In this document: piece by piece, positions 1 through 64,000 of the stretch
Layout: every line of letters starts with the position of its first letter
Position numbering within the stretch: the first letter of the stretch is position 1
Source of the DNA: Sphaerotilus natans
GTDB taxonomy: Bacteria > Pseudomonadota > Gammaproteobacteria > Burkholderiales > Burkholderiaceae_C
Assembly (NCBI RefSeq): GCF_900156335.1
Contig: NZ_FTMZ01000013.1
Coordinates: 62,001-126,000, forward strand
Length of the DNA: 64,000 nt
Direction of reading: 5' to 3'
Notes under the pieces: generated by a model
Databases searched by the model: none
What the model was told of the DNA's origin: nothing
Seen by the model: the letters and a program-made list of their open reading frames with translations, nothing else
Program-made: the position numbers and the translations under genes

Positions 1-2
1 TG

Positions 3-1012
<1,010 letters not shown>

Positions 1013-1016
<4 letters not shown>

Positions 1017-2989
1017 CGGCCGTGCGCGCGGCCGGCGCCGGCTCGATCCGCACCCGGCTGCTGGCGCTGACGCTGGTGCCGCTGCTGGGCGTGCTGCCGC
1101 TGCTCGGGCTGATCCTGCTGCTGTGGGGCAACCAGGCCATCGACCTGCTGCTCTCGGGCCGGGTGCGCTCCGACCTGGCGGTCGCGCAGGGCTATTTCGA
1201 CCGGGTGCAGGCGGAGGTCGGCAGCGGCACGCAGGCGGTGGCCGGCTCGCATCTGCTGGTGCGCACGCTGGCGCTGACGCCGCCAGCCGAGCGCGAGGCG
1301 GCGCTGGCCGCGCTGCTGGCCCGCGAGCAGGTCCGGCACCGGCTCGACTTCCTGCGCATGCTGCCGCCGCAGGCGAGCGAGGCTGTGGCCGGCTCCGGGG
1401 GGGAGGCGGGGGTCGCGGTGATGGAGGCGGCGCAGCTCGAGGCGCTGGCGCCGGGTCTGGCCGAGCGGGCGCACATCGGTCTGGTCGACTCCGACGGCGC
1501 CGCTCCGAGCGAGCGGGTCACCGAATCGCGTGGCCTGGTGCTGATCGCGCAGGCGCGCATCGAGAACGCCGCCGGCGCCACGATCGGCTGGCTGCAGGGC
1601 GGCGTGCTGCTCAACCGCAATCTGGGCGTCATCGATCACATCAACCAGATCGTCTACCCGGACGGTGCGCTGGCCTTCGGCAGCCAGGGCACCGCGACGC
1701 TCTTTCTCGACGATGTGCGCATCAGCACCAATGTGCGGCTGTTCGGCGATCCGCAGGCCGAGCGCGCGGTCGGCACCCGGGTGTCGGCGGCGGTGCGCGA
1801 GGCGGTGCTCGGGCGCGGCGAGACCTGGCTGGGGCGCGCCTTCGTCGTCAAGGACTGGTATGTCTCGGGCTACCAGCCGTTGACGGATGCCAGCGGCCGG
1901 CGCGTCGGCATGCTGTATGTGGGCTTTCTCGAGCGGCCCTTCGTGGTGGTCAAGTACGCGGTGCTGGTCGGCATCGGGCTGCTGTTCTTCGTGGTGATGC
2001 TGCTGGCGGCCTGGTGGTCGCTGCGCTCGGCCGCGCGCATCTTCCGGCCGCTCGAGCGCATGACCGAGACGATGCAGCAGGTCGAGTCCGGCCAGGCGGC
2101 GCGGGTCGGGCCGCTGCAGGCCGACGGCGAGATCGAGCGGCTCGGCGCCACGCTCGACCATCTGCTCGACACGGTCGACGACAAGACCCGCGCGCTGCAG
2201 CGCTGGGGCGAGGAGCTCGACGCCAAGGTGGCCGAGCGCACCGCGGCGCTGCAGGCCGCGCAGCAGCAGCTGGTGCGCAGCGAGCGTCTGGCCACGATTG
2301 GCCAGCTCGCGGCCAGCATCGCGCACGAGATCAACAATCCGATCGCGGTGATCCAGGGCAATCTCGACCTGCTGCAGATGACGCTGGGCGAGGCCGCCGC
2401 ACCCGCCCGCGACGAGATCCGGCTGATCGACGCGCAGGTCGAGCGCATGCGCCTGATCGTCGCGCAGCTGCTGCAGCAGGCCCGGCCGAACGAGTACGCC
2501 GGCTATGCCGAGGCGCTCGATCCGGCCGAGGTGCTGCAGGCCAGCCTGGTGCTGGTGCGCCATCTGCTCGAGCGGGCGCAGGTGCGGCTGGTGCTGCGCG
2601 CGCCGCCCGGCGCGACCCCGCCGGTCCGGATCAATCGCCAGGAGCTGCAGCAGGTGCTGATCAACCTGATCGTCAACGCCACCCAGGCGATGCAGGAGCA
2701 GGGCGAGGCCGGAGCGGCGCGCGAGCTGGACATCGCGGTGCGCCACGAGGACGGCCGGGTGCTGCTGGCGGTGAGCGACTCCGGCCCCGGCCTGAGCGAG
2801 GCGGTGCGCGCGACGCTGTTCCAGCCCTTCTTCACCACCCGGCGCGACGGCAACGGCCTGGGCCTGTGGATCAGCCGTGGCCTGCTCGAGCGCTACGGCG
2901 GCGAGCTGCGTGCCGCCAACCGGTGCGACGGGGAGGGCGGAGCTCGCGGGGCGGTCTTCACCCTCGATCTGCCGGCAGCCGAAGCATGA
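1013..2989 (+). CDS. membrane sensor histidine kinase with Cache domain
   Basis: I chose the GTG at 1013 because it overlaps the stop of the upstream regulator (GTGA); an in-frame ATG at 995 is the alternative. From the GTG the protein is 658 residues. TM1 is at about 14-40, followed by a periplasmic Cache3/Cache2-like sensor of about 270 residues (its end shows the usual WYVSGYQPL...GMLYVGF pattern). TM2 is at about 315-337, then HAMP and a coiled coil. The HisKA H-box (IAHEINNP) has phospho-acceptor His438. The ATPase domain shows the N box (NLIVNATQ), G1 (DSGPGLS) and G2 (GNGLGLW). The kinase probably senses a small organic ligand in the periplasm and phosphorylates the upstream regulator. 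The ligand cannot be read from sequence. Confidence 0.92.
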
Positions 2990-3101
2990 TGTTCTGCGGT
3001 GAAATGGAAAAATCGCTCAGGTACCATGGCGGTGGTGGCAGGATGATGTCCGTCAAGTCGGGCCGCCGTGTCCGATGTTCCATCTGCAGGGGAAAAGACC
3101 G

Positions 3102-4613
3102 ATGAGCCGTTCCATCCATCCCGCCGGTGCGCCGGCCTATGCCGATCTCGAGGCGCGTTTCCAGCGTCTGTACCGTCTCGAGCATCTCGGCGCGATCGCC
3201 GGCTGGGACCAGGCCGCCAACATGCCCCCGAAGGGCAACGAGGCCCGCGCAGCCGCGATGGCCGAGCTCGAGACGCTGATGCATGCCCAGCGCACCGATC
3301 CGGCGCTGCGCGATCTGCTCGCGCGTGCCGAGGACGAGCCGCTGTCGGACGACCAGCGCGCCAACCTGCGCGAGATGCGCCGCGACTGGCTCGCCGCCAA
3401 CGCGCTGCCCTCCGCGCTGGTCGAGCGCCGCGCGCTGGCCACCGCGCGCTGCGAGCATGCCTGGCGCGCGCAGCGTCCGGCCAACGACTGGGCCGGCTTC
3501 GTCGAGAACTTCCGCCCGGTGGTGCAGGTCGCCCGCGAGGAGGCGATGCATCTGGCCGAGGCCACCGGCCTGGCGCCCTACGACGCGCTGCTCGATCGCT
3601 TCGAGCCGGGCATGACCGGCGCCGAGGTCGAGCGGGTCTTCAGCGACCTGCGCACCTGGCTGCCGGGCCTGATCCGCACCGTGCGCGAGCGCCAGCAGGC
3701 CGAGCCGCCGGTGCTCCGGCCGGTCGGCCCCTTTCCGCTGACGCAGCAGAAGGCGATCAGCCTGGCGGTGATGCGCCGACTCGACTTCGACTTCGAGGGC
3801 GGCCGGCTCGACGAGAGCACGCATCCCTTCTCCGGCGGCGTGCCCGAGGACGTGCGTCTGACCACCCGCTACCGTCTCGACGACCTGATGCAGAGCCTGA
3901 TGGGCACGGTCCACGAGACCGGCCACGCCCGCTACGAGCAGAACCTGCCGCGCGAGTGGCTGGGCCAGCCGCTGGCGCGCGCGCGCTCCTACGGCCTGCA
4001 CGAGAGCCAGAGCCTGTCCTTCGAGATGCAGCTCGGCGCCCACCCCGGCTTCGTCGCGCAGCTGGTGCCGCTGCTGGTCGAGCATTTCGGCGCGCAGCCG
4101 GCCTTCGAGGCTGAGAACCTGGCGCGCATGGTCACCCGGGTCGAGCCCGGCCTGATCCGCGTCGATGCCGACGAGGTGACCTATCCCGCACACGTCATCC
4201 TGCGCTTCGAGATCGAGCGCGCGCTGATCGAGGGTGCGATCGAGATCGATGACATCCCGGCGCTGTGGGACGAGAAGATGGCGCTCTGGCTGGGCCGCGA
4301 CACCCGCGGCAACTTTGGCGACGGCCCGATGCAGGACGTGCACTGGCCCTCGGGCCTGTTCGGCTACTTTCCCTGCTACACGCTGGGCGCGATGTACGCG
4401 GCGCAGTGGTTCGCCACGATGCGCCGCCAGACGCCCGACCTGGACGCACGCATCGCCGCCGGCGACCTCGCGCCGGTCTTCGACTGGCTGCACGATCACA
4501 TCTGGCGCCAGGGCGCACGCTGGACGACGCCCGAGCTCACGCGCCGCGCCAGCGGCGAGACGCTGAACCCGGCGCATTTCCGCGCCCATCTGGAACGGCG
4601 CTATCTGGGCTGA
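3102..4613 (+). CDS. M32-family zinc carboxypeptidase (carboxypeptidase Taq type)
   Basis: Cytoplasmic metallocarboxypeptidase that trims C-terminal residues from peptides. The ATG at 3102 (MSRSIHPAG) has a purine-rich ribosome site (AGGGGAAAAG) just upstream and gives 503 residues, the normal family size; an in-frame ATG at 3075 would add nine residues. The zinc site is clear: HETGH at residues 271-275, with the third ligand Glu301 in the HESQS motif typical of M32. It stands alone between the two-component pair and the acetate permease operon. The preceding 110 bases show no convincing promoter hexamers. Confidence 0.95.
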   Translation: MSRSIHPAGAPAYADLEARFQRLYRLEHLGAIAGWDQAANMPPKGNEARAAAMAELETLMHAQRTDPALRDLLARAEDEPLSDDQRANLREMRRDWLAANALPSALVERRALATARCEHAWRAQRPANDWAGFVENFRPVVQVAREEAMHLAEATGLAPYDALLDRFEPGMTGAEVERVFSDLRTWLPGLIRTVRERQQAEPPVLRPVGPFPLTQQKAISLAVMRRLDFDFEGGRLDESTHPFSGGVPEDVRLTTRYRLDDLMQSLMGTVHETGHARYEQNLPREWLGQPLARARSYGLHESQSLSFEMQLGAHPGFVAQLVPLLVEHFGAQPAFEAENLARMVTRVEPGLIRVDADEVTYPAHVILRFEIERALIEGAIEIDDIPALWDEKMALWLGRDTRGNFGDGPMQDVHWPSGLFGYFPCYTLGAMYAAQWFATMRRQTPDLDARIAAGDLAPVFDWLHDHIWRQGARWTTPELTRRASGETLNPAHFRAHLERRYLG

Positions 4614-4620
4614 TGCGGGG

Positions 4621-4659
4621 CTGACGCTGTTCTGACGGGTTTCTGACGAAGGGCTGACA
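4621..4659. promoter_or_regulatory. four CTGAC repeats spaced exactly 11 bp
   Basis: CTGACG occurs at 4621, 4632 and 4643 and CTGACA at 4654, so the repeats share one face of the helix. Such 11-bp direct repeats are typical of OmpR/PhoB-family operators. They start 7 bases after the carboxypeptidase stop and about 180 bases before yjcH, so they are a likely upstream operator for yjcH-actP. No regulator of that family is visible in the window. Confidence 0.5.
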
Positions 4660-4836
4660 TCGGGGTGTTATCAGCGATCTTGGTGCCAGATGGTGCTGAG
4701 ATAAGTGTTTTCCCTTGGTTTGTGGCATCGCCGGGATTGTGACGAATCCTTGCGGCACCGCCACCTATCATCCACCGCACCCCCTCGTTTCAACCCTTCG
4801 GACACCGCCCGGCAACGGCAGCGGTCGGCCCTTCTC

Positions 4837-5163
4837 ATGTCTTCCGATGTCTACCGGCGCATCCAGCGCCATCCCAAGTTCCAGGCGCTGGTGCAGCGGC
4901 GCAGCAGCTTTTCCTGGCTGCTGTCCTTTGTCGTGCTGGGCCTGTTCTACGGCTTCATCCTGCTGGTCGCCTTCAATCCGGCGCTGATGGCGATGCGCCT
5001 GGGCGGCGAGAGCTCGGTCGTCACCTTCGGGCCGGTGGCCATCCTGTCGATGTTCGTGCTGTTCTGGGCGCTGACCGCGGTCTATGTCCGCCGTGCCAAC
5101 GGCGAGTTCGACGACCTGACCCGCGAGCTGATCGAGGACGCCACCCAGGGAGGCCGCAAGTGA
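4837..5163 (+). CDS. yjcH: DUF485 inner-membrane protein, partner of acetate permease
   Basis: Small membrane protein of 108 residues with two TM helices (about 26-47 and 64-85) and a charged C-terminus. DUF485 proteins such as E. coli YjcH are nearly always encoded directly before actP. The ATG at 4837 is chosen because it gives the usual family N-terminus ([15 protein letters not shown]); upstream in-frame starts lie in non-conserved sequence. Its TGA shares one base with the ATG of actP (5163), so the two genes are translationally coupled. The biochemical role is unknown; it is inferred to assist or modulate the symporter. Confidence 0.9.
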
Positions 5164-6851
5164 TGCACCGCACGACCCTGTCCTCGCTGGCCCGTCTGGG
5201 CCTGGCCCTGCCGGCGCTGCTGCTGTCGGGGGCCGCGCTGGCCGCCGGCGATCCGATCGCCGCCGCCGAGAAGCAGCCGCTGAACCTGCATGCCATCGGC
5301 ATGTTCCTGGTCTTCGTGGCGTTCACGATGGGCATCACCTTCTGGGCCTCGAACCGCACCAAGTCGGCCTCGGACTTCTACACCGCCGGCGGCGGCATCA
5401 CCGGCTTCCAGAACGGCCTGGCGATCGCCGGCGACTACATGTCGGCGGCCACGCTGCTGGGCCTGACCGCGCTGGTCTACGGCTCGGGTCTGGACGGCTA
5501 CATCTACGCGCTGTGCTTCTTCGCCGGCTGGCCGATCATCCTGTTCCTGATGGCCGAGCGGCTGCGCAACCTGGGCCGCTTCACCTTCGCCGACATCACT
5601 TCCTACCGGCTCGACCAGGGCAAGGTGCGCACGATGGCGGCGATCGGCTCGCTGACCGTGGTCTGCTTCTACCTGATCGCGCAGATGGTGGGTGCCGGCC
5701 AGCTGATCAAGCTGCTGTTCGGCCTGGACTACAACATCGCGGTGGTGGCGGTCGGCGCGCTGATGATCGTCTACGTCATCAAGGGCGGCATGCTGGCCAC
5801 CACCTGGGTGCAGATCATCAAGGCCTGCCTGCTGATGGCCGGCGGCACGCTGGTGATGCTGCTGGCGATGAGCCAGTTCGGCTTCAGCTACACCACCGTG
5901 GTCGAGAAGGCGGTGGCCGCGCACAAGAGCGGCTGGTCGATGATGAGCCCGGGCAAGCTGATTCCGGATCCGGTGACCGCGGTGTCGCTGGCGCTGGGCC
6001 TGATGTTCGGCACCGCCGGTCTGCCGCACATCCTGATGCGCTTCTTCACCGTGACCAACGCCAAGGAAGCGCGCAAGTCGGTGCTGTACGCCTCGGGCTT
6101 CATCGCCTACTTCTTCAACGTCATCTTCCTGATGGGCCTGTGCGCCATCCTGATCGTCGGCCAGAACCCCGAGTTCTTCGAGGGCGGCCAGGTCGGCGGC
6201 AAGCTGATCGGCGGCGGCAACATGGTGGCGATGCACCTGGCCAAGGCGGTCGGCGGCAATCTGCTGCTGGGCTTCCTGGCGGCGGTGGCCTTCGCGACCA
6301 TCCTGGCGGTGGTGGCCGGTCTGGCGCTGGCGGGTGCCTCCTCGATCTCGCATGACCTGTATGCCCGCGTCATCATGAAGGGCCAGGCCAAGGAAGAGGA
6401 CGAGATGCGTGTCTCGCGCTTCGCCACCCTGGCGCTGGGCGTGATCGCGGTGGTGCTGGGCATCGCCTTCGAGAAGCAGAACGTCGCCTTCATGGTCGGT
6501 CTGGCCTTCGGCATCGCCGCGTCGAGCAACTTCCCCGTGCTGATCCTGTCGATGTACTGGAAGGGCCTGACGACACGCGGCGCGCTGGCCGGCGGCTACA
6601 TCGGCCTGGCGCTGGCGGTCACGCTGGTGCTGCTGTCGAAGTCGGTGTGGGTGACGGTGCTGGGCAACCCCGCCCCGCTGTTCCCGTACGAGCAACCGGC
6701 GCTGTTCTCGATGCCGGTGGCCTTCCTGATCTGCATCGTCGTCTCGAAGCTGGACCGCAGCGCGGCCGCGAAGAAGGAGCTTGACGCCTTCGACGACCAG
6801 TTCGTCCGGGCCCAGACCGGCTACGGCGCCGCGGCGGCCTCGAACCACTGA
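5163..6851 (+). CDS. actP: cation/acetate symporter (sodium:solute symporter family)
   Basis: Acetate/monocarboxylate uptake permease of the SSS family. It is about 562 residues with a cleavable-looking signal (MHRTTL... to ALAAG near residue 29), followed by some 13 hydrophobic segments, including the family stretch with GDYMSAAT and the [11 protein letters not shown] block. The start is ATG 5163, overlapping the yjcH stop by one base; GTG 5160 is an in-frame alternative. It forms a two-gene operon with yjcH and is followed by a strong intrinsic terminator. Regulation probably runs through the 11-bp repeats 500 bases upstream; this is inference. Confidence 0.94.
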
Positions 6852-6905
6852 TTTCTGTACTGTGACCACAGTCTCCGGCGTCCCCTGACCGAGGACGCTT
6901 TCGAA

Positions 6906-6943
6906 ACGCCTCCGGCTCCTGCGGGCCGGGGGCGTCTTTTTTG
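6906..6943 (+). terminator. intrinsic terminator after actP
   Basis: Inverted arms ACGCCTCCGGC and GCCGGGGGCGT (one wobble or mismatch) close a short loop and are followed by T6. It lies 55 bases after actP and just before the convergent coiled-coil gene, so it separates the two convergent units. Confidence 0.85.
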
Positions 6944-6963
6944 TTGTGCTCCGTTCGACGGAT

Positions 6964-7596
6964 TCAGGTCTGTTGCAGTGCGGCAGTCCGCAGCAGCCAC
7001 GCCAGCAGGCCCAGGATGCCGAGCAGACCGGCGCCACCGCCCAGGCCGATCCAGCGCTGGTGCCGACCGAGCGATTCGATCTGGCGCATCAGCTGCGCCT
7101 GTCCGTTCGCCTGCTGTCTCTCCAGTGCGGTGAGCCGCTCGTCCTGACGAGCCAGCTCCTGAGCGATGCGTGTGCAGGCCTGCGCTGTCTGATGGGCCAG
7201 CGCAAGGCATTCGGCCAGATCCTGCCCGGACCGGGCGGATTGCCTGCTCAGAGCCTCCAGGGCTCCGTTGGCCTGCTCCAGGGTGGCGGGCGTTCGTGCC
7301 AGTCCAGCCTCGAGCAGATCGCCGAGCTGGTCACTCGCGCTGCCCACGCTCTGGCGCACGCGGCGCAGCGCCTCGTCGAAGCTGCGGCTGAGTCCGGCCT
7401 GCACGGCGGGCAGGTCCTCGTCGGCGGTGCGGCGGCACATGTCCTCCACCGCCTCGAGCCGTTCCTCGATGCGTTCGACCTGCTGGCGCAGCGGTGCCAG
7501 CGGCATGTCCATGACGCGGCCCATGAGCTCGCGCAGTTCCTGTTCGGAGGATTCGATTGCCTGGAAGTCGGACGAGGAGGGCGGGGGCGTGTTCAT
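6964..7596 (-). CDS. tail-anchored coiled-coil protein of the GTPase cassette (unknown function)
   Basis: I do not recognise a named family. The product is 210 residues: a Pro/Ser-rich N-terminus (1-12), a long charged helical region with heptad-like patterning (about 15-180, rich in Leu, Arg, Glu and Gln), and a single C-terminal hydrophobic helix (about 182-203) ending seven residues before the C-terminus. This is the layout of a tail-anchored membrane protein with a cytosolic coiled coil. It is the last gene of a three-gene minus-strand operon, 37 bases after the second dynamin-like GTPase. A scaffold or membrane adaptor for the two GTPases is a reasonable inference. Confidence 0.8.
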   Translation of the reverse strand: MNTPPPSSSDFQAIESSEQELRELMGRVMDMPLAPLRQQVERIEERLEAVEDMCRRTADEDLPAVQAGLSRSFDEALRRVRQSVGSASDQLGDLLEAGLARTPATLEQANGALEALSRQSARSGQDLAECLALAHQTAQACTRIAQELARQDERLTALERQQANGQAQLMRQIESLGRHQRWIGLGGGAGLLGILGLLAWLLRTAALQQT

Positions 7597-7633
7597 CGTG
7601 TGAGGTCGGGGACGGGGGACGGATTCAGGCGTT

Positions 7634-9601
7634 TCAGGCGCCCAGCAGCACCTGACGACGCGCCGCGGACAGGTCGAGCATGGCCAGCAGCTCGATCAGC
7701 CTGTCTGCCGCCGGCTGGTGCGTGTGCAGCGTCTCGCGGCGCTGTTGCAGTTCCTGGGCATAGGCGGACAGAAGGAAGGCGCGGATCTGGCGACCGCGCT
7801 CCAGATCCTCGTCGAGCGTGCGGCTGGCGGCGGCACGGCTGGCCGACAGCACTGCCAGCGCGGCATCGATCTCGCGCCGCTCGCCCTGAAGCTGATCGAC
7901 GGCCAGCCGCAGGCGGACCTCGTCGGCCCGGAGCTGCACGCACTCCTGGCTCAGGTGCTGGCGGCGCAGATCGGCCTGATGTGTCCAAGCCCGGCGTGCG
8001 AAGGCGGCCGCCGCCGCGATACCCGCCTGCATCGTGTCGATCATCCGGCGACAGTCCTGCGCAAAATCGTCCGAAAGGCGTGGGAAATACGTTTCCAGCC
8101 GGTAGCCCGACAGGCGGTCGCGCAGGGGCTCCTGCGTGCGCTCGATCTCGTCGCGCAGGGCCGTGACCTGTGTCTCCAGCCGGGGCTGGACGAGCTTCCA
8201 GAAATGCTGCTGCGGGGCCGTGGCCGGATCCGGTCGCAGTCGCAGGACCTGCAGCACCAGATCCGAGGTGAATTCATCGAGCAGCCGGCACAGATGCCGG
8301 GTGTCGGTGTCCAGGGCGTCGATGGCTCGGATCGCATCGGACGCGTCGAGCCGTGCACTCATCGGTGCCAGCGTGGCCGCGACGGCCTCGGGGTCATGCC
8401 GGGCGAGCACGATCTCCCGCATCTGGCGCGCAGCGACGAGGTCACGGTGCCGGGCCTCGGCCGCATCGATGCGCGCCAGCAACTGCGTGAGCCGCTCCTG
8501 CAGTTCGGCGTTCTCCTGCTCCATGCCGGCCAGACGGGCCTGGCGGATTCGTTGTATCGAGGTCTGGGTGTCGATCGCACTGCGCAGCCGCGCGATCGGG
8601 CTGACGGCAGCCGCGATGTCGGCCAGCAGTTCCCGGCGCAGGCCGGCCACCACCGGCCCCAGGGCATGCCACAGCGGGTCGCGCTCGCCGCGCTCGCCGG
8701 CCTCTGCCCAGGACTGCCCGAACTCCAGGGGAAAGCAGCGCTCGGGCCGAGCGGCATCGGGCGAGAGGTCTGGCATGAAGGTGCGCAGCTCCTGGAGCAG
8801 CCGCTCGCGGAAGAAGCCGGCGGTCAGCGGCGTGCGGCCCTGGGTCAGATGTGCTCGAGCCGCCTCCCGCACCGACTGGGCGGTGTAGGTGTAGGTGGTC
8901 ACGATGCGGAAGCGCTCGGGCATGAGTTGCCAGTCCTCGATGTCGGGCAGGCGCAGGCCCTGCGGGCGCAGGAAGGACAGGTCGTCGCCCCGCCCGACCA
9001 GCAGGATCAGGTCGGCATGCGGCAGGTGGCGCCGAGCGGTCGCGGCGACATGCTCGGCCTCGATCTCGTCGCGGGGCTGGTCGCCCGGCAGGTCGAGCAG
9101 ACGCACTGGCTGCGCCTGCGTGTCCCCGGCCTCGAAGCAGTCCGACGGGATCGCCACGCTGACCGGACGGTCTGCCTGCAGATCGCGGCTGCCCATGCGC
9201 TCGCGCAGCGCGCGCAGGGCCTCGGTCATCGCCTGATCGCTCTCGATGCGCTGTTCGCCGGCCGGATGATCGATCTGGGGCAGGTGCAGCCGCCAGCAGG
9301 CATCCGGCGAGCGCCGGTATTCCATCGCCGTGGCCGTGGCCGACTGACCCTGCGCGCGCCCGCCGCGCAGCACCAGGGAGACACGCTCCAGGGCTGTGCC
9401 TCGCACGCCCATCAGGTCCAGCAGCAGCGTGGTCTTGCCGACCTGCGTGCGACCGAACACCGCGACATAGGCCTCGCCCTGCTCGTCGCCACGCGACAGG
9501 CGGGTGCGCACGTCCGCGCTCAGGGTCTCGAGGAAGGCCTGGTGGCCGCGCAGCGCCCAGTCGAGCCTCTGCCTGTGCAACCGGTTCCAGCGTGTGCTCA
9601 T
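7634..9601 (-). CDS. dynamin-like P-loop GTPase B
   Basis: Large protein of 655 residues. The N-terminal GTPase domain has the P-loop GRTQVGKTT (50-58), a dynamin-like switch I region (GQSATATAMEY, about 85-95) and the G3 motif DLPG (170-173). No N/TKxD G4 motif is visible; the expected place reads VTTYTYT. Residues from about 330 to the end are almost entirely helical and coiled-coil-like, as in dynamin stalks, and I see no transmembrane segment. Its ATG overlaps the stop of the upstream GTPase by four bases (ATGA), so the two are made together. Dynamin-superfamily membership is inferred from the motif pattern and the long helical tail; the substrate membrane and role are unknown. Confidence 0.8.
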   Translation of the reverse strand: MSTRWNRLHRQRLDWALRGHQAFLETLSADVRTRLSRGDEQGEAYVAVFGRTQVGKTTLLLDLMGVRGTALERVSLVLRGGRAQGQSATATAMEYRRSPDACWRLHLPQIDHPAGEQRIESDQAMTEALRALRERMGSRDLQADRPVSVAIPSDCFEAGDTQAQPVRLLDLPGDQPRDEIEAEHVAATARRHLPHADLILLVGRGDDLSFLRPQGLRLPDIEDWQLMPERFRIVTTYTYTAQSVREAARAHLTQGRTPLTAGFFRERLLQELRTFMPDLSPDAARPERCFPLEFGQSWAEAGERGERDPLWHALGPVVAGLRRELLADIAAAVSPIARLRSAIDTQTSIQRIRQARLAGMEQENAELQERLTQLLARIDAAEARHRDLVAARQMREIVLARHDPEAVAATLAPMSARLDASDAIRAIDALDTDTRHLCRLLDEFTSDLVLQVLRLRPDPATAPQQHFWKLVQPRLETQVTALRDEIERTQEPLRDRLSGYRLETYFPRLSDDFAQDCRRMIDTMQAGIAAAAAFARRAWTHQADLRRQHLSQECVQLRADEVRLRLAVDQLQGERREIDAALAVLSASRAAASRTLDEDLERGRQIRAFLLSAYAQELQQRRETLHTHQPAADRLIELLAMLDLSAARRQVLLGA

Positions 9602-11874
9602 GCCTGGCGGTGCGGGTTGGGCGGCAGTCCGAAGGGATCGAGATCGCGGCCCGAGCGGCCCAGCGCATCGAGCATGTCGCGCTGGAAGCGGCTGGCGTCG
9701 GCCAGTGCACAGGCGAGCCGGTCATGCTCCATCAGCCGCTCATCGAGACGATAGCGCCGGCGCAGGCTCTGCTGCAGATGCCTGCGCAGCGCCTGCATCA
9801 GCTGGTCGAAATGCACCATGAAATGCACCAGATGGCGGTCCAGGATGCTGCGCAGCATCGCTTGGCTGAGCTCGCGCATCGCCTGGTCGCGCCGACGCAC
9901 CTCCGTCAGCGCCGCATTGATCAGGAAGCCGATGGCGATCACTCCGGTGATGGCGGCAGCCATGCTGCCGCCGGCCGCCGCCGAGGCCACTGGCGTGACG
10001 GTCGAGCTGAGCTCGGCTGCAGTGTCGGCCAGTGTGCTGGCGCTGCTGGTCGTGCTGTCGGCGGGGTCTGCTGGATCGCCCAGACCCAGCAGAGACAGCA
10101 GCGATCCGACCGTGTCGATGCGGCCGTCCGCGGAAAAATCGATGGCCAGCATGACGGCCAGGCCCTGCAGCAGCGGCACGGCGACTTCGGAGAACTGCTG
10201 GAACTGCTCGCGCAGCGGCGCTCCCGCCTCGTGGCGGCCCATGTCCTCCAGCGGCGTCAGCGTCTCGGCATGGACACCAGCCAGCGCCGGCAGTGCGGCG
10301 GCGATGCGGGTGTATTCGAGCGCCATGGCTGGAAGCAGCCGCACGGTGCGCTCCAGCGCCTCGCTGCTGCGATCGGGGGGCGCATCGCCCGGCGCAGCCA
10401 GCAGGGCGCGCAGATTGCGCCGTGTCTGCGGATCGGTCAGTCGGGACGGCACGGGCTGGTCATCGGCATCCAGGTAGCCCAGGCGGTGCAGCGCCGTGGC
10501 GGTCTCGGGCAGGGCGGCCGTCACCGGCCGCGGGCCTGACAGCACCCGTGCCGTCAGGCTGCTGATCCGATCCACATACTGCGGCAGCACGTCGCCCGGC
10601 GCCTGCCAGGCGGCGGTGAGGGTCTCGCGCAGCCGGATATGCTGGTCGCTCACCGTGTCGCACACCCGGACGAGCTTGTTCAGCAGCCCTTCGTGGCGCT
10701 TCACCAGAATCTCGTCGAGGCGGTGGCGGGCACGCTCGCCGTGCTGTTCGAGCATGTCTTGGACGGACTGCTGGTAGAGCTCGCGCAGCTCGGCGGCCGC
10801 ATCGTCGAAGAGGCCCAGGCAGTCGTCCATGACCTGCGCGGCACTGCCTCCGCCATGACCGGCCAGGCTCTGCTGGTGCAGCGCTGCGCGGCTGTGCACC
10901 AGATTGATGGCTCGCCCGAGGTCGCGGTCGATGGTCTCGCCGAGCCGGGCCAGTTGCATCCGGCGCTGCGCACCGCTGCCGGCCGAGGTGTCGCGCAGCA
11001 TCGCGCTGGCGGCCGGCAGCCATTCGTCCCGGTAGGTCGGATCGTCCGCGCCGACGCACAGCACCCGCTGCATCGCCGTCTCGACCGGCTCTTCCGGAAA
11101 GAAGACCCGGGCTGCGCTGAGGCGCAGCGCATCGCGGCGCTCAGGATCGCGGGCCAGCCCCTCGGTCTTGCTCACCATCACCCAGGGGCGGCAGGCCTGA
11201 AGCTCCGGCGGCAGCAGATCGCGCTGGATCTCCTGTTGCTGCTGATTGGCCAAGCGGGTCTGGTCGGTCACCAGGATGCAGCCCGACGCCCCCATCAGCG
11301 TCAGCCGCATCGACTCCTGCCAGTCGCGGTTGTCGCGCTGGATCGCCTCGTAGCCCGGCAGCAGGATCAGGGCCTGCCGGTCGCTCTGGAAATGCCGGCG
11401 AGGTACCTTCAGGACGGGCAGCATGACTTCGGGCATCTCGCCTCGTGCGGCCCGGCAGAACTGCTGCGCGTCAGTGGCGGGCACATCGCGAAGCACCATG
11501 TGGCTGCCGTCCTCGCTCGGACACAGCTGGCGCAGCAGGCCTTGCGGCCGGGTGCAGCTGCTGTCTTCCTGGACCAGGATGGGCAACTGCTCGCCGCGGC
11601 CCTCGTTGGGTGCCAGCCAGCGTGCGTCTTCGCCCTGCAGGTCATAGAGCGCGCGCACCAGCGTGGTCTTGCCGGCGCCCTGCGAGCCACCGACCGCCAG
11701 CAGCCACTGGTTGCCGACCACTTCCGCGAGCATCAGCCGCCGCATGACCGGCAGGAGCGCTGCATCGATGCGGTCTCGGTCGTTCTGGAGGATGGCCGCA
11801 GCAGCACGCAGGTCGCGCAGCGCGCGGTTGAGGGGCTCTAACAGCAGTTCAGGATTTTCCATCGGCAGGCACAT
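9598..11874 (-). CDS. dynamin-like P-loop GTPase A with C-terminal membrane segment
   Basis: A 758-residue protein, first gene of the GTPase operon. The P-loop is GGSQGAGKTT (62-71) and switch I resembles dynamin-like proteins (GEQLPILV). The G3 position reads LLPG (171-174), lacking the usual Asp, while a G4-like SKTE is present (about 235-238). The middle is long and helical. Near residues 640-670 a Gly/Ala/Ile-rich stretch (GGSMAAAITGVIAIGFLINAA, as positions) looks like a membrane paddle or TM hairpin, followed by another amphipathic helical region. The ATG at 11874 has only a weak ribosome site and an ATG four codons later is possible. It lies 110 bases downstream of the copper operon on the same strand, so read-through is possible. 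Confidence 0.8.
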   Translation of the reverse strand: MCLPMENPELLLEPLNRALRDLRAAAAILQNDRDRIDAALLPVMRRLMLAEVVGNQWLLAVGGSQGAGKTTLVRALYDLQGEDARWLAPNEGRGEQLPILVQEDSSCTRPQGLLRQLCPSEDGSHMVLRDVPATDAQQFCRAARGEMPEVMLPVLKVPRRHFQSDRQALILLPGYEAIQRDNRDWQESMRLTLMGASGCILVTDQTRLANQQQQEIQRDLLPPELQACRPWVMVSKTEGLARDPERRDALRLSAARVFFPEEPVETAMQRVLCVGADDPTYRDEWLPAASAMLRDTSAGSGAQRRMQLARLGETIDRDLGRAINLVHSRAALHQQSLAGHGGGSAAQVMDDCLGLFDDAAAELRELYQQSVQDMLEQHGERARHRLDEILVKRHEGLLNKLVRVCDTVSDQHIRLRETLTAAWQAPGDVLPQYVDRISSLTARVLSGPRPVTAALPETATALHRLGYLDADDQPVPSRLTDPQTRRNLRALLAAPGDAPPDRSSEALERTVRLLPAMALEYTRIAAALPALAGVHAETLTPLEDMGRHEAGAPLREQFQQFSEVAVPLLQGLAVMLAIDFSADGRIDTVGSLLSLLGLGDPADPADSTTSSASTLADTAAELSSTVTPVASAAAGGSMAAAITGVIAIGFLINAALTEVRRRDQAMRELSQAMLRSILDRHLVHFMVHFDQLMQALRRHLQQSLRRRYRLDERLMEHDRLACALADASRFQRDMLDALGRSGRDLDPFGLPPNPHRQA

Positions 11875-11913
11875 GACCGGAGCAGGACCGGGTACAGAGG
11901 TGCAAGCCTAAGG

Positions 11914-11950
11914 ACGGTGCGCGACAGGTGGTGTCGTGCACCGTTTTTTT
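11914..11950 (+). terminator. hairpin with T7 tract, plus-strand orientation
   Basis: ACGGTGC (11914-11920) pairs with GCACCGT (11938-11944), extended inside by GACA/TGTC, and T7 follows on the plus strand. No plus-strand gene ends here. Read on the minus strand, from the copper operon into the GTPase operon, the same hairpin lacks a U-tract, so it would be at most a partial terminator. Confidence 0.6.
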
Positions 11951-11951
11951 G

Positions 11952-11967
11952 TGTGACTTACATCACG
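11952..11967. promoter_or_regulatory. CRP-like palindrome upstream of the GTPase operon
   Basis: TGTGA-N6-TCACG differs in one base from the CRP consensus TGTGA-N6-TCACA. It lies 78-93 bases before the ATG of GTPase A and just after the cusF-like stop. A CRP/FNR-family regulator site is a reasonable guess, but a single site of this length can occur by chance. Confidence 0.4.
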
Positions 11968-11983
11968 CGGTACTGGATAGTTT

Positions 11984-12274
11984 TCAGCGCGCCGGTGCCA
12001 GCTTCGTCACCGTGTACTGCCCGCCCACCTTGTCCGCATCGAACTTCACCTTGTCGCCCACCTTCACGGCGTCGAGCATCCCGGCGTCCTGCACGCGGAA
12101 GACCATCGTCATCGGGGGCATGTCGAGGTTCTTGATCTCGCCATGCTTGAGCGTGATCTTCTGCTGCGGCTTGTCGATCTTCATGACCTCGGCGTCGGTG
12201 CTCTGGGCCTGTGCGGGTGCGGCGGCCAGCACGGCGGAGGTGGCGAGGGTGAGGGCTGCGATCCAGCGGTTCAT
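11984..12274 (-). CDS. CusF-like periplasmic copper-binding protein
   Basis: Small exported metallochaperone of 96 residues. It has a signal peptide (1-24, ending AQAQ) and then an OB-fold CusF-type domain. The ATG at 12274 follows a good ribosome site (GGAGAAG); longer frames are read-through of the intergenic region. Metal ligands by alignment with E. coli CusF are His44, Met55 and Met57, in the same 8-3-2 spacing. The position of the cation-pi Trp is occupied by Met52, giving a His/Met3 set. It is the last gene of the copper operon, 60 bases after the multicopper oxidase, and probably hands Cu(I) to the oxidase or to an export complex. Confidence 0.88.
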   Translation of the reverse strand: MNRWIAALTLATSAVLAAAPAQAQSTDAEVMKIDKPQQKITLKHGEIKNLDMPPMTMVFRVQDAGMLDAVKVGDKVKFDADKVGGQYTVTKLAPAR

Positions 12275-12333
12275 CGTGACTTCTCCATTCGGACAGGTTG
12301 AAAACGGTTGAGGTGCCCTGTGGGATGACACGG

Positions 12334-13704
12334 TCAGTGATGGCCATGCCCGCTCGGCTTGCGAGCGTTCACCGCGGCCTCGCCCGAGGGCGGGATCGCC
12401 CGCACCGGCTCGGCCAGCGGCGCGCCGGTCCACTCAAAGGCGACGGTGCCCTTCGGGTGCTTGAACCAGCCGGGGTCGCGGTAGTCTCCCGGCTTCTGGT
12501 CACGGCGGACCTTCAGGATGCTGAACATGCCGCCCATCTCGACGCCGCCGAACGGGCCCTGGCCGGTCATCATCGGCGCGGTGTTGTCGGGCAGCGGCAT
12601 TTCCATCTCGGCCATGTCGGCCATGCCGCGCTCGCCCATGGCCATGTAGCCGGGGATGAGCTTCGTGATCTTGCGGGCGACGTCGGTGTGGTCGACGCCG
12701 ATCATCGTCGGCACGTCGTGGCCCATCGCGTTCATGGTGTGGTGGCTCTTGTGGCAATGGAAGGCCCAGTCGCCTTCCTCGCTGGCGATGAACTCTACCT
12801 GGCGCATCTGGCCGACCGCCACGTCGGTCGTCACCTCCGGCCAGCGCGCCGACTTCGGCACCGGGCCGCCGTCGGTGCCGGTGACCTCGAACTCGTGGCC
12901 GTGCAGGTGGATCGGGTGGTTCGTCATCGTCAGGTTGCCCACGCGGATGCGCACCCGGTCGTTCAGCCGCACGTTGAGCGTGTCGATGCCGGGAAAGATG
13001 CGGCTGTTCCAGGCCCAGAGGTTGAAGTCGAGCATGGTCATCACCTTGGGCGTGGCGCTGCCGGGCTCGATGTCGAAGGCGTTGAGCAGGAAGCAGAAGT
13101 CGCGATCGACATCGGCGATCAGCGGGTGCCTCGCCTTCGGGTGCGTGATCCACATCCCGTACATGCCCATGGCCATCTGCACCATCTCGTCGGCGTGCGG
13201 GTGGTACATGAAGGTGCCGGGGCGGCGCGCCTCGAACTCGTAGACGAAGGTCTTGCCCGGCGGGATGGCCGGCTGCGTCAGGCCGGCCACGCCGTCCATG
13301 CCGTTGGGCAGGCGCTGGCCGTGCCAGTGCACCGCGTGGTGCTCGGGCAGGCGGTTGGTGACGAAGATGCGCACCTGGTCGCCCTCGACCACCTCGATCG
13401 TCGGGCCGGGCGACTGGCCGTTGTAGCCCCAGAGGTTGGCGTTGAAGCCGGGCGTCATCTCGCGCACCACCGGCTCGGCGACGAGGTGGAATTCCTTGAC
13501 GCCGGCGTTCATGCGCCAGGGCAGGCTCCAGCCGTTGAGCGTCACGACCGGGCGGTAGGGGCGGCCGGTGGCGGGCTGCAGCGGTGCGGCGGTGGCGGCC
13601 GAGGTCTGGATGACCGGCTCGGGCAGCGCAGCCATGGCCACGCGGCTGACCGAGGCGGCGGCGACCGCGGCCCCGGCCGAGAAGAGGGAACGTCGGGAAA
13701 TCAT
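12334..13704 (-). CDS. periplasmic multicopper oxidase (copper resistance)
   Basis: 456 residues. A Tat signal (SRRSLF at residues 3-8, hydrophobic to about 25) implies export already folded with copper. All four copper-ligand motifs are present: HWHG (126-129), HPH in YHPHADEM, HPIHLHG, and HCHKSHHTMNAM, which fits HCH-x3-H-x4-M of a type 1 site. A Met/Asp/Glu-rich stretch near the C-terminus (around MADMAEMEM) and a His-rich tail (GHGHH) resemble the extra copper-binding segments of CueO/CopA-type oxidases. It probably oxidises toxic Cu(I) in the periplasm. It sits between the TolC-type and CusF-like genes of one operon, with a 32-base gap from the TolC-type gene. Confidence 0.92.
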   Translation of the reverse strand: MISRRSLFSAGAAVAAASVSRVAMAALPEPVIQTSAATAAPLQPATGRPYRPVVTLNGWSLPWRMNAGVKEFHLVAEPVVREMTPGFNANLWGYNGQSPGPTIEVVEGDQVRIFVTNRLPEHHAVHWHGQRLPNGMDGVAGLTQPAIPPGKTFVYEFEARRPGTFMYHPHADEMVQMAMGMYGMWITHPKARHPLIADVDRDFCFLLNAFDIEPGSATPKVMTMLDFNLWAWNSRIFPGIDTLNVRLNDRVRIRVGNLTMTNHPIHLHGHEFEVTGTDGGPVPKSARWPEVTTDVAVGQMRQVEFIASEEGDWAFHCHKSHHTMNAMGHDVPTMIGVDHTDVARKITKLIPGYMAMGERGMADMAEMEMPLPDNTAPMMTGQGPFGGVEMGGMFSILKVRRDQKPGDYRDPGWFKHPKGTVAFEWTGAPLAEPVRAIPPSGEAAVNARKPSGHGHH

Positions 13705-13736
13705 GGTGAAAGGTCCGTGTGGGGTTCGCGGTGCGC

Positions 13737-15149
13737 TCAGTGGCCACCGGCCTCGGCGGCGGTGGAGGCGGCGGCCGGGCCGCTGCCGGCATCGAGCCGG
13801 GGGCGGCCGAGCAGGGCCTGCTGCAGGTCGGCGTCGGCGTGCCAGAACTCGCGCCGGGCGTCGATCGCGGCGTTGACCGCGCCGATCTGCGCGCGCGCGT
13901 CGGCCAGCAGCTCGAACACGCCGATCAGCATGCCGTTGTAGCGCAGCAGGTTTTCCTCGCTGATGCGCTGGCGCAGCGGCACGACGACCTGCTGCGCATG
14001 GCGCGCGAGGTCCCAGGCGTGGCGCCAGTTCCGCCCGGCCTCGCGGGCCTCGGAGCGCGCGTCGATGGCGATCTCGGCGGTGCGGTGCACGCTGGCGGTG
14101 TAGATCGCCTCGGCGCGTGCGGTCTTCGCGTCCCCCCAGTCGAACAGTGGCAGCTCCAGCCCCACCTCCCAGGCGCGGCTGCGGTGGCCGTCGTTCGTCT
14201 TCGAGCGCGAGAGGCCCAGGTCGATCGCGTCGACGAAGCGGGTCGTGCGCGTCAGCCCGAGGCTGCGGGCGGTCTGCGCGGTGGCGAGCTTCGCGGCCTG
14301 CACGTCCAGGCGCTGCGCCAGCGCGCGGGCCTCGATGTCGGTCAGCGCGAGGGGCTGCGCGGGCAGGTCGGGCAGCCGTGCGGGCAGCGCCAGCCGCTCG
14401 GCATCCTCGCCCCACAGGCCGAGCGCGCGCACCAGGCGCTCGCGCGCGGCGTCGCTGGCGCGCTCGCCGCGCGCCAGGTTCAGCAGCGCGTCGGCCTCGA
14501 AGGACTGCTCGCGCGCCAGCGTCAGGCGGTTGAAGTTGCCGGCCTGCGCCATGCGCCGCGCCAGCTCGGCGCCGGCCTCGGCTGCCTCGTGGACCTGGCG
14601 CAGATAGGCCAGGCTTTCCTCGGCCGCGACCGCCTCGACCCAGGCGCGGCGCACGTCGGCGATGCGACCGACGACCGCGATCGTCACCTGCGCCTGCTGG
14701 CGTGCGAGCTGCTGCTCGGCCATCGAGCGCGCCAGCGGCATCAGCAGCAGCCGGCCCAAGCCGAGGTGCAGGCCGATCTCGCGCTCGATCTCGTCGCCGC
14801 TGGTGGTGCGGCCGTAGCTCAGGCCGGGATTGGGCAGGCGCGTGGCCTGCGCGACCTCGGCCTGCGCCAGGCCCAGCTCGGCCAGCTCGGCCTGCAGGCC
14901 GCGGTGGTTCAGCAGCGCCAGCTCGACCGCGCCGTCCTGCGTCAGCGGCGCGGCCAGCAGCGCGTCGAGGCGCGCACGCGCCTCGGCCGAGGGCGCCTGG
15001 GCCTGGGGCCAGCGCGCGAGGTCGGTGCCGGTGGCCGCGCGCAGCTGCTCGCGCACCGGCGCGATCGCCGCATCCGGCGAGGTCGTGGCGCAGCCGGCCA
15101 TCGCGGCGGCGGCCAGCAGCGCCAGCGCGATCCGATGCGGGCGGTTCAT
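13737..15149 (-). CDS. TolC-family outer-membrane lipoprotein of the copper cluster
   Basis: 470 residues. A lipoprotein signal with lipobox MAGC (Cys about 19) is followed by long alpha-helical repeats typical of outer-membrane efflux proteins (two duplicated halves, many Ala/Glu/Arg/Leu heptads). The start ATG 15149 overlaps the upstream small gene's stop (ATGA). No RND pump or membrane-fusion protein is encoded here, so it either works with a pump elsewhere or serves a copper role of its own. The association TolC-type, multicopper oxidase and CusF-like protein recurs in Burkholderiales copper loci. Confidence 0.88.
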   Translation of the reverse strand: MNRPHRIALALLAAAAMAGCATTSPDAAIAPVREQLRAATGTDLARWPQAQAPSAEARARLDALLAAPLTQDGAVELALLNHRGLQAELAELGLAQAEVAQATRLPNPGLSYGRTTSGDEIEREIGLHLGLGRLLLMPLARSMAEQQLARQQAQVTIAVVGRIADVRRAWVEAVAAEESLAYLRQVHEAAEAGAELARRMAQAGNFNRLTLAREQSFEADALLNLARGERASDAARERLVRALGLWGEDAERLALPARLPDLPAQPLALTDIEARALAQRLDVQAAKLATAQTARSLGLTRTTRFVDAIDLGLSRSKTNDGHRSRAWEVGLELPLFDWGDAKTARAEAIYTASVHRTAEIAIDARSEAREAGRNWRHAWDLARHAQQVVVPLRQRISEENLLRYNGMLIGVFELLADARAQIGAVNAAIDARREFWHADADLQQALLGRPRLDAGSGPAAASTAAEAGGH

Positions 15150-15454
15150 CGCGCGCCTCCTTCGGTGCCGGAGGCGGCGGGCTCCGGCGCGTGCGCCTGC
15201 TTCAGATAGGTGCGCCAGCCGCCGACGGCGTGCACGCGCGCGTTGGCGGCGCGCCAGTCGCCGGGGGCGGTCTCGGGCGGGGCGGACGCGGCGCGTGCGG
15301 CCAGCGTCGAGCGGTGGAGCAGAGGGCGCACGGCGGCGCCGGGGTCGGCCGGGGAGGCGGCCGGGGATGTGGCCGGGGAGGCGGCCGCAAAGGCCGGCGG
15401 CCACGCCGCGGCGAGCGCGATCAGCGCGCCGGCGGCGGACAGGATTCGGGTCAT
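15146..15454 (-). CDS. small exported protein of the copper cluster (unknown function)
   Basis: 102 residues with a clear signal peptide (cleavage near AFAAA, residue 24), a Pro/Ala-rich linker and a C-terminal block DWRAANARVHAVGGWRTYLK that looks like the only constrained part. No cysteines and few histidines, so direct metal binding is not obvious. The four-base overlap with the TolC-type gene means coupled translation and a role in the same process. I do not know a name for the family. Confidence 0.75.
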   Translation of the reverse strand: MTRILSAAGALIALAAAWPPAFAAASPATSPAASPADPGAAVRPLLHRSTLAARAASAPPETAPGDWRAANARVHAVGGWRTYLKQAHAPEPAASGTEGGAR

Positions 15455-15549
15455 GGGGATCTCTCAGGTCGGGCGGATGCGCACATCCGGGGCCGGTACG
15501 GACGTGCCGAGGCACGGCCGCGACCAGCGACAGCGACGGGGCCGAAAGA

Positions 15550-15897
15550 TCAGCGGCGGGGCGGGCGGAACAGCGCCGAGGGCGGGGCCTCGGGCGGGCC
15601 GGCGGGCTCGGTGGCGGCCGGCGGGGCGTGCGGCAGCGTGGGCAGCGGCCGCGCCTGGGTCGCTGCCGGCGCCAGCCCGGCATGGCAGACCTCGCACAGC
15701 GTGCAGCCGGCATGGGGGGCAGCGTCGGTCGGGGGCGGGTCGGCCGCCTCGTGGCAGGCGGGGTGGGGCGCGCTCTGGGCGTGCGTCGGCGCCAGTTCGG
15801 TCACCGCCATTTGTGCCATCGCCCAGCCGCGCAGCGGCAGCAGCGCGATCACCAGCCAGAGCAGCCAGTGCAGCCAGGGACGGGAGGGGCGGACCAT
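15550..15897 (-). CDS. small Cys/His-containing membrane or exported protein, first gene of copper operon
   Basis: 115 residues. The N-terminal hydrophobic helix (about 9-27, WLHWLLWLVIALLPLRGWA) is a signal or anchor. The outer part carries His/Cys pairs: HPACHEA and CTLCEVCH, a likely metal site. The C-terminus is Pro/Ala-rich and low-complexity. It resembles the loosely defined DUF2946-type small proteins found near copper genes; that is a weak assignment. It is separated by 95 bases from the next small gene and points away from argB. Confidence 0.65.
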   Translation of the reverse strand: MVRPSRPWLHWLLWLVIALLPLRGWAMAQMAVTELAPTHAQSAPHPACHEAADPPPTDAAPHAGCTLCEVCHAGLAPAATQARPLPTLPHAPPAATEPAGPPEAPPSALFRPPRR

Positions 15898-15922
15898 GGC
15901 GGCCAGTATAGGCCGCGGCCCC

Positions 15923-15928
15923 TAGAAT
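15923..15928 (+). promoter_or_regulatory. possible -10 element of argB
   Basis: TAGAAT lies 36 bases before the argB ATG in the divergent argB/copper intergenic region. No good -35 hexamer is visible at the right distance, so this is tentative. Confidence 0.3.
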
Positions 15929-15964
15929 CCGGGCTTTCCGATCCTTCGTCCCGGAGCTTCCCGC

Positions 15965-16843
15965 ATGAGCCACACGCCCGCCGACCAGGCCCAGATCCTC
16001 GCCCAGGCACTGCCCTACATCCGCAAGTTCCATGGCAAGACCATGGTCATCAAGTACGGCGGCAACGCGATGACCGATCCGGCGCTGCAGAAGGCCTTCG
16101 CCGAGGACGTGGTGCTGCTCAAGCTCGTCGGCATCAACCCGATCGTCGTGCACGGGGGCGGTCCGCAGATCGACGCGGCGCTGAGCAAGATCGGCAAGAA
16201 GGGCCAGTTCATCCAGGGCATGCGCGTGACCGACGCCGAGACGATGGACGTCGTCGAGTGGGTGCTCGGCGGCGAGGTGCAGCAGGACATCGTCGGCCTG
16301 ATCAACGCCGCCGGCGGCAAGGCGGTCGGCCTGACCGGCCGCGACGGCGCGATGATCCGCGCGCGCAAGCTCAAGATGCTCGACCTCAACGATCCTTCGG
16401 TCGAGCATGACGTCGGCCAGGTCGGCGAGATCGAGTCGATCGACCCGAGCATCGTCCGTGCGCTGCAGGACGACCAGTTCATCCCGGTGGTCAGCCCGAT
16501 CGGCTTCGGCCCCGACAACGAGAGCTACAACATCAACGCCGACCTGGTGGCGTCCAAGCTGGCCGAGATCCTCAAGGCCGAGAAGCTGATGATGCTGACC
16601 AACATCCGCGGCGTGCTCGACAAGCAGGGCGAGCTGCTGACCGAGCTGACCTCGCGCCGCATCGACGAGCTGGTCGAGGACGGCACCATCTCCGGCGGCA
16701 TGCTGCCGAAGATCGCCGGCGCGATCGACGCGGCCAAGTGCGGCGTCAACGCGGTGCACATCATCGACGGCCGCGTGCCGCATGTGCTGCTGCTGGAGAT
16801 CCTGACCGAGCAGGCCTTCGGCACGATGATCCGCTCGCACTGA
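15965..16843 (+). CDS. argB: acetylglutamate kinase
   Basis: Second step of arginine biosynthesis: phosphorylates N-acetyl-L-glutamate in the cytoplasm. 292 residues, usual length. The amino-acid-kinase fold is obvious: IKYGGNAM near the N-terminus (ATP-binding Lys/Gly loop), VHGGGPQI (substrate loop) and the C-terminal SGGMLPKI motif. It is followed 13 bases later by an HAD gene on the same strand, an association seen in other betaproteobacteria. It is divergent from the copper operon. Confidence 0.97.
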
Positions 16844-16856
16844 GCGGCCCCGCCCG

Positions 16857-17543
16857 ATGAAGCGCGCCCCGGTCTGGCTCTTCGACCTCGACGACACGCT
16901 GCACGACGCCAGCCACGCGGCCTTCGGGCCGATCGCCGAGGCGATGACCGCCTACATCGAGCGCGAGCTGGCGCTGAATCGCCCCGAGGCCGAGGCGCTG
17001 CGCCGCCATTACTGGGACCGCTACGGCGCCACGCTGCTGGGGCTGATGCGCCACCACGGCGTGCGCGCCGCGCATTTCCTGCACGACACGCACCAATTGC
17101 CGGGCCTGGAGCACCGGCTGCGCGCCAGCGCGCACGACCTGGCGGCGCTGGCGCGCCTGCCGGGCCGGCGCTTCATCCTGACCAACGCGCCGCGCGCCTA
17201 TGCCGAGCGGGTGCTGGCCGCGCTCGGGATGACGCGCCTGTTCCACGGCGTCATCCCGATCGAGCACATGACGATGTTCGGCGAGCTGCGCCCCAAGCCG
17301 GACGCGCGCATGCTGCGCCACATCGCTGCGCTGCTGAAGGTGCCGCCCGCGCGCTGCATCCTGGTCGAGGACACGCTGGCGCACCAGAAGTCGGCGCGCC
17401 GGGTGGGCATGAAGACGGTGTGGATGCAGCGCTGGATGCGCGACGGGATCCATGGGCCGGAAGCGGGGCTGGCGCGGGCGCGGCGGCCGGTGTATGTATG
17501 TGCCCGGGTGCGCACCCTGCAAGCGATAGCCCGTTGGCGCTGA
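16857..17543 (+). CDS. HAD-family pyrimidine 5'-nucleotidase-like phosphatase
   Basis: 228 residues with the HAD motif I FDLDDTLHDA (nucleophile Asp about 11), motif II LTNAP, and motifs III/IV ending LVEDTLAHQKSAR. The helical cap between motif I and motif II and the overall pattern match the SDT1/pyrimidine 5'-nucleotidase branch of HAD enzymes. It is likely co-transcribed with argB (13-base gap). The true substrate cannot be told from sequence; UMP/CMP or a small phosphate ester is a family-based guess. Confidence 0.85.
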   Translation: MKRAPVWLFDLDDTLHDASHAAFGPIAEAMTAYIERELALNRPEAEALRRHYWDRYGATLLGLMRHHGVRAAHFLHDTHQLPGLEHRLRASAHDLAALARLPGRRFILTNAPRAYAERVLAALGMTRLFHGVIPIEHMTMFGELRPKPDARMLRHIAALLKVPPARCILVEDTLAHQKSARRVGMKTVWMQRWMRDGIHGPEAGLARARRPVYVCARVRTLQAIARWR

Positions 17544-17796
17544 AACCTGCAGCATGGCGGTCGGTCGATTCGGGCGTCTACCTTGAACGCAGTGGCGCTG
17601 ACTCCATACCAGGTGTGGCTTTTCATGCTTGATCAATGTCAATGCCCACGGATTTGCGGGATTTCGCAATCCAAGCCCCCCCGGCAAACTCCGCGCACCC
17701 TCACTCGGGTGCTGTCCGCGGGGTCCTGGCGGGGCTGTTCTGCCCGCTCTGGCGCCCCAGAAACCCCATTGCTTGTTGGAGCTTGAATTGATTAAA

Positions 17797-18378
17797 ATGA
17801 AAAAATCGCTGGCGGCTGCCGCTGTGCTGCTGTCGGCCCATGCCGCCTCCCATGCCGCATTTGTCATCAACGTGAACGAAGTTGGTGCGGATGTGGTTGC
17901 TACCGGGCAGGGCTCGTTCCTGACGGACGACCTGACGGCCGGCTCCACGGCCTTGTCCAGCAAGGTCGCTTCCTACGCGAGGTTCGGGCTGCTCACGTTC
18001 GCGGGCGCCATGCAGCCCACCACAGACTACGCCGGCTTGCAGGGTCCGGCCAGTTTCGGCACCGGGGGCTTCGTCTTTGGAGACACTTTCTCCGGTTCCC
18101 CGGTGCTCCTGCGCGCGTATGCCAATCAGATCGATCTGCCGACGGACTATGTGTCCGGCTCGGCGCTGTCCTTCACCGGTACCTGGCTGAACGACAGCTT
18201 CAGCACCCTGGGTATGACGCCGGGCACCTACACTTGGACCTGGGGCACTGGCGCCATGGCGGATTCGCTGACGCTGAACATCAATGCGCCGGTGCCGGAG
18301 CCTGAAAGCTATGCGCTCATGCTTGCTGGCCTGGGTGCGCTGGGTGCGGTGCGCCGGCGCCAGCGTCGGGCACGGTAA
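17797..18378 (+). CDS. PEP-CTERM sorting-domain protein, exported
   Basis: 193 residues with a signal peptide (KKSLAAAAVLLSAHAASHA), a Thr/Ser/Gly-rich beta-type body with no recognised domain, and a C-terminal tripartite sorting signal: VPEPESYA, a hydrophobic helix (LMLAGLGALGAV) and an Arg-rich tail (RRRQRRAR). Such proteins are recognised by EpsH/exosortase, which is not in this window. The ATG at 17797 follows an AT-richer stretch with TTGGAG 15 bases upstream; longer in-frame versions lack a signal peptide at the right place. It is probably a single-gene unit with a cell-surface or biofilm-matrix role. Confidence 0.85.
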   Translation: MKKSLAAAAVLLSAHAASHAAFVINVNEVGADVVATGQGSFLTDDLTAGSTALSSKVASYARFGLLTFAGAMQPTTDYAGLQGPASFGTGGFVFGDTFSGSPVLLRAYANQIDLPTDYVSGSALSFTGTWLNDSFSTLGMTPGTYTWTWGTGAMADSLTLNINAPVPEPESYALMLAGLGALGAVRRRQRRAR

Positions 18379-18610
18379 TCCTGTCGCCGCAGCAGCGTCA
18401 CTCCCACGGAGGGGCAGACGGGCGTGCAGGCTGGCGTCAGCGATTTTCACTGGCGCTGCATGGTCTGAGGTGGGCCGCAGACGCAGCGGCCTGTGGGCAG
18501 GGTGTGCCAGAATCCGCAGCCTTCAGGCGCTGGCCCGCTCCGCCTGGTGAAGGAGGACGGGAACCGGCGCTCTGTCGACCTGTTTCAGCGCGCCCGCCGC
18601 CCCGTTCCCG

Positions 18611-19261
18611 ATGCCCGATACCTCCGACGCCCCGGCCGCTTCCGCGCCCGACAACGAGACGGCTGCCGCCGAGCCGGCGCGTCGTCGCCCCAAGCCCGGC
18701 GAGCGCCGCCTGCAGATCCTGCGCACGCTGGCGCAGATGCTCGAGCGCCCCGGTGCCGAGCGCATCACCACCTCCGCGCTGGCCGCGCAGCTCGAGCTCA
18801 GCGAGGCGGCGCTGTACCGGCATTTCCGCAGCAAGGCGCAGATGTTCGAGGCGCTGATCGAGTTCATCGAGAGCAGCATCTTCGGGCTGGTCAACCAGAT
18901 CTGCGAGCGCGAGGACGATCCCCGCGTGCAGGCCGCGCACAGCGTCATCGTGCTGCTGCAGTTCGCCGAGCGCAATCCCGGCATGACCCGGGTGATGGCG
19001 GGCGACGCGCTGGTGCTCGAGGACCCGCGGCTGACGCAGCGCATGAACCAGTTCTTCGACCGCATCGAGTCGCAGCTGCGCCAGCTGATGCGCCGCGCCG
19101 CCGACGCGCGCGGCTCGGCCGAGCCGACCGTCGAGGCGGCGGCGCAGGCCGCGGCGCTGACCTGCTTCTGCATCGGGCGGCTGCAGCGCTTCGCCCGCAC
19201 CGATTTCCGCCGCAGCCCGGTCGAGCAGATCGACCTGGCGCTGCAGATGATGATCCACTGA
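18611..19261 (+). CDS. slmA: nucleoid occlusion factor SlmA (TetR-like)
   Basis: DNA-binding inhibitor of FtsZ assembly over the nucleoid. 216 residues: a poorly conserved 30-residue acidic N-terminus, then the TetR helix-turn-helix with the SlmA-type sequence ERITTSALAAQLELSEAAL and YRHFRSKAQMFE, then the helical dimer domain. The start at 18611 (MPDTSDAPA) is plausible; the N-terminus before residue 28 is unconstrained. It lies 24 bases before the DUF815 ATPase gene, and the two are presumably one operon with the NUDIX gene. Confidence 0.9.
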   Translation: MPDTSDAPAASAPDNETAAAEPARRRPKPGERRLQILRTLAQMLERPGAERITTSALAAQLELSEAALYRHFRSKAQMFEALIEFIESSIFGLVNQICEREDDPRVQAAHSVIVLLQFAERNPGMTRVMAGDALVLEDPRLTQRMNQFFDRIESQLRQLMRRAADARGSAEPTVEAAAQAAALTCFCIGRLQRFARTDFRRSPVEQIDLALQMMIH

Positions 19262-19285
19262 TCCGCCTGGAACCGGCCCCGAACG

Positions 19286-20212
19286 ATGAGCGACTTCTCC
19301 ACCCTGATCGCCCGCGCCGAGGCGCTGCTGGCCCGGCTCGAGGCGGTGCTGCCGCAGCCGCCGGCCGCGCCCGACTGGTCGGCCTCGATCGCCTTCCGCT
19401 ACCGCCGCCGCGGCACGGGCGGCGGCGTGCTCGAGCCGGTGCGCCATGTCGCGCCGCTGCGCCTGGCCGACCTGAAGGAGGTCGACGGCCAGAAGGAGCG
19501 CCTGGTGCGCAACACCGCGCAGTTCGTCGCCGGCCGCCCGGCCAACAACGTGCTGCTGACCGGCGCGCGCGGCACGGGCAAGAGCTCGCTGATCAAGGCC
19601 TGCCTGAACGAGTTCGCCGACCGCGGCCTGCGCCTGATCGAGGTCGACAAAGACGACCTGACCGATCTGCCCGACCTGGTGGCGCTGGTGGGCGAGCGGC
19701 CCGAGCGCTTCATCATCTACTGCGACGACCTCAGCTTCGACGAGGGCGAATCGGGCTACAAGGCGCTGAAGTCCATCCTGGACGGCACCATCGCGCAGGC
19801 CTCCGACAATGTGCTGATCTGCGCCACCAGCAACCGCCGCCACCTGCTGCCCGAGCAGATGAAGGACAACCTGGGCGCGCGCCACGACGACAACGGCGAG
19901 CTGCATCCCGGCGAGGCGATCGAGGAGAAGATCTCGCTGTCGGAGCGCTTCGGGCTGTGGATCAGCTTCTATCCCTTCAGCCAGCGCGAGTACCTGGCCA
20001 TCGTCGGCCAGTGGCTGCGCCATTTCGGCGTCGACGAGGCCACGATCGAGGCGGCGCGCCAGCCCGCGCTGGTCTGGGCGCTGGAGCGCGGCTCGCGCTC
20101 GGGCCGGGTCGCCTGGCAGTTCGCGCGCGACTTCGCCGGCCGGGCCGAGGCGCCGGCCGCCGCGCCCGCCTCGATCCAGGGCGACGGCCCGGAAGGGCTG
20201 GACCATGTCTGA
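19286..20212 (+). CDS. DUF815-family AAA ATPase
   Basis: 308 residues. Walker A GARGTGKSS (about 93-101), Walker B IIYCDDLSFD (about 148-157), sensor 1 around CATSNRRHLLPE. This is the DUF815 family, cytoplasmic ATPases widespread in proteobacteria without a settled role. The last 20 residues are Ala/Pro-rich and unconserved. It overlaps the next gene by eight bases, so it is probably translated with the NUDIX hydrolase. Confidence 0.9.
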   Translation: MSDFSTLIARAEALLARLEAVLPQPPAAPDWSASIAFRYRRRGTGGGVLEPVRHVAPLRLADLKEVDGQKERLVRNTAQFVAGRPANNVLLTGARGTGKSSLIKACLNEFADRGLRLIEVDKDDLTDLPDLVALVGERPERFIIYCDDLSFDEGESGYKALKSILDGTIAQASDNVLICATSNRRHLLPEQMKDNLGARHDDNGELHPGEAIEEKISLSERFGLWISFYPFSQREYLAIVGQWLRHFGVDEATIEAARQPALVWALERGSRSGRVAWQFARDFAGRAEAPAAAPASIQGDGPEGLDHV

Positions 20213-20693
20213 GCCGATCGCCGTCGACGGCGCAGAGAGCCTGCCCGAGCGGGTGCCGGTCGAGGTCGCGGTGGGCGTGCTGGTCGAGCGCGACGCCGAT
20301 GGCCGCGAGGGCCGCTTCCTGCTGACCTCGCGCCCCGCGGGCAAGGTCTACGCCGGCTTCTGGGAGTTTCCCGGCGGCAAGCTGGAGGCTGGCGAGACGG
20401 TCGAGCAGGCGCTGCGCCGCGAGCTGATCGAGGAGATCGGCATCACCATCGGCGCGGTCCACCCGTGGCGCGAGCTGGTGATGGACTACCCGCACGCGCG
20501 GGTGCGGCTGAACTTCTGCAAGGTCTTCGACTGGACCGGCGAGTTCGAGATGCGCGAGGCGCAGGCCATGGCCTGGCAGACGCTGCCGGTCGAGGTGGCG
20601 CCGGTGCTGCCGGGCACGATCCCGGTGCTGCGCTGGTTCGCCGAGGAGCGCGGCCACGCCGGGCCGACGCACCGCGAGACGCCGGCCGGCTGA
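20205..20693 (+). CDS. MutT-like NUDIX hydrolase
   Basis: 162 residues. The Nudix box is complete: GGKLEAGETVEQALRRELIEEIG fits G-x5-E-x7-REU-x-EE-x-G and binds the catalytic magnesium. The preceding WEFPGG and the overall size match the MutT branch, which removes 8-oxo-dGTP from the nucleotide pool. Assignment as mutT itself is likely but other NUDIX substrates cannot be excluded. It is the last gene of the slmA group. Confidence 0.88.
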   Translation: MSEPIAVDGAESLPERVPVEVAVGVLVERDADGREGRFLLTSRPAGKVYAGFWEFPGGKLEAGETVEQALRRELIEEIGITIGAVHPWRELVMDYPHARVRLNFCKVFDWTGEFEMREAQAMAWQTLPVEVAPVLPGTIPVLRWFAEERGHAGPTHRETPAG

Positions 20694-20733
20694 GCGTCGT
20701 TCAGCGGGTGCGAGCCGCACCCGCTGCCGTCCT

Positions 20734-20952
20734 TCATGCGCCGGCGTCGAAGTCGTCGGGCGGCTCGACCGCGCCGACGCGGTAGCCGCCGCTGGCCCAG
20801 GCGCCCAGGTCATGCTCGCGGCAGCGCAGGCTGCAGAACGGCCGGTACGGGTTCAGGTCCTTCGCGAAGGGCGCGAGCGTGCCGCAGGCCGGGCAGGGCA
20901 CCTGGCGCGGCGAGGCCGGCGCAGCGAGGTCGGAGGAAGAGGTCGTCGTCAT
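20734..20952 (-). CDS. yacG: DNA gyrase inhibitor / zinc-binding protein YacG
   Basis: 72 residues with a four-cysteine zinc site CPACG ... CSLRC (Cys at about 20, 23, 41, 45) and the family block NPYRPFCSLRCRE. YacG binds GyrB and inhibits gyrase in E. coli. The ATG at 20952 gives the usual length; the long upstream extension is read-through of a repeat element. As in many proteobacteria it sits next to zapD, coaE and pilD. Confidence 0.93.
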   Translation of the reverse strand: MTTTSSSDLAAPASPRQVPCPACGTLAPFAKDLNPYRPFCSLRCREHDLGAWASGGYRVGAVEPPDDFDAGA

Positions 20953-20982
20953 CGCCCGCGAGTCTAGTGCCCCGCCCGAGCG

Positions 20983-21114
20983 CCTGTCCCCGTCATCCTC
21001 GTGAAGGCCTGTCCCCGTCATCCTCGCGAAGGCGAGGACCCACGTTCGCCGCTTCCCGTTCACCGCAGGATCGACCTGTTCCTGCGTGGGTGCCCGCCTT
21101 CGCGGGCATGACGG
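20983..21114. repeat. REP-like intergenic repeat: tandem 25-bp copies plus inverted copy
   Basis: Two adjacent 25-base copies (20983-21007 and 21008-21032) differ at one position. The second runs into CGCGAAGGCGAGGACCCAC, which is mirrored at 21085-21114 as GTGGGTGCCCGCCTTCGCGG followed by GCATGACG. The core GTCATnCnCGCGAAGGCG is the common intergenic REP-like motif of Burkholderiales. It lies between yacG and zapD. Confidence 0.8.
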
Positions 21115-21156
21115 GAGGGGGTGCGGTCCGTGATTCAGGCGCAACTCAGGTGCAGC

Positions 21157-21912
21157 TCAGGCGCACAGCGTCAGCGGCAGCTGCACGCTGTCGTTCATCG
21201 GGCGCAGCCGGCCCTCGGCGTCGGCACGGCTCAGCCGGATGGCCAGCAGCACCCGGTTGCCGCTGATCTCGGGCACCAGCTGCGAGGCCGGGTCCACCTC
21301 CAGGCGCACCAGCTGCAGCGCGCGGCTGCCGTTCAGGTTGAGCTGGAACAGGCTGTTGCGAAAGCCCGCCATCTGCTGGACACCCGATTCGCGCAGCAGG
21401 CCCAGATTGACCTCGAGCGCCTCGGCCAGCGGGTCGAGCACCCCGACCCAGCGCAGCAGATCGTTGCGGCGCTTGGGCGCCGGCTCCTGCTGCCAGGCGA
21501 AATAGCCGGGCAGGTCGAACTCGCAGGTGCCGCCGGGAATGTGGATGCGGCTGCGCACCGCCATCAGCCATTCGTTGCCGGCCAGGGCCTGCTCGGGCCG
21601 GCCGGGCGTGGCCGCGAGCCGACGGTGTGCGCCGACGATGCGGTCGACCGCCAGGTCCAGCGCCGCCTCCGAGATCGACGGAATGCCGCGGTAGCTCTCG
21701 AAGACCTTGTTCTGCCGGTCCAGCTCGCGCAGCAGGTCGGCCTTGAAGTCGGTGCGCGAGGTCACGTCCATGATCTCGAACAGCGTCGCCAGCGCGTAGT
21801 GGTGGTCGGTCGCGGTCTCGCGCGGCACCAGCAGGGCCAGCCGGGTGAAGAGCCGCTCGAGCCGAAGCATCGTGCGGATGCTCTCGTTGAAGGGGTATTC
21901 GTAGTGGGTCAA
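21157..21912 (-). CDS. zapD: cell division protein ZapD (FtsZ-associated)
   Basis: Cross-links FtsZ filaments in the Z ring. I place the start at the TTG at 21912, because it gives MTHYEYPFNESIRTMLRLE, the usual ZapD N-terminus, and has GGAGAA seven bases upstream. ATG starts at 21981 and 21996 would run into coaE and add unconserved sequence. 251 residues, normal size; motifs IRTMLRLERLF and FAWQQEP are recognisable. It is followed by a REP-like element and yacG. It is likely part of the pilD-coaE-zapD-yacG operon. Confidence 0.9.
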   Translation of the reverse strand: MTHYEYPFNESIRTMLRLERLFTRLALLVPRETATDHHYALATLFEIMDVTSRTDFKADLLRELDRQNKVFESYRGIPSISEAALDLAVDRIVGAHRRLAATPGRPEQALAGNEWLMAVRSRIHIPGGTCEFDLPGYFAWQQEPAPKRRNDLLRWVGVLDPLAEALEVNLGLLRESGVQQMAGFRNSLFQLNLNGSRALQLVRLEVDPASQLVPEISGNRVLLAIRLSRADAEGRLRPMNDSVQLPLTLCA

Positions 21913-21961
21913 GGCCTTGTTCTCCCCGATCCGGCCAGTCGGACGATCGGTTTCGATTGTT

Positions 21962-22564
21962 TCACAGCCAGCTTTTCCAGACATGGTCCACCGCACGGGC
22001 GAGCGGGTCGAGGTCCGTTCCCTCGTTGAGGATCACCGCATCGGCCACTGCACGGCGCTGTTCGCGCGTGGCCTGCTGCGCGATGACGCGCTCGACCGCC
22101 TCGGGCGTCCAGCCGTTGCGCGCGACCACCCGGGCGATCTGGGTGGCCGGCGTGCAGTCGACGACCAAGATGCGGTCGACCCGCTCGCGCCAGCGCCGGC
22201 CCGCCTCGACCAGCAGCGGCACGTCGAAGACCACCGGCGCGCCGGGGGGCGCGGCCGCCGCCTCGGCCTCGGTGTCCTCGGCGATCAGCGGGTGCAGGAT
22301 GGCCTCGAGCCGCTGGCGCTCGGCCGGGTCGGCGAAGACCCGCTCGCGCATGCGGGCACGGTCCATCGCGCCATTGGCGCCGATGAACTCCGGCCCGAAG
22401 GCGGCGGCAATGGCGGCGATCGCCCGGCCGCCCGGTGCGGTCAGCCGGTGCGCGATCGCGTCGGTGTCGACGATGTGCGCGCCTCGCGCGCGCAGCAGGC
22501 CGGCGACGGTGCTCTTGCCGCTGCCGATGCCGCCGGTCAGGCCGATGCGCAGCGCGCGGCTCAT
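21962..22564 (-). CDS. coaE: dephospho-CoA kinase
   Basis: Last step of coenzyme A synthesis: ATP-dependent phosphorylation of dephospho-CoA. 200 residues with P-loop GGIGSGKST (about 11-19) and the DTDAIAH motif. The start ATG 22564 overlaps the pilD stop by four bases. There are 49 bases from its stop to the zapD TTG start. Canonical pilD-coaE-zapD-yacG context. Confidence 0.96.
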   Translation of the reverse strand: MSRALRIGLTGGIGSGKSTVAGLLRARGAHIVDTDAIAHRLTAPGGRAIAAIAAAFGPEFIGANGAMDRARMRERVFADPAERQRLEAILHPLIAEDTEAEAAAAPPGAPVVFDVPLLVEAGRRWRERVDRILVVDCTPATQIARVVARNGWTPEAVERVIAQQATREQRRAVADAVILNEGTDLDPLARAVDHVWKSWL

Positions 22565-23433
22565 GCCCAGCCCATCCAGCCCAGCACCCGATCGCTGCCG
22601 GCGAGCATCACCACCAGCGCACCGCCAGCCAGGAAGGGGCCGAAGGGCACATAGCGGCCCTCGCGCAGCGTCGCGGCCAGCTTCATGCCGATGCCGACGA
22701 TCGCGCCGATCACCGAGGCGCCCAGCACGATCGGCAGCAGCATCGCCGGGCCCAGCCAGGCGCCCAGCGCGGCCAGCAGCTTGAAGTCGCCCGCGCCCAT
22801 GCCGTCCTTGCCGGTCACCAGACGGAACAGCTGCGAGATGCTCCACAGGCTCATGTAGCCGCCGATGGCGCCCCACAGCGCCTGCTCGGGCGACAGCGGC
22901 AGCCAGCCCAGCAGCGCGCCGAGCAGGCCGGCCCAGGCCAGCGGCTGCGTCATGCTGTCGGGCAGCAGCGTGGTGTCCCAGTCGATCAGCGAGGCCGCCA
23001 GCAGCACGGCCGCGAAGCCGCACCACAGCAGCGTCTGGGGCGTGGCGCCGAAGCGCAGGCCGATGGCAGCGAACAGCAGCGCGCAGCCCAGCTCGACCAG
23101 CGGATAGCGCGGCGAGATCGGCGTGCGGCAGGCCGAGCAGCGCCCGCCCAGGCGCAGCCAGCCCAGCAGCGGGATGTTCTCGTGCCAGCGCAGCACATGG
23201 CCGCATTTCGGGCAGCGCGAGCGCGGACGCGCCAGACCGAGCGGGCGGCCGTCGTCGCCCGGCGCCGGCGGCACTGCATCCAGGCCGAGCATGTCGGCGC
23301 TGTCCTGGCGCCACTGGCGCTCCATCATGACCGGCAGCCGGTGCACGACCACGTTCAGGAAGCTGCCGATGCACAGGCCGAACAGCGCCAGCGCTGCCGG
23401 GGACAGCAGCCATTCCAGGGTTTGGGGATTCAT
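22561..23433 (-). CDS. pilD: prepilin peptidase / N-methyltransferase
   Basis: Inner-membrane bifunctional enzyme that cleaves and N-methylates type IV prepilins and type II secretion pseudopilins. 290 residues. The cytoplasmic zinc loop has two CxxC pairs (CPKCG and CSACR). The aspartyl protease residues appear in LIDWDTTLLPD and GMGAGDFKLL. There are about eight hydrophobic segments. First gene of the pilD-coaE-zapD-yacG operon. No pilin genes lie in the window. Confidence 0.95.
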   Translation of the reverse strand: MNPQTLEWLLSPAALALFGLCIGSFLNVVVHRLPVMMERQWRQDSADMLGLDAVPPAPGDDGRPLGLARPRSRCPKCGHVLRWHENIPLLGWLRLGGRCSACRTPISPRYPLVELGCALLFAAIGLRFGATPQTLLWCGFAAVLLAASLIDWDTTLLPDSMTQPLAWAGLLGALLGWLPLSPEQALWGAIGGYMSLWSISQLFRLVTGKDGMGAGDFKLLAALGAWLGPAMLLPIVLGASVIGAIVGIGMKLAATLREGRYVPFGPFLAGGALVVMLAGSDRVLGWMGWA

Positions 23434-23526
23434 CGGAAAACAGCAGCGCCCCGGTGCGTGAGCCCGGGGCGGCAGGGCAATTCAAGGAACGCCCATTCTG
23501 CGACATTCATGCGGCAATCCCGCGGC

Positions 23527-25050
23527 TCAGGCCGCGTCGAGCACCTCGGCGAGCTCGCGGTCGATGCCGGGGCCTTCTGCCGCGCCGACCAGCGCCTGCA
23601 GCGGCACCGAGGTGCCTGCCGGCAGCAGCTGCTCCTGCGGGGGCACCGCGTCCTCGGGCAGGTGGCAGTCGCTGGTCATGCGCCGCGCCAGCGTGCGCTC
23701 GCGCGGGGTGGTGGCGATCTTGCGCAGGCGCAGCAGGCCCGGGGCCTCGCTGCCCTCGTCGGCGAGGATCTCGAGGCGGTGCTCGAACCAGCCCAGCTGC
23801 CAGAAGCGGTCGGCGCAGGCGCTCCAGATGTCGGCGCGTGCGCCGGCGTCATGCTCGATCAGCAGCAGGCCGTCCTCGCGCAGCAGGTTCAGGCAGTTGC
23901 TCAGCAGCACCGGCAGGTCGGCGCCGCGGGTGAGCGCCGCCGGCAGCAGGATCTCGTCGATCTGCCCGGCCTCCAGCCGCAGCGGTCCGCACAGCGGCGA
24001 GACGGTCGACAGCGGCAGGGTCAGCGGCTGCGTCGGGTCGAGCACCAGATCGGGCTCGCTGCGGGCGCAGGCCGCGAGGTTGAGCCAGCCGCTGCGGTAG
24101 CCGGTGCCGGCACCCAGATGCAGCCGGGTCGGCTGCCAGGGCTTCGGGTCGCGCCGGTGCAGATGCGTCAGTCCGACCGCGCAGGCGTGGACCAGGATGT
24201 CGGCCATCGCCTGCGCCGGGTCGAGCTGCTCGAAGTGCGCATGCTGCTGGCGGGTGCGCTCGACCCAGGCAGGCGTGCCGAACTCGCGCGAGAAGAACGG
24301 GCCCAGCGTGGCTTCGTCGACCCAGCTGACCGCCTGCTCGATGTAGCCGGGTACCCGGGTCGCGGCGGTGCGCTGCAGCACGACCGGCGTGCCCAGGCTC
24401 AGGCAGTGCGCCAGCAGCACCGGATCGACATGGCCGCTGCCCTGCGCGTCGCACAGCAGCACCGCACGCGCCTGGCGCACGAAGGCATCGCGCTCGGCGC
24501 CGTACAGCGGCTGGTCCAGCACGCTGACCGGCACGCCGCAGGCCTCGATCCGGGCGATGAAGTCCTGCGCGGCGGCGCTGAACTCGCCCAGATGCAGCAG
24601 CTCGATCGGACGGCCGTCAATCGGCAGCGGCACGCCTTCGGCGTCCTCGGCCAGGTAGGGCGCATGCACGAAGGGCACCAGCGGCACGCGGTCGGGCTGG
24701 GCGGCGTAGACCGGCAGATTGGTCGGGTCGCCGTCGACGACCGCCGAGCGCGACAGCAGCGCGACATAGTCCACCAGGTCCGCAGGCAGCGTGTCCTGGC
24801 CGTCGGCGCCGAACTGCAGCAGGTTGACGAGCACGCAGGGATGGCGCTCGAGCTGACGTTCGTCGAAGCCCAGATGCGCGCCGAAGACGAAGTTGACCGC
24901 GTCATGGCGCAGCCGGTTCTTCGACAGGCTGACGCGCGCGCCCAGGCGTCGGAAGTGGTAGCGGAAATAGCGTGCCGGGTCGAGCAGCCCGAGCGCCTGC
25001 TCGTGGCCGGCGGGCTGGACGATGCAGAGATGGATGTCCGGCAGGGTCAT
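23527..25050 (-). CDS. glycosyltransferase-like / methyltransferase-like hybrid protein (function unknown)
   Basis: 507 residues in two parts. Residues 1-290 look like a GT-B-type glycosyltransferase without clear catalytic signature (FVFGAHLGFDERQLERHP, VNLLQFG, then LLLAHCLSLGTPVV, a donor-site-like strand). Residues 300-485 resemble a class I methyltransferase: LHLGAGTGYRSGWLNL (310-325), then a leaderless-hub pattern of L/V strands (NLLREDGLLLIEHD). The family is not one I can name. It is the last gene of a three-gene group with a GT2 enzyme and a GT41-like protein, so a role in protein or surface glycosylation is inferred. Confidence 0.65.
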   Translation of the reverse strand: MTLPDIHLCIVQPAGHEQALGLLDPARYFRYHFRRLGARVSLSKNRLRHDAVNFVFGAHLGFDERQLERHPCVLVNLLQFGADGQDTLPADLVDYVALLSRSAVVDGDPTNLPVYAAQPDRVPLVPFVHAPYLAEDAEGVPLPIDGRPIELLHLGEFSAAAQDFIARIEACGVPVSVLDQPLYGAERDAFVRQARAVLLCDAQGSGHVDPVLLAHCLSLGTPVVLQRTAATRVPGYIEQAVSWVDEATLGPFFSREFGTPAWVERTRQQHAHFEQLDPAQAMADILVHACAVGLTHLHRRDPKPWQPTRLHLGAGTGYRSGWLNLAACARSEPDLVLDPTQPLTLPLSTVSPLCGPLRLEAGQIDEILLPAALTRGADLPVLLSNCLNLLREDGLLLIEHDAGARADIWSACADRFWQLGWFEHRLEILADEGSEAPGLLRLRKIATTPRERTLARRMTSDCHLPEDAVPPQEQLLPAGTSVPLQALVGAAEGPGIDRELAEVLDAA

Positions 25051-25183
25051 GATCGGTCGGGCGCGGGCGAGCCGGCAGGAAGTTTCATTTCCCGGCCAGT
25101 CTAGGCAAGGCCGCGGTCTCGCGTCGGCCTGATCAGCCCGGTCAAGACCGCGCAAATCGGGGGCCGCTGGCGGATGGGGCGGC

Positions 25184-26245
25184 TCAGCCCGGCTGGGCCG
25201 CCGGGGCCAGCTCGGCCCGCAGCGAGCGCAGCAGCTCGAGGTTGTGCCGGGCCAGCTCGCCGCCGCGGCCATGCACCGCGCCGTCGAGCTCCGGGCGCTC
25301 GCCGATCTCCAGGCAGCGCGTCCAGGCGCCCTCGATCATCGGCAGCAGCTCGCCGGCGCGGCGCGGCTCGCGGGCGGCCCAGTCGAGCATCAGATCGCCG
25401 AGCGCGAAGAAGAAGTCGGGCGAATCGGACCACAGCGCCATCTGCGCCGAGGCCAGCTCGATGCCTTCGGCATGGCGGCCGGCGCATTTCAGCGCATGCA
25501 GCCGGCGCACGCTGAGGTCGTGCGTCCAGCCCGGGGCCTCCGGGCCGCAGGGCTGCAGCGTCTCGGCGCGCGCGAAGCAGTCGAGCGCGGCGGCCGCGCG
25601 ACCGTGCACGTCATGGTCCTTGCCGAGCTGGTACCAGAGGTAGGCGTCGTCGGGCCGGTCGGCGATCTCGCGCTGCAGCAGCCGGGCGTTGCGGTCGGCC
25701 TTGCGTGCCAGCGCCTCGGGCCGGTAGCCGCTGTGGCCGATCGTCACCGGCAGCCGGCGCACCGGCAAGGCGTGCTGCGGCTGCTCGTGGACCCGGCCGC
25801 GGTAGCGCACCGTGCCGGGCAGCAGCCGGCTGATCCAGCTCGAGGCGACGGCCTCGCCGCCGGGCTCGCCGCCCTCGAGCGCGTGGAGGCTGTCGACGCG
25901 CAGCGCGCCGACGAAGTCGGGCTTGCAGGTGCGCAGCGCCGCCAGCACCTGCGTGCCCTCGCTCAGCCATTCGTCGCCGTCGAGCACCAGATGCCAGTCG
26001 GCGCCGGCCAGATCGAGCGCGGCGTTGCGCGCGGCACTGAAGTCGTCGCACCAGGCGAAGTCAGCCACCCGGGCGCCGGCAGCGCGGGCGATCTCGCGGG
26101 TGCGGTCGCTCGAGCCGGTGTCGAGCACCACCATGCGGTCGACATGGCGGCGCACGCTGTCGAGCGTGCGCTTCAGGCCGGCGGCCTCGTTGCGGACGAT
26201 CATCACCAGGGCGATGCGGTAGAGGCGGGCGGGTTTCGGTCGCAT
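25184..26245 (-). CDS. family 2 glycosyltransferase with TPR-like C-terminus
   Basis: 353 residues. N-terminal GT-A domain: VMIVRNEAAGLKRTLDS (14-30), LDTGSSDRT (41-49) and the DxD-type LVLDGDEW (86-93) bind the nucleotide sugar and metal. After about residue 200 the sequence turns helical and repeat-like (RNARLLQREIADRPDDAYLWYQLG), as in the SunS/TPR glycosyltransferases that modify proteins. The start ATG 26245 is 31 bases after the upstream gene's stop, so both are in one operon. Confidence 0.85.
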   Translation of the reverse strand: MRPKPARLYRIALVMIVRNEAAGLKRTLDSVRRHVDRMVVLDTGSSDRTREIARAAGARVADFAWCDDFSAARNAALDLAGADWHLVLDGDEWLSEGTQVLAALRTCKPDFVGALRVDSLHALEGGEPGGEAVASSWISRLLPGTVRYRGRVHEQPQHALPVRRLPVTIGHSGYRPEALARKADRNARLLQREIADRPDDAYLWYQLGKDHDVHGRAAAALDCFARAETLQPCGPEAPGWTHDLSVRRLHALKCAGRHAEGIELASAQMALWSDSPDFFFALGDLMLDWAAREPRRAGELLPMIEGAWTRCLEIGERPELDGAVHGRGGELARHNLELLRSLRAELAPAAQPG

Positions 26246-26276
26246 GGTTCTCTGAATGAAGGATCGGGGGAAAGAT

Positions 26277-28523
26277 TCAGGGGGCGGGCAGCGCGGCCAG
26301 CGGCACCGGCGGCAGGCCGGCGTCGAGGCGGTCGACCATGCGGCGCACCAGCGCGGCGAAGTCGCGCGCCAGTCCGGCGGGGTCGTGCAGCGGATCGGCC
26401 TGCAGGCGCTGGCGCAGCTGATCGCGCAGCGCCGCACGCCGGGCGGCATCGCGGCCCAGGCGCACCGCCTCGATGTGCAGCCGCTCCGGCCCGTCGCAGA
26501 CCAGCTCGGGCAGGCCGACGGCCTGCAGCAGCGCGGCGGCCCGACGCGATCCGGGGCTGCGTCCGCGCCGGCTCAGCACCAGCACGCCCTGCTGCAGCGC
26601 CTCGAGGCAGCGGCGCTCGCTGCTGTCGGGAAAGGTGTCGAGCATCAGATCGGCCAGCGGCAGCCGGGCAGCATGGCGATCACGCTCCAGCTCGGCGGCG
26701 AAGACCAGCCGGCGCGGGTCGATGCCCAGGCCGGCAGCCGCTTCCTGAAGCCGGGCGCGCACCGTGGGGGTGGCGCCACGCAGCCACAGCACCGCGCCCT
26801 CCGTGTCGGCCAGCACGCGGCACCAGGCGGCGAACTGCTCGGGCAGGATCGCGCCGGGTCGGGCGAAGCAGGCGTAGACCATCGCCGTCTCGGGCAGGCC
26901 GCAGTCGGCGCGGGTCGGCGGATCGAACGGCGGCTCCGGCGCGGCGGCGGGCGCCTCGGACGGGCGATGGCGCGCGGGCATCTGGGCGATGGCCTCGACC
27001 GTGTCGGCGGCCAGCTCGATGGGCGTGCGCTCGCGGTCGCCGACCAGGTAGTCGATGAAGGGCGCGCCGGTGCTGCCGGCGCCGTCGGCCCAGGCGATCT
27101 GCAGGGCGGCCGGGTGACGTGCCAGCGTGGCCAGTCGCCGGGTGTCGGCCCGCGCATCGAGCACCGCCAGCAGGTCGATCGCGTCGGCGCTGATCGTCAG
27201 CGCCAGGGCTTCTTCGTCGCTGTCGTGGCAGTCGTGCCAGCGGCTGCTGCGCTCGCGCAGCGGCTGCAGCGGCGTGTCGGTGCCGGTGCTGGTGTCCGCC
27301 GCGTCGGGCAGGTCGGCGTAGACGGTCAGATCGAACTGCGCCGGGTCGAGCGCCATCAGCATCTCGACGATCGGCCAGGGCGAGGGCGCGCCGGCGGGCA
27401 CCGCGCCCAGCAGCAGGCCCAGGCGCAGTCGGCTGCCGGGCGCCCGGGCGGCGCGGCGCCGTGCCGGGCTGCGTTCGACGCGCCGTCCCAGGCGCGCCTG
27501 CACCGCCTGTTCGGCGGCCTGGCGCAGTCGCGCTGGATCGTCGGTGAAGGCGGCGAGCAGCGCCGGATCGGGGGCCGTCCGGATTTCCGGCCGTGTCTGC
27601 GCAGCGGCGGGCGCAGGCGTGGGTGCGGGCTGAAGCGTCTGCTCGAGCCGGATCAGGTCCTGCGCCAGTGCTGGCCAGTCGGCCTCGGTGGCGGCGGCGC
27701 TGGCCGCCTGCAGTGCGGCGCCGCTGTCGCGTGGATGTTCGGCCAGCCGGGTGCGGTGGCACCAGGCGGCCTCGGCGATCTCGCCCTGCAGGGTCAGGGC
27801 CTGCCCGAGCTGCTGCAGCGCCGCATGGCGGGTCGGCGCATCGATGCCGGTCCTGGTCAGTGCGGCCGAGGCTTCGCGCGCCGCTTCCTGGGGGCGCTGC
27901 AGCTGCTGCCAGGCCGCCGCCCGCGCCAGATGCCAGGATGCGGTGCGGGGCTGAGGCGCCGGGTCGAGGTGATCGAGCAGGTCGAGCGCCTCGCCCGGCC
28001 GGCCCGCCTCGGTGAGCTGGCGCGCCAGGCTCAGACCGGCGCCTGCACCGGCATCGCGTGTCGGCGCCAGTGGCTCGGGGCGGGCCGTGATGCGGCTGCG
28101 AGGCTGGGCCGCCAGCTCGCCGAGCAGCTGCGCCAGATGCGGAGGGCGATCGGCTGCCGCCGATGCTGCCCGGCCCGGTCGCGGCCGCTCGTAGATCAGG
28201 ATCGTCGGATCCGGCCTGCTGCGCAGCAGCGCAGCAGCGCGGTCGAGCGGGGAGGGCGAAGACGGGGGAGGCGAGGGAGGCGGGGCGGATGCGGCCGGCG
28301 GGGTGAGGCGCTGCGGCGACTCCGGGCGTCGGGTGGCCGGCTCGGCGGGCAGGCGCGAGGCCAGGGCGTCGAGCAGGGCCTGCTGCGGCAGCGTGCGGCG
28401 CGGCAGCGGTTCCGGCAAGGATCCCGGCAGCGCGCCCGACCGATGACGTTCGTCCGGAGCGGTGTCCGACGACGGGGTGCGCCGGACGGGCGGCAGCGCA
28501 GGCAGGGGACCGAGAGCATCCAT
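26277..28523 (-). CDS. GT41 (SPINDLY/OGT)-like protein with TPR-like region
   Basis: 748 residues. Residues 1-150 are Pro/Arg/Ala-rich and disordered. About 160-330 are helical TPR-like repeats (LARQLTEAGRPGEALDLLDHL). About 375-720 match the catalytic half of the O-GlcNAc transferase family: WADGAGSTGAPFIDYLVGD and VYACFARPGAILPEQFAAWCRVL. The donor loop that normally follows LFLDTFP with a small/Asn/Gly-His-Thr pattern reads DTFPDSSERRC here, so catalytic competence is uncertain. First gene of the glycosylation-like group. Flagellin or another surface protein could be the substrate; nothing in the window tells which. Confidence 0.75.
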   Translation of the reverse strand: MDALGPLPALPPVRRTPSSDTAPDERHRSGALPGSLPEPLPRRTLPQQALLDALASRLPAEPATRRPESPQRLTPPAASAPPPSPPPSSPSPLDRAAALLRSRPDPTILIYERPRPGRAASAAADRPPHLAQLLGELAAQPRSRITARPEPLAPTRDAGAGAGLSLARQLTEAGRPGEALDLLDHLDPAPQPRTASWHLARAAAWQQLQRPQEAAREASAALTRTGIDAPTRHAALQQLGQALTLQGEIAEAAWCHRTRLAEHPRDSGAALQAASAAATEADWPALAQDLIRLEQTLQPAPTPAPAAAQTRPEIRTAPDPALLAAFTDDPARLRQAAEQAVQARLGRRVERSPARRRAARAPGSRLRLGLLLGAVPAGAPSPWPIVEMLMALDPAQFDLTVYADLPDAADTSTGTDTPLQPLRERSSRWHDCHDSDEEALALTISADAIDLLAVLDARADTRRLATLARHPAALQIAWADGAGSTGAPFIDYLVGDRERTPIELAADTVEAIAQMPARHRPSEAPAAAPEPPFDPPTRADCGLPETAMVYACFARPGAILPEQFAAWCRVLADTEGAVLWLRGATPTVRARLQEAAAGLGIDPRRLVFAAELERDRHAARLPLADLMLDTFPDSSERRCLEALQQGVLVLSRRGRSPGSRRAAALLQAVGLPELVCDGPERLHIEAVRLGRDAARRAALRDQLRQRLQADPLHDPAGLARDFAALVRRMVDRLDAGLPPVPLAALPAP

Positions 28524-28568
28524 GGGCCGGGCCGCGCGGGCGGCGCGGGATGGGGGATGCGCCCGAGT

Positions 28569-28934
28569 CTAGGGAGCCCGTTCGTGACGCATCACCGGAT
28601 AAGGCCGGACCCGGTCCGCCATCTTGCGTGCGGTGCGCGCGGCTTGCTCCAGCAGCAGCGCGAAGGTCTCGGCCAGCAGGGCCAGGGCCTGCAGCGCATC
28701 GAGCGGGCTCTGCGCACGGCTGGCGACGAAGGTCAGGCGCGCTGCCTGACCGGCCTGCCAGGGCTCGACCACCAGCCGGTCGCCCTCATGCAGCGGCAGC
28801 AGCTCGCCCGGCATCAGCACATGGTCGTGCAGGTCGCCGTCACGGGTGATCCAGACGGGCGCGTCGGCGGCGGCCAGCCAGCCGTCCCGGCTCACGCGGG
28901 CGCGGCAGGCGGTGGTGACATGCTCGATTTCCAT
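28569..28934 (-). CDS. DUF2917 family protein
   Basis: 121 residues from the ATG at 28934, which is preceded by GGGAGAG; an ATG ten codons upstream has no such site. Beta-rich N-terminal half with the DUF2917 pattern VWITRDGDLHDHVLMPGE and a helical C-terminus. DUF2917 genes often lie divergent from a GcvA-like LysR gene in betaproteobacteria, as here. The function is unknown; no signal peptide or TM segment. It is probably the main target of the adjacent regulator. Confidence 0.8.
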   Translation of the reverse strand: MEIEHVTTACRARVSRDGWLAAADAPVWITRDGDLHDHVLMPGELLPLHEGDRLVVEPWQAGQAARLTFVASRAQSPLDALQALALLAETFALLLEQAARTARKMADRVRPYPVMRHERAP

Positions 28935-28979
28935 TTCGCTCTCCCAGGTGGCCGGTCCCTGCATCGGGACCTTCTCGGG

Positions 28980-28997
28980 TTGACAGTGTTGACAGTG
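28980..28997. promoter_or_regulatory. tandem TTGACAGTG repeat in DUF2917/LysR intergenic region
   Basis: TTGACAGTG occurs twice, nine bases apart start to start (28980 and 28989). Each copy contains a perfect TTGACA, so it could be a -35 box or a regulator half-site. It lies between divergent genes, 46 bases before the DUF2917 start and 60 bases before the LysR start. No matching -10 was found at 16-18 bases on the plus strand. Confidence 0.4.
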
Positions 28998-29056
28998 TCC
29001 GGTCTGCAGGACTGGCGCGGGATGAAATCGGAGGCATCGATTGATAACATGGCGTC

Positions 29057-30049
29057 ATGAATCGAATGCCTCGTCGCCCGCTGCCGCTCGACTGTCTGCG
29101 CACCTTCGAGGCGGTGGCGCGCCTGCTGAGCTTCAGCGCCGCGGCCGAGGAGCTCAACCTGACGCAGCCGGCGATCAGCCGCCAGATCAAGGGTCTGGAA
29201 GAGGAGCTGGGCGCGCCGCTGTTCACCCGCGCGACCCGCCGCGTCGAGCTGACCGGCGCCGGCCAGATGCTGCTGCGTGCGGTCGAGCCGGCGCTGGTGC
29301 GCATCGACGCCAGCGTGCGCCAGATCCGCCTGAGCCGCAGCCGTGCGATGGTCAGCGTCACCACCTTCCCGTCCTTCGCCTCGCTGTGGCTGATGCCGCG
29401 CCTGCCCGATTTCGAGCGTGATCACCCGCTGGCCGACATCCGCATCGCCGCGACCGATCGGATGATCGAGACCGATGATGCCGAGCTCGATGTCGCGCTG
29501 CGCCACTGCGATGTCAGCAAGGCGCCCGATGGCGCGATCCGGCTGTTCGGCGAGCTGCTGACGCCGGTGATCGGCGCGCGCCTGGCCGATGCGATCGAGC
29601 GAGGCAGCGCGCCGCCGCTGCGCCGCCCCGCCGATCTGGTCGATCACACCCTGCTCGAGATGGATGACGGCCTGCCGGGCTCGCTGGCGACCTGCTGGCC
29701 GGTGTGGCTGGCCGCGCAGGGCCTGGGGCAGCTGGCGCCGCGGCGCTGGATCAGCGTCAACTACACGCATCAGCAGGTGCAGGCGGCGCTGGCGGGCCAG
29801 GGCGTGGCGCTGGCGCGGCTGGCGATGGTGCATGACGTGGTCGAGCGCGGTGATCTGGTCGAGCCCTTCGGCCAGGCCGGCCGGCTGTGGGCCTCGCCCT
29901 GCTACTGGCTGGTGCGGCTGGGCGGACCGGATGCCCGCCAGCGCCCCGAGGTGCAGTCCTTCAGCGACTGGGTGCTGGCGCAGGCGGCGCTGACGCGCCA
30001 GGCCATCGGCGATGTGGCCGATCCCGAGGCCGAGACGCTGCCCGACTGA
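29057..30049 (+). CDS. LysR-family transcriptional regulator (GcvA-like)
   Basis: 330 residues. The N-terminal winged helix (LDCLRTFEAVARLLSFSAAA, NLTQPAISRQIKGLEEEL) is typical of the GcvA/AmpR branch, and the periplasmic-binding-type effector domain follows. The start ATG 29057 is used because upstream in-frame starts are absent or would shorten the divergent spacer. It is divergent from the DUF2917 gene and most likely controls it and itself. The effector is unknown. Confidence 0.9.
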   Translation: MNRMPRRPLPLDCLRTFEAVARLLSFSAAAEELNLTQPAISRQIKGLEEELGAPLFTRATRRVELTGAGQMLLRAVEPALVRIDASVRQIRLSRSRAMVSVTTFPSFASLWLMPRLPDFERDHPLADIRIAATDRMIETDDAELDVALRHCDVSKAPDGAIRLFGELLTPVIGARLADAIERGSAPPLRRPADLVDHTLLEMDDGLPGSLATCWPVWLAAQGLGQLAPRRWISVNYTHQQVQAALAGQGVALARLAMVHDVVERGDLVEPFGQAGRLWASPCYWLVRLGGPDARQRPEVQSFSDWVLAQAALTRQAIGDVADPEAETLPD

Positions 30050-30159
30050 TGTCGGGCAGGCATCGCCTCGATGCGCCTTCCTCATGCCATGCCCGGCGCG
30101 GCACCGCTAGCATGGGCACCCCGGGCGCCGCAGGGTGCGTTCCGGGCCCGGAGATCAAC

Positions 30160-30846
30160 ATGAAGCTCTACATCGGCAACAAGAACTATTCGTCCTGGTC
30201 GATGCGCCCGTGGGTGCTGATGAAGCAGTGCGGCATCGACTTCGAGGAAGTGATGGTGCGCTTCGACAGTTTCGACGCCGGCTCGGCCTTCAAGACCGCG
30301 CTGCAGGGCGTCTCGCCCACCGGCAAGGTGCCGGTGCTGGTCGACGAGGATGGCCTGGCGATCTGGGACACGCTGGCGATCGCCGAATTCCTGGCCGAGC
30401 GCCATCCGGAGAAGGCGCTGTGGCCGCGCAACGCCCGCCGGCGTGCGCTGGCGCGCTCGATGTGCGCCGAGATGCATTCGGGCTTCGGCGCGCTGCGCTC
30501 GCACTGTCCGCAGAACATCGAGGCGCATCTGCCGGAGGTCGGCGCGCGCCTGATGGCGGAGCGGGCGGATGTGCGTGCCGATCTGGCCCGGCTGATCGCG
30601 TTGTGGGAGCAGGCGCTGACGCTGAGCGGCGGCCCCTTCCTGTTCGGTGCCTTCTCGATTCCGGATGCCTATTTCGCGCCGGTGGCCGGTCGAATCCGCA
30701 CCTATGGCCTGCCGGTCAGCGCGCCGGTGGCGGCCTGGATCGAGCGGCTGTGGGCCGCGCCCGGCGTGGCCGCCTGGGTGGCCGACGCGCTGTCCGAGCA
30801 GGACTTCCTCGACTTCGAGGAGCCCTACCGCAGCGGGCGCGGCTGA
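30160..30846 (+). CDS. glutathione S-transferase family protein
   Basis: 228 residues. N-terminal thioredoxin fold with NYSSWSMRPW (catalytic Ser-type site at about 9-12) and GKVPVL (cis-Pro) and the DTLAIAEFLAE glutathione-binding segment, then an all-helical C-terminal domain. Cytoplasmic detoxification enzyme; the substrate is unknown. The ATG is at 30160, with GGAGATC just upstream. It stands alone, 110 bases after the LysR gene. Confidence 0.92.
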   Translation: MKLYIGNKNYSSWSMRPWVLMKQCGIDFEEVMVRFDSFDAGSAFKTALQGVSPTGKVPVLVDEDGLAIWDTLAIAEFLAERHPEKALWPRNARRRALARSMCAEMHSGFGALRSHCPQNIEAHLPEVGARLMAERADVRADLARLIALWEQALTLSGGPFLFGAFSIPDAYFAPVAGRIRTYGLPVSAPVAAWIERLWAAPGVAAWVADALSEQDFLDFEEPYRSGRG

Positions 30847-30862
30847 GGTCGAGGCCGAAGCC

Positions 30863-32290
30863 TCAGGCGGCCATCAGCCGGCTGCCGCGCGCCTCGTCGC
30901 CGAGGCGGAAGACCTCGACCGCATCGAGCAGCTGACGCGCCTCCTGGCTCAGGCTGGTGGCGGCCGCCGCGCTTTCCTCGACCAGCGCGGCGTTCTGCTG
31001 CGTCATGCTGTCGAGTTCGTGCACCGCGCCATGCATCATGCCGATGCCGCTGCTCTGCTCGTCGGTGGCGGCGCTGATCTGCTCGATCATCTGGCTGACA
31101 CGCTGCACGCTGGCGACGATCTCGTCCATCGTGCGGCCGGCCTGGCTGACCAGCCGGGTGCCGTCGCCGACCTTCTCGACGCTGCTGCCGATGAGCTGGC
31201 GGATTTCTGTGGCGGCGGTGGCGCTGCGCTGCGCCAGGTTGCGCACCTCGCCGGCAACGACCGCGAAGCCGCGGCCCTGCTCGCCGGCCCGCGCGGCCTC
31301 GACCGCTGCGTTCAGCGCCAGGATGTTGGTCTGGAAGGCGATGCCGTTGATGACGCCGATGATGTCGGCGATCTTGCGCGAACTGGCTTCGATCTCCTGC
31401 ATCGTGGAGACGACTTCGGTGACGACCTGACCCCCGCGCGAGGCGACCTCGGCGGCGGAGCGCGCCAGCGTGCTGGCCTCGCGCGCGGCGGTCGCGGTGT
31501 GCTGCACCGTGCCGGTGAGCTGTTCCATGGAGCTGGCGGTGCTCTGCAGATGGCTGGCGGTCTTCTCGGTGCGCACCGACAGGTCGGTGTTGCCGCTGGC
31601 GATCTCGCGCGAGGCCGAGTCGACCTGGACTGCGCTGCTGCGCACCTGGCGGATCGATTGTTCGATGCGAGCGAGGATGTCAAGCAGCCGTGCTGTTGCT
31701 GGATCCTCGCTCCGAGTGTGAGTGGTGGCCGTGAGATCGATGTGGCCGGAGTCGTTCAATAGGTTCTCGGTGATCGTGACCAGCTGTTCTGCAGTTCGGA
31801 AGTCGGTGCTGGCACGCTGCGCCAGCATAACCAGGATGCTGCTCTCGGCAATGACATACAGAGCATGTTCGACGACCCGTCCCAGACTCGGTTCTGTGAA
31901 GCACACCGGGCCCCAGCCCCATTGCTGCATGTAGTTGAAGCTCAGGTGATGCACCGCAATGGCGGCGGCTCCGACGACGATCGGCAGCCAGTGCCGGTAG
32001 ACCATCGTGACGGCCAGGAAGGCGAAGACGGCGAAGTGCGCTTCGGTCTGCCCGCGCGCGGCATGGATCAGCAGCGCGACCATCGCCATGCCCAGCGTTG
32101 GCAGCGCGATCCGACTGCCCAGCCGGCCCTGCGAGGCCAGCGCCGTGCCGACGGCCAGCGCCATCAGCAAGCCGCCAATGCCCAGCACCAGCAGCAGCGA
32201 GTCATGGATCGTGGCGTAGATCAGCGCTCCGGCCATCACGACGGCGGTCGCGATCAGCAGCGGGCGGTCATTCGGGTGCAACGTGGGCAT
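30863..32290 (-). CDS. methyl-accepting chemotaxis protein with six-TM sensory domain
   Basis: 475 residues. Instead of a periplasmic ligand domain it has an N-terminal membrane region of about six helices (residues 10-165) with conserved-looking His residues ([25 protein letters not shown]). The cytoplasmic signalling domain shows the hairpin tip [20 protein letters not shown] and flanking methylation helices. No HAMP pattern is clear. The membrane domain could sense a membrane-soluble or redox signal; that is inference. It is transcribed leftward from the tRNA side. Confidence 0.93.
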
Positions 32291-32404
32291 GGATGGACAG
32301 GTCAGACGGGAACACGCCGGACTCTAGTCAGCATCGGGCCTTGGCGATCCGAACAACAAAGATACCCCACGCGGCTTTCTGTGCCGTAGACGCCAAAACT
32401 GAAA

Positions 32405-32432
32405 AGCCCCTGATGCGTTGGCATCAGGGGCT
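32405..32432 (-). terminator. intrinsic terminator downstream of tRNA-Met
   Basis: Perfect 12-base arms AGCCCCTGATGC and GCATCAGGGGCT with a four-base loop. On the minus strand the hairpin is followed by TTTTCAGTTTT, so it ends the leftward tRNA transcript. On the plus strand only CTTCTTG follows. Confidence 0.85.
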
Positions 32433-32439
32433 TCTTGTT

Positions 32440-32516
32440 TGGTGGCGCTTCACGGACTCGAACCGCGGACCTGTGGATTATGATTCCATCGCTCTAACCG
32501 ACTGAGCTAAAGCGCC
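32440..32516 (-). tRNA. tRNA-Met(CAT), elongator
   Basis: 77 bases including an encoded CCA. The acceptor stem GGCGCTT/AAGCGCC pairs fully, D-stem GCTC/GAGC and T-stem CGCGG/CCGTG close well, and the loop ATCATAA gives anticodon CAT. The outer pair of the anticodon stem is an A-C mismatch. The pattern matches Burkholderiales elongator tRNA-Met rather than the lysidine-modified tRNA-Ile(CAT) or the initiator, but separating Met from Ile2 by eye is not certain. Confidence 0.82.
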
Positions 32517-32654
32517 GACAGAAATGAATTATGACCCGTGATTCTGATGAGCGCAAGACTTTTGGGCGAATTTTTTCTCGCACCGAGAGGCGCCCGGTGA
32601 AGGCGGCCTGCGTCTTGCATGATCAGTGCTTTCCATTCAAGAGCTTTTCCCACC

Positions 32655-33302
32655 ATGAGCAGTCCCCTTCACTCGATCCCCGGTCGCACCAAGAAGCTCC
32701 CGCCGCTGCGGGTCGGCGTCGGCGGGCCGGTCGGCTCCGGCAAGACCACGCTGGTCGAGATGCTGTGCAAGACGATGCGCGAGCGCTGGGACCTGGTGGT
32801 CGTCACCAACGACATCTACACTAAGGAGGATCAGCGCCTGCTGACGGTGGCGGGGGCGCTGGATCCGGAGCGCATCATGGGCGTCGAGACCGGCGGCTGC
32901 CCGCACACCGCGATCCGCGAGGATGCCTCGATCAACCTCGAGGCGGTGGACCGCATGCTGGAGAAGTTTCCGGATGCCGACATCGTCTTCATCGAGTCCG
33001 GTGGCGACAACCTGGCCGCGACCTTCAGCCCGGAGCTGTCGGATCTGACGATCTATGTGATCGACGTGGCCGCCGGCGAGAAGATTCCGCGCAAGGGCGG
33101 TCCCGGCATCACGAAGAGTGATCTGTTCGTGATCAACAAGACCGACCTGGCGCCCCATGTTGGAGCCAATCTGGAGGTCATGCGCACCGACACGGTGCGC
33201 ATGCGGCCGACGAAGCCGTTTGTCATGACCAACCTCAAGACCCGCGAGGGTCTTGCGGAGGTCATCGGCTTCATCGAGCGGAAAGGCCTGCTGGCGCAAT
33301 GA
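32655..33302 (+). CDS. ureG: urease accessory GTPase UreG
   Basis: GTPase that delivers nickel to urease together with UreE/UreF/UreH. 215 residues: P-loop [10 protein letters not shown] (23-32), the nickel-site and family motif [20 protein letters not shown] (G3 equivalent), and NKTDLA (G4). All are intact, so it looks functional. It is alone: no ureABC, E, F or D lies in this window, and upstream is a tRNA on the other strand. Its 3' end overlaps the convergent bfd gene by 32 bases. Confidence 0.97.
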
Positions 33303-33501
33303 GCGCGGTCAGCGCGGCGGTGGAACAGCCGCCGCGCGCTGCCATGGCGCCGTCGAACACCTCGCGGGCACAGCCGTTGCAGCGTCCGCAGCCGGTCGAG
33401 ACGCCGGTCTCGTCCTGCAGCAGATCGAAGCTGAGGGTTCCCGACTGGACCGCGTTGCGGATGTCGCGGTCGGACACACGGTGGCAGAGGCAGATGATCA
33501 T
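33271..33501 (-). CDS. bfd: bacterioferritin-associated ferredoxin
   Basis: [2Fe-2S] protein that reduces the ferric core of bacterioferritin to release iron. 76 residues; ligands Cys4, Cys6, Cys38 and Cys41 in the CLCHRVS ... GCGRCNGC pattern. It overlaps the 3' end of ureG by 32 bases on the opposite strand. A Fur-like palindrome lies 20 bases before the start, which fits the low-iron induction known for this family. The bacterioferritin gene bfr follows on the same strand at 33594 upstream in transcription order. Confidence 0.93.
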
Positions 33502-33520
33502 GCCTCCATGCTACTGACAA

Positions 33521-33535
33521 TGAGAATGTTTCTCA
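33521..33535. promoter_or_regulatory. Fur-box-like palindrome before bfd
   Basis: TGAGAATGTTTCTCA is a 7-1-7 palindrome (one mismatch between arms) and matches the Fur pattern TGATAATnATTATCA at 11 of 14 arm positions. It sits 20-34 bases before the bfd start, overlapping a possible TTGAGA -35 on the minus strand. Iron-dependent repression of bfd is the expected effect. Confidence 0.65.
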
Positions 33536-33593
33536 ATATTTGTCGCGATACCCCCGCCAAGTCCGGGGGTGTCGGCGGGCATCTGCCGCTGGA

Positions 33594-34076
33594 TCAGCTG
33601 CCGGATCCGGTGCCGGCCTGGGTCTGCAGCCAGTTCTGTTCGCCCATCTGCTGGATCAGGCCCTGCTCGGTCTCGATGTGGTCGATGTGCTCCTCGGTGT
33701 CGTCGAGGATCTCGAGCAGCACGTCGCGCGAGACATAGTCGCGCACGCTCTCGCAGTGGGCGATGGCTTCCTTCAGCAGCGGGTGCGAGCCCATCTCGAT
33801 CTTCAGATCGCACTCCAGCACCTCGGCGGCGGTCTCGCCGATGTAGAGCTTGCCCAGATCCTGCAGGTTCGGCAGGCCTTCGAGCATCAGGATGCGCTCG
33901 ATCAGCTTGTCGGCGTGCTTCATCTCCTCGATCGATTCCTCGTACTCGTGCTTGGCCATCTTGGCCAGGCCCCAGTTCTTCAGCATGCGGGCATGCAGGA
34001 AGTACTGGTTGATCGCGGTCAGCTCGTTGCGCAGCTGGGCGTTGAGATACTCGATGACCTTGGCGTCGCCTTTCAT
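33594..34076 (-). CDS. bfr: bacterioferritin
   Basis: 24-mer heme-containing iron store. 160 residues. Di-iron ferroxidase ligands appear in [14 protein letters not shown] and [11 protein letters not shown], and Met52 (EEMKHAD) is the heme-ligating residue of E. coli Bfr. The ribosome site AAGGAGAAAG precedes ATG 34076. A hairpin without a T-tract (33550-33570) lies between it and bfd, so partial read-through to bfd is possible. Confidence 0.97.
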
Positions 34077-34180
34077 GGCTTTCTCCTTGTTCCAAAGTCG
34101 GCGATTCTGGCGACATTCGCCGCGGCTGTCCCGCGTGAATGAGGGTAGCCCCGCCGGGCTGTTCTGACCGGAAATGAGGA

Positions 34181-35140
34181 TCAGTCCTGATCCGTAGCCG
34201 GATCCGCTTCCGAATCTGCGGCCTGATCTGCGGCCAGGTCGAGGCGGCCGAGCAGCTCGCGGGCTGCCGTGTGCAGCGCCTGCCGGCAGTCCTCGAGCAG
34301 CGGGTGCAGGCCGCGCAGCGCCGGCAGCACCAGACCGACATGGAAGGGCACCGACACGGTCAGGGCGCGCACATGCAGGTCCGGTCCGGCCCGGTCGAGC
34401 GCGCTCAAGGGGTTGACGATCGCCACGCCCAGTCCCTGGCGCACCAGGGCGCAGACCGCCGCGGCGCTGCCGGTGTCGAGCGCCAGCAGCCGCTGCACGC
34501 CCTGCGCGGCGAACAGCGCATCGACCTGCTGCCGGTAGGGATCGGTCGGCGCGAAGCTGATGAAGGTCTCGCCGGCCAGATCGGCCGGCGCGATGCGCCG
34601 GCGCTCCAGCAGGCGGTGGCCTGCGGGCAGCACCACCACCTCGTCGACGCTGAGCAGCGGCTCAAGCACGGTCTGCGCCGGCGCGTCTCGGCGCTCGACC
34701 AGCCCGAGGTCATGGCGCTGGTCGGACAGTGCCTGCTCGAGCTGGGGCGATTCCAGCGGCGTGACCGACAGCCCGGCCAGCGGCTGCCGGGCCAGGAAAT
34801 GGCGCGTCGCCGCCGGCAGCAGCGCCTCGGCCAGCGCGGGCAGGCAGGCCAGCTCCAGCCGCCCCTCGGCGAAGTCGCGCAGCGACAGCGCGCGGGCCTG
34901 GATGCGCTCCAGGCCGATGAAGGAGCGTGCCACCTCCTGCTGCAGCGCCAGCGCGCGCGGTGTCGGCTGCAGCCGGCCGCGCACCCGCTCGAACAGCACC
35001 ATGCCCAGCACCTGCTCCAGCCGCGCGATGTCGCGGCTGACGGTGGGCTGCGAGGTGTGCAGGCGCTCGGCCGCGCGCGTCAGGTGGCCGGTGCGCATCA
35101 CGGCGTCGAAGACTTCGATCAGGCGGTGGCTCAAAGGCAT
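34181..35140 (-). CDS. LysR-type regulator next to lysA
   Basis: 319 residues from the ATG at 35140 ([15 protein letters not shown]); an upstream in-frame start would eat into the operator region. Winged helix [23 protein letters not shown], then a PBP-type effector domain. It is divergent from the diaminopimelate decarboxylase gene, the same arrangement as lysR/lysA in E. coli, so it probably activates lysA in response to DAP/lysine. The C-terminus is Asp-rich and unconserved. Confidence 0.88.
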
Positions 35141-35164
35141 GGCGCCAGCATAGCCGCGCGAGGG

Positions 35165-35193
35165 GTAGGCATATCCAGAATGAATGAGCCTAC
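35165..35193. promoter_or_regulatory. inverted repeat between lysR-type gene and lysA
   Basis: GTAGGC (35165-35170) and GCCTAC (35188-35193) form a perfect 6-base dyad with 17 bases between. LysR proteins bind spaced dyads in divergent spacers, and this is the only obvious one here. It starts 25 bases before the regulator's ATG and ends 86 bases before the lysA ATG. Confidence 0.45.
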
Positions 35194-35278
35194 GACAAGA
35201 AAGCACTGGATTGAATCAACGTGTGGCGCCAGCATCGCGCATCGCTGATTTCTGGCGCGCCTGGGGCGCGTGATTCCG

Positions 35279-36517
35279 ATGAGCCTCGACCTGTCCTCGG
35301 CGCTGCTGCGCCAGATCGCCCGTGACCACGGCACCCCGGTGTGGGTCTACGACGCCGACATGATCCGCCGGCGCATCGCCGATCTGAGCGTCTTCGACAC
35401 CGTGCGCTTCGCGCAGAAGGCCAATTCCAACACCCATGTGCTGCGCCTGATGCGCGAGCAGGGCGTCAAGGTGGACGCGGTCTCGCTGGGCGAGATCGAG
35501 CGCGCGCTGCAAGCCGGCTTCCAGCCGGGCTGCACGCCGGGCCAGTCCTCGGAGATCGTCTTCACCGCCGACCTGCTCGACCGCGCGACGCTGGCGCGGG
35601 TGGTGGAACTGGGTGTGCCAGTCAACGCCGGCTCGGTCGACATGCTGCACCAGCTCGGCGCGGTGGCCGCGGGCCACCCGGTCTGGCTGCGCATCAACCC
35701 CGGCTTCGGCCACGGCCACAGCAACAAGACCAACACCGGCGGCGAGCACAGCAAGCACGGCATCTGGCACGCCGACCTGCCGCTGGCGCTTGAGGCGATC
35801 CGCACGCACGGCCTGCGCCTGGTGGGCCTGCACATGCACATCGGCTCGGGCGTGGACTACGGCCACCTCGAGCAGGTCTGCGAGGCGATGGTCGATCTGG
35901 TGATCCGCAGCGGCGCGGACCTGGAGGCGATCTCCGCCGGTGGCGGGCTCTCCGTGCCCTACCGCGATGGCGAGCCGCGCATCGACACCGCGCACTACTT
36001 CGGCCTGTGGGACGCCGCGCGCCAGCGCATCGCCGCCCACCTGGGCCATGCGGTGCACCTGGAGCTGGAGCCGGGCCGCTACCTGGTGGCCGAGTCCGGC
36101 CTGCTGCTGGCCGAGGTGCGCGCGACCAAGGCGATGGGCGTCAACCGCTTCGTGCTGGTGGACGCCGGCTTCAACGACCTGATGCGCCCGTCGATGTACG
36201 GCAGCTACCACGCCATCAGCGTGCTGGACGCGCCGGCGGACGCGCCGCGCCAGCCCTGCGTCGTCGCCGGCCCGCTGTGCGAGTCGGGCGACGTCTTCAC
36301 CCAGGGCGAGGGCGGCGTGGTGCTGACGCGCGAGCTGCCGGCGGTGCAGGTCGGCGACCTGCTGGTCTTCCACAACGCCGGCGCCTACGGCGCGTCGATG
36401 TCGAGCAACTACAACAGCCGCCCGCTGATCCCCGAGGTGCTGGTCGATGCCGGCCAGGCCCGGCTGATCCGCCGCCGCCAGACGGTGGCCGAGCTGCTGG
36501 CGCTGGAAGACTGCTGA
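35279..36517 (+). CDS. lysA: diaminopimelate decarboxylase
   Basis: PLP enzyme making L-lysine from meso-diaminopimelate. 412 residues from the ATG 35279; the GTG at 35270 adds three. Alanine-racemase-type barrel with the PLP lysine in RFAQKANSN and the glycine loop AISAGGGLSVPY, then the C-terminal beta domain with GPLCESGDVF (catalytic Cys). Single gene, divergent from its likely LysR regulator. Confidence 0.97.
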   Translation: MSLDLSSALLRQIARDHGTPVWVYDADMIRRRIADLSVFDTVRFAQKANSNTHVLRLMREQGVKVDAVSLGEIERALQAGFQPGCTPGQSSEIVFTADLLDRATLARVVELGVPVNAGSVDMLHQLGAVAAGHPVWLRINPGFGHGHSNKTNTGGEHSKHGIWHADLPLALEAIRTHGLRLVGLHMHIGSGVDYGHLEQVCEAMVDLVIRSGADLEAISAGGGLSVPYRDGEPRIDTAHYFGLWDAARQRIAAHLGHAVHLELEPGRYLVAESGLLLAEVRATKAMGVNRFVLVDAGFNDLMRPSMYGSYHAISVLDAPADAPRQPCVVAGPLCESGDVFTQGEGGVVLTRELPAVQVGDLLVFHNAGAYGASMSSNYNSRPLIPEVLVDAGQARLIRRRQTVAELLALEDC

Positions 36518-36541
36518 AGCCGGCCGCGCCGGGCGCCCGGC

Positions 36542-37582
36542 TCAGTGCACGGCCGGCAGCCGGCCCAGGGCGCGCACCGCGCCCTCGCCGATGGCCGCAC
36601 CGAAGCGCTTGGCCAGCCGCTCGGCGACGTTCTCCTTGGGCGTGTAGTCGATGATTTCCTCGGCCTTGATGACATCGCGGGCCACATGGTCGAGATTGCC
36701 CAGGCCGTCGGCCAGGCCCATCTTCACCGCCTCCTCGCCGTTCCAGAACAGGCCGGAGAAGGTCTCGGGCGTTTCCTTCAGGCGCTCGCCGCGGCCCTCG
36801 CGCACTGTGTCGATGAACTGGCGGTGGATCTGGTCGAGCATGGCCTGCGCATAGCCGCGCTGCTTCTCGCTCAGCGGCGAGTAGGGGTCGAGCATGCCCT
36901 TGTTCTCGCCGGCGGTCAGCAGCCGGCGCTCGACGCCGACCTTCTCCAGCACCTTGTCGAAGCCGAAGCCGTCCATCAGCACGCCGATCGAGCCGACGAT
37001 CGAGGCCTTGTCGACATAGATCTCGTCGGCCGCGACCGCGATGTAGTAGGCGCCGGAGGCGGCGCTCTCCTCGACCACCGCATAGACCTTCTTGTTGTGC
37101 AGCGCCTTCAGGCGCTTGACCTCGTCGTAGACGATGCCGGCCTGCACCGGGCTGCCGCCGGGCGAGTTGATGCGGATGATGACGCCCTGCGCGCCGGCGT
37201 CCTCGAAGGCGCTCTTCAGGCCGGACAGCAGCACCTCGGCGCTGGCTTCGCCCCCGGCGGCGATCTCGCCGCGCAGCTCCACCAGCGCGCTGTGCGGGCC
37301 GGACGGCGCGCTGCTGGTGGCGGTGTCCTGGTGAATGGTCCAGGCGGCGAAGACGCCCAGCGCCAGCCAGCCGAAGCGGAAGAACAGGTTCCAGCGCCGG
37401 CTGCTGCGGCGGTCGCGCACATAGTCGCGCGCGAACTGCTCCATCACATGGTCGAAGCTGCCGCGCCCGATCGGCATCGGCGGCGGTGCGGCAGGTGTGT
37501 CGGCCACCTGCGCGACCGGGTCGGGGCGGGGGGCAGCGTTCGGGGCGGGCGCGGGGGCGGAGGCGTCGTCTTGCGGGCTCAT
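36542..37582 (-). CDS. signal peptide peptidase SppA-type S49 protease
   Basis: 346 residues. Cytoplasmic Pro-rich N-terminus (1-60), one TM helix (about 70-86), periplasmic S49 domain with the nucleophile in ESAASGAYYIA and the likely Lys base in TAGENKGM. RINSPGGSP and SIVGSIGV are family hallmarks. It is the last gene of an rluC-HAD-Rieske-sppA operon, and its ATG overlaps the Rieske stop by four bases. It degrades cleaved signal peptides or other membrane peptides. Confidence 0.93.
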   Translation of the reverse strand: MSPQDDASAPAPAPNAAPRPDPVAQVADTPAAPPPMPIGRGSFDHVMEQFARDYVRDRRSSRRWNLFFRFGWLALGVFAAWTIHQDTATSSAPSGPHSALVELRGEIAAGGEASAEVLLSGLKSAFEDAGAQGVIIRINSPGGSPVQAGIVYDEVKRLKALHNKKVYAVVEESAASGAYYIAVAADEIYVDKASIVGSIGVLMDGFGFDKVLEKVGVERRLLTAGENKGMLDPYSPLSEKQRGYAQAMLDQIHRQFIDTVREGRGERLKETPETFSGLFWNGEEAVKMGLADGLGNLDHVARDVIKAEEIIDYTPKENVAERLAKRFGAAIGEGAVRALGRLPAVH

Positions 37583-37956
37583 GGACAGGCGGGCGTCAGT
37601 GTGTCCGAAGGATACCAATACACCTGACCGTCGCGCTCCTCGACGCGGATGGCCTTGAGGCGGCGGCCCCGGCAGGGCCCGCCCACGCACACGCCGCTGG
37701 CCGGCTCGTAGGCCGCGCCATGGATCGAGCACAGGATCCAGCGGCCCTCGTCATCGAGGAAATGGCCGGGCTGCCAGTCCATCTCGGCCGGCACATGCGC
37801 GCACTGATTCAGGTAGGCCACCGGCTGGCCGTCGATGCGCAGCACGAAGCCGCGTGCCGGCCGGCCGTATTCCCGCAGATCGAAGACATGGGCCAGGCCG
37901 CGCTCGAGCAGCGCGTCGGAGGCGCACAGCGGCAGGGGAGCGATCGCCTCAGCCAT
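37579..37956 (-). CDS. small Rieske [2Fe-2S] protein
   Basis: 125 residues. Rieske ligands Cys52-x-His54 and Cys76-x2-His79 in CAH and CSIH. It is a free-standing domain with no partner oxygenase nearby, so an electron carrier of unknown partner. No signal peptide. It overlaps the HAD gene by eight bases and sppA by four, so it is co-translated. This Rieske gene next to sppA and rluC recurs in Burkholderiales. Confidence 0.92.
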   Translation of the reverse strand: MAEAIAPLPLCASDALLERGLAHVFDLREYGRPARGFVLRIDGQPVAYLNQCAHVPAEMDWQPGHFLDDEGRWILCSIHGAAYEPASGVCVGGPCRGRRLKAIRVEERDGQVYWYPSDTLTPACP

Positions 37957-38623
37957 GGCTGGCCAGCCAGTCGTGCAGCTCGCGCACCGAGTGGGCGATC
38001 GTCAGCGGCCGCAGATCGCCGAGCTGCTCGGGCGGATGCGCGCCGTAGGCCACCGCCACCGCATCGGTGCCGGCGTTGGCGGCGAGCTGCAGGTCGTGCG
38101 TGGTGTCGCCGATCATCAGCGTGCGTTCCGGGTCGACGCCGAACTCGCGCATCAGCTCCTGCAGCATCTGGGGGTGTGGCTTGGAGCGGGTCTCGTCGGC
38201 GGTGCGGGTGGCGTCGAAGAGGCCGCCCAGCGCGCTGATGCGCAGCGCCTCGTCCAGGCCGTGGCGGCTCTTGCCGGTGGCCACCGCCAGCCAGTGGTTG
38301 CGCTCGCGCAGGCCGGCCAGCAGCTCCGGCACGCCCGCGAACAGCGTGACCTGGTCGTGGCTGGCGAAATAGTGCTGGCGGTAGCGCCGGCCGAGCTCCG
38401 GGTACAGGTCGATCGGCAGGTCCGGCACCGCACGCTGCAGCGCGTCCTGCAGACCCAGGCCGATGACGTGGGCGGCGGCCTCGTCGCTGGGCACCGGCGC
38501 GTCCAGGTCCCGGCAGGCGGCCTGGATCGCGCGCACGATCAGCGCGGTGGAGTCGAACAGCGTGCCGTCCCAGTCGAAGACGATCAGGTCGTAGCGGCGG
38601 GGGCGCAGGGCAGAGGAGCTCAT
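37949..38623 (-). CDS. HAD phosphatase, Gph-like
   Basis: 224 residues. Motif I FDWDGTLFDS (Asp17, Asp19), motif II TGKSR, motif III Lys in RSKPHP, motif IV GDTTHD. The size, cap and motif spacing match the phosphoglycolate phosphatase branch. It overlaps rluC by four bases (ATGA) and the Rieske gene by eight. Substrate not certain. Confidence 0.9.
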   Translation of the reverse strand: MSSSALRPRRYDLIVFDWDGTLFDSTALIVRAIQAACRDLDAPVPSDEAAAHVIGLGLQDALQRAVPDLPIDLYPELGRRYRQHYFASHDQVTLFAGVPELLAGLRERNHWLAVATGKSRHGLDEALRISALGGLFDATRTADETRSKPHPQMLQELMREFGVDPERTLMIGDTTHDLQLAANAGTDAVAVAYGAHPPEQLGDLRPLTIAHSVRELHDWLASHG

Positions 38624-39642
38624 GGCGTGGCGGGGGTGTCGGTGGAGGGAGCCGCGGCGGGCAGCGGCGGCAGCCGGTTCAGCAGCGTGACACAGTCCGG
38701 AGGCAGCGGTGCGGCCAGCTCGATGCGCTCGCCGCTGGCCGGGTGGTCGAAGGCCAGCCGGCGCGCGTGCAGGAACATGCGCTCGAAGCGCAGGCCTGGC
38801 ACCGCCTCGCCGCGCGCCAGCGCCTTGTTCAGCGCGAAGTCGCCGTACTTGTCGTCGCCGACGATCGGGTGGCCCTCGTTCTGCAGGTGCACGCGGATCT
38901 GGTGCGTGCGGCCGGTCTTGATCGTCACGTCCAGCAGCGTGTAGCCGGCCCAGGCCTTGACGATGCGCACCAGCGAGATCGAGCGCCGCCCGTCGGGATG
39001 GTCGGCGCCGACCGCGCGCACCCGGCGCTCGCCGGCAGTGTCCAGGAACTTGTGCAGCGCGACATCGATCACCTTGCGCGCCGCCGGCCAGGTGCCGCTC
39101 ACCAGCGCCGAGTAGGTCTTGCCGGTCTCGCGCTGGCGGAACTGGTCCTGCAGCGCGGTCAGCGCGCTGCGCTTCTTGGCGATCAGCAGCAGGCCGGAGG
39201 TCTCCTTGTCGAGTCGGTGCACCAGCTCGAGGAACTTGGCCTCGGGCCGCGCGCGGCGCAGCTGCTCGATGACGCCGAAGCTCACGCCCGAGCCGCCGTG
39301 CACCGCCACGCCCGCCGGCTTGTCGACCACCAGCACGTGCTCGTCCTCGAACAGCACCGGGAACTCGCGCGCGGGCACCGCCGCAGTGGCCTGCGCGTCA
39401 GGCTCGTTCAGGCGCAGCGGCGGCACCCGCACCTGGTCGCCGATCTGCAGCCGCGACTCCGCGCTGGCGCGGCCCTTGTTGATGCGCACCTCGCCGCTGC
39501 GGATGATGCGGTAGACGAGCGTCTTGGGCGCGCCCTTGAGCTCGCGCAGCAGGAAGTTGTCGAGCCGCTGGCCGGCGCTGCCCTCGTCGACGACGAGGTG
39601 GCGCACCAGGGCGGTGCTCGGGCTGGAGGCGGTTCCAGTCAA
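38620..39642 (-). CDS. rluC: 23S rRNA pseudouridine synthase RluC
   Basis: Makes pseudouridines at positions 955, 2504 and 2580 of 23S rRNA. 340 residues from the TTG at 39642, which has AAGGA 14 bases upstream and gives a start matching E. coli RluC by length; a GTG at 39606 is an alternative. S4-like domain (GQRLDNFLLRELKG), then the catalytic Asp145 in HRLDKETSG. Divergent from rne, as in E. coli. First gene of the rluC-HAD-Rieske-sppA operon. Confidence 0.94.
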   Translation of the reverse strand: MTGTASSPSTALVRHLVVDEGSAGQRLDNFLLRELKGAPKTLVYRIIRSGEVRINKGRASAESRLQIGDQVRVPPLRLNEPDAQATAAVPAREFPVLFEDEHVLVVDKPAGVAVHGGSGVSFGVIEQLRRARPEAKFLELVHRLDKETSGLLLIAKKRSALTALQDQFRQRETGKTYSALVSGTWPAARKVIDVALHKFLDTAGERRVRAVGADHPDGRRSISLVRIVKAWAGYTLLDVTIKTGRTHQIRVHLQNEGHPIVGDDKYGDFALNKALARGEAVPGLRFERMFLHARRLAFDHPASGERIELAAPLPPDCVTLLNRLPPLPAAAPSTDTPATP

Positions 39643-40365
39643 GGGCCGGGCCGGCTCCTTTCGGGGGTCTTTTCCAGAATCGGGCCGGCCGGGCTTTGCC
39701 CCTATAATGCGTTGGACCACGTTGGCGCTGTAAGTGTTTGATTTGCCTGAGTTTAGCGGGCACTGAGAAGCAGCCTCCGGCGCAAGGTGGTCGCGGTCGT
39801 CTCGCGGCATGCTGCATGCCCGGTGCGACTGCAACGCTGATGCAGCGCGCGTTCTGTCGGTGGTGCGCATTCCCAAGGTGAGTGCGCGGGCTGTCAGGAC
39901 GGGCGCCAGAGACCACGCTGAAAGAGCCCTGACACAAGGTTTTTCCGGCTGCAGCAGCGATGGCCGGCGCGGGTCGTGAGAAATCTCGCATGACGACGCG
40001 TCCTCCGGCCTGTCGCTGCTGTGGCCTGCGTCCGACGAACGGACGCCGCCGTCGCATGAAGCAGAAGTGCCTTTTGCCGTTTCCCGACCCGACCGCCGGC
40101 GCCCAGCGCCCCCGGCCGGAGCCGTCCGCTGTCGCGGATGCGTCGGATGGCGGACCCGTGCCCTGCCGGTCCGTCCGGCATCACGCGGCCGGCCTGCTGC
40201 GATCCGACCCGGCATCCCTCCTGTCCACGCACGCGCCAACGCCGCGCAGCTGATCCACCCGTCGCGAGACCGGTGCCTGCCGCGCAGTCCAGGGCGATTC
40301 CTTCCCGGCTCCTTCCGTGCGGCCTCGCGCATCTCTTGATGATGAAGCGAGCATGAGGAGAAAAC
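39643..40365 (+). other. long rne leader region, no gene seen
   Basis: 723 bases between the divergent rluC and rne genes. I see no credible gene: the open frames on either strand lack start sites and family patterns. A TATAAT (39703-39708) on the plus strand is the best -10, giving an RNase E leader of about 650 bases. Short stems are visible, for example GGCATGCTGCATGCC at 39806-39820 and GAGAAATCTC at 39979-39988. In E. coli the rne leader binds RNase E itself and sets its level, and the same could hold here. Confidence 0.6.
39703..39708 (+). promoter_or_regulatory. -10 element TATAAT upstream of rne
   Basis: Perfect TATAAT in a very GC-rich area, pointing at rne. There is no clear -35 17 bases upstream (TCGGGC). 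It lies 61 bases before the rluC start, so it is in the divergent promoter zone. Confidence 0.5.
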
Positions 40366-43227
40366 GTGAAACGCATGCTGATCAATGCCACGCAGCCGGA
40401 AGAGCGGCGCCTGGCGATCGTTGATGGCCAGAAGCTGATCGACTTCGAGACCGAGATCGAAGGGCGCGAGCAGCGCAAGGGCAACATCTACAAGGCCGTC
40501 GTCACCCGTGTCGAGCCCTCGCTGGAGGCCTGCTTCGTCGACTACGGCGAAGACCGCCACGGCTTTCTGCCGTTCAAGGAAATCTCGCGCCAGTACTTCA
40601 AGGACGGCGTCGAGGTCCGCTCGGCGCGCATCCAGGACGTGATCAAGGAAGGCCAGGAGCTGCTGGTCCAGGTCGAGAAGGAAGAGCGCGGCAACAAGGG
40701 CGCAGCGCTGACCACCTTCGTGAGCCTGGCTGGCCGCTACCTGGTGCTGATGCCCAACAACCCGCGCGGCGGTGGCGTGAGCCGCCGCATCGAGGGCGAG
40801 GACCGCGAGGAGCTGAAGGAAAACCTCGAGCAGCTCGAATACCCCAAGGGCATGAGCCTGATCGCCCGCACCGCCGGCATCGGCCGCACCGCGCCCGAGC
40901 TGCAGTGGGACCTGAACTACATGCTCAAGCTGTGGTCGGCGATCGACGACGCGGCCAAGGGCGGCAAGGGCGCCTTCCTGATCTATCAGGAGTCGTCGCT
41001 GGTGATCCGCGCGATCCGCGACTACTTCACCGCCGACATCGGCGAGATCCTGATCGACACCGACGACATCTACGAGCAGGCGCGGCAGTTCATGCTGCAC
41101 GTCATGCCCGAGACGGCCAGCCGCGTGAAGCGCTACCGCGATGACGCGCCGCTGTTCAGCCGCTTCCAGATCGAGCACCAGATCGAGACGGCCTTCAGCC
41201 GCACGGTGCACCTGCCCTCGGGCGGCGCCATCGTCATCGACCACACCGAGGCGCTGGTGTCGATCGACGTCAACTCGGCGCGCGCCACCCGCGGCGGCGA
41301 CATCGAGGAGACCGCCACCCGCACCAACCTGGAAGCCGCCGACGAGATCGCCCGCCAGGCGCGTCTGCGCGACCTGGGCGGCCTGCTGGTGGTCGACTTC
41401 ATCGACATGGAGGAGTCGAAGAACCGCCGCGAGGTCGAGCAGCGCCTGCGCGACGCGCTGCGCCATGACCGCGCCCGCGTGCAGTTCTCGTCGATCTCGA
41501 AGTTCGGTCTGCTGGAGATGAGCCGCCAGCGCCTGCGCCCGGCGCTCTCCGAGGGCAGCCACATCACCTGCCCGCGCTGCAACGGCACCGGCCACATCCG
41601 CGACACCGAGTCCTCCGCGCTGCAGACGCTGCGCATCATCCAGGAGGAGTCGATGAAGGAGGGCACGGCCGCGGTGCACGTCCAGGTCCCGGTCGAGGTC
41701 GCCAGCTTCCTGCTCAACGAGAAGCGCACCGAGATCACCAAGATCGAGCTCAAGCAGCGCGTCACCGTGCTGCTGGTGCCCAACAAGCACCTCGACACGC
41801 CGAACTACAAGCTCGAGCGCCTGCGCCATGACGACGCGCGCCTGGAGAACCTGAAGGCCAGCTACTCGATGATCGAGGAGCCGCCGGAGGATGTCGGTCT
41901 GCCCCGCCGCGAGAAGCAGCAGGCCAAGGCCAAGCAGGAGCCGGTCATCAAGGGCGTGCTGCCTGACCAGCCCGCGCCGGTCGCCGCGCCGAAGCCCGAG
42001 CCGGTCGCGGCTGCGCCGGTCGCCGCCGCACCGGCCCCGGTGGCGGCTCCGGCTCCGGCCCCGGCTCCGGTCGCCCCGGCACCTGCGCCGGCCACCGGCT
42101 TCTTCGGCTGGATGAAGCGCCTGTTCGGCATCGCGCCGGCGCCCGCGCCGGTGCAGGCTGCGGCCCAGCCGGTGGCTGCGGCCGCGCAGCCGGTCGAAGC
42201 CGATACCGCCGCCGCTCAGCCCACGGCCACCCCGGCCGGCGAGCCGCGCGGTGATCGTGGCGAGCGCGGCGATCGTCGCGGCGGCCGCAACGGCGAGCGC
42301 CGTGGGGGACGCAACGGCGAACGTGGCGAACGCGGTGAACGTGGCGAGCGTGCCGATCGAGGCGAGCAGCGTGGCGATCGTCCGCCGCGTGGCGAACGCG
42401 GCGAGCGCGGCGACCGTCCGCAGCGCGAGCGTCGTCCGGCCCCCGAGGTCACGGCACCGGCCGACGAGGCCACGCTGCAGGCGCCGGCCTTTGCCGACAC
42501 CCAGCCCCAGGCCTTCGATGGCGAGGACGCCAGCGCCGAGCGCGATGGCCGCCGTCGCCGCCGTGGTGGTCGCAATCGCCGCGACCGTGACGAGCGCGGT
42601 GCCGAGGGCGCGGTGACCGAGGACGGCCAGGCCGTCGAGCTCGCGTCGACCGAGGCGTCCGAGCCGGTCGAGCCCGCACCGGTGGCCGCCGACGAGGTCC
42701 GCGAGGATGGCGCCGCCCGCGAGGAAGGGCGTCGTCGTCGCCGCCGTGGTGGTCGCCGCGACGAGGCGGCGGGCGAGGGCGTGTCCGACAGCGTGGCCGA
42801 AGGCCAGGACGCCGAGCCGGCGGCCGCTGCCGCGCTGGCCCCGGCCGAGCCGGCTGTCGAGCCGGTGGTCGCTGCGGCGGCCGCTGCCGTGGCACCGGCC
42901 GCCGAACCGGTGGCGGCCGCCGTGGCCGCGCCGGTCGCCGAGCCGGTTGTCGAGCCCGTCGCGGTCGCGCAGCCCTATGTGCTGCAGATCGACGCGCTGG
43001 CCGAGGTGGCCCGCGAAGCCGGCCTGGAGTGGATCAACTCCGACCCGGACAAGGTCCGCGCGGTCCAGGAGGCGATCGCCGCCGAGCCCAAGCCGGTCCA
43101 TGTGCCGCGCGAGCCGCGTCCGGTGGTGCTGGTCGACGAGGGGCCGCTGATCCTGGTCGAGACCCGCCGCGATCTGGCCTCGCTGCAGCTGCCTTTCGAG
43201 GTCGAGGCCCAGGCGGCGCGCGGCTGA
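40366..43227 (+). CDS. rne: ribonuclease E
   Basis: Endoribonuclease for mRNA decay and rRNA/tRNA maturation. 953 residues from GTG 40366 (gives [10 protein letters not shown], the family start; TGAGGAG five bases before). The S1 domain lies near 38-120. DNase-I-like domain metal ligands are Asp301 and Asp344. The zinc link is CPRCNGTG (Cys402, Cys405). After residue 530 the protein becomes a scaffold: Ala/Pro-rich linker, an amphipathic piece [10 protein letters not shown] (about 580-589), and RG(E/D)-rich blocks (about 625-700). The tail is disordered and probably binds RNA and degradosome partners. It is followed by a terminator. Confidence 0.97.
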
Positions 43228-43278
43228 TGCCGTGAGCCCGAGGGTGATGCCCTGCGCCTGCAGGGCGTCTCCGACATG

Positions 43279-43310
43279 ACGCCGCCCGGCTTGCGCCCGG
43301 CGGCGTTTTT
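43279..43310 (+). terminator. intrinsic terminator after rne
   Basis: Eight-base perfect arms ACGCCGCC (43279-43286) and GGCGGCGT (43299-43306), with a T5 tract. It lies 52 bases after the rne stop and only 19 bases before the annotated pabB start. Confidence 0.85.
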
Positions 43311-43328
43311 CTTGGCCGGGCATGATGC

Positions 43329-45326
43329 ATGCGTGAGTCCTGGGCGCGTCCGAGCTGCTGCGCCTGTCCGCCCTGCTACCTGTCCCATTTCCAGTACACG
43401 ACCGTGTTCCTGCCTGCCGATCCTGTCCCGTCTTCCGATCATTCCGCCGTCTTCGCGCTGCTCGACGAGGCCGACGCGCCTGCGGGGGCGCCGCGCAGCC
43501 GGCTGCTGAGCGGCTGGCTCGGCGAGTGGCGCTGCGACGATCCGGCCACGCTGGAGGCGGTCTGGGCCGGCGCGCAGGCGCAGATCGCCGCCGGGGCGCA
43601 CGCGCTGCTGCTGGCCGACTACGAATGGGGCGTGCGGCTGGCCGGTGCCGGAACGCCCGGCGGCTGGAGCGAGCAGGCGCCGGGCGCGCTGCGGCTCCTG
43701 ATGTTCTCGCGCCTGCAGCGGCTCGACGCCGAGGGCGTGGCCGCCTGGCTGGCCCAGGCCGAGGGCCGCGCCGAGCCCGCGCCGGCGGCGGTGCTGGCGC
43801 CGCAGCCCGACGACGAAGACGCCACCTACGCCGCCGCGATCGCGCGCATCCACGCGCTGATCCGCGCCGGCGAGACTTACCAGGTCAACCACACGCTGCG
43901 CCTGCGCGGCCAGGCGCTCGGCACGCCGCTGGCGCTGTACCGGCGGCTGCGCGCGCTGCAGCCGGTGCCCTTCGGCGCGCTGGTGGCGCTGCCGGGCGAC
44001 CGCTGGGTGCTGTCGTGCTCGCCGGAGCTTTTTGTGCGCCACGAGGGCGGACGGCTGCAGGCGCGGCCGATGAAGGGCACCGCCGCGCGCCGCCCCGACG
44101 ACGCGCAGGCCGATGCCGCCGCCGCCGCCTGGCTGGGCGCCGACACCAAGAACCGCGCCGAGAACCTGATGATCGTGGACCTGCTGCGCAACGACCTCGG
44201 CCGCATCGCCCGCACCGGCAGCGTGAAGGTGCCGGCGCTGTTCCAGGTCGAGCCCTACCGCACCGTCTTCCAGATGACCTCCACCGTCGAGGCCGAGCCC
44301 GCGCCGGGCGCCGATCTGCCGGCGGTGCTGCGCGCGCTCTTTCCCTGCGGCTCGATCACCGGCGCCCCGAAGCACCGCACGATGCAGCTGATCGAGTCGC
44401 TCGAATCCTCGCCGCGCGGGCTCTACACCGGCGCGATCGGCTGGGTGGAGGCGCCCGCGCCCGGCAGCGACCGGCGGCTGGGCGACTTCGCGCTCTCGGT
44501 GGCAATCCGCACGCTGGAGCTGGGCGCGCCGGTTGGTCCTGTGCCGGGGCAAGGCGGCCTGCGGCCGGTCACGCTGGGCGTGGGCGGTGGCATCGTGCTC
44601 GATTCGGTGGCCGAGGACGAGGCGGCCGAGTGGCGGCTGAAGTCGCGCTTCGCCACCCGGCCCGATCCGGGCTTCACGCTGTTCGAGACGATCCGCGTCG
44701 AGGCCGGCCAGCCGCTGCGGCTGCCGGCGCATCTGGCGCGGCTGGGCGCCAGCGCGGCGGCGCTGGGCTTCGCCTTCGACGGCGAGGCGCTGCGGGCGGC
44801 GGTGCTCGCGCAGGCGCAGGCGCTGCCGGGCGAACTCGTCCACCGGCTGCGGCTGGACCTGGCGCGCGACGGCGGCTGGCAGATCCGTCACGGCGTGCTC
44901 GCGTCGCTGCCCGACGGGCCGCTGGGCCTGCTGCCGCCGGGCCCGGCGCTGCCGGCGGACGAGGCGGCGCTGCTGGCGCACAAGACCTCGCTGCGCGCCA
45001 CCTACGACGCGGCGATCCGCGAGGCCGAGGCGCAGGGCGCCTTCGACCGCATCTTCGTCAACCCGCGCGGCGAGCTGACCGAGGGTGCGCGCAGCACGCT
45101 GCTGCTGCGCCTGGACGGCCGCTGGTGGACGCCGCCGGTGGCCGCCGGCGCGCTGCCCGGCGTGATGCGCGCGGCGCTGATGGCCGATCCGGCCTGGGCG
45201 CTGCAGGAGCGCGTGCTGCGCCCGGCCGATCTCGAGCGCGCCGAGGCGCTGGCGCTGTGCAACGCGCTGCGCGGCGTGTGTCCGGCCCGGCTGCATGGCT
45301 GTATCAGCCTGGAGCAGCGCGGCTGA
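43329..45326 (+). CDS. aminodeoxychorismate synthase component I fused to aminodeoxychorismate lyase (PabB-PabC)
   Basis: 665 residues, p-aminobenzoate branch of folate synthesis. The first 440 residues are the chorismate-binding domain: PMKGTAARR (Lys249, the ammonia/PABA-type lysine), IVDLLRNDLG, and FPCGSITGAPK. The last 200 residues are a PabC-type PLP fold: FTLFETIRVEAG, then ELTEGARSTLLLR. Both halves look intact, so one polypeptide would make and cleave aminodeoxychorismate. The start ATG 43329 has a poor ribosome site; a GTG near 43404 is a possible alternative. A separate glutamine amidotransferase (PabA) must be encoded elsewhere. Confidence 0.9.
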   Translation: MRESWARPSCCACPPCYLSHFQYTTVFLPADPVPSSDHSAVFALLDEADAPAGAPRSRLLSGWLGEWRCDDPATLEAVWAGAQAQIAAGAHALLLADYEWGVRLAGAGTPGGWSEQAPGALRLLMFSRLQRLDAEGVAAWLAQAEGRAEPAPAAVLAPQPDDEDATYAAAIARIHALIRAGETYQVNHTLRLRGQALGTPLALYRRLRALQPVPFGALVALPGDRWVLSCSPELFVRHEGGRLQARPMKGTAARRPDDAQADAAAAAWLGADTKNRAENLMIVDLLRNDLGRIARTGSVKVPALFQVEPYRTVFQMTSTVEAEPAPGADLPAVLRALFPCGSITGAPKHRTMQLIESLESSPRGLYTGAIGWVEAPAPGSDRRLGDFALSVAIRTLELGAPVGPVPGQGGLRPVTLGVGGGIVLDSVAEDEAAEWRLKSRFATRPDPGFTLFETIRVEAGQPLRLPAHLARLGASAAALGFAFDGEALRAAVLAQAQALPGELVHRLRLDLARDGGWQIRHGVLASLPDGPLGLLPPGPALPADEAALLAHKTSLRATYDAAIREAEAQGAFDRIFVNPRGELTEGARSTLLLRLDGRWWTPPVAAGALPGVMRAALMADPAWALQERVLRPADLERAEALALCNALRGVCPARLHGCISLEQRG

Positions 45327-45410
45327 GCGAGGCCGGGTCTGTGCGGGTGGGCGCTTGTCTGCGGCATCACTACAGTGCCCAGCCATGAGGAAGAAAGAGG
45401 AGATCTGCTC

Positions 45411-45986
45411 GTGACAAGCCTGTTGTTCATCCTGCTGGCCGCTGCCGCCGGTTTCTGGATCGGCCGGGGCCAGGGCCGGGGCGAGGCGGCCCGCCAGATG
45501 GCGGCGCTGCAGTCCGAGGTCGAGGCCCGGGAAAGCCGGGAGCGGGCCTCTCAGGCCGCGACCCTGAGCGAGAGCCAGACGGCGCTGACGCGTGCCCAGG
45601 CCGCCAGCCGCGCCGAACTGGATGCGCTCAATCACCGCCTGGCCGAGACCCGGCGCCAGTCGGAGGCCGCAGTGGCGGCGCTGCGCGAGGAGCAGGCGCG
45701 ATCGGCCAGCGAACGCCAGTCGCTGCAGCAGCGCGCCGAGGCGCTCTCGCGCCAGCTCGAGGCGGTGCAGGCGGATCGCCAGGCTGACGAGCGTCGGCTG
45801 CAGGCGCTGCAGCAGTCCGGCGAGACGGCCGCCCGGCAGTCGGCGGCGCTGTCGCGCGAGGCCTACCAGGCGCTGAAGTCGCTGCATGCCGAACTGGCGG
45901 CCGAGCGGGCCGCCCACGCACAGACGCGCGAGCAGGGCGGTGCGCTGGCGCGCGAGGCCTACACCGCGCTGCGTCGCGCGGCCTGA
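45411..45986 (+). CDS. small membrane-anchored coiled-coil protein (unknown function)
   Basis: 191 residues from GTG 45411, with AGAGGAGAT a few bases upstream; a GTG at 45375 would add twelve residues in front of the anchor. An N-terminal hydrophobic helix (about 3-19, LLFILLAAAAGFWIG) is followed by an almost pure coiled coil (Gln/Glu/Ala/Arg heptads, no Pro) to the end. It has no family name I recognise. It sits alone after the pab gene, convergent to nagZ. Confidence 0.7.
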   Translation: MTSLLFILLAAAAGFWIGRGQGRGEAARQMAALQSEVEARESRERASQAATLSESQTALTRAQAASRAELDALNHRLAETRRQSEAAVAALREEQARSASERQSLQQRAEALSRQLEAVQADRQADERRLQALQQSGETAARQSAALSREAYQALKSLHAELAAERAAHAQTREQGGALAREAYTALRRAA

Positions 45987-46005
45987 GCCGGGCCGGCCGT
46001 CGCGT

Positions 46006-47166
46006 TCAGAGCAGCGGCTCGATCCGCTGCAGCGCGCGCCGGTAGGGCGCGTCGTGCATCAGCTCGTCCCAGGTCAGCGGCGGGGTCTGCGGCAGCAGCG
46101 CCAGGCGGCGCGCCTCGCTGTCGGGGCTCTGGTGCCAGTCGCCGCGCTCCAGCGCCGCCTGCAGGCCGTCGAGCAGCGCGTCGACCGCGCGGCCGCCGTC
46201 GAGCGACTGGTTGCACAGCAGCACCATGTCGCAGCCCGCGCCCAGCGCCAGCGTCGCGGCCTCGGTGTAGCTCAGCACCGCGCCGTCCTTGACGCCGGGC
46301 ACGCGGCGCGCGCCCTCCATGCTCAGGTCGTCGCTGAAGATCACGCCGGTGAAGCCGAGCTGCTCGCGCAGCACCGCGTTCAGCCAGCGCGGCGAGTAGC
46401 CCGCCGGCCGCGCGTCGACCTGCGGATAGATCACATGCGCGGGCATCACGCTGGTCAGGCAGGTCGAGAGCCATTCGTAGGGGCGGGCGTCGTCGGCCAG
46501 GATCGTCTCGAGCGTGCGCTCGTCGGTGGGCACCGCGACATGGCTGTCGGCCTCGGCCCAGCCGTGGCCGGGAAAATGCTTGCCGCAGTTGGCCATGCCG
46601 GCCTGCAGCAGGCCCTGCATCAGGCTGCGCGCCAGCGTCGCGGCCACCCGCGGGTCGCGGTGGAAGGCGCGGTTGCCGATGACGCCGCTGCGGCCGTGGT
46701 CCAGGTCGAGCACCGGCGTGAAGCTCAGGTCGACGCCGCAGGCGCGCAGCTCGGCCGCCAGCACCCGGCCGGCGGCGCAGGCCATGTCGCAGGCGGTCAG
46801 GGCGCCGTGGCCTTCGCCCTGGGCCGCGTCGTTCATCCAGCGCTCGCCGAAGGCGCGCATCGGCGGCAGGTGGGTGAAGCCGTCGGTGCGGAAGCGCTGC
46901 ACCCGGCCGCCCTCATGGTCGACGCAGACCACCACGTCGGGCCGGATCGACTTGATCTCGGCCACCAGCCGGGTCAGCTGTGCGCGGTCCTTCCAGTTGC
47001 GGCCGAACAGGATCAGGCCGCCGGTGAGCGGATGCGCCAGGCGGCGGCGGTCGTCGTCGTCCAGCGTCAGGCCGGCGACATCGAGCACGACCGGCGCGTG
47101 CGCCGGGACGATGGGCTCGGGTGCGGGCAGGTCGGACTTCTTCTTGCTGCTCTTGCGGGTGGGCAT
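46006..47166 (-). CDS. nagZ: beta-N-acetylhexosaminidase NagZ
   Basis: Cytoplasmic GH3 enzyme of peptidoglycan recycling, removes GlcNAc from muropeptides. 386 residues, with the GH3 nucleophile Asp in VIFSDDLSMEG and the NagZ catalytic loop CGKHFPGHGWAEADSH. The N-terminal 15 residues are Lys/Ser-rich and extra. It is the last gene of the lepA-nagZ run, 11 bases after acpS. Confidence 0.95.
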   Translation of the reverse strand: MPTRKSSKKKSDLPAPEPIVPAHAPVVLDVAGLTLDDDDRRRLAHPLTGGLILFGRNWKDRAQLTRLVAEIKSIRPDVVVCVDHEGGRVQRFRTDGFTHLPPMRAFGERWMNDAAQGEGHGALTACDMACAAGRVLAAELRACGVDLSFTPVLDLDHGRSGVIGNRAFHRDPRVAATLARSLMQGLLQAGMANCGKHFPGHGWAEADSHVAVPTDERTLETILADDARPYEWLSTCLTSVMPAHVIYPQVDARPAGYSPRWLNAVLREQLGFTGVIFSDDLSMEGARRVPGVKDGAVLSYTEAATLALGAGCDMVLLCNQSLDGGRAVDALLDGLQAALERGDWHQSPDSEARRLALLPQTPPLTWDELMHDAPYRRALQRIEPLL

Positions 47167-47177
47167 GGGGGCGTGCC

Positions 47178-47576
47178 TCAGGGTTGGCGGGTCTCGACGA
47201 CGACGAAGCTGGTGGCGTAGTCGCTCTCGTCGGTCAGGCTGACATGGGCGACCAGGCCCTGCTGGTCGAACCAGGCGGCCAGCGCGCCGTGCAGGCGGAT
47301 CTCGGGCTGGCCGCTGGGGCGGTTGAGCGTCTCGCAGTCGCGCCAGCGCATCGGCGAGCGCAGGCCCAGGCCGATCGCCTTCGAGAAGGCTTCCTTGGCC
47401 GAGAAGCGGGTGGCGAGGTAGGCCACGCCGCGGGCCTCGGCCTGCGCGCGGCGGGCGCGGAAGACCGCCATCTCGTTCGGGCCGAGCACCTTCTCGGCGA
47501 AGCGCTCGCCGTGGCGCTCCAGCGCCGCGCGGATGCGGCGGATGTCGCAGATGTCGGTGCCGATGCCGTGGACCAT
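47178..47576 (-). CDS. acpS: holo-ACP synthase
   Basis: Transfers 4'-phosphopantetheine from CoA to acyl carrier protein Ser. 132 residues, AcpS type: [12 protein letters not shown] (magnesium-binding Asp) and [13 protein letters not shown]. The start 47576 is two bases from the pdxJ stop. In the standard pdxJ-acpS order. The substrate AcpP is encoded 13 kb upstream in the same strand run. Confidence 0.95.
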
Positions 47577-47578
47577 GC

Positions 47579-48367
47579 TCAGCGCGGCGCGAAGGCGCGC
47601 TGGATGCAGCGCTGGTAGTCGCGGATGGTTTCCGTGTAGCCCAGCTCCAGCGCGTCGGCCACCAGCGCGTGGCCGATCGACACCTCCTGCACGCCCGGCA
47701 CCTCGCGCAGGAAATCGGCGAGGTTGTCGCGGTTCAGGTCGTGGCCGGCGTTGATCTCCAGGCCGGCGGCCAGCGCGGCCTCGGCGGCGGCGCGGTAGCG
47801 CGCCAGTTCCGCAGCCTGGCGCGGCGTGCCCCAGGCGCTGGCGTAGGCCTCGGTGTAGAGCTCGACCCGGTCGGCGCCGACCTCGCGCGCGGCGCGCATC
47901 ATCTCGGGGATCGGGTCCATGAAGAGGCTCACGCGCACGCCCAATGCCTTTGTCTCGGCCACCACCGGCGCCAGCCGCTCGAGGTCGGCGGGAAAGGTCC
48001 AGCCGTGGTCGGAGGTGAACTGGCCGACCGAGTCGGGCACGAAGGTGGCCTGGTGCGGGCGGATCTCGCGGATCACGTCCATCAGGTTGTGGAAGGGGTT
48101 GCCCTCGATGTTGTATTCGACCTGCGGCCAGTCCTTCAGCAGCTCGGCCAGATCGCGCACGTCCTGGGCGCGGATGTGGCGCTCGTCCGGGCGCGGGTGC
48201 ACGGTGAGGCCCTGCGCGCCGGCCTCCAGCACGAGGCGCGCCGCCTTCGTGACGCTCGGGATGCCGAGATGGCGGGTGTTGCGCAGCAGCGCGACCTTGT
48301 TCAGGTTGACCGACAGCGCGGTGCGGCTGCCACGGTGGCCGGCCTCGGGGGCGACGAGAGGGTTCAT
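47579..48367 (-). CDS. pdxJ: pyridoxine 5'-phosphate synthase
   Basis: Condenses 3-amino-1-hydroxyacetone phosphate with deoxyxylulose phosphate to give PNP in vitamin B6 synthesis. 262 residues; [23 protein letters not shown] and GHDLN motifs are the family hallmarks. The first 15 residues are unconserved. The ATG 48367 overlaps the recO stop by four bases. Confidence 0.96.
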
Positions 48368-49182
48368 GGTGGGGTGGAAGGTTCGGTCAGCTTCTGGATC
48401 TCGACCATCAGCGCGCGGGTGCGCAGCATCGAGGTGTCCAGATGATAGTGAAGCAGGCCGCGCAGCAGCGTGCGCAGCGCCGGCAGCGCGCCGCGGCAGG
48501 CCTGGCGCAGGGCGGCCAGGTCGCCGGCGGCCAGCGCTGCCTCCAGCGCATGCAGCGTCGCGCCGGACAGGCCGCCGGCACCGTCGATCGGCGTCACGCC
48601 CCGCTCGGCATGCAGGCCGTGGCGGGCTCGGGGCTCGACCGGCTGCTGCGTCTGCGTGACCCGGCCCAGTTCGGGCAGCACGCCCGATTCGCGCAGCAGG
48701 ACCAGCTCGAAGGCGCGCAGGGCCGCGGCGGTGGCGGCCTCGTCGTCGCGATCGAGCGCCGGCAGCGTCAGCGCGTAGGCGTCGAACAGGCGCGGATGCG
48801 GATCGTGGCGCTGCAGCGCGCGCATCAGCAGCTCGTTGAGATGGAATCCGGCCAGCAGCGCCGCGCCGGAGGGCATCGCCGCCACGCCGCGGCCGTCGGG
48901 CAGGGCGCCGGCCCATTCGGCGCTGCGCAGCAGGTGGATCTCGGGCGGCGCGGCCTCGTCGCGGCGCTCGGCGCGCCCGCCCAGCACGATCTGCAGGCGC
49001 TGGAAGGGCAGCAGCACGCTGCGCAGCTGCGAGTGCGGCCGCTTGGCGCCCTTGGCGACTGCGGCGATGCGGCCGCGCTCGCGCGTCCACAGCTCCAGGA
49101 TCAGGCTGGACTCGCTCCAGTCATGGCGGTGCAGCACATAGGCGGCCAGCGCGGCCGGCGCGGCGCGTCGGCTCACGGCCAC
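48364..49182 (-). CDS. recO: DNA repair protein RecO
   Basis: Recombination mediator of the RecF pathway. 272 residues: OB-fold N-terminus ([27 protein letters not shown] is the family pattern), then a helical domain. The zinc-cysteine motif of some RecO proteins is absent, as often in betaproteobacteria. Start GTG 49182, four bases after the era stop. Part of the era-recO-pdxJ-acpS block. Confidence 0.93.
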
Positions 49183-49186
49183 CGGA

Positions 49187-50215
49187 TCACTCGTAGCCGT
49201 AGCTCTTCAGGCGGTGCTCGTCGTCGGCCCAGCCGGAGCGCACCTTCACCCAGACTTCCAGGAAGACCTTCTTGCCGGTCAGGCGCTCCATCTCGGTGCG
49301 GGCCTCGGTGCTGATGCGCTTGAGGCGCTCGCCGCTCTCGCCGATCACCATGCCCTTGTGCGCGTCGCGCTCGACGATGATGGTCGCGGCGATGCGGTTC
49401 AGGCGCCCGCCCTCGACCTCCTCGTACTTGTCGATCTGCACGGTCGAGGTGTAGGGCAGCTCGTCGCCGGTCAGGCGGAAGAGCTTCTCGCGGATCAGCT
49501 CGGCGGCGAGGAACTTGTCGCTGCGGTCGGTCAGCGCGTCGGCGTCGTAGAACCAGGGCTGCTCGGGCAGGTAGGGGCGGATGATGCCCAGCAGCCGCTC
49601 GGTGTCGGCCTGCCTGGTGGCCTGCAGCGGCACGAACTCGGTGAACGGATGGCGCTCCTGCATCTGCTTGAGCCAGGGCAGCAGGTCGGCGCGGCGGTGG
49701 ATCAGGTCGAGCTTGTTGGCGATCAGGAAGACCGGCTTGCCCTTCGGGATCATGGACAGCACCTTGGCGTCGTCCAGGCCGAAGCGGCCGGCATCGACCA
49801 GGAACAGCACCACGTCCACGTCGCCCAGCACCGACTGCACCGTCTTGTTCAGGTTGCGGTTCAGCGCCGCGGTGCCCTTGACGGTGTGGCGGGTCTGGAA
49901 GCCGGGCGTGTCGACGAAGACGAACTGCGTGTCGCCGTCGGAGGCGATGCCGGTGATGCGGTGGCGCGTCGTCTGCGCCTTGCGCGAGGTGATGCTGACC
50001 TTCTGGCCGATCAGCGAGTTCATCAGCGTCGACTTGCCGACATTGGGTCGGCCGACGATGGCGATCAGGCCGCAGCGGGTCGGGCCCTCGGGCTGGCCGC
50101 CCGGGCGGGCGGCGGCGAGCATGGCCTCCAGATCGGGCTGGAGCGACGGGGCGCCGTCGGCGGTCTCGTTCTCGGATTCGGAATCGGGAAGGTTCGGTTC
50201 GTTCGGAAGGGTCAT
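49187..50215 (-). CDS. era: GTPase Era
   Basis: 16S rRNA-binding GTPase needed for 30S assembly. 342 residues: an acidic N-terminal extension of 45, P-loop GRPNVGKST (55-63), DTPGF, NKLDL, and the C-terminal KH domain with [13 protein letters not shown]. It overlaps the rnc stop/start by four bases. The extension is a little longer than in E. coli. Confidence 0.97.
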
Positions 50216-50895
50216 TCGTGTTCGGCGCTGAGCCGCTCCAGGGCGATGCGGGCGGCTTCCTGCTCGGCGGCACGGCGCGAGCGGCCTTCGCCGCGCGCCT
50301 CGACGCCATGGCTGGCGACCGCGCAGACGACGACGAAGGTCTGGTCATGCGCGCGGCCGCGGGTGGTCTCGATGCGGTATTCGGGCACGCTGTGGCGGCG
50401 CGCCTGCAGCCACTCCTGCAGCTGGGTCTTGGCGTCCTTGGCCCAGGCCTGGGTCGCGGTCTCGGAGATCAGCGGCGAGAACAGCCGGCGCACCAGCGCC
50501 TGGGCGGCGTCGAAGCCGGCGTCGCGGTAGACCGCGCCGATGATGGCCTCCATCGCGTCGGCCAGGATGGAGGGGCGCTGGGCGCCGCCGCCGCGGGCCT
50601 CGCCCTCCGACAGGCGCAGCATCGCCGGAATGCCCAGCGACAGCGCGATGCGGTGCAGCATGTCCTGGCGCACCAGGTGGGCGCGGATGCGGGTCAGCTC
50701 GCCTTCCGGGGACTCGTCGTACTGATCGAACAGCAGGTCCGAGACGGCGAGGTTGAGCACCGCGTCGCCCAGGAATTCCAGGCGCTCGTTGTGGTCGGCG
50801 CCGTAGCTGCGATGCGTCAGGGCCAGCGTCAGCAGTTCCCGCTGGCGGAAGCTGTGACCCAGGCGGTGCGAGAAGGCTTCGAGAGACGGATTCAA
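50212..50895 (-). CDS. rnc: ribonuclease III
   Basis: Double-strand-specific endonuclease for rRNA processing and antisense RNA decay. 227 residues; signature [13 protein letters not shown] with the catalytic Glu/Asp pairs, and a C-terminal dsRBD ([17 protein letters not shown] start). It sits upstream of era with a four-base overlap, the standard rnc-era coupling, and 13 bases after the DUF4845 gene. Confidence 0.97.
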
Positions 50896-50908
50896 GGTCA
50901 GGACCTTT

Positions 50909-51277
50909 TTACTGCGATCGGCCGTTGTACCTGATCAGCAAAGCCACCGGACCGAAGAGATCGATCTCCTTGGCGTAGGCGAAGCTGATGACGATGCGGT
51001 CATTGTCCTTCGTCACGTCCAGATCCTCGCCACTGATCGTGCTGATGGCGTATTCGACGGACTTGATCTTGTCAAATTCCGCGCGGATGCCCGGTACGGT
51101 GCTGGCGCCGCTGCTGGCGATGCGGGTGACCACCCGCTTGATCGTCAGGTATTCGTTGACGGTCGGGATCACGCGCATGGCCAGCAGTGCGACCGACGAG
51201 ATCAGCACGGCCCAGAAGACCAGGCCGATCAGGGTGATGCCGCGCTGGCTGCGGGCGTGCGGGAGACGGGCGTTCAT
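50909..51277 (-). CDS. DUF4845 membrane protein
   Basis: 122 residues from ATG 51277. A type IV pilin-like N-terminus (RSQRGITLIGLVFWAVLISSVALLA) forms one TM helix and a short periplasmic domain follows. The gene is conserved between lepB and rnc in beta- and gammaproteobacteria but its role is not settled. The RGITLIGL stretch resembles a prepilin-peptidase recognition site, so PilD processing is possible; that is inference. Confidence 0.85.
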   Translation of the reverse strand: MNARLPHARSQRGITLIGLVFWAVLISSVALLAMRVIPTVNEYLTIKRVVTRIASSGASTVPGIRAEFDKIKSVEYAISTISGEDLDVTKDNDRIVISFAYAKEIDLFGPVALLIRYNGRSQ

Positions 51278-51356
51278 CGGATGAGGTCCTCGATGGCGGC
51301 GGGTCGCCACGGCCGCAGAGCTGGCCGCCGTCCCGCGGGATGGCTGGTGGGCAGGG

Positions 51357-52325
51357 TCAGTGGAAGGGGCCGATGCGCTTGACGTTGCCGAAGTTCATCC
51401 ACACGAAGAAGGCCCGGCCGACGATGTTCTCGTCCGGCACGAAGCCCCAGAAGCGGGAGTCCTCGGAGTTGTCGCGGTTGTCGCCCATCATGAAGTAGTG
51501 TCCGGCCGGAACCTTGCAGGTCACACCTTCGGCGGTATAGGTGCAGTTCTCCGAGCCGGGAAACTGGCGCGCACGCATGCCGTAGCTCGACGGCAGCGAG
51601 GGATCCACCAGGATGCGGTGACTGTCCTCGCCGACCTGCTCGCGGAACTGGCGCGAATAGGTGCGGCGGTCCTCGTCGTAGTAGTCCTCGAGCTGCTCGA
51701 GCGGCACCGGCTTGCCGTTCAGGTAGAGCTTCTGGTTGATGTAGGCGACCTCGTCGCCGGGAATCGCCACCACGCGCTTGATGAAGTCGATGGCCGGGTC
51801 GACCGGATAGCGGAACACCATCACGTCGCCACGGCGCACCGGCTCGTTGTCGATGATCTTCTTGTTGATCACCGGCAGGCGCACGCCGTAGTGGAACTTG
51901 TTCACCAGGATCAGGTCGCCGATCTCCAGCGTCGGGATCATCGAGCCCGACGGGATCTTGAACGGCTCGAACAGGAAGGAGCGCAGCACGAACACCATCA
52001 GGATCACCGGGAACAGCCCGGCGGTCCAGTCCAGCCACCAGGGCTGGGCGAGGATCTTCTGGCGTGCGCCCTCGACCTGGCTGTCGACCTGCTCGATGCC
52101 CTGACGGGCGAGCTGGGCACGGCGTTCACCGTCCTCGCGGGTCAGCGCCGCCGCGGCGGCCAGCCGGCGCGGCAGGAAGACGAAGCGCTCGGCCAGCCAG
52201 TAGGCCATCGTCACGACGGTCAGCGTGAAGAGCAGCAGCGAGAAGTTGCCGCTCCACTTGCCCAGATACCAGCCGGCGCCGTAGAGCGCCAGCAGGCCGT
52301 AGAGAATGCCGGTGAGGGGTCCCAT
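51357..52325 (-). CDS. lepB: signal peptidase I
   Basis: Inner-membrane serine protease removing signal peptides. 322 residues, two N-terminal TM segments (about 3-20 and 30-48), a cytoplasmic loop, and the active site in the periplasm: Ser128 (PSGSMIPT) and Lys183 (FIKRVVAIPGD). MGDNRDNSEDSR box is present. It is 48 bases after lepA, the classic lepA-lepB order. Confidence 0.96.
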   Translation of the reverse strand: MGPLTGILYGLLALYGAGWYLGKWSGNFSLLLFTLTVVTMAYWLAERFVFLPRRLAAAAALTREDGERRAQLARQGIEQVDSQVEGARQKILAQPWWLDWTAGLFPVILMVFVLRSFLFEPFKIPSGSMIPTLEIGDLILVNKFHYGVRLPVINKKIIDNEPVRRGDVMVFRYPVDPAIDFIKRVVAIPGDEVAYINQKLYLNGKPVPLEQLEDYYDEDRRTYSRQFREQVGEDSHRILVDPSLPSSYGMRARQFPGSENCTYTAEGVTCKVPAGHYFMMGDNRDNSEDSRFWGFVPDENIVGRAFFVWMNFGNVKRIGPFH

Positions 52326-52373
52326 CGATCGTCCGGTTCGGGTTGTTCGGGCGCGAGGCGGCGGGCCGGGCGC

Positions 52374-54182
52374 TCAGTCGTCCACCTGAAGGATCGCCAG
52401 GAAGGCCTCCTGCGGCACCTCCACCGAGCCGATCTGCTTCATGCGCTTCTTGCCCGCCTTCTGCTTCTCGAGCAGCTTGCGCTTGCGGGTGATGTCGCCG
52501 CCATAGCATTTTGCCAGCACGTTCTTGCGCAGCGCCTTGACGTCCTCGCGGGCGATGATGTTGGCGCCGATCGAGGCCTGGATGGCCACGTCGTACATCT
52601 GGCGCGGGATCAGCGTGCGCATCTTGGCCGCCACCGCGCGGCCGCGGAACTGGCTTTGGCTGCGGTGCACGATCATCGCCAGCGGGTCGACCCGGTCGCC
52701 GTTGATCAGGATGTCGACCTTGACCACGTCGGCGGCGCGGTACTCCTTGAACTCGTAGTCCATCGAGGCGTAGCCGCGGCTGACCGATTTGAGCTTGTCG
52801 AAGAAGTCCAGCACGATCTCGGCCAGCGGCAGCTCATAGGTCAGCATGACCTGCTTGCCGTGGTAGGCCATGTTGAGCTGCACGCCGCGCTTCTGGTTGG
52901 CCAGCGTCATCACTGGGCCGACGTAGTCCTGCGGCATGTACAGGTGCACGGTGACGATGGGCTCGCGGATCTCCTTGATGCGGCCGACCTCGGGCATCTT
53001 GCTGGGGTTCTCGACCTCCAGCACGGTGCCGTCGTTCAGCTCGACCTCGTAGACCACGCTCGGGGCGGTCGTGACCAGATCCTGGTCGAACTCACGCTCC
53101 AGGCGTTCCTGCACGATCTCCATGTGCAGCAGGCCCAGGAAGCCGCAGCGGAAGCCGAAGCCCAGCGCCTGGCTGACCTCGGGCTCGAAGCGCAGCGAGC
53201 TGTCGTTGAGCTTGAGCTTCTCCAGCGCGTCGCGCAGCTGCTCGTACTCGCTCGACTCCGACGGGTAGAGGCCGGCGAAGACCTGAGGCTGGATTTCCTT
53301 GAAGCCGGGCAGGGCCTCGCTGGCGGGGCCGGCGTTGTTGGGCAGCTTCTTGTCGAGCGTCACCGTGTCGCCGACCTTGGCCGAGGCCAGCTCCTTGATG
53401 CCGCAGATCAGGAAGCCCACCTCGCCGGCGCGCAGGCAGTCGCGGTTCTCGCTCTTCGGGGTGAAGACGCCCAGGTGGTCGATCGGATAGACCGTGTTGG
53501 TCGCCATCAGGCGGATGCGCTCGTTCTTGTGCAGCGCGCCGTCGACCACGCGCACCAGCATCACCACGCCGACGTAGTTGTCGAACCAGGCGTCGATGAT
53601 CATCGCGCGCGGCGGGCCGTCCGGGTCGCCCTTGGGCGGCGGCATGCGGGTGATGACGGCTTCGAGGATCTCGTCGATGCCCATGCCGGTCTTGGCCGAG
53701 CAGGGTATGCCGTCGGTGGCGTCGATGCCGATCACGTCCTCGATCTCGGCCTTGGCGTTGTCCGGGTCGGCCGAGGGCAGGTCCATCTTGTTCAGGACCG
53801 GCACCACCTCGACGCCCAGGTCGAGCGCTGTGTAGCAGTTGGCCACCGTCTGCGCCTCGACGCCCTGCGAGGCGTCGACCACCAGCAGCGCGCCCTCGCA
53901 GGCTGACAGCGAGCGGCTGACCTCGTAGGAGAAGTCGACGTGCCCGGGCGTGTCGATCAGGTTCAGGTTGTAGACCTTGCCGTCCTTGGCCGTGTACTGC
54001 AGCGCGGCGGTCTGTGCCTTGATCGTGATGCCGCGCTCGCGCTCGATGTCCATCGAGTCGAGCACCTGGGCTTCCATTTCGCGGTCGCTCAGGCCGCCGC
54101 AGCGGTGGATCAGTCGGTCCGCCAGCGTGCTCTTGCCGTGGTCGATGTGGGCGATGATGGAGAAGTTTCTGATGTGATCCAT
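52374..54182 (-). CDS. lepA: elongation factor 4 (LepA)
   Basis: Ribosome-bound translational GTPase that back-translocates or remodels stalled ribosomes. 602 residues: [10 protein letters not shown] (P-loop), [14 protein letters not shown], and the LepA-specific C-terminal domain. It starts a separate unit after the htrA terminator and is followed by lepB. Full length. Confidence 0.98.
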
Positions 54183-54275
54183 GGCGTGCAGGTGCAGTGC
54201 GCTTCTTCGACGCTGGCCGGCAGCGGCAGGTGGGGCGGAAACAGGTCGCGCGGACCGACAGGCTTCGGCGCAACG

Positions 54276-54310
54276 AAAAAAGGCGCGTCGTCCGAGCGAT
54301 GACGCGCCTT
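54276..54310 (-). terminator. intrinsic terminator after htrA
   Basis: Arms GGCGCGTC and GACGCGCC with a ten-base loop, followed on the minus strand by T6. It lies 70 bases past the htrA stop and about 95 bases before lepA, so lepA needs its own promoter in 54183-54275. Confidence 0.9.
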
Positions 54311-54380
54311 CCGGCAGGCATTCAAGGGGCGATCAGCCCGGTCAGCCCGGCATTGTAGCCAAAACCCCCGGGCTGGCGGT

Positions 54381-55946
54381 TCAGCGGGCGGGGTTGGGTC
54401 GGATCAGCACGAACTGCGCCTCGTTGCCGCGCCGCACCAGCAGGCTGGCCGGGCGGCTGCGGTCGAGGCGGGCCACCAGCGCATCGAACTGGCGCGCGTC
54501 AGTCACCTCCGCCTGGCCCAGGCCCAGGATCAGGTCGCCTTCGCGCAGGCCAGCACGGGCTGCCGGGCCGTCGACCGCCTCGACCCGCACGCCGCCAGCC
54601 TTGACGCGCGCCTCGCGGCGCTGCTCCGCGCTCAGGTCGCTCACTGTCAGGCCCAGCACGCTGGCGGCCACGCCGGTGGTCGGCGCCTTGGGTTCGGCCT
54701 TGCCGCTGCGCGCGGCCGCCGGCTTCGTTTCCGGCTCGAGCTCGGCCACCGTCACGCCCAGGTCGCGGGTGCTGCCGCGGCGCCAGACCTGCAGCGTCGA
54801 CTTCGTGCCCGGCTTCGTGTTGCCGACCAGGCGCGGCAGGTCGTTCCACTTCTCGACCGCCTTGCCGTCGAAGCGGGTGACGATGTCGCCGGCCTCCAGT
54901 CCGGCCTTCTCGGCCGGGCTGCCAGGCTCGACCGAGCGCACCAGCGCGCCGGCCGCCCGGGCCAGGCCGAGTGACTCGGCCACGTCCTTGGTCACTTCGC
55001 CGATCTGCACGCCGATGCGCCCGCGCACCACCCGCCCGCCGGCCTTGAGCTGGTCGGCGACGCGGTTGGCCTCGTCGATCGGGATCGCGAAGGAAATGCC
55101 CATGTAGCCGCCCGAGCGGCTGTAGATCTGCGAGTTGATGCCGACCACCTCGCCGCGCAGGTTGATCAGCGGGCCGCCCGAGTTGCCGGGATTGATCGCG
55201 ACGTCGGTCTGGATGAAGGGCAGCATCTCGCCGGTGTCGCGCGCCTTGGCGCTGACGATGCCGGCGGTCACGGTGTTGTCGAGGTCGAAGGGCGAGCCGA
55301 TCGCGATCACCCATTCGCCAACGCGCAGGCGGTTGACGTCGCCGAAGCGCACGGTGGGCAGGCCGGCGGCCTCGATCTTCAGCATCGCCACGTCGGTGCG
55401 CTTGTCCGCGCCGACCACCCGCGCCTTGAACTCGCGCTTGTCGGTCAGGCGCACGATGACCTCGTCGGCGCCGTCGATCACATGCGCGTTGGTCATCACC
55501 AGGCCGTCGGCCGAGACGATGAAGCCCGAGCCGACGCCGCGCGGGCCGTTGCCGCCGCCGCCGTCCTCGTCATCGGGCTGCGGCTGACCGCGGCGCGGCA
55601 TCGGCACGCCGAAGAAGCGGCGGAAGAACTCCTGCATTTCCTCGTCGGGGCCGGCCTGTCCGCGCGCGGCGGTCGCCACCTTCGCGGTGGTGCGGATGTT
55701 GACCACCGCCGGGCCGACCTGCTCGACCAGATCGGCGAAGTCAGGCAGGCCGCGGGCCAGCGCCGCACTGCCCGACTGGGCGGCTGTCGCTGTCGCGGTC
55801 ACGCTGGCCGGCGTGCCTTGTGCGGTGGCGTCATGGGACGAGGTCAGTGCCGCGACGAGCGCGGTCGCGCCCAGCAGCGCGGAGCCGGCCATCAGCCAGC
55901 GTTGTGACGGGCGGGTGATCTGGTGCGGTGCGGAAGTGTCGGACAT
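54381..55946 (-). CDS. periplasmic HtrA/DegP-type serine protease
   Basis: 521 residues. N-terminal TM/signal helix (about 17-35), then trypsin-like domain with triad His155 (TNAHVID), Asp185 (DKRTDVAML) and Ser256 (PGNSGGPL), then two PDZ domains (about 290-380 and 430-515). A Gly/Asp-rich loop (122-136) in the LA-loop position is typical of the DegP/MucD group. It follows rseB directly, so it is a sigma-E regulon protease co-expressed with its regulators. The N-terminal helix could be an uncleaved anchor. Confidence 0.95.
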   Translation of the reverse strand: MSDTSAPHQITRPSQRWLMAGSALLGATALVAALTSSHDATAQGTPASVTATATAAQSGSAALARGLPDFADLVEQVGPAVVNIRTTAKVATAARGQAGPDEEMQEFFRRFFGVPMPRRGQPQPDDEDGGGGNGPRGVGSGFIVSADGLVMTNAHVIDGADEVIVRLTDKREFKARVVGADKRTDVAMLKIEAAGLPTVRFGDVNRLRVGEWVIAIGSPFDLDNTVTAGIVSAKARDTGEMLPFIQTDVAINPGNSGGPLINLRGEVVGINSQIYSRSGGYMGISFAIPIDEANRVADQLKAGGRVVRGRIGVQIGEVTKDVAESLGLARAAGALVRSVEPGSPAEKAGLEAGDIVTRFDGKAVEKWNDLPRLVGNTKPGTKSTLQVWRRGSTRDLGVTVAELEPETKPAAARSGKAEPKAPTTGVAASVLGLTVSDLSAEQRREARVKAGGVRVEAVDGPAARAGLREGDLILGLGQAEVTDARQFDALVARLDRSRPASLLVRRGNEAQFVLIRPNPAR

Positions 55947-55965
55947 CGTGGATCGCGGTGAAGGA

Positions 55966-57057
55966 TCAGGGCTTGCGCTTGCGCTCGATGCTGCCGGTGA
56001 ACTGCTGCAGCGTGGCCGGCGGCACGGCGCCGACGGCGGTCACCCACCAGTCGCCCAGTCGCCGGCTCAGCGCGCTGGTGCTGCCGACGGTGGCGGGTGT
56101 CTCGCGGCGGCTCACGCCGGCGACATGGGGCTCGATGAAGAGGGAGACATTGGCCAGGCCGTCGCTGTAGACCGCCTGCAGGACGCTGGCGCCTGCGCCT
56201 GGTGACTGTGAGACCGGCTGCGGCTCGGCCGTGGGGCGCGGCGCCGGCCACGGCGTGATCGGTCGGCGCAGCACCCGCTGGGCGACGAAGCCCGACACCG
56301 GCGCGCGCAGGCTCCAGCCTTCCGCGCCCAGATCGGTCGGCTGGTAGCTCGGTCGGCTGATCTGATAGCCCTCGAGCTGGTTCATCTCCTGCAGCAGCTG
56401 CTGGGGCTGCAGCTTGCTGCCGATCTGCAGTTCGCTGAAGGCGGTCGATTCGAGCACCTCGCCCTGCGGCCCCAGCAGGTCGGAGCGCAGCAGCAGGCCG
56501 GTGCGGCGCTCCAGCCAGAGGCGCCGGGCATAGCGCATCGCGTCGCGCGGGCGCAGCGTCACGACCTGGGCCTCGAGTCCGGCCACCCGGTCGTCCGCTT
56601 CCAGCATTAGCTCATAGGAGTCGGTCAGCCGGCCGGAGTCGCCGGGCTGCAGCGGCTGCGGGAAGCGGCCGAGCAGGTCGCGCTGCTCGATCAGCGCGCT
56701 GCGGCGCGCCGGCCAGAGCACATGGATGGTGTCGTTGTGGCGGAACACCCGGCGCATCTGGCCGTCGAGGGCCTCGATGCGCTCGATCTGCTCGCGGCCG
56801 TCGCAGTAGTGGGTGATGCGCGAACTGCTGATCTGGCCGCCGCTGCTGGTCACATAGGTGCCGACATAGCTCTGCTGCAGGCCGGCGTCCTGGATGCGGC
56901 GCAGCAGCGTGCCGAGATCGGCGGGGGCTGTGCTGCCGGCGGCGTGGCTCGCCGGGTGACCGGGGGCCGCTGCATGCGCCCCAGGCATCAGCAGCGCGCC
57001 ACCAAGCAGGGTGGCCGCCGCGGCGCGGGACAGGCCCGCCTGAAGGTGGATCCTCAT
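55966..57057 (-). CDS. rseB: sigma-E regulatory protein RseB/MucB
   Basis: Periplasmic protein that binds RseA and protects it from DegS-type cleavage; lipoprotein-sensing. 363 residues, signal peptide (1-30), then the MucB/RseB LolA-like domain (FAELQIG... SELQIGSKLQPQQLL) and a small C-terminal domain. The start ATG 57057 is chosen for the signal peptide. Stop at 55966 is 19 bases before htrA. Confidence 0.93.
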   Translation of the reverse strand: MRIHLQAGLSRAAAATLLGGALLMPGAHAAAPGHPASHAAGSTAPADLGTLLRRIQDAGLQQSYVGTYVTSSGGQISSSRITHYCDGREQIERIEALDGQMRRVFRHNDTIHVLWPARRSALIEQRDLLGRFPQPLQPGDSGRLTDSYELMLEADDRVAGLEAQVVTLRPRDAMRYARRLWLERRTGLLLRSDLLGPQGEVLESTAFSELQIGSKLQPQQLLQEMNQLEGYQISRPSYQPTDLGAEGWSLRAPVSGFVAQRVLRRPITPWPAPRPTAEPQPVSQSPGAGASVLQAVYSDGLANVSLFIEPHVAGVSRRETPATVGSTSALSRRLGDWWVTAVGAVPPATLQQFTGSIERKRKP

Positions 57058-57079
57058 GGATGCATGCCGACGGGTGATC

Positions 57080-57751
57080 TCAGCGTGCGGGCACCGTCTC
57101 GAAGGAGGTGCTGCGCAGGTAGCCCGGAGCCGGTCCGAGGCTGGCGCCGTCATGGAGATGCTGATGGTGGGCATTGACATAGCGGATCAGGTCGGCGGCA
57201 TCGCCCTCGGGACCGGTCGGGGCCTGCACGCGCACGGTCTGCACCTCCGGCGCCGTCGGTGCGGGCGTGCTGACCGCCAGCTGGCCGGCTCCGCTGGTGA
57301 GCGCATCGGGGCGGGTCACCAGCACCGCGCCAGCCACCAGGGCCACGCCGGCTGCCATGCCGACCGGCGCGACCCAGCGGCGCATGCGCATGCCCAGACT
57401 GCGCTGCACCGGCAGGCCGACGACCTGGGCGGTGCGCGTGACCTGCTGCTGCTCGATGGGCTGTTCCGGCACGATCATCGGCTGCGGCGCCAGCACGACC
57501 GGCTCGCGGGCCAGCCGCTCGCGCACGCCGGCCAGGAAGGCCGCGTCGCTGGCGCTGCGCTGCCCGAGATCCTCCGAGCGCAGCACGTCGCCGATCAGGT
57601 GGTAGGCATGCCACTGGGCGCGGTCGTCCTCGTCCTGGCGCCACTGGCGGCAGACCGCCTGGACCAGGTCGCGGTCGGCTTCGCCGTCCATCAGGGCCGA
57701 CAGTCTCTCGTGCGAGCGGACACGCTCCGCAGGCAGATCAGATTCGCTCAT
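57080..57751 (-). CDS. rseA: anti-sigma-E factor RseA
   Basis: Inner-membrane anti-sigma factor. About 223 residues: N-terminal cytoplasmic sigma-binding domain (HERLSALMDGEADRDL, QWHAYHLIGDVLR), one TM helix (about 126-146), and a periplasmic tail with Pro/Ala-rich part. Start ATG 57751 (a GTG directly in front is in frame). It lies 27 bases after rpoE and 22 bases before rseB. Confidence 0.94.
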   Translation of the reverse strand: MSESDLPAERVRSHERLSALMDGEADRDLVQAVCRQWRQDEDDRAQWHAYHLIGDVLRSEDLGQRSASDAAFLAGVRERLAREPVVLAPQPMIVPEQPIEQQQVTRTAQVVGLPVQRSLGMRMRRWVAPVGMAAGVALVAGAVLVTRPDALTSGAGQLAVSTPAPTAPEVQTVRVQAPTGPEGDAADLIRYVNAHHQHLHDGASLGPAPGYLRSTSFETVPAR

Positions 57752-57778
57752 CACTCGCTCCAGGCCGGGCTGCAGGAT

Positions 57779-58387
57779 TCACCAGCGTCGGCCCTGTTGG
57801 GTATCCAGAAGAGGACGCAGCCGAGTGGCAATCGCCTCCCGCGCACGAAAGATGCGCGAGCGCACGGTGCCGATCGGACACGCCATCACCACGGCGATCT
57901 CGTCGTACGAGAGCCCCTCGATCTCGCGCAGCAGGATGGCCTGGCGCAGGTCGTCGGGCAGGGCCGCGATCGCGGCGTTGACCGTGTCCGCGATCTCGCG
58001 GCTGGCCATCAGCGCTTCCGGCGTCTCGTCATGGCTTAGTTCATGTTCGCGCCGTTCGGTTCCCTCGTCATCCTGGCTGGCGGAGGCCAGCGCGCTCTCG
58101 GTCATGACCGGATCGCGCTTCAAGTCGGCCAGCGCCTTCTTGGCGGTGTTGACCGCGATGCGATAGAGCCAGGTGTAGAAGGCGCTTTCCCCCCGGAACT
58201 GGGGGATGGCCCGGTAGGCGCGGATGAAGGTTTCCTGCGCGATGTCGGGCACCAGGTCGACATCGCGGACGAATCGGCCGATCAGGCGCTCGATCCGGCG
58301 CTGGTACTTGACCACCAGCATCTCGAAGGCCTGCATGTCGCCCTGGCGGACCCGTTCGACCAGTTGTTGATCGGCGTCGTCGCTCAT
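57779..58387 (-). CDS. rpoE: RNA polymerase sigma factor RpoE (AlgU)
   Basis: ECF sigma factor for envelope stress. 202 residues: region 2 (AFEMLVVKYQRRIERLIGRFV, DIAQETFIRAYRAIPQFRG) and region 4 (LREIEGLSYDEIAVVMACPIGTVRSRIFRARE). The ATG 58387 overlaps the stop of the upstream membrane protein by four bases. Its targets probably include the operon itself and htrA, as in relatives. No sigma-E promoter was located by eye. Confidence 0.96.
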   Translation of the reverse strand: MSDDADQQLVERVRQGDMQAFEMLVVKYQRRIERLIGRFVRDVDLVPDIAQETFIRAYRAIPQFRGESAFYTWLYRIAVNTAKKALADLKRDPVMTESALASASQDDEGTERREHELSHDETPEALMASREIADTVNAAIAALPDDLRQAILLREIEGLSYDEIAVVMACPIGTVRSRIFRAREAIATRLRPLLDTQQGRRW

Positions 58388-58887
58388 CGCTCAGCAGGGG
58401 GCAAAGGGGTAGGGGATGACGGCGACGGCGCCATGGCGGCCGGCCTGGCCTGCAGCGCACAGCGCAGCCGGTGCCATTCGTCGGGCTGATCGCGGCGAGC
58501 CAGCGCGAGCCAGCGCGGCCGCTCGGCCCGCAGGGTGATGCGCAGCAGCAGCCAGTCTCCGGCATCGATGTGGCAGACCGGCTCGCCGGGCTGTCTGTCG
58601 ACGTGCCAGACAGGAACGCCGGGCGCCGGGGGGCGCAGGCAGAGCGTCTGCCCAGGCACCGATTCGCGCAGCATCCGGCGTACCAGCACAAGCTGCGCTC
58701 CCATGGCCAACAGCGCGGCCACAAGCGGCAGCACCGGAGGCAGGCCGGCACCGACCTGCACCTGATGCCAGAGCAGCCAGCTCGCCACGAGCAGCGGCGG
58801 CAGCAGCAGGCTGGTCCGCAGCAGGCGGGGCCAGCGCGGGTCCGGACGCAGCACGAAGGGCGCTGGCTCCAGCAGGGTCCGGGCCAT
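58384..58887 (-). CDS. small membrane protein between fabF and rpoE
   Basis: 167 residues. Two hydrophobic helices near residues 26-42 and 50-68, then a soluble part with DAGDWLLLRITLRAERPRWLALARRDQPDEWHRLRCAL. This tail resembles the YgfX/CptA family of small two-TM proteins; the match is by eye and weak. The gene is in the same position in several Burkholderiales. It overlaps rpoE by four bases and follows fabF by 33. Confidence 0.7.
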   Translation of the reverse strand: MARTLLEPAPFVLRPDPRWPRLLRTSLLLPPLLVASWLLWHQVQVGAGLPPVLPLVAALLAMGAQLVLVRRMLRESVPGQTLCLRPPAPGVPVWHVDRQPGEPVCHIDAGDWLLLRITLRAERPRWLALARRDQPDEWHRLRCALQARPAAMAPSPSSPTPLPPAER

Positions 58888-58920
58888 CGCCGTCAGGCGT
58901 CGTCGGCAAGGAGGCGGGAC

Positions 58921-60165
58921 TCAGACGCGGCGAATGACCAGGGTGCCGTTGGTGCCGCCGAAACCGAAGTTGTTCTTCACGGCGACATCGATGCGCATCT
59001 CGCGCGCGGTGTTCGCGCAGTAGTCGAGATCGCACTCCGGATCCTGGTTGAAGAGGTTGATCGTCGGCGGCGAGATCTGGTGATGCAGGCCCAGCACGGT
59101 GAATACCGACTCGATGCCGCCGGCGCCGCCCAGCAGGTGGCCGGTCATCGACTTGGTCGAGTTGACCACCAGCTTCTTGGCATGATCGCCGAAGGCCAGC
59201 TTGATCGCGTTGGTTTCGTTGACATCGCCCAGCGGCGTCGAGGTGCCGTGCGCGTTGACGAACTGCACCTCGTCGGCGTTGATGCCGGCGTTGCGCAGGG
59301 CCATCTGCATCGAGCGGCGCGGGCCGTCGACGTTCGGCGCGGTCATGTGATAGGCGTCGCCGCTCATGCCGAAGCCGGCGATCTCGGCGTAGATCTTCGC
59401 GCCGCGCTTCTTGGCGTGCTCGTACTCCTCGAGCACCATCACGCCGGCGCCTTCGCCGAGCACGAAGCCGTCGCGGTCCTTGTCCCACGGGCGCGACGCG
59501 GTCTTCGGGTCGTCGTTGCGGGTGGACAGCGCACGTGCCGCGGCAAAGCCGCCCATGCCCAGCGGCGAGACGGTGGACTCGGCGCCACCGGCCACCACCA
59601 CGTCGGCATCGCCGTACTCGATCATGCGAGCGGCCATGCCGATGCTGTGCAGGCCGGTCGTGCAGGCCGTCACCAGCGCCAGGTTCGGGCCCTTGAAGCC
59701 GCACTGGATGGAGACATGGCCGGAAATCATGTTGATGATCGAGGCCGGGACGAAGAACGGCGAGATGCGGCGCGGGCCACGTTCGCGGTATTCGTCGTGG
59801 GTGTTCTCGATCATCGGCAGGCCACCGATTCCCGAACCGACCATCACCGCGATGCGCTCGGCGAATTCCTCGCTCAGCGCCTCGCCGGTAGGCAGGCCGG
59901 CATCCTTCACGGCCTGCAGCGAGGCCGCGATGCCGTAGTGGATGAAGGCGTCCATGTGACGCGCTTCCTTGGCCGGGATGTAGTCCTCGATCCGGAAGCC
60001 CTTGACCTCACCCGCGAAGCGCACCGACAGGTTCGATGCGTCGAAATGGGTGACATGGTCGATGCCGGACTTTCCGGCGACGATGCTGGCCCAGGACTCG
60101 TCCACGGTGTTGCCCACCGGGGTGACGAGGCCCAGACCGGTCACGACAATGCGGCGACGGGTCAT
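58921..60165 (-). CDS. fabF: 3-oxoacyl-ACP synthase II
   Basis: Elongating condensing enzyme of fatty acid synthesis. 414 residues, with catalytic Cys in VTACTTGLHSIG and the two His residues in NAHGTSTPLGD and NSTKSMTGHLLG. It follows acpP after 43 bases. Standard plsX-fabH-fabD-fabG-acpP-fabF order. Confidence 0.97.
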   Translation of the reverse strand: MTRRRIVVTGLGLVTPVGNTVDESWASIVAGKSGIDHVTHFDASNLSVRFAGEVKGFRIEDYIPAKEARHMDAFIHYGIAASLQAVKDAGLPTGEALSEEFAERIAVMVGSGIGGLPMIENTHDEYRERGPRRISPFFVPASIINMISGHVSIQCGFKGPNLALVTACTTGLHSIGMAARMIEYGDADVVVAGGAESTVSPLGMGGFAAARALSTRNDDPKTASRPWDKDRDGFVLGEGAGVMVLEEYEHAKKRGAKIYAEIAGFGMSGDAYHMTAPNVDGPRRSMQMALRNAGINADEVQFVNAHGTSTPLGDVNETNAIKLAFGDHAKKLVVNSTKSMTGHLLGGAGGIESVFTVLGLHHQISPPTINLFNQDPECDLDYCANTAREMRIDVAVKNNFGFGGTNGTLVIRRV

Positions 60166-60208
60166 GCGGATGCGGAGTGCGGTCGGTTGGGAAGGGGGCG
60201 CGTCAGGC

Positions 60209-60521
<313 letters not shown>

Positions 60522-60561
60522 GTCCCGATGATCCGCGCAGGGCAGACGGATCACCTGGACA

Positions 60562-61308
60562 TCAGTTCATGTACATGCCGCCGTTGACATGCAGCTCGGT
60601 GCCGGTGATGTAGCCGGCAGCGGGCGAGGCCAGGAAGGCCACCGCCTCGGCGATGTCCTGCGGCGAGCCCAGGCGGCCCAGCGGGATCTTCGCCATCAGG
60701 GCCTTCTTCTGTTCTTCCGGCAGCACCTCGGTCATGTCGGTGGCGATGAAGCCGGGGGCGACGCAGTTGACGGTGATGTTGCGGCTGCCCAGCTCCTGGG
60801 CCAGCGAGCGGGTCATGCCCGCCACGCCGGCCTTGGAGGCGCAGTAGTTGGCCTGGCCCGGATTGCCCGAGGCGCCCACCACCGAGGTGATGTTGACGAT
60901 GCGGCCGAAGCGCTGCTTCATCATCGGCTTGATCGCGGCGCGGCAGGCGCGGAAGACCGACTTGAGGTTGGTGTCGATCACCGCGTCCCAGTCGTCGTCC
61001 TTCAGGCGCATGGCCAGCGTGTCGCGGGTGATGCCGGCGTTGTTGACCAGCACATGCAGGCCGCCGTGCGTCTTGACGATGCCGTCGATGGCGGCGTCCA
61101 GCGCGGCGGCGTCGGTGACGTTGAGCGTCAGGCCCAGGCCGCCGAAGGGGGCCAGCGCCTCGCCGATCGCGGCCGAGCCGCTGTCGCTGGTGGCGGTGCC
61201 GATGACCTTGAAGCCACGCTCGGCCAGCAGCAGCGCGATGGCGCGGCCGATGCCGCGGCTGGCGCCGGTGACGAGAGCAACCTGTTGAGCTTGGGCGGGA
61301 GCGTTCAT
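60562..61308 (-). CDS. fabG: 3-oxoacyl-ACP reductase
   Basis: NADPH-dependent short-chain dehydrogenase. 248 residues: cofactor site TGASRGIGRAI, active site NITSVVGASGNPGQANYCASK (Ser, Tyr, Lys) and NNAGI. The ATG 61308 overlaps the fabD stop by four bases. Part of the fab operon. Confidence 0.97.
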   Translation of the reverse strand: MNAPAQAQQVALVTGASRGIGRAIALLLAERGFKVIGTATSDSGSAAIGEALAPFGGLGLTLNVTDAAALDAAIDGIVKTHGGLHVLVNNAGITRDTLAMRLKDDDWDAVIDTNLKSVFRACRAAIKPMMKQRFGRIVNITSVVGASGNPGQANYCASKAGVAGMTRSLAQELGSRNITVNCVAPGFIATDMTEVLPEEQKKALMAKIPLGRLGSPQDIAEAVAFLASPAAGYITGTELHVNGGMYMN

Positions 61309-62243
61309 GCGAGCAGGGTCTTGACTTCGGTCAGGGTGACCGGATCGAGGATCGTGGCGGAGGCGAGTTCGGCGTCGATGCGCTTGACCATGCCGGCGAG
61401 CACCTTGCCGGGGCCGCATTCGATCACATGGGTCATGCCGCGCGCCTTCAGCGCGCCGACCAGCTCGACCCAGCGCACCGGGCCGAAGGCCTGGCGGTAG
61501 AGCGCGTCGCGGATCGCGTCCGGCTCGGTCGGCGCGGCGACGTCGATGTTGTTCAGCACCGGGATCTGCGGCGCCTGGATCGTGATCGTGGCCAGGCGCT
61601 CGCGCAGGCGCTCGGCGGCGGGCTTCATCAGGCTGGAATGGAAGGGCGCGGACACCGGCAGCGGCAGCGCGCGCTTGGCGCCCAGGCCCTTCAGCACCGC
61701 GCAGCCCGCCTCGACGCCGGCCTTGGAGCCGGCGATGACGGTCTGCTTGGGATCGTTGAAGTTGACGGCCTCGACCACTTCGCCCGACTCGGCGGCGGCC
61801 TGGGCGCAGCCCGCGCGCACCGTGGCGGCGTCCAGGCCCAGGATCGCGGCCATGCCGCCGGTGCCCACCGGCACCGCGTCCTGCATCGCCTGGGCGCGCA
61901 GGCGCACCAGCGGCAGGGCATCCATCAGCGACAGGCTGCCTGCGGCCACCAGCGCGGTGTACTCGCCCAGCGAGTGGCCGGCGACGATCGCCGGCGCCGC
62001 GCCGCCCTCGGCCAGCCACGCGCGGTAGTTGGCGATGCCGGCGGTCAGCATGACCGGCTGGGTGTTGGTGGTCAGGTCCAGCGCTTCCTTCGGGCCTTCG
62101 CCGATCAGGCGGGCGACGTCCTCGCCCAGGGCGGCACTGGCTTCTTCGAGGGTGGCGCGCACGGCGGGGTGGTCGCCCCAGGCCGAGAGCATGCCCACCG
62201 ACTGCGACCCCTGGCCGGGGAACACGAAGGCGAACGCGGTCAT
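61305..62243 (-). CDS. fabD: malonyl-CoA:ACP transacylase
   Basis: Loads malonyl onto ACP. 312 residues, with GQGSQSVGM, the nucleophile Ser in AGHSLGEY and the partner His in VSAPFHSSLM. 52 bases after fabH, four-base overlap with fabG. Confidence 0.97.
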   Translation of the reverse strand: MTAFAFVFPGQGSQSVGMLSAWGDHPAVRATLEEASAALGEDVARLIGEGPKEALDLTTNTQPVMLTAGIANYRAWLAEGGAAPAIVAGHSLGEYTALVAAGSLSLMDALPLVRLRAQAMQDAVPVGTGGMAAILGLDAATVRAGCAQAAAESGEVVEAVNFNDPKQTVIAGSKAGVEAGCAVLKGLGAKRALPLPVSAPFHSSLMKPAAERLRERLATITIQAPQIPVLNNIDVAAPTEPDAIRDALYRQAFGPVRWVELVGALKARGMTHVIECGPGKVLAGMVKRIDAELASATILDPVTLTEVKTLLA

Positions 62244-62295
62244 GTGAGATCCGTGAGTTGTCGTGGAGGAAGCGGGGCGGTGTCGGGCAGCGGAC

Positions 62296-63288
62296 TCAGA
62301 AGTCCAGCAGCACCGAGCCCCAGGTGAAGCCGCCGCCGACGCCCTCGAGCAGCAGCGTCTCGCCGCGGCGGATGCGGCTGTCGCGCACGCCGGCGTCCAG
62401 CGCCAGCGGGATCGACGCGGCCGAGGTGTTGCCGTGCTGGTCGACGGTGACGATCACCTTCTCCAGCGGCAGCTTCAGCTTGCGGGCGGTGCCCTGCATG
62501 ATGCGGATATTGGCCTGATGCGGGATCAGCCAGTCGATGTCGGCCTCGGTGCGGCCGGCCTTCTCGAGGCTGGCGCGCGCGGTCTTCTCCAGCACGCCCA
62601 CGGCGAGCTTGAAGACGGCCTGGCCGTCCATGCGCAGCAGTGGCACGCCGCTGATTCGGCCGCCCGAGACGGTGCCGGGCACGCACAGGATGTCCAGATG
62701 GCGGCCGTCGGCATGCAGGTCGGTGGCCAGGATGCCGGGCGTGTCGGAGGCCGACAGCACCACGGCGCCGGCGCCGTCGCCGAACAGCACGCAGGTGGTG
62801 CGGTCCTTGAAGTCGAGGATGCGCGAGAACACTTCCGCGCCGATCACCAGCGCATTGCGGGCGCTGCCGGCGCGCACCATCGCGTCGGCGACGGTCAGCG
62901 CATAGACGAAGCCCGAGCACACCGCCTGCACGTCGAAGGCCGGGCAGCCGTGCTGGATGCCGAGCTTGCGCTGCACGATGGTCGCGGTCGACGGAAAGAC
63001 CATGTCCGGCGTCGAGGTCGCGACGATGATCAGGTCGATGTCGGCGCCGGTGAGCTGTGCGGCCTCGAGCGCGCGCTGCGCCGCCTCCACCGCCAGATCG
63101 CTGGCGTTCTGGGTGTCGTCGACGAAGTGGCGGGCGCGGATGCCGGTGCGCTCGACGATCCAGTCGTCCGAGCTCTCGATGCCGTCCGCCGCCAGGCGGG
63201 CGACCAGATCGGCGTTGCTCAGGCGATGCGGGGGCAGCGCACTGCCGGTGCCGGAAATGCGCGAATGGCGGGGTGTGGGGGTGGTCAT
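62296..63288 (-). CDS. fabH: 3-oxoacyl-ACP synthase III
   Basis: Starts fatty acid synthesis by condensing acetyl-CoA with malonyl-ACP. 330 residues: catalytic Cys in [12 protein letters not shown], His in [10 protein letters not shown] and Asn in [10 protein letters not shown]. The ATG 63288 overlaps the plsX stop by four bases. Confidence 0.97.
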
Positions 63289-64000
63289 GCAGCGTGACGG
63301 GCTGCCGGGGGCTCGTTCGCCGCCGTCGTGCCGGCACCGGGCAGGGCCTGCAGCGTGGCGAGGATCCGATCATGCACCCGGTCGAGCAGGCGGTTCCGGG
63401 CGGCATCATACGCCCGATTCAGCGCGTTCTCGAAGGCCAGCGCATCGGCCGAGCCGTGGCTCTTGAACACCAGGCCGCGCAGGCCCAGCAGCGCCGCGCC
63501 GTTGAATCGGCGGTGATCGAGTCGCCGCGAGAAGCGCTTGAGCATCGGCATCGCCAGCATCGCCACCATCTTGGTCAGCGGCGTGCGGGTGAACTCCTGC
63601 TTCAGGAAGCTGGTGATCATGCCGGCCAGACCCTCGGCCGTCTTCAGGGCGACATTGCCGACAAAGCCGTCGCAGACGACGAGGTCGGTCGTGCCCTTGA
63701 AGATGTCGTTGCCCTCGACATTGCCGTGGAAGTTGATGTGACCGGCCGCGGAGACGGCGCGCAGCAGTTCGCCGGCACGCTTGATCGTCTCGTTGCCCTT
63801 GATCGCTTCCTCGCCGATGTTGAGCAGGCCCACGGTCGGGGCCTCCTTGCCGTCGACGGCCGAGACCAGCGCGCTGCCCATGACCGCAAACTGCAGCAGG
63901 TGCTCGGCGCTGCAGTCCACGTTCGCCCCGAGGTCGAGCATGGTCGTGAAGCCGTCGTGCTGGTTGGGCATGACGCTGGCGATGGCCGGCCGATCGATGC
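63285..64000 (-). CDS. plsX: phosphate acyltransferase PlsX, 5' end outside the window
   Basis: Makes acyl-phosphate from acyl-ACP for phospholipid synthesis. Only the C-terminal part is in the window; the frame stays open to base 64000 and continues beyond, reading [11 protein letters not shown] at the edge. Recognisable are [22 protein letters not shown] and [12 protein letters not shown]. It starts the fab run, with a four-base overlap to fabH. The tail after residue 210 of the visible part is Ala-rich and unconserved. Confidence 0.95.

Follow-up and report, generated by a model that had tools for sequence, protein, structure and literature searches.

A rare three-gene cassette encoding two dynamin-like GTPases and a tail-anchored helical protein in Sphaerotilus natans and unrelated bacteria

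Layout of the cassette and its gene products

The window analyzed here, a stretch of 64,000 nucleotides of Sphaerotilus natans DNA, carries three genes on its reverse strand, referred to as A, B, and C (Table 1). A and B share the ATGA at positions 9598 to 9601, and 37 bases (7597 to 7633) separate B from C; the two GTPase reading frames (758 and 655 residues), their overlap, the gap, and the third gene of 210 residues matched the preliminary description base for base. In the window, the trio stands alone, with actP on one side and a cusF-like gene on the other, and is not part of a defense island; a promoter scan detected no promoter. Compared with the copies in Sphaerotilus sulfidivorans, dN/dS was 0.15 for A, 0.26 for B, and 0.37 for C, showing that all three are under purifying selection and are not chance reading frames. 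In a Pfam and NCBIfam scan of A, B, and C, no family reached its curated cut-off, and a PADLOC 2.0 scan of the same proteins returned P-loop or coiled-coil matches only.

Table 1. Features of the cassette in window coordinates
Feature	Position	Strand	Basis or remark
Gene A, divergent dynamin-like GTPase, 758 aa	9598..11874	-	ORF; profile-profile match and low-confidence fold
Gene B, dynamin-family GTPase, 655 aa, without membrane segment	7634..9601	-	ORF; Pfam Dynamin_N in 7/7 aligned members
Gene C, all-helical, coiled-coil-like, tail-anchored, 210 aa	6964..7596	-	ORF; C-like gene after B in 15/15 loci
A P-loop GSQGAGKT, residues 63-70	11665..11688	-	G-x-Q-G-A-G-K-T invariant in 7/7 aligned A proteins
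A hydrophobic paddle-like segment, residues 638-656	9907..9963	-	Best hydrophobic stretch, score 2.12
B P-loop GRTQVGKT, residues 50-57	9431..9454	-	Sequence motif
B G3 motif DLPG, residues 170-173	9083..9094	-	Sequence motif; A has LLPG there
C C-terminal TM helix, residues 183-201	6994..7050	-	Score 1.87; ends nine residues before C-terminus
C N-terminal motif ELM-x6-PL-x-PL, residues 23-36	7489..7530	-	Comparison with other C proteins
Cassette extent	6943..11979	.	Replaced by 26 bp in sister genome G001 (locus L068)
Intrinsic-terminator-like hairpin, 3' of actP, directly left of cassette	6906..6935	+	Similar hairpin in empty site

Judged by its sequence, B is firmly placed as a dynamin-family GTPase with a dynamin-type G domain. 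Pfam Dynamin_N was found in every aligned B member (best E-value 6.1e-8), with the Sphaerotilus protein itself under the curated cut-off (16.7 versus 27 bits). In hhalign, the B family scored 97.2% over 150 columns (E 4e-11) against seven pooled dynamins, versus 28.5% against six other pooled GTPases, the usable ones from 11 control loci, and 0.1% against reversed dynamins, which were run alongside a mixed control set of GTPases and ABC proteins. Among single profiles, one non-dynamin GTPase (L071) reached 89.3% over 43 columns, and the best single dynamin 87.9% over 91 columns. A phmmer search of the PDB with B gave no match, and a profile search of the PDB gave weak stretches (best E 0.025). 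The hydrophobic segment score in B was at most 1.42. The G4 of B is not canonical, with TKxD mostly missing, and the G3 place in A reads LLPG rather than DxPG and thus has no Asp, while an SKTE-like G4 is kept; together, these gaps make GTP hydrolysis uncertain.

For A, the assignment as a mitofusin/BDLP-type dynamin is supported but not proven. The Sphaerotilus protein itself is too divergent for a Pfam match, and its dynamin affinity comes from profile comparison and fold, not from family models. The A family scored 95.5% over 197 columns (E 1.4e-8) against the pooled alignment of seven dynamins from relatives, compared to 18.6% against the six pooled other GTPases and 0.2% against the reversed dynamins; a single ABC transporter reached 51.8% over 26 columns. 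In the structure model of A, which is of low confidence (mean pLDDT 43), the closest folds for about residues 1 to 342 were mitofusins: among the matches listed, the 14 PDB rows with Z ≥8 were all Mfn1, Mfn2, or Fzo1, and the best 25 of 50 rows were dynamin-superfamily proteins, with rmsd values mostly of 8 to 13 Å. The model also contained long helices at 280 to 408 and 637 to 707, the latter including the hydrophobic stretch, which agrees with the membrane-like segment initially placed near residues 640 to 670. In 14 of 15 loci, the strongest segment of A (1.89 to 2.13) lay within the C-terminal third, and in the 15th (L018) the frame was broken. A phmmer search of the PDB with A gave no match, and a profile search gave weak stretches, the best (E 0.027) to a yeast-type Sey1, which we take to be a dynamin-superfamily protein. 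In an alignment, the A proteins of relatives begin with the methionine of MENPE/MESPE or close to it, so translation of A may actually start at residue 5 (about 11862). The initial reading of both A and B as dynamin-type proteins was thus supported, firmly for B, and for A by profile-profile comparison and a fold of limited quality.

It was also considered that A could be another TRAFAC GTPase, DO-GTPase-like and acting as a switch for B, a view compatible with the other readings discussed below. On single A members, Pfam found DO-GTPase2 in 2 of 7 (best 2.5e-5) versus Dynamin_N in 1 of 7 (0.007), and the LLPG in place of DxPG fits this view. Like the cassette proteins, DO-GTPases are often paired and near membranes, and they occur in predicted conflict systems. 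However, these systems are defined by GAP1, the constant DO-GTPase partner, and variable effectors (PMC7159879), neither of which was seen in the cassette: it has three genes only, none of which matched a GAP1 model in the Pfam scan, and C is an all-helical rod. A also has the paddle-like segment and long helices, and the profile and fold comparisons favor dynamins. We regard a DO-GTPase-like A as improbable.

AlphaFold2 predicted three long helices in C (8 to 29, 33 to 98, and 103 to 208; pLDDT 71.5, single sequence), and with the hydrophobic residues 183 to 201 this upheld the earlier view of C as a coiled coil with a C-terminal TM helix. The Pfam scan of C gave no GTPase match. C resembles the Zorya protein ZorA in its coiled-coil tail (6.7e-6 against the PADLOC model), but the match is limited to ZorA positions 305 to 434 of 590, and C has a single, C-terminal TM helix; a ZorA/SMC-like identity was dropped, as the scores were judged to be coiled-coil similarity. 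Compared with the C proteins of P. luteola and of Klebsiella, the first 60 residues of C scored higher than any of 1000 shuffles, which was not the case for the gut-scaffold C; a tblastn search of plasmids with C alone gave no match. The case for homology of C therefore draws on its position, its architecture, and the N-terminal motif; for the gut scaffold, only the first two apply.

Conservation and mobility of the trio

In each of the 15 opened loci where B is intact, which represent five lineages, B was followed by a C-like gene (in one of them beyond an IS5), which argues that the trio is a unit. Copies were found in Sphaerotilus, on E. coli chromosomes and a plasmid, on Klebsiella plasmids, in P. 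luteola and Gluconobacter, on a gut scaffold, and on a contig from a viral collection; searches of viral contigs with the gut-scaffold A and B gave no match. The trio was present in 2 of 60 relatives, the own genome counted, and in 5 of 5,426 complete E. coli genomes, and A was found in 11 of 72,556 plasmids. This rare cassette seems to move as a whole between unrelated bacteria. The three genes are kept together in other genomes, and of the two findings that would have spoken against the module, folds lacking a dynamin-type GTPase domain and stalk and the lack of joint conservation, neither was encountered, with the stalk gauged from the low-confidence model of A.

In Sphaerotilus, the trio is a mobile 5.0-kb block, as shown by the clean empty site in the sister genome and by allele divergence above that of the flanks: the two Sphaerotilus carriers had divergent cassette alleles (dS 0.50 to 0.56), whereas their flanking genes were closer (dS 0.08 to 0.16, with one gene at 0.36). 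Relative to genome G006, identity stepped at about 6950 and about 11990.

Alternatively, the trio could serve the mobile element that carries it in conflicts, for instance through entry exclusion or as an addiction-like membrane toxin paired with a controller. The large plasmids, six of the 11 typed conjugative, one copy on an integrase-bearing island, and the decay of A in E. coli (truncated in one genome and cut to a 61-base remnant in two) would be in line with this. However, two Sphaerotilus lineages have a chromosomal copy on which purifying selection acts, and the unit has no small toxin-antitoxin pair; we consider this explanation very unlikely.

Genomic neighborhoods and proposed function

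On the viral-collection contig, GajA and GajB (4.1e-235 and 2.1e-231) directly followed the trio. AbiTii and HamA1 lay 1 to 8 kb from it in one E. coli genome and HamB1 about 12 kb from it in another, LmuA/LmuB-like genes adjoined the truncated A, and an annotated HEPN/Toprim gene, whose protein had no PADLOC match, adjoined an A remnant. The trio shares one Enterobacteriaceae cargo slot with Gabija, AbiTii, or Hachiman genes; in E. coli, this slot also holds metabolic genes. Defense context was clear in this one slot only. In Sphaerotilus, no known defense gene was seen beside the trio. Enrichment of defense neighbors on plasmids was not upheld: PADLOC matches lay near the trio in 3 of 3 scanned plasmids, and two of the four distant regions used as controls had matches as well (R-M, CBASS), small numbers from a small part of the neighbors, with the Klebsiella ones left out. 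The scan covered 19 neighbor or slot genes and 10 more, against 10 control proteins in the four far regions, picked by annotation.

Other neighbors were reminiscent of envelope stress. On the plasmids from Klebsiella and a single E. coli plasmid, the trio is flanked by a heat-resistance locus (KefB-GI, PsiE-GI, or HtpX) on one side and ter-type genes on the other, copper genes adjoin it in Sphaerotilus, and DynA performs membrane surveillance against antibiotics (PMC8844932). The C-anchored A-B pair could serve to repair or seal the inner membrane when heat, metals, or chemicals stress the cell, and be carried as cargo because plasmids collect stress-tolerance genes. However, the stress neighbors represent one plasmid context, the copies in P. 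luteola, in Gluconobacter, and on E. coli chromosomes adjoin other genes, and the sister genome has the copper genes but not the trio. We find this reading rather unlikely.

The trio is probably an undescribed defense or membrane-protection system. Two dynamin-type GTPases and a membrane-anchored helical third protein agree with the membrane-remodeling or defense module of the preliminary description, while the role itself is circumstantial, argued from mobility and from the cargo slot common to known defense systems. We give about an even chance to a heterotypic dynamin machine carried as mobile cargo, anchored at the inner membrane by C and most likely directed against phages (or mobile elements). 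Here, A would correspond to a mitofusin/BDLP-like dynamin carrying a hydrophobic paddle and B to its soluble dynamin partner, and C would be a tail-anchored coiled coil holding or positioning the A-B pair at the inner membrane. Disturbance of this membrane by infection would be the trigger, upon which A and B would assemble on C at the disturbed site in a GTP-dependent manner, and the remodeled membrane would hinder productive release, comparable to the lysis delay by DynA in Bacillus. In a variant that is nearly as likely, the assembly would rupture the membrane and abort the infection. A more specific, doubtful version is a three-component immune system in which A and B, with their complementary motif gaps, would have to pair to make up a composite GTPase, and C would recruit it to the inner membrane on infection. 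If true, bacteria would have an immune GTPase machine working at the level of the membrane, loosely like the antiviral Mx/IRG proteins, and transferred between at least three classes of Pseudomonadota, perhaps beyond.

Comparison with known systems

Bacterial dynamins are widespread but of poorly understood function, and the way in which a heterotypic pair is positioned at the membrane is an open question. A compact three-gene unit, intact in unrelated bacteria and with its own anchor at each locus read, is a natural minimal system, and the 5-kb cassette is suited to asking whether paired dynamins are immune effectors and whether anchoring by C is needed. Titles and abstract openings in the literature yielded no description of the trio. 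'Dynamin' and 'GTPase' do not occur in the main texts of an E. coli selection paper from 2022 (PMC9519451) and of DefensePredictor (PMC13092281), nor 'dynamin' and 'Eleos' in that of an E. coli defense-island paper (PMC10121019); a 2026 review lists 'Dynamins' as a membrane-targeting anti-phage class (PMC12926258).

The closest known systems are Eleos/LeoABC, Cj-DLP1/DLP2, and DynA. The name Eleos reportedly goes back to Millman 2022, said to be the original description. Like the cassette, LeoABC is an island-borne operon that combines two dynamin-like proteins with an extra membrane anchor, located at the LeoC end (PMC4159319). The third Leo gene encodes part of the second dynamin, unlike C. 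The shared plan would favor a role in vesicle formation or secretion, which has been proposed for LeoABC and in which A and B would bud or fuse membranes and vesicles would be released. However, the PADLOC LeoA/LeoBC models matched A and B around the P-loop only (E 0.0018 to 0.1) and not over full length, and, P. luteola conjugation genes excepted, the neighborhoods read showed no secretion gene next to the trio. Such a module is highly improbable. Cj-DLP1/DLP2 of Campylobacter (PDB 5owv and 5oxf), likened here by description, is also a heterotypic, operon-encoded pair, whose 2:2 tetramer has lipid-binding and liposome-tethering activity (PMC6104087). The low-confidence A model aligned with this pair over 371 residues (Z 7.3, rmsd 23 Å); however, the part of the Cj-DLP paper used here names no third tail-anchored gene. 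DynA of Bacillus differs in being a fusion of two dynamin genes (PMC4159319), with no C-like partner in the sources drawn on, and resembles the cassette as a bacterial dynamin for which phage protection by delayed lysis has been measured (PMC8844932).

A compact three-gene unit and its joint conservation

The preliminary description had claimed a dynamin-like cassette, read as a membrane-remodelling or defence module and a candidate for an undescribed system. The cassette proved to be real, a conserved and mobile unit, and no description of the trio was found in the family libraries and literature searched. The genes for the GTPases A (758 aa) and B (655 aa) overlap by ATGA, and a gap of 37 bases separates B from the gene for the helical protein C (210 aa), making a tight unit. 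Its left neighbour is an actP-like permease gene; on the right, cusF-like and copper oxidase genes both run in the direction of the trio (names from ORF reading). The nearest named match of A is from Sphaerotilus sulfidivorans (86% identity).

Features of the cassette in the window
Feature	Position	Strand	Basis or location
Gene A	9598-11874	minus	ORF reading
Gene B	7634-9601	minus	ORF reading
Gene C	6964-7596	minus	ORF reading
Terminator-like hairpin	6906-6935		beside the actP-like gene, left of the trio

In tblastn searches of 72,556 plasmid records, A was matched in 11 and B in 12 (32 to 47% identity), and the two adjoin in the same 11 records. The twelfth B match, in Sphingomonas, is a B-like stretch only, inside a 1,250-aa protein. 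Among phage records, the one match in 50,697 was an unverified gut scaffold in A-B-C order, with aligned identities to the window of 21% (A), 19% (B), and 23% (C). Of the 15 opened loci with intact B, five are E. coli loci and six come from as many of the 11 plasmid records; the others are the window, the S. sulfidivorans locus, the gut scaffold, and a viral-collection contig. A C-like gene follows B in all 15. That of Gluconobacter lies beyond an IS5 and starts where the conserved motif ends, and Klebsiella variicola p_AA035 carries frameshifts in A and C, which may be sequencing error instead of decay, as several further genes around the trio are annotated as split. Since ten of the 15 loci, the viral contig among them, are of one closely related Enterobacteriaceae type, the independent lineages number five.

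Family membership of the three proteins

Dynamin_N matched all seven B members (best 6.1e-8), with B of the window itself below the Pfam cut-off, and one of seven A members (0.007); DO-GTPase2 matched two of the seven A members (best 2.5e-5). To decide the dynamin identity of both families, profiles were compared with a pooled alignment of seven dynamins taken from related genomes; all seven match Dynamin_N, none is A or B, and one came via a cluster on contig C233. The A profile scored 95.5% over 197 columns against this pool, compared to 18.6% for six pooled other GTPases and 0.2% for reversed dynamins, and the B profile scored 97.2% over 150 columns, compared to 28.5% and 0.1%. With a mixed GTPase/ABC pool, A reached 81.9% over 27 P-loop columns and B 55.3% over 33 columns, and the pooled dynamins themselves reached 96.8% over 98 columns against the other-GTPase control. 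Single-sequence comparisons were less clear than pooled ones, both for A (best dynamin 54.0%, 23 columns; one ABC transporter 51.8%, 26 columns) and for B (best dynamin 87.9%, 91 columns; one other GTPase 89.3%, 43 columns). The dynamin claim is based on the pooled match and its coverage of the entire G domain.

A keeps the P-loop, has LLPG in the place of DxPG (7/7), and has SKTE or TKTE in the place of TKxD (TQSD in the gut scaffold). B has DLPG at all 15 loci and TTY(T/S)(Y/F) in the TKxD place, except in the gut scaffold (ATKAF); in both proteins this place is the putative G4, assigned from the alignment. Each of the 14 open A frames has a hydrophobic segment, the best one scoring 1.89 to 2.13, and that of B never exceeded 1.42 in the loci read.

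An AlphaFold2 model of A (three sequences) had a mean pLDDT of 43.4, and its top four Foldseek matches were mitofusin chains (best E 2.9e-5, TM 0.23 by query). When the Foldseek candidates were re-aligned with VIA, all 14 matches with Z of 8 or more were Mfn1, Mfn2, or Fzo1, and the best 25 of the 50 shown were of the dynamin superfamily (Z 10.4 to 6.6), EHD4 counted among them. HflX stood at rank 26 (Z 6.5), so the lower dynamin matches are tied with other GTPases. These alignments cover about residues 1 to 342, with rmsd mostly 8 to 13 Å, and from a model of such low confidence they are support for, not proof of, a dynamin-type fold in A.

C is predicted to form three long helices and a C-terminal TM segment, and wherever the C frame is open (14 loci) the protein ends in a hydrophobic helix. 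Its first 60 residues aligned with C of P. luteola and Klebsiella better than all 1000 shuffles; against C of the gut scaffold, 184 of 1000 shuffles were equally good.

Other dynamin-like loci were also met. A second cluster in the genus (L060, G005:C233:1-9000, at 398-7499) encodes three dynamins, one of 842 aa that has Dynamin_N and two smaller ones (618 and 614 aa), and a 282-299-aa helical protein with no Pfam match and a coiled-coil-like reading; combining dynamins and a rod protein again, it is possibly a separate undescribed system. On the Sphingomonas sp. NIC1 plasmid (L010, 5000-8752), the 1,250-aa protein has AAA_22/ResIII-type matches, its gene adjoins a phospholipase D family gene, and a RelE-type toxin gene lies near; this may be a distinct defence system in which a related domain is used.

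Probable insertion, allele divergence, and distribution

The site of the cassette was compared in two genomes of the genus, one of which (G003) aligned in actP alone. In the other, the sister genome G001, just 26 bases separate the places to which window positions 287-6942 and 11980-12279 align, and what is missing at this empty site is precisely A, B, and C. As A and B are absent from 11 of the 13 genomes of the genus, gain of the cassette is more probable than loss. In S. sulfidivorans (G006), the trio occupies the same site. Identity to this genome is 90 to 99% from the window start to 6800 and ~74% at 6950; it recovers near 12000, dips at 12200-12350, and is 95 to 97% from there to 14000. 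The cassette is not alone in its divergence, since identity also drops to 76 to 78% over 15.2-16.0 kb. dS was 0.55 for A, 0.56 for B, and 0.50 for C, compared to 0.08 to 0.16 in five flanking genes and 0.36 in the cusF-like gene (11984-12433). Read most simply, these values mean that one site has seen an exchange of the cassette or two separate acquisitions of it, and dN/dS of 0.15 to 0.37 shows that it is kept functional. The cusF-like gene and the 15200-16000 stretch are themselves unusually divergent between the two genomes (L067).

A and B were each found in 2 of 60 relatives, own genome counted, and both carriers belong to the genus (13 genomes searched). Overlapping samples drawn from the class (369 genomes), the phylum (398), and the order (399), with few candidates scored per genome, yielded the own genome as the sole full match, besides one P-loop match of 51 residues in the class set. 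Eight of 5,426 E. coli genomes matched the A-B query, five over at least 80% of it, one with a truncated A, and two with a 61-base remnant.

Genomic neighbourhoods and a candidate role

In Enterobacteriaceae, a recurrent pair of small anchor genes, coding for some 141 and 129 aa, stands ahead of a cargo slot (L019-L024, L015); in L015 neither had a Pfam match, and the first also had no PADLOC match. The 1,441-base anchor stretch matched 20 of 5,426 E. coli genomes, seven over at least 80%, one match lying only behind the two genes, and of the five complete E. coli trios all but one lie behind it. Where the trio is part of the cargo, one E. coli locus (L020) carried AbiTii (3.6e-13) and HamA1 (2.1e-109), another (L021) HamB1 (5.2e-133) ~12 kb off, and the viral-collection contig GajA and GajB directly after the trio. 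A truncated A is followed by LmuA-like (6.1e-7) and LmuB-like (5.5e-31) genes in L022, and a remnant of A by a gene annotated HEPN/Toprim, its protein without a PADLOC match, in L024. Five other anchor loci were opened for cargo: two (L070, L074) held an Lmu-like set behind a BCCT transporter (the L070 set was scanned), the third a CBASS set ~7 kb off, the fourth hipAB behind IS1 and an integrase, and the fifth mostly metabolic and transposase genes. The slot is a cargo site of a general kind in which defence genes are numerous, and its variable content is worth mapping.

Sugar-utilisation genes lie ahead of the trio in S43 and R2. Near plasmid trios, six of eight chosen proteins (three plasmids) matched PADLOC (IetA and MkoA, both partly, IetS, PDC-S15, E1-E2/JAB, and LmuA), no clear difference from the five of ten chosen far controls (four plasmids).

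Among possible roles for the trio, defence leads, though it is unproven. C could anchor the complex in the inner membrane, a paddle of A may insert in the membrane, and B would complete a GTP-driven assembly; phage damage or holin action might be the trigger, and the membrane could end either sealed or broken. Among known dynamins, the Campylobacter pair is described in PMC6104087 as a 2:2 tetramer that tethers liposomes and whose assembly leads to GTPase activity and lipid binding, and PMC8844932 describes membrane clusters of DynA and a delay of lysis in phage infection.
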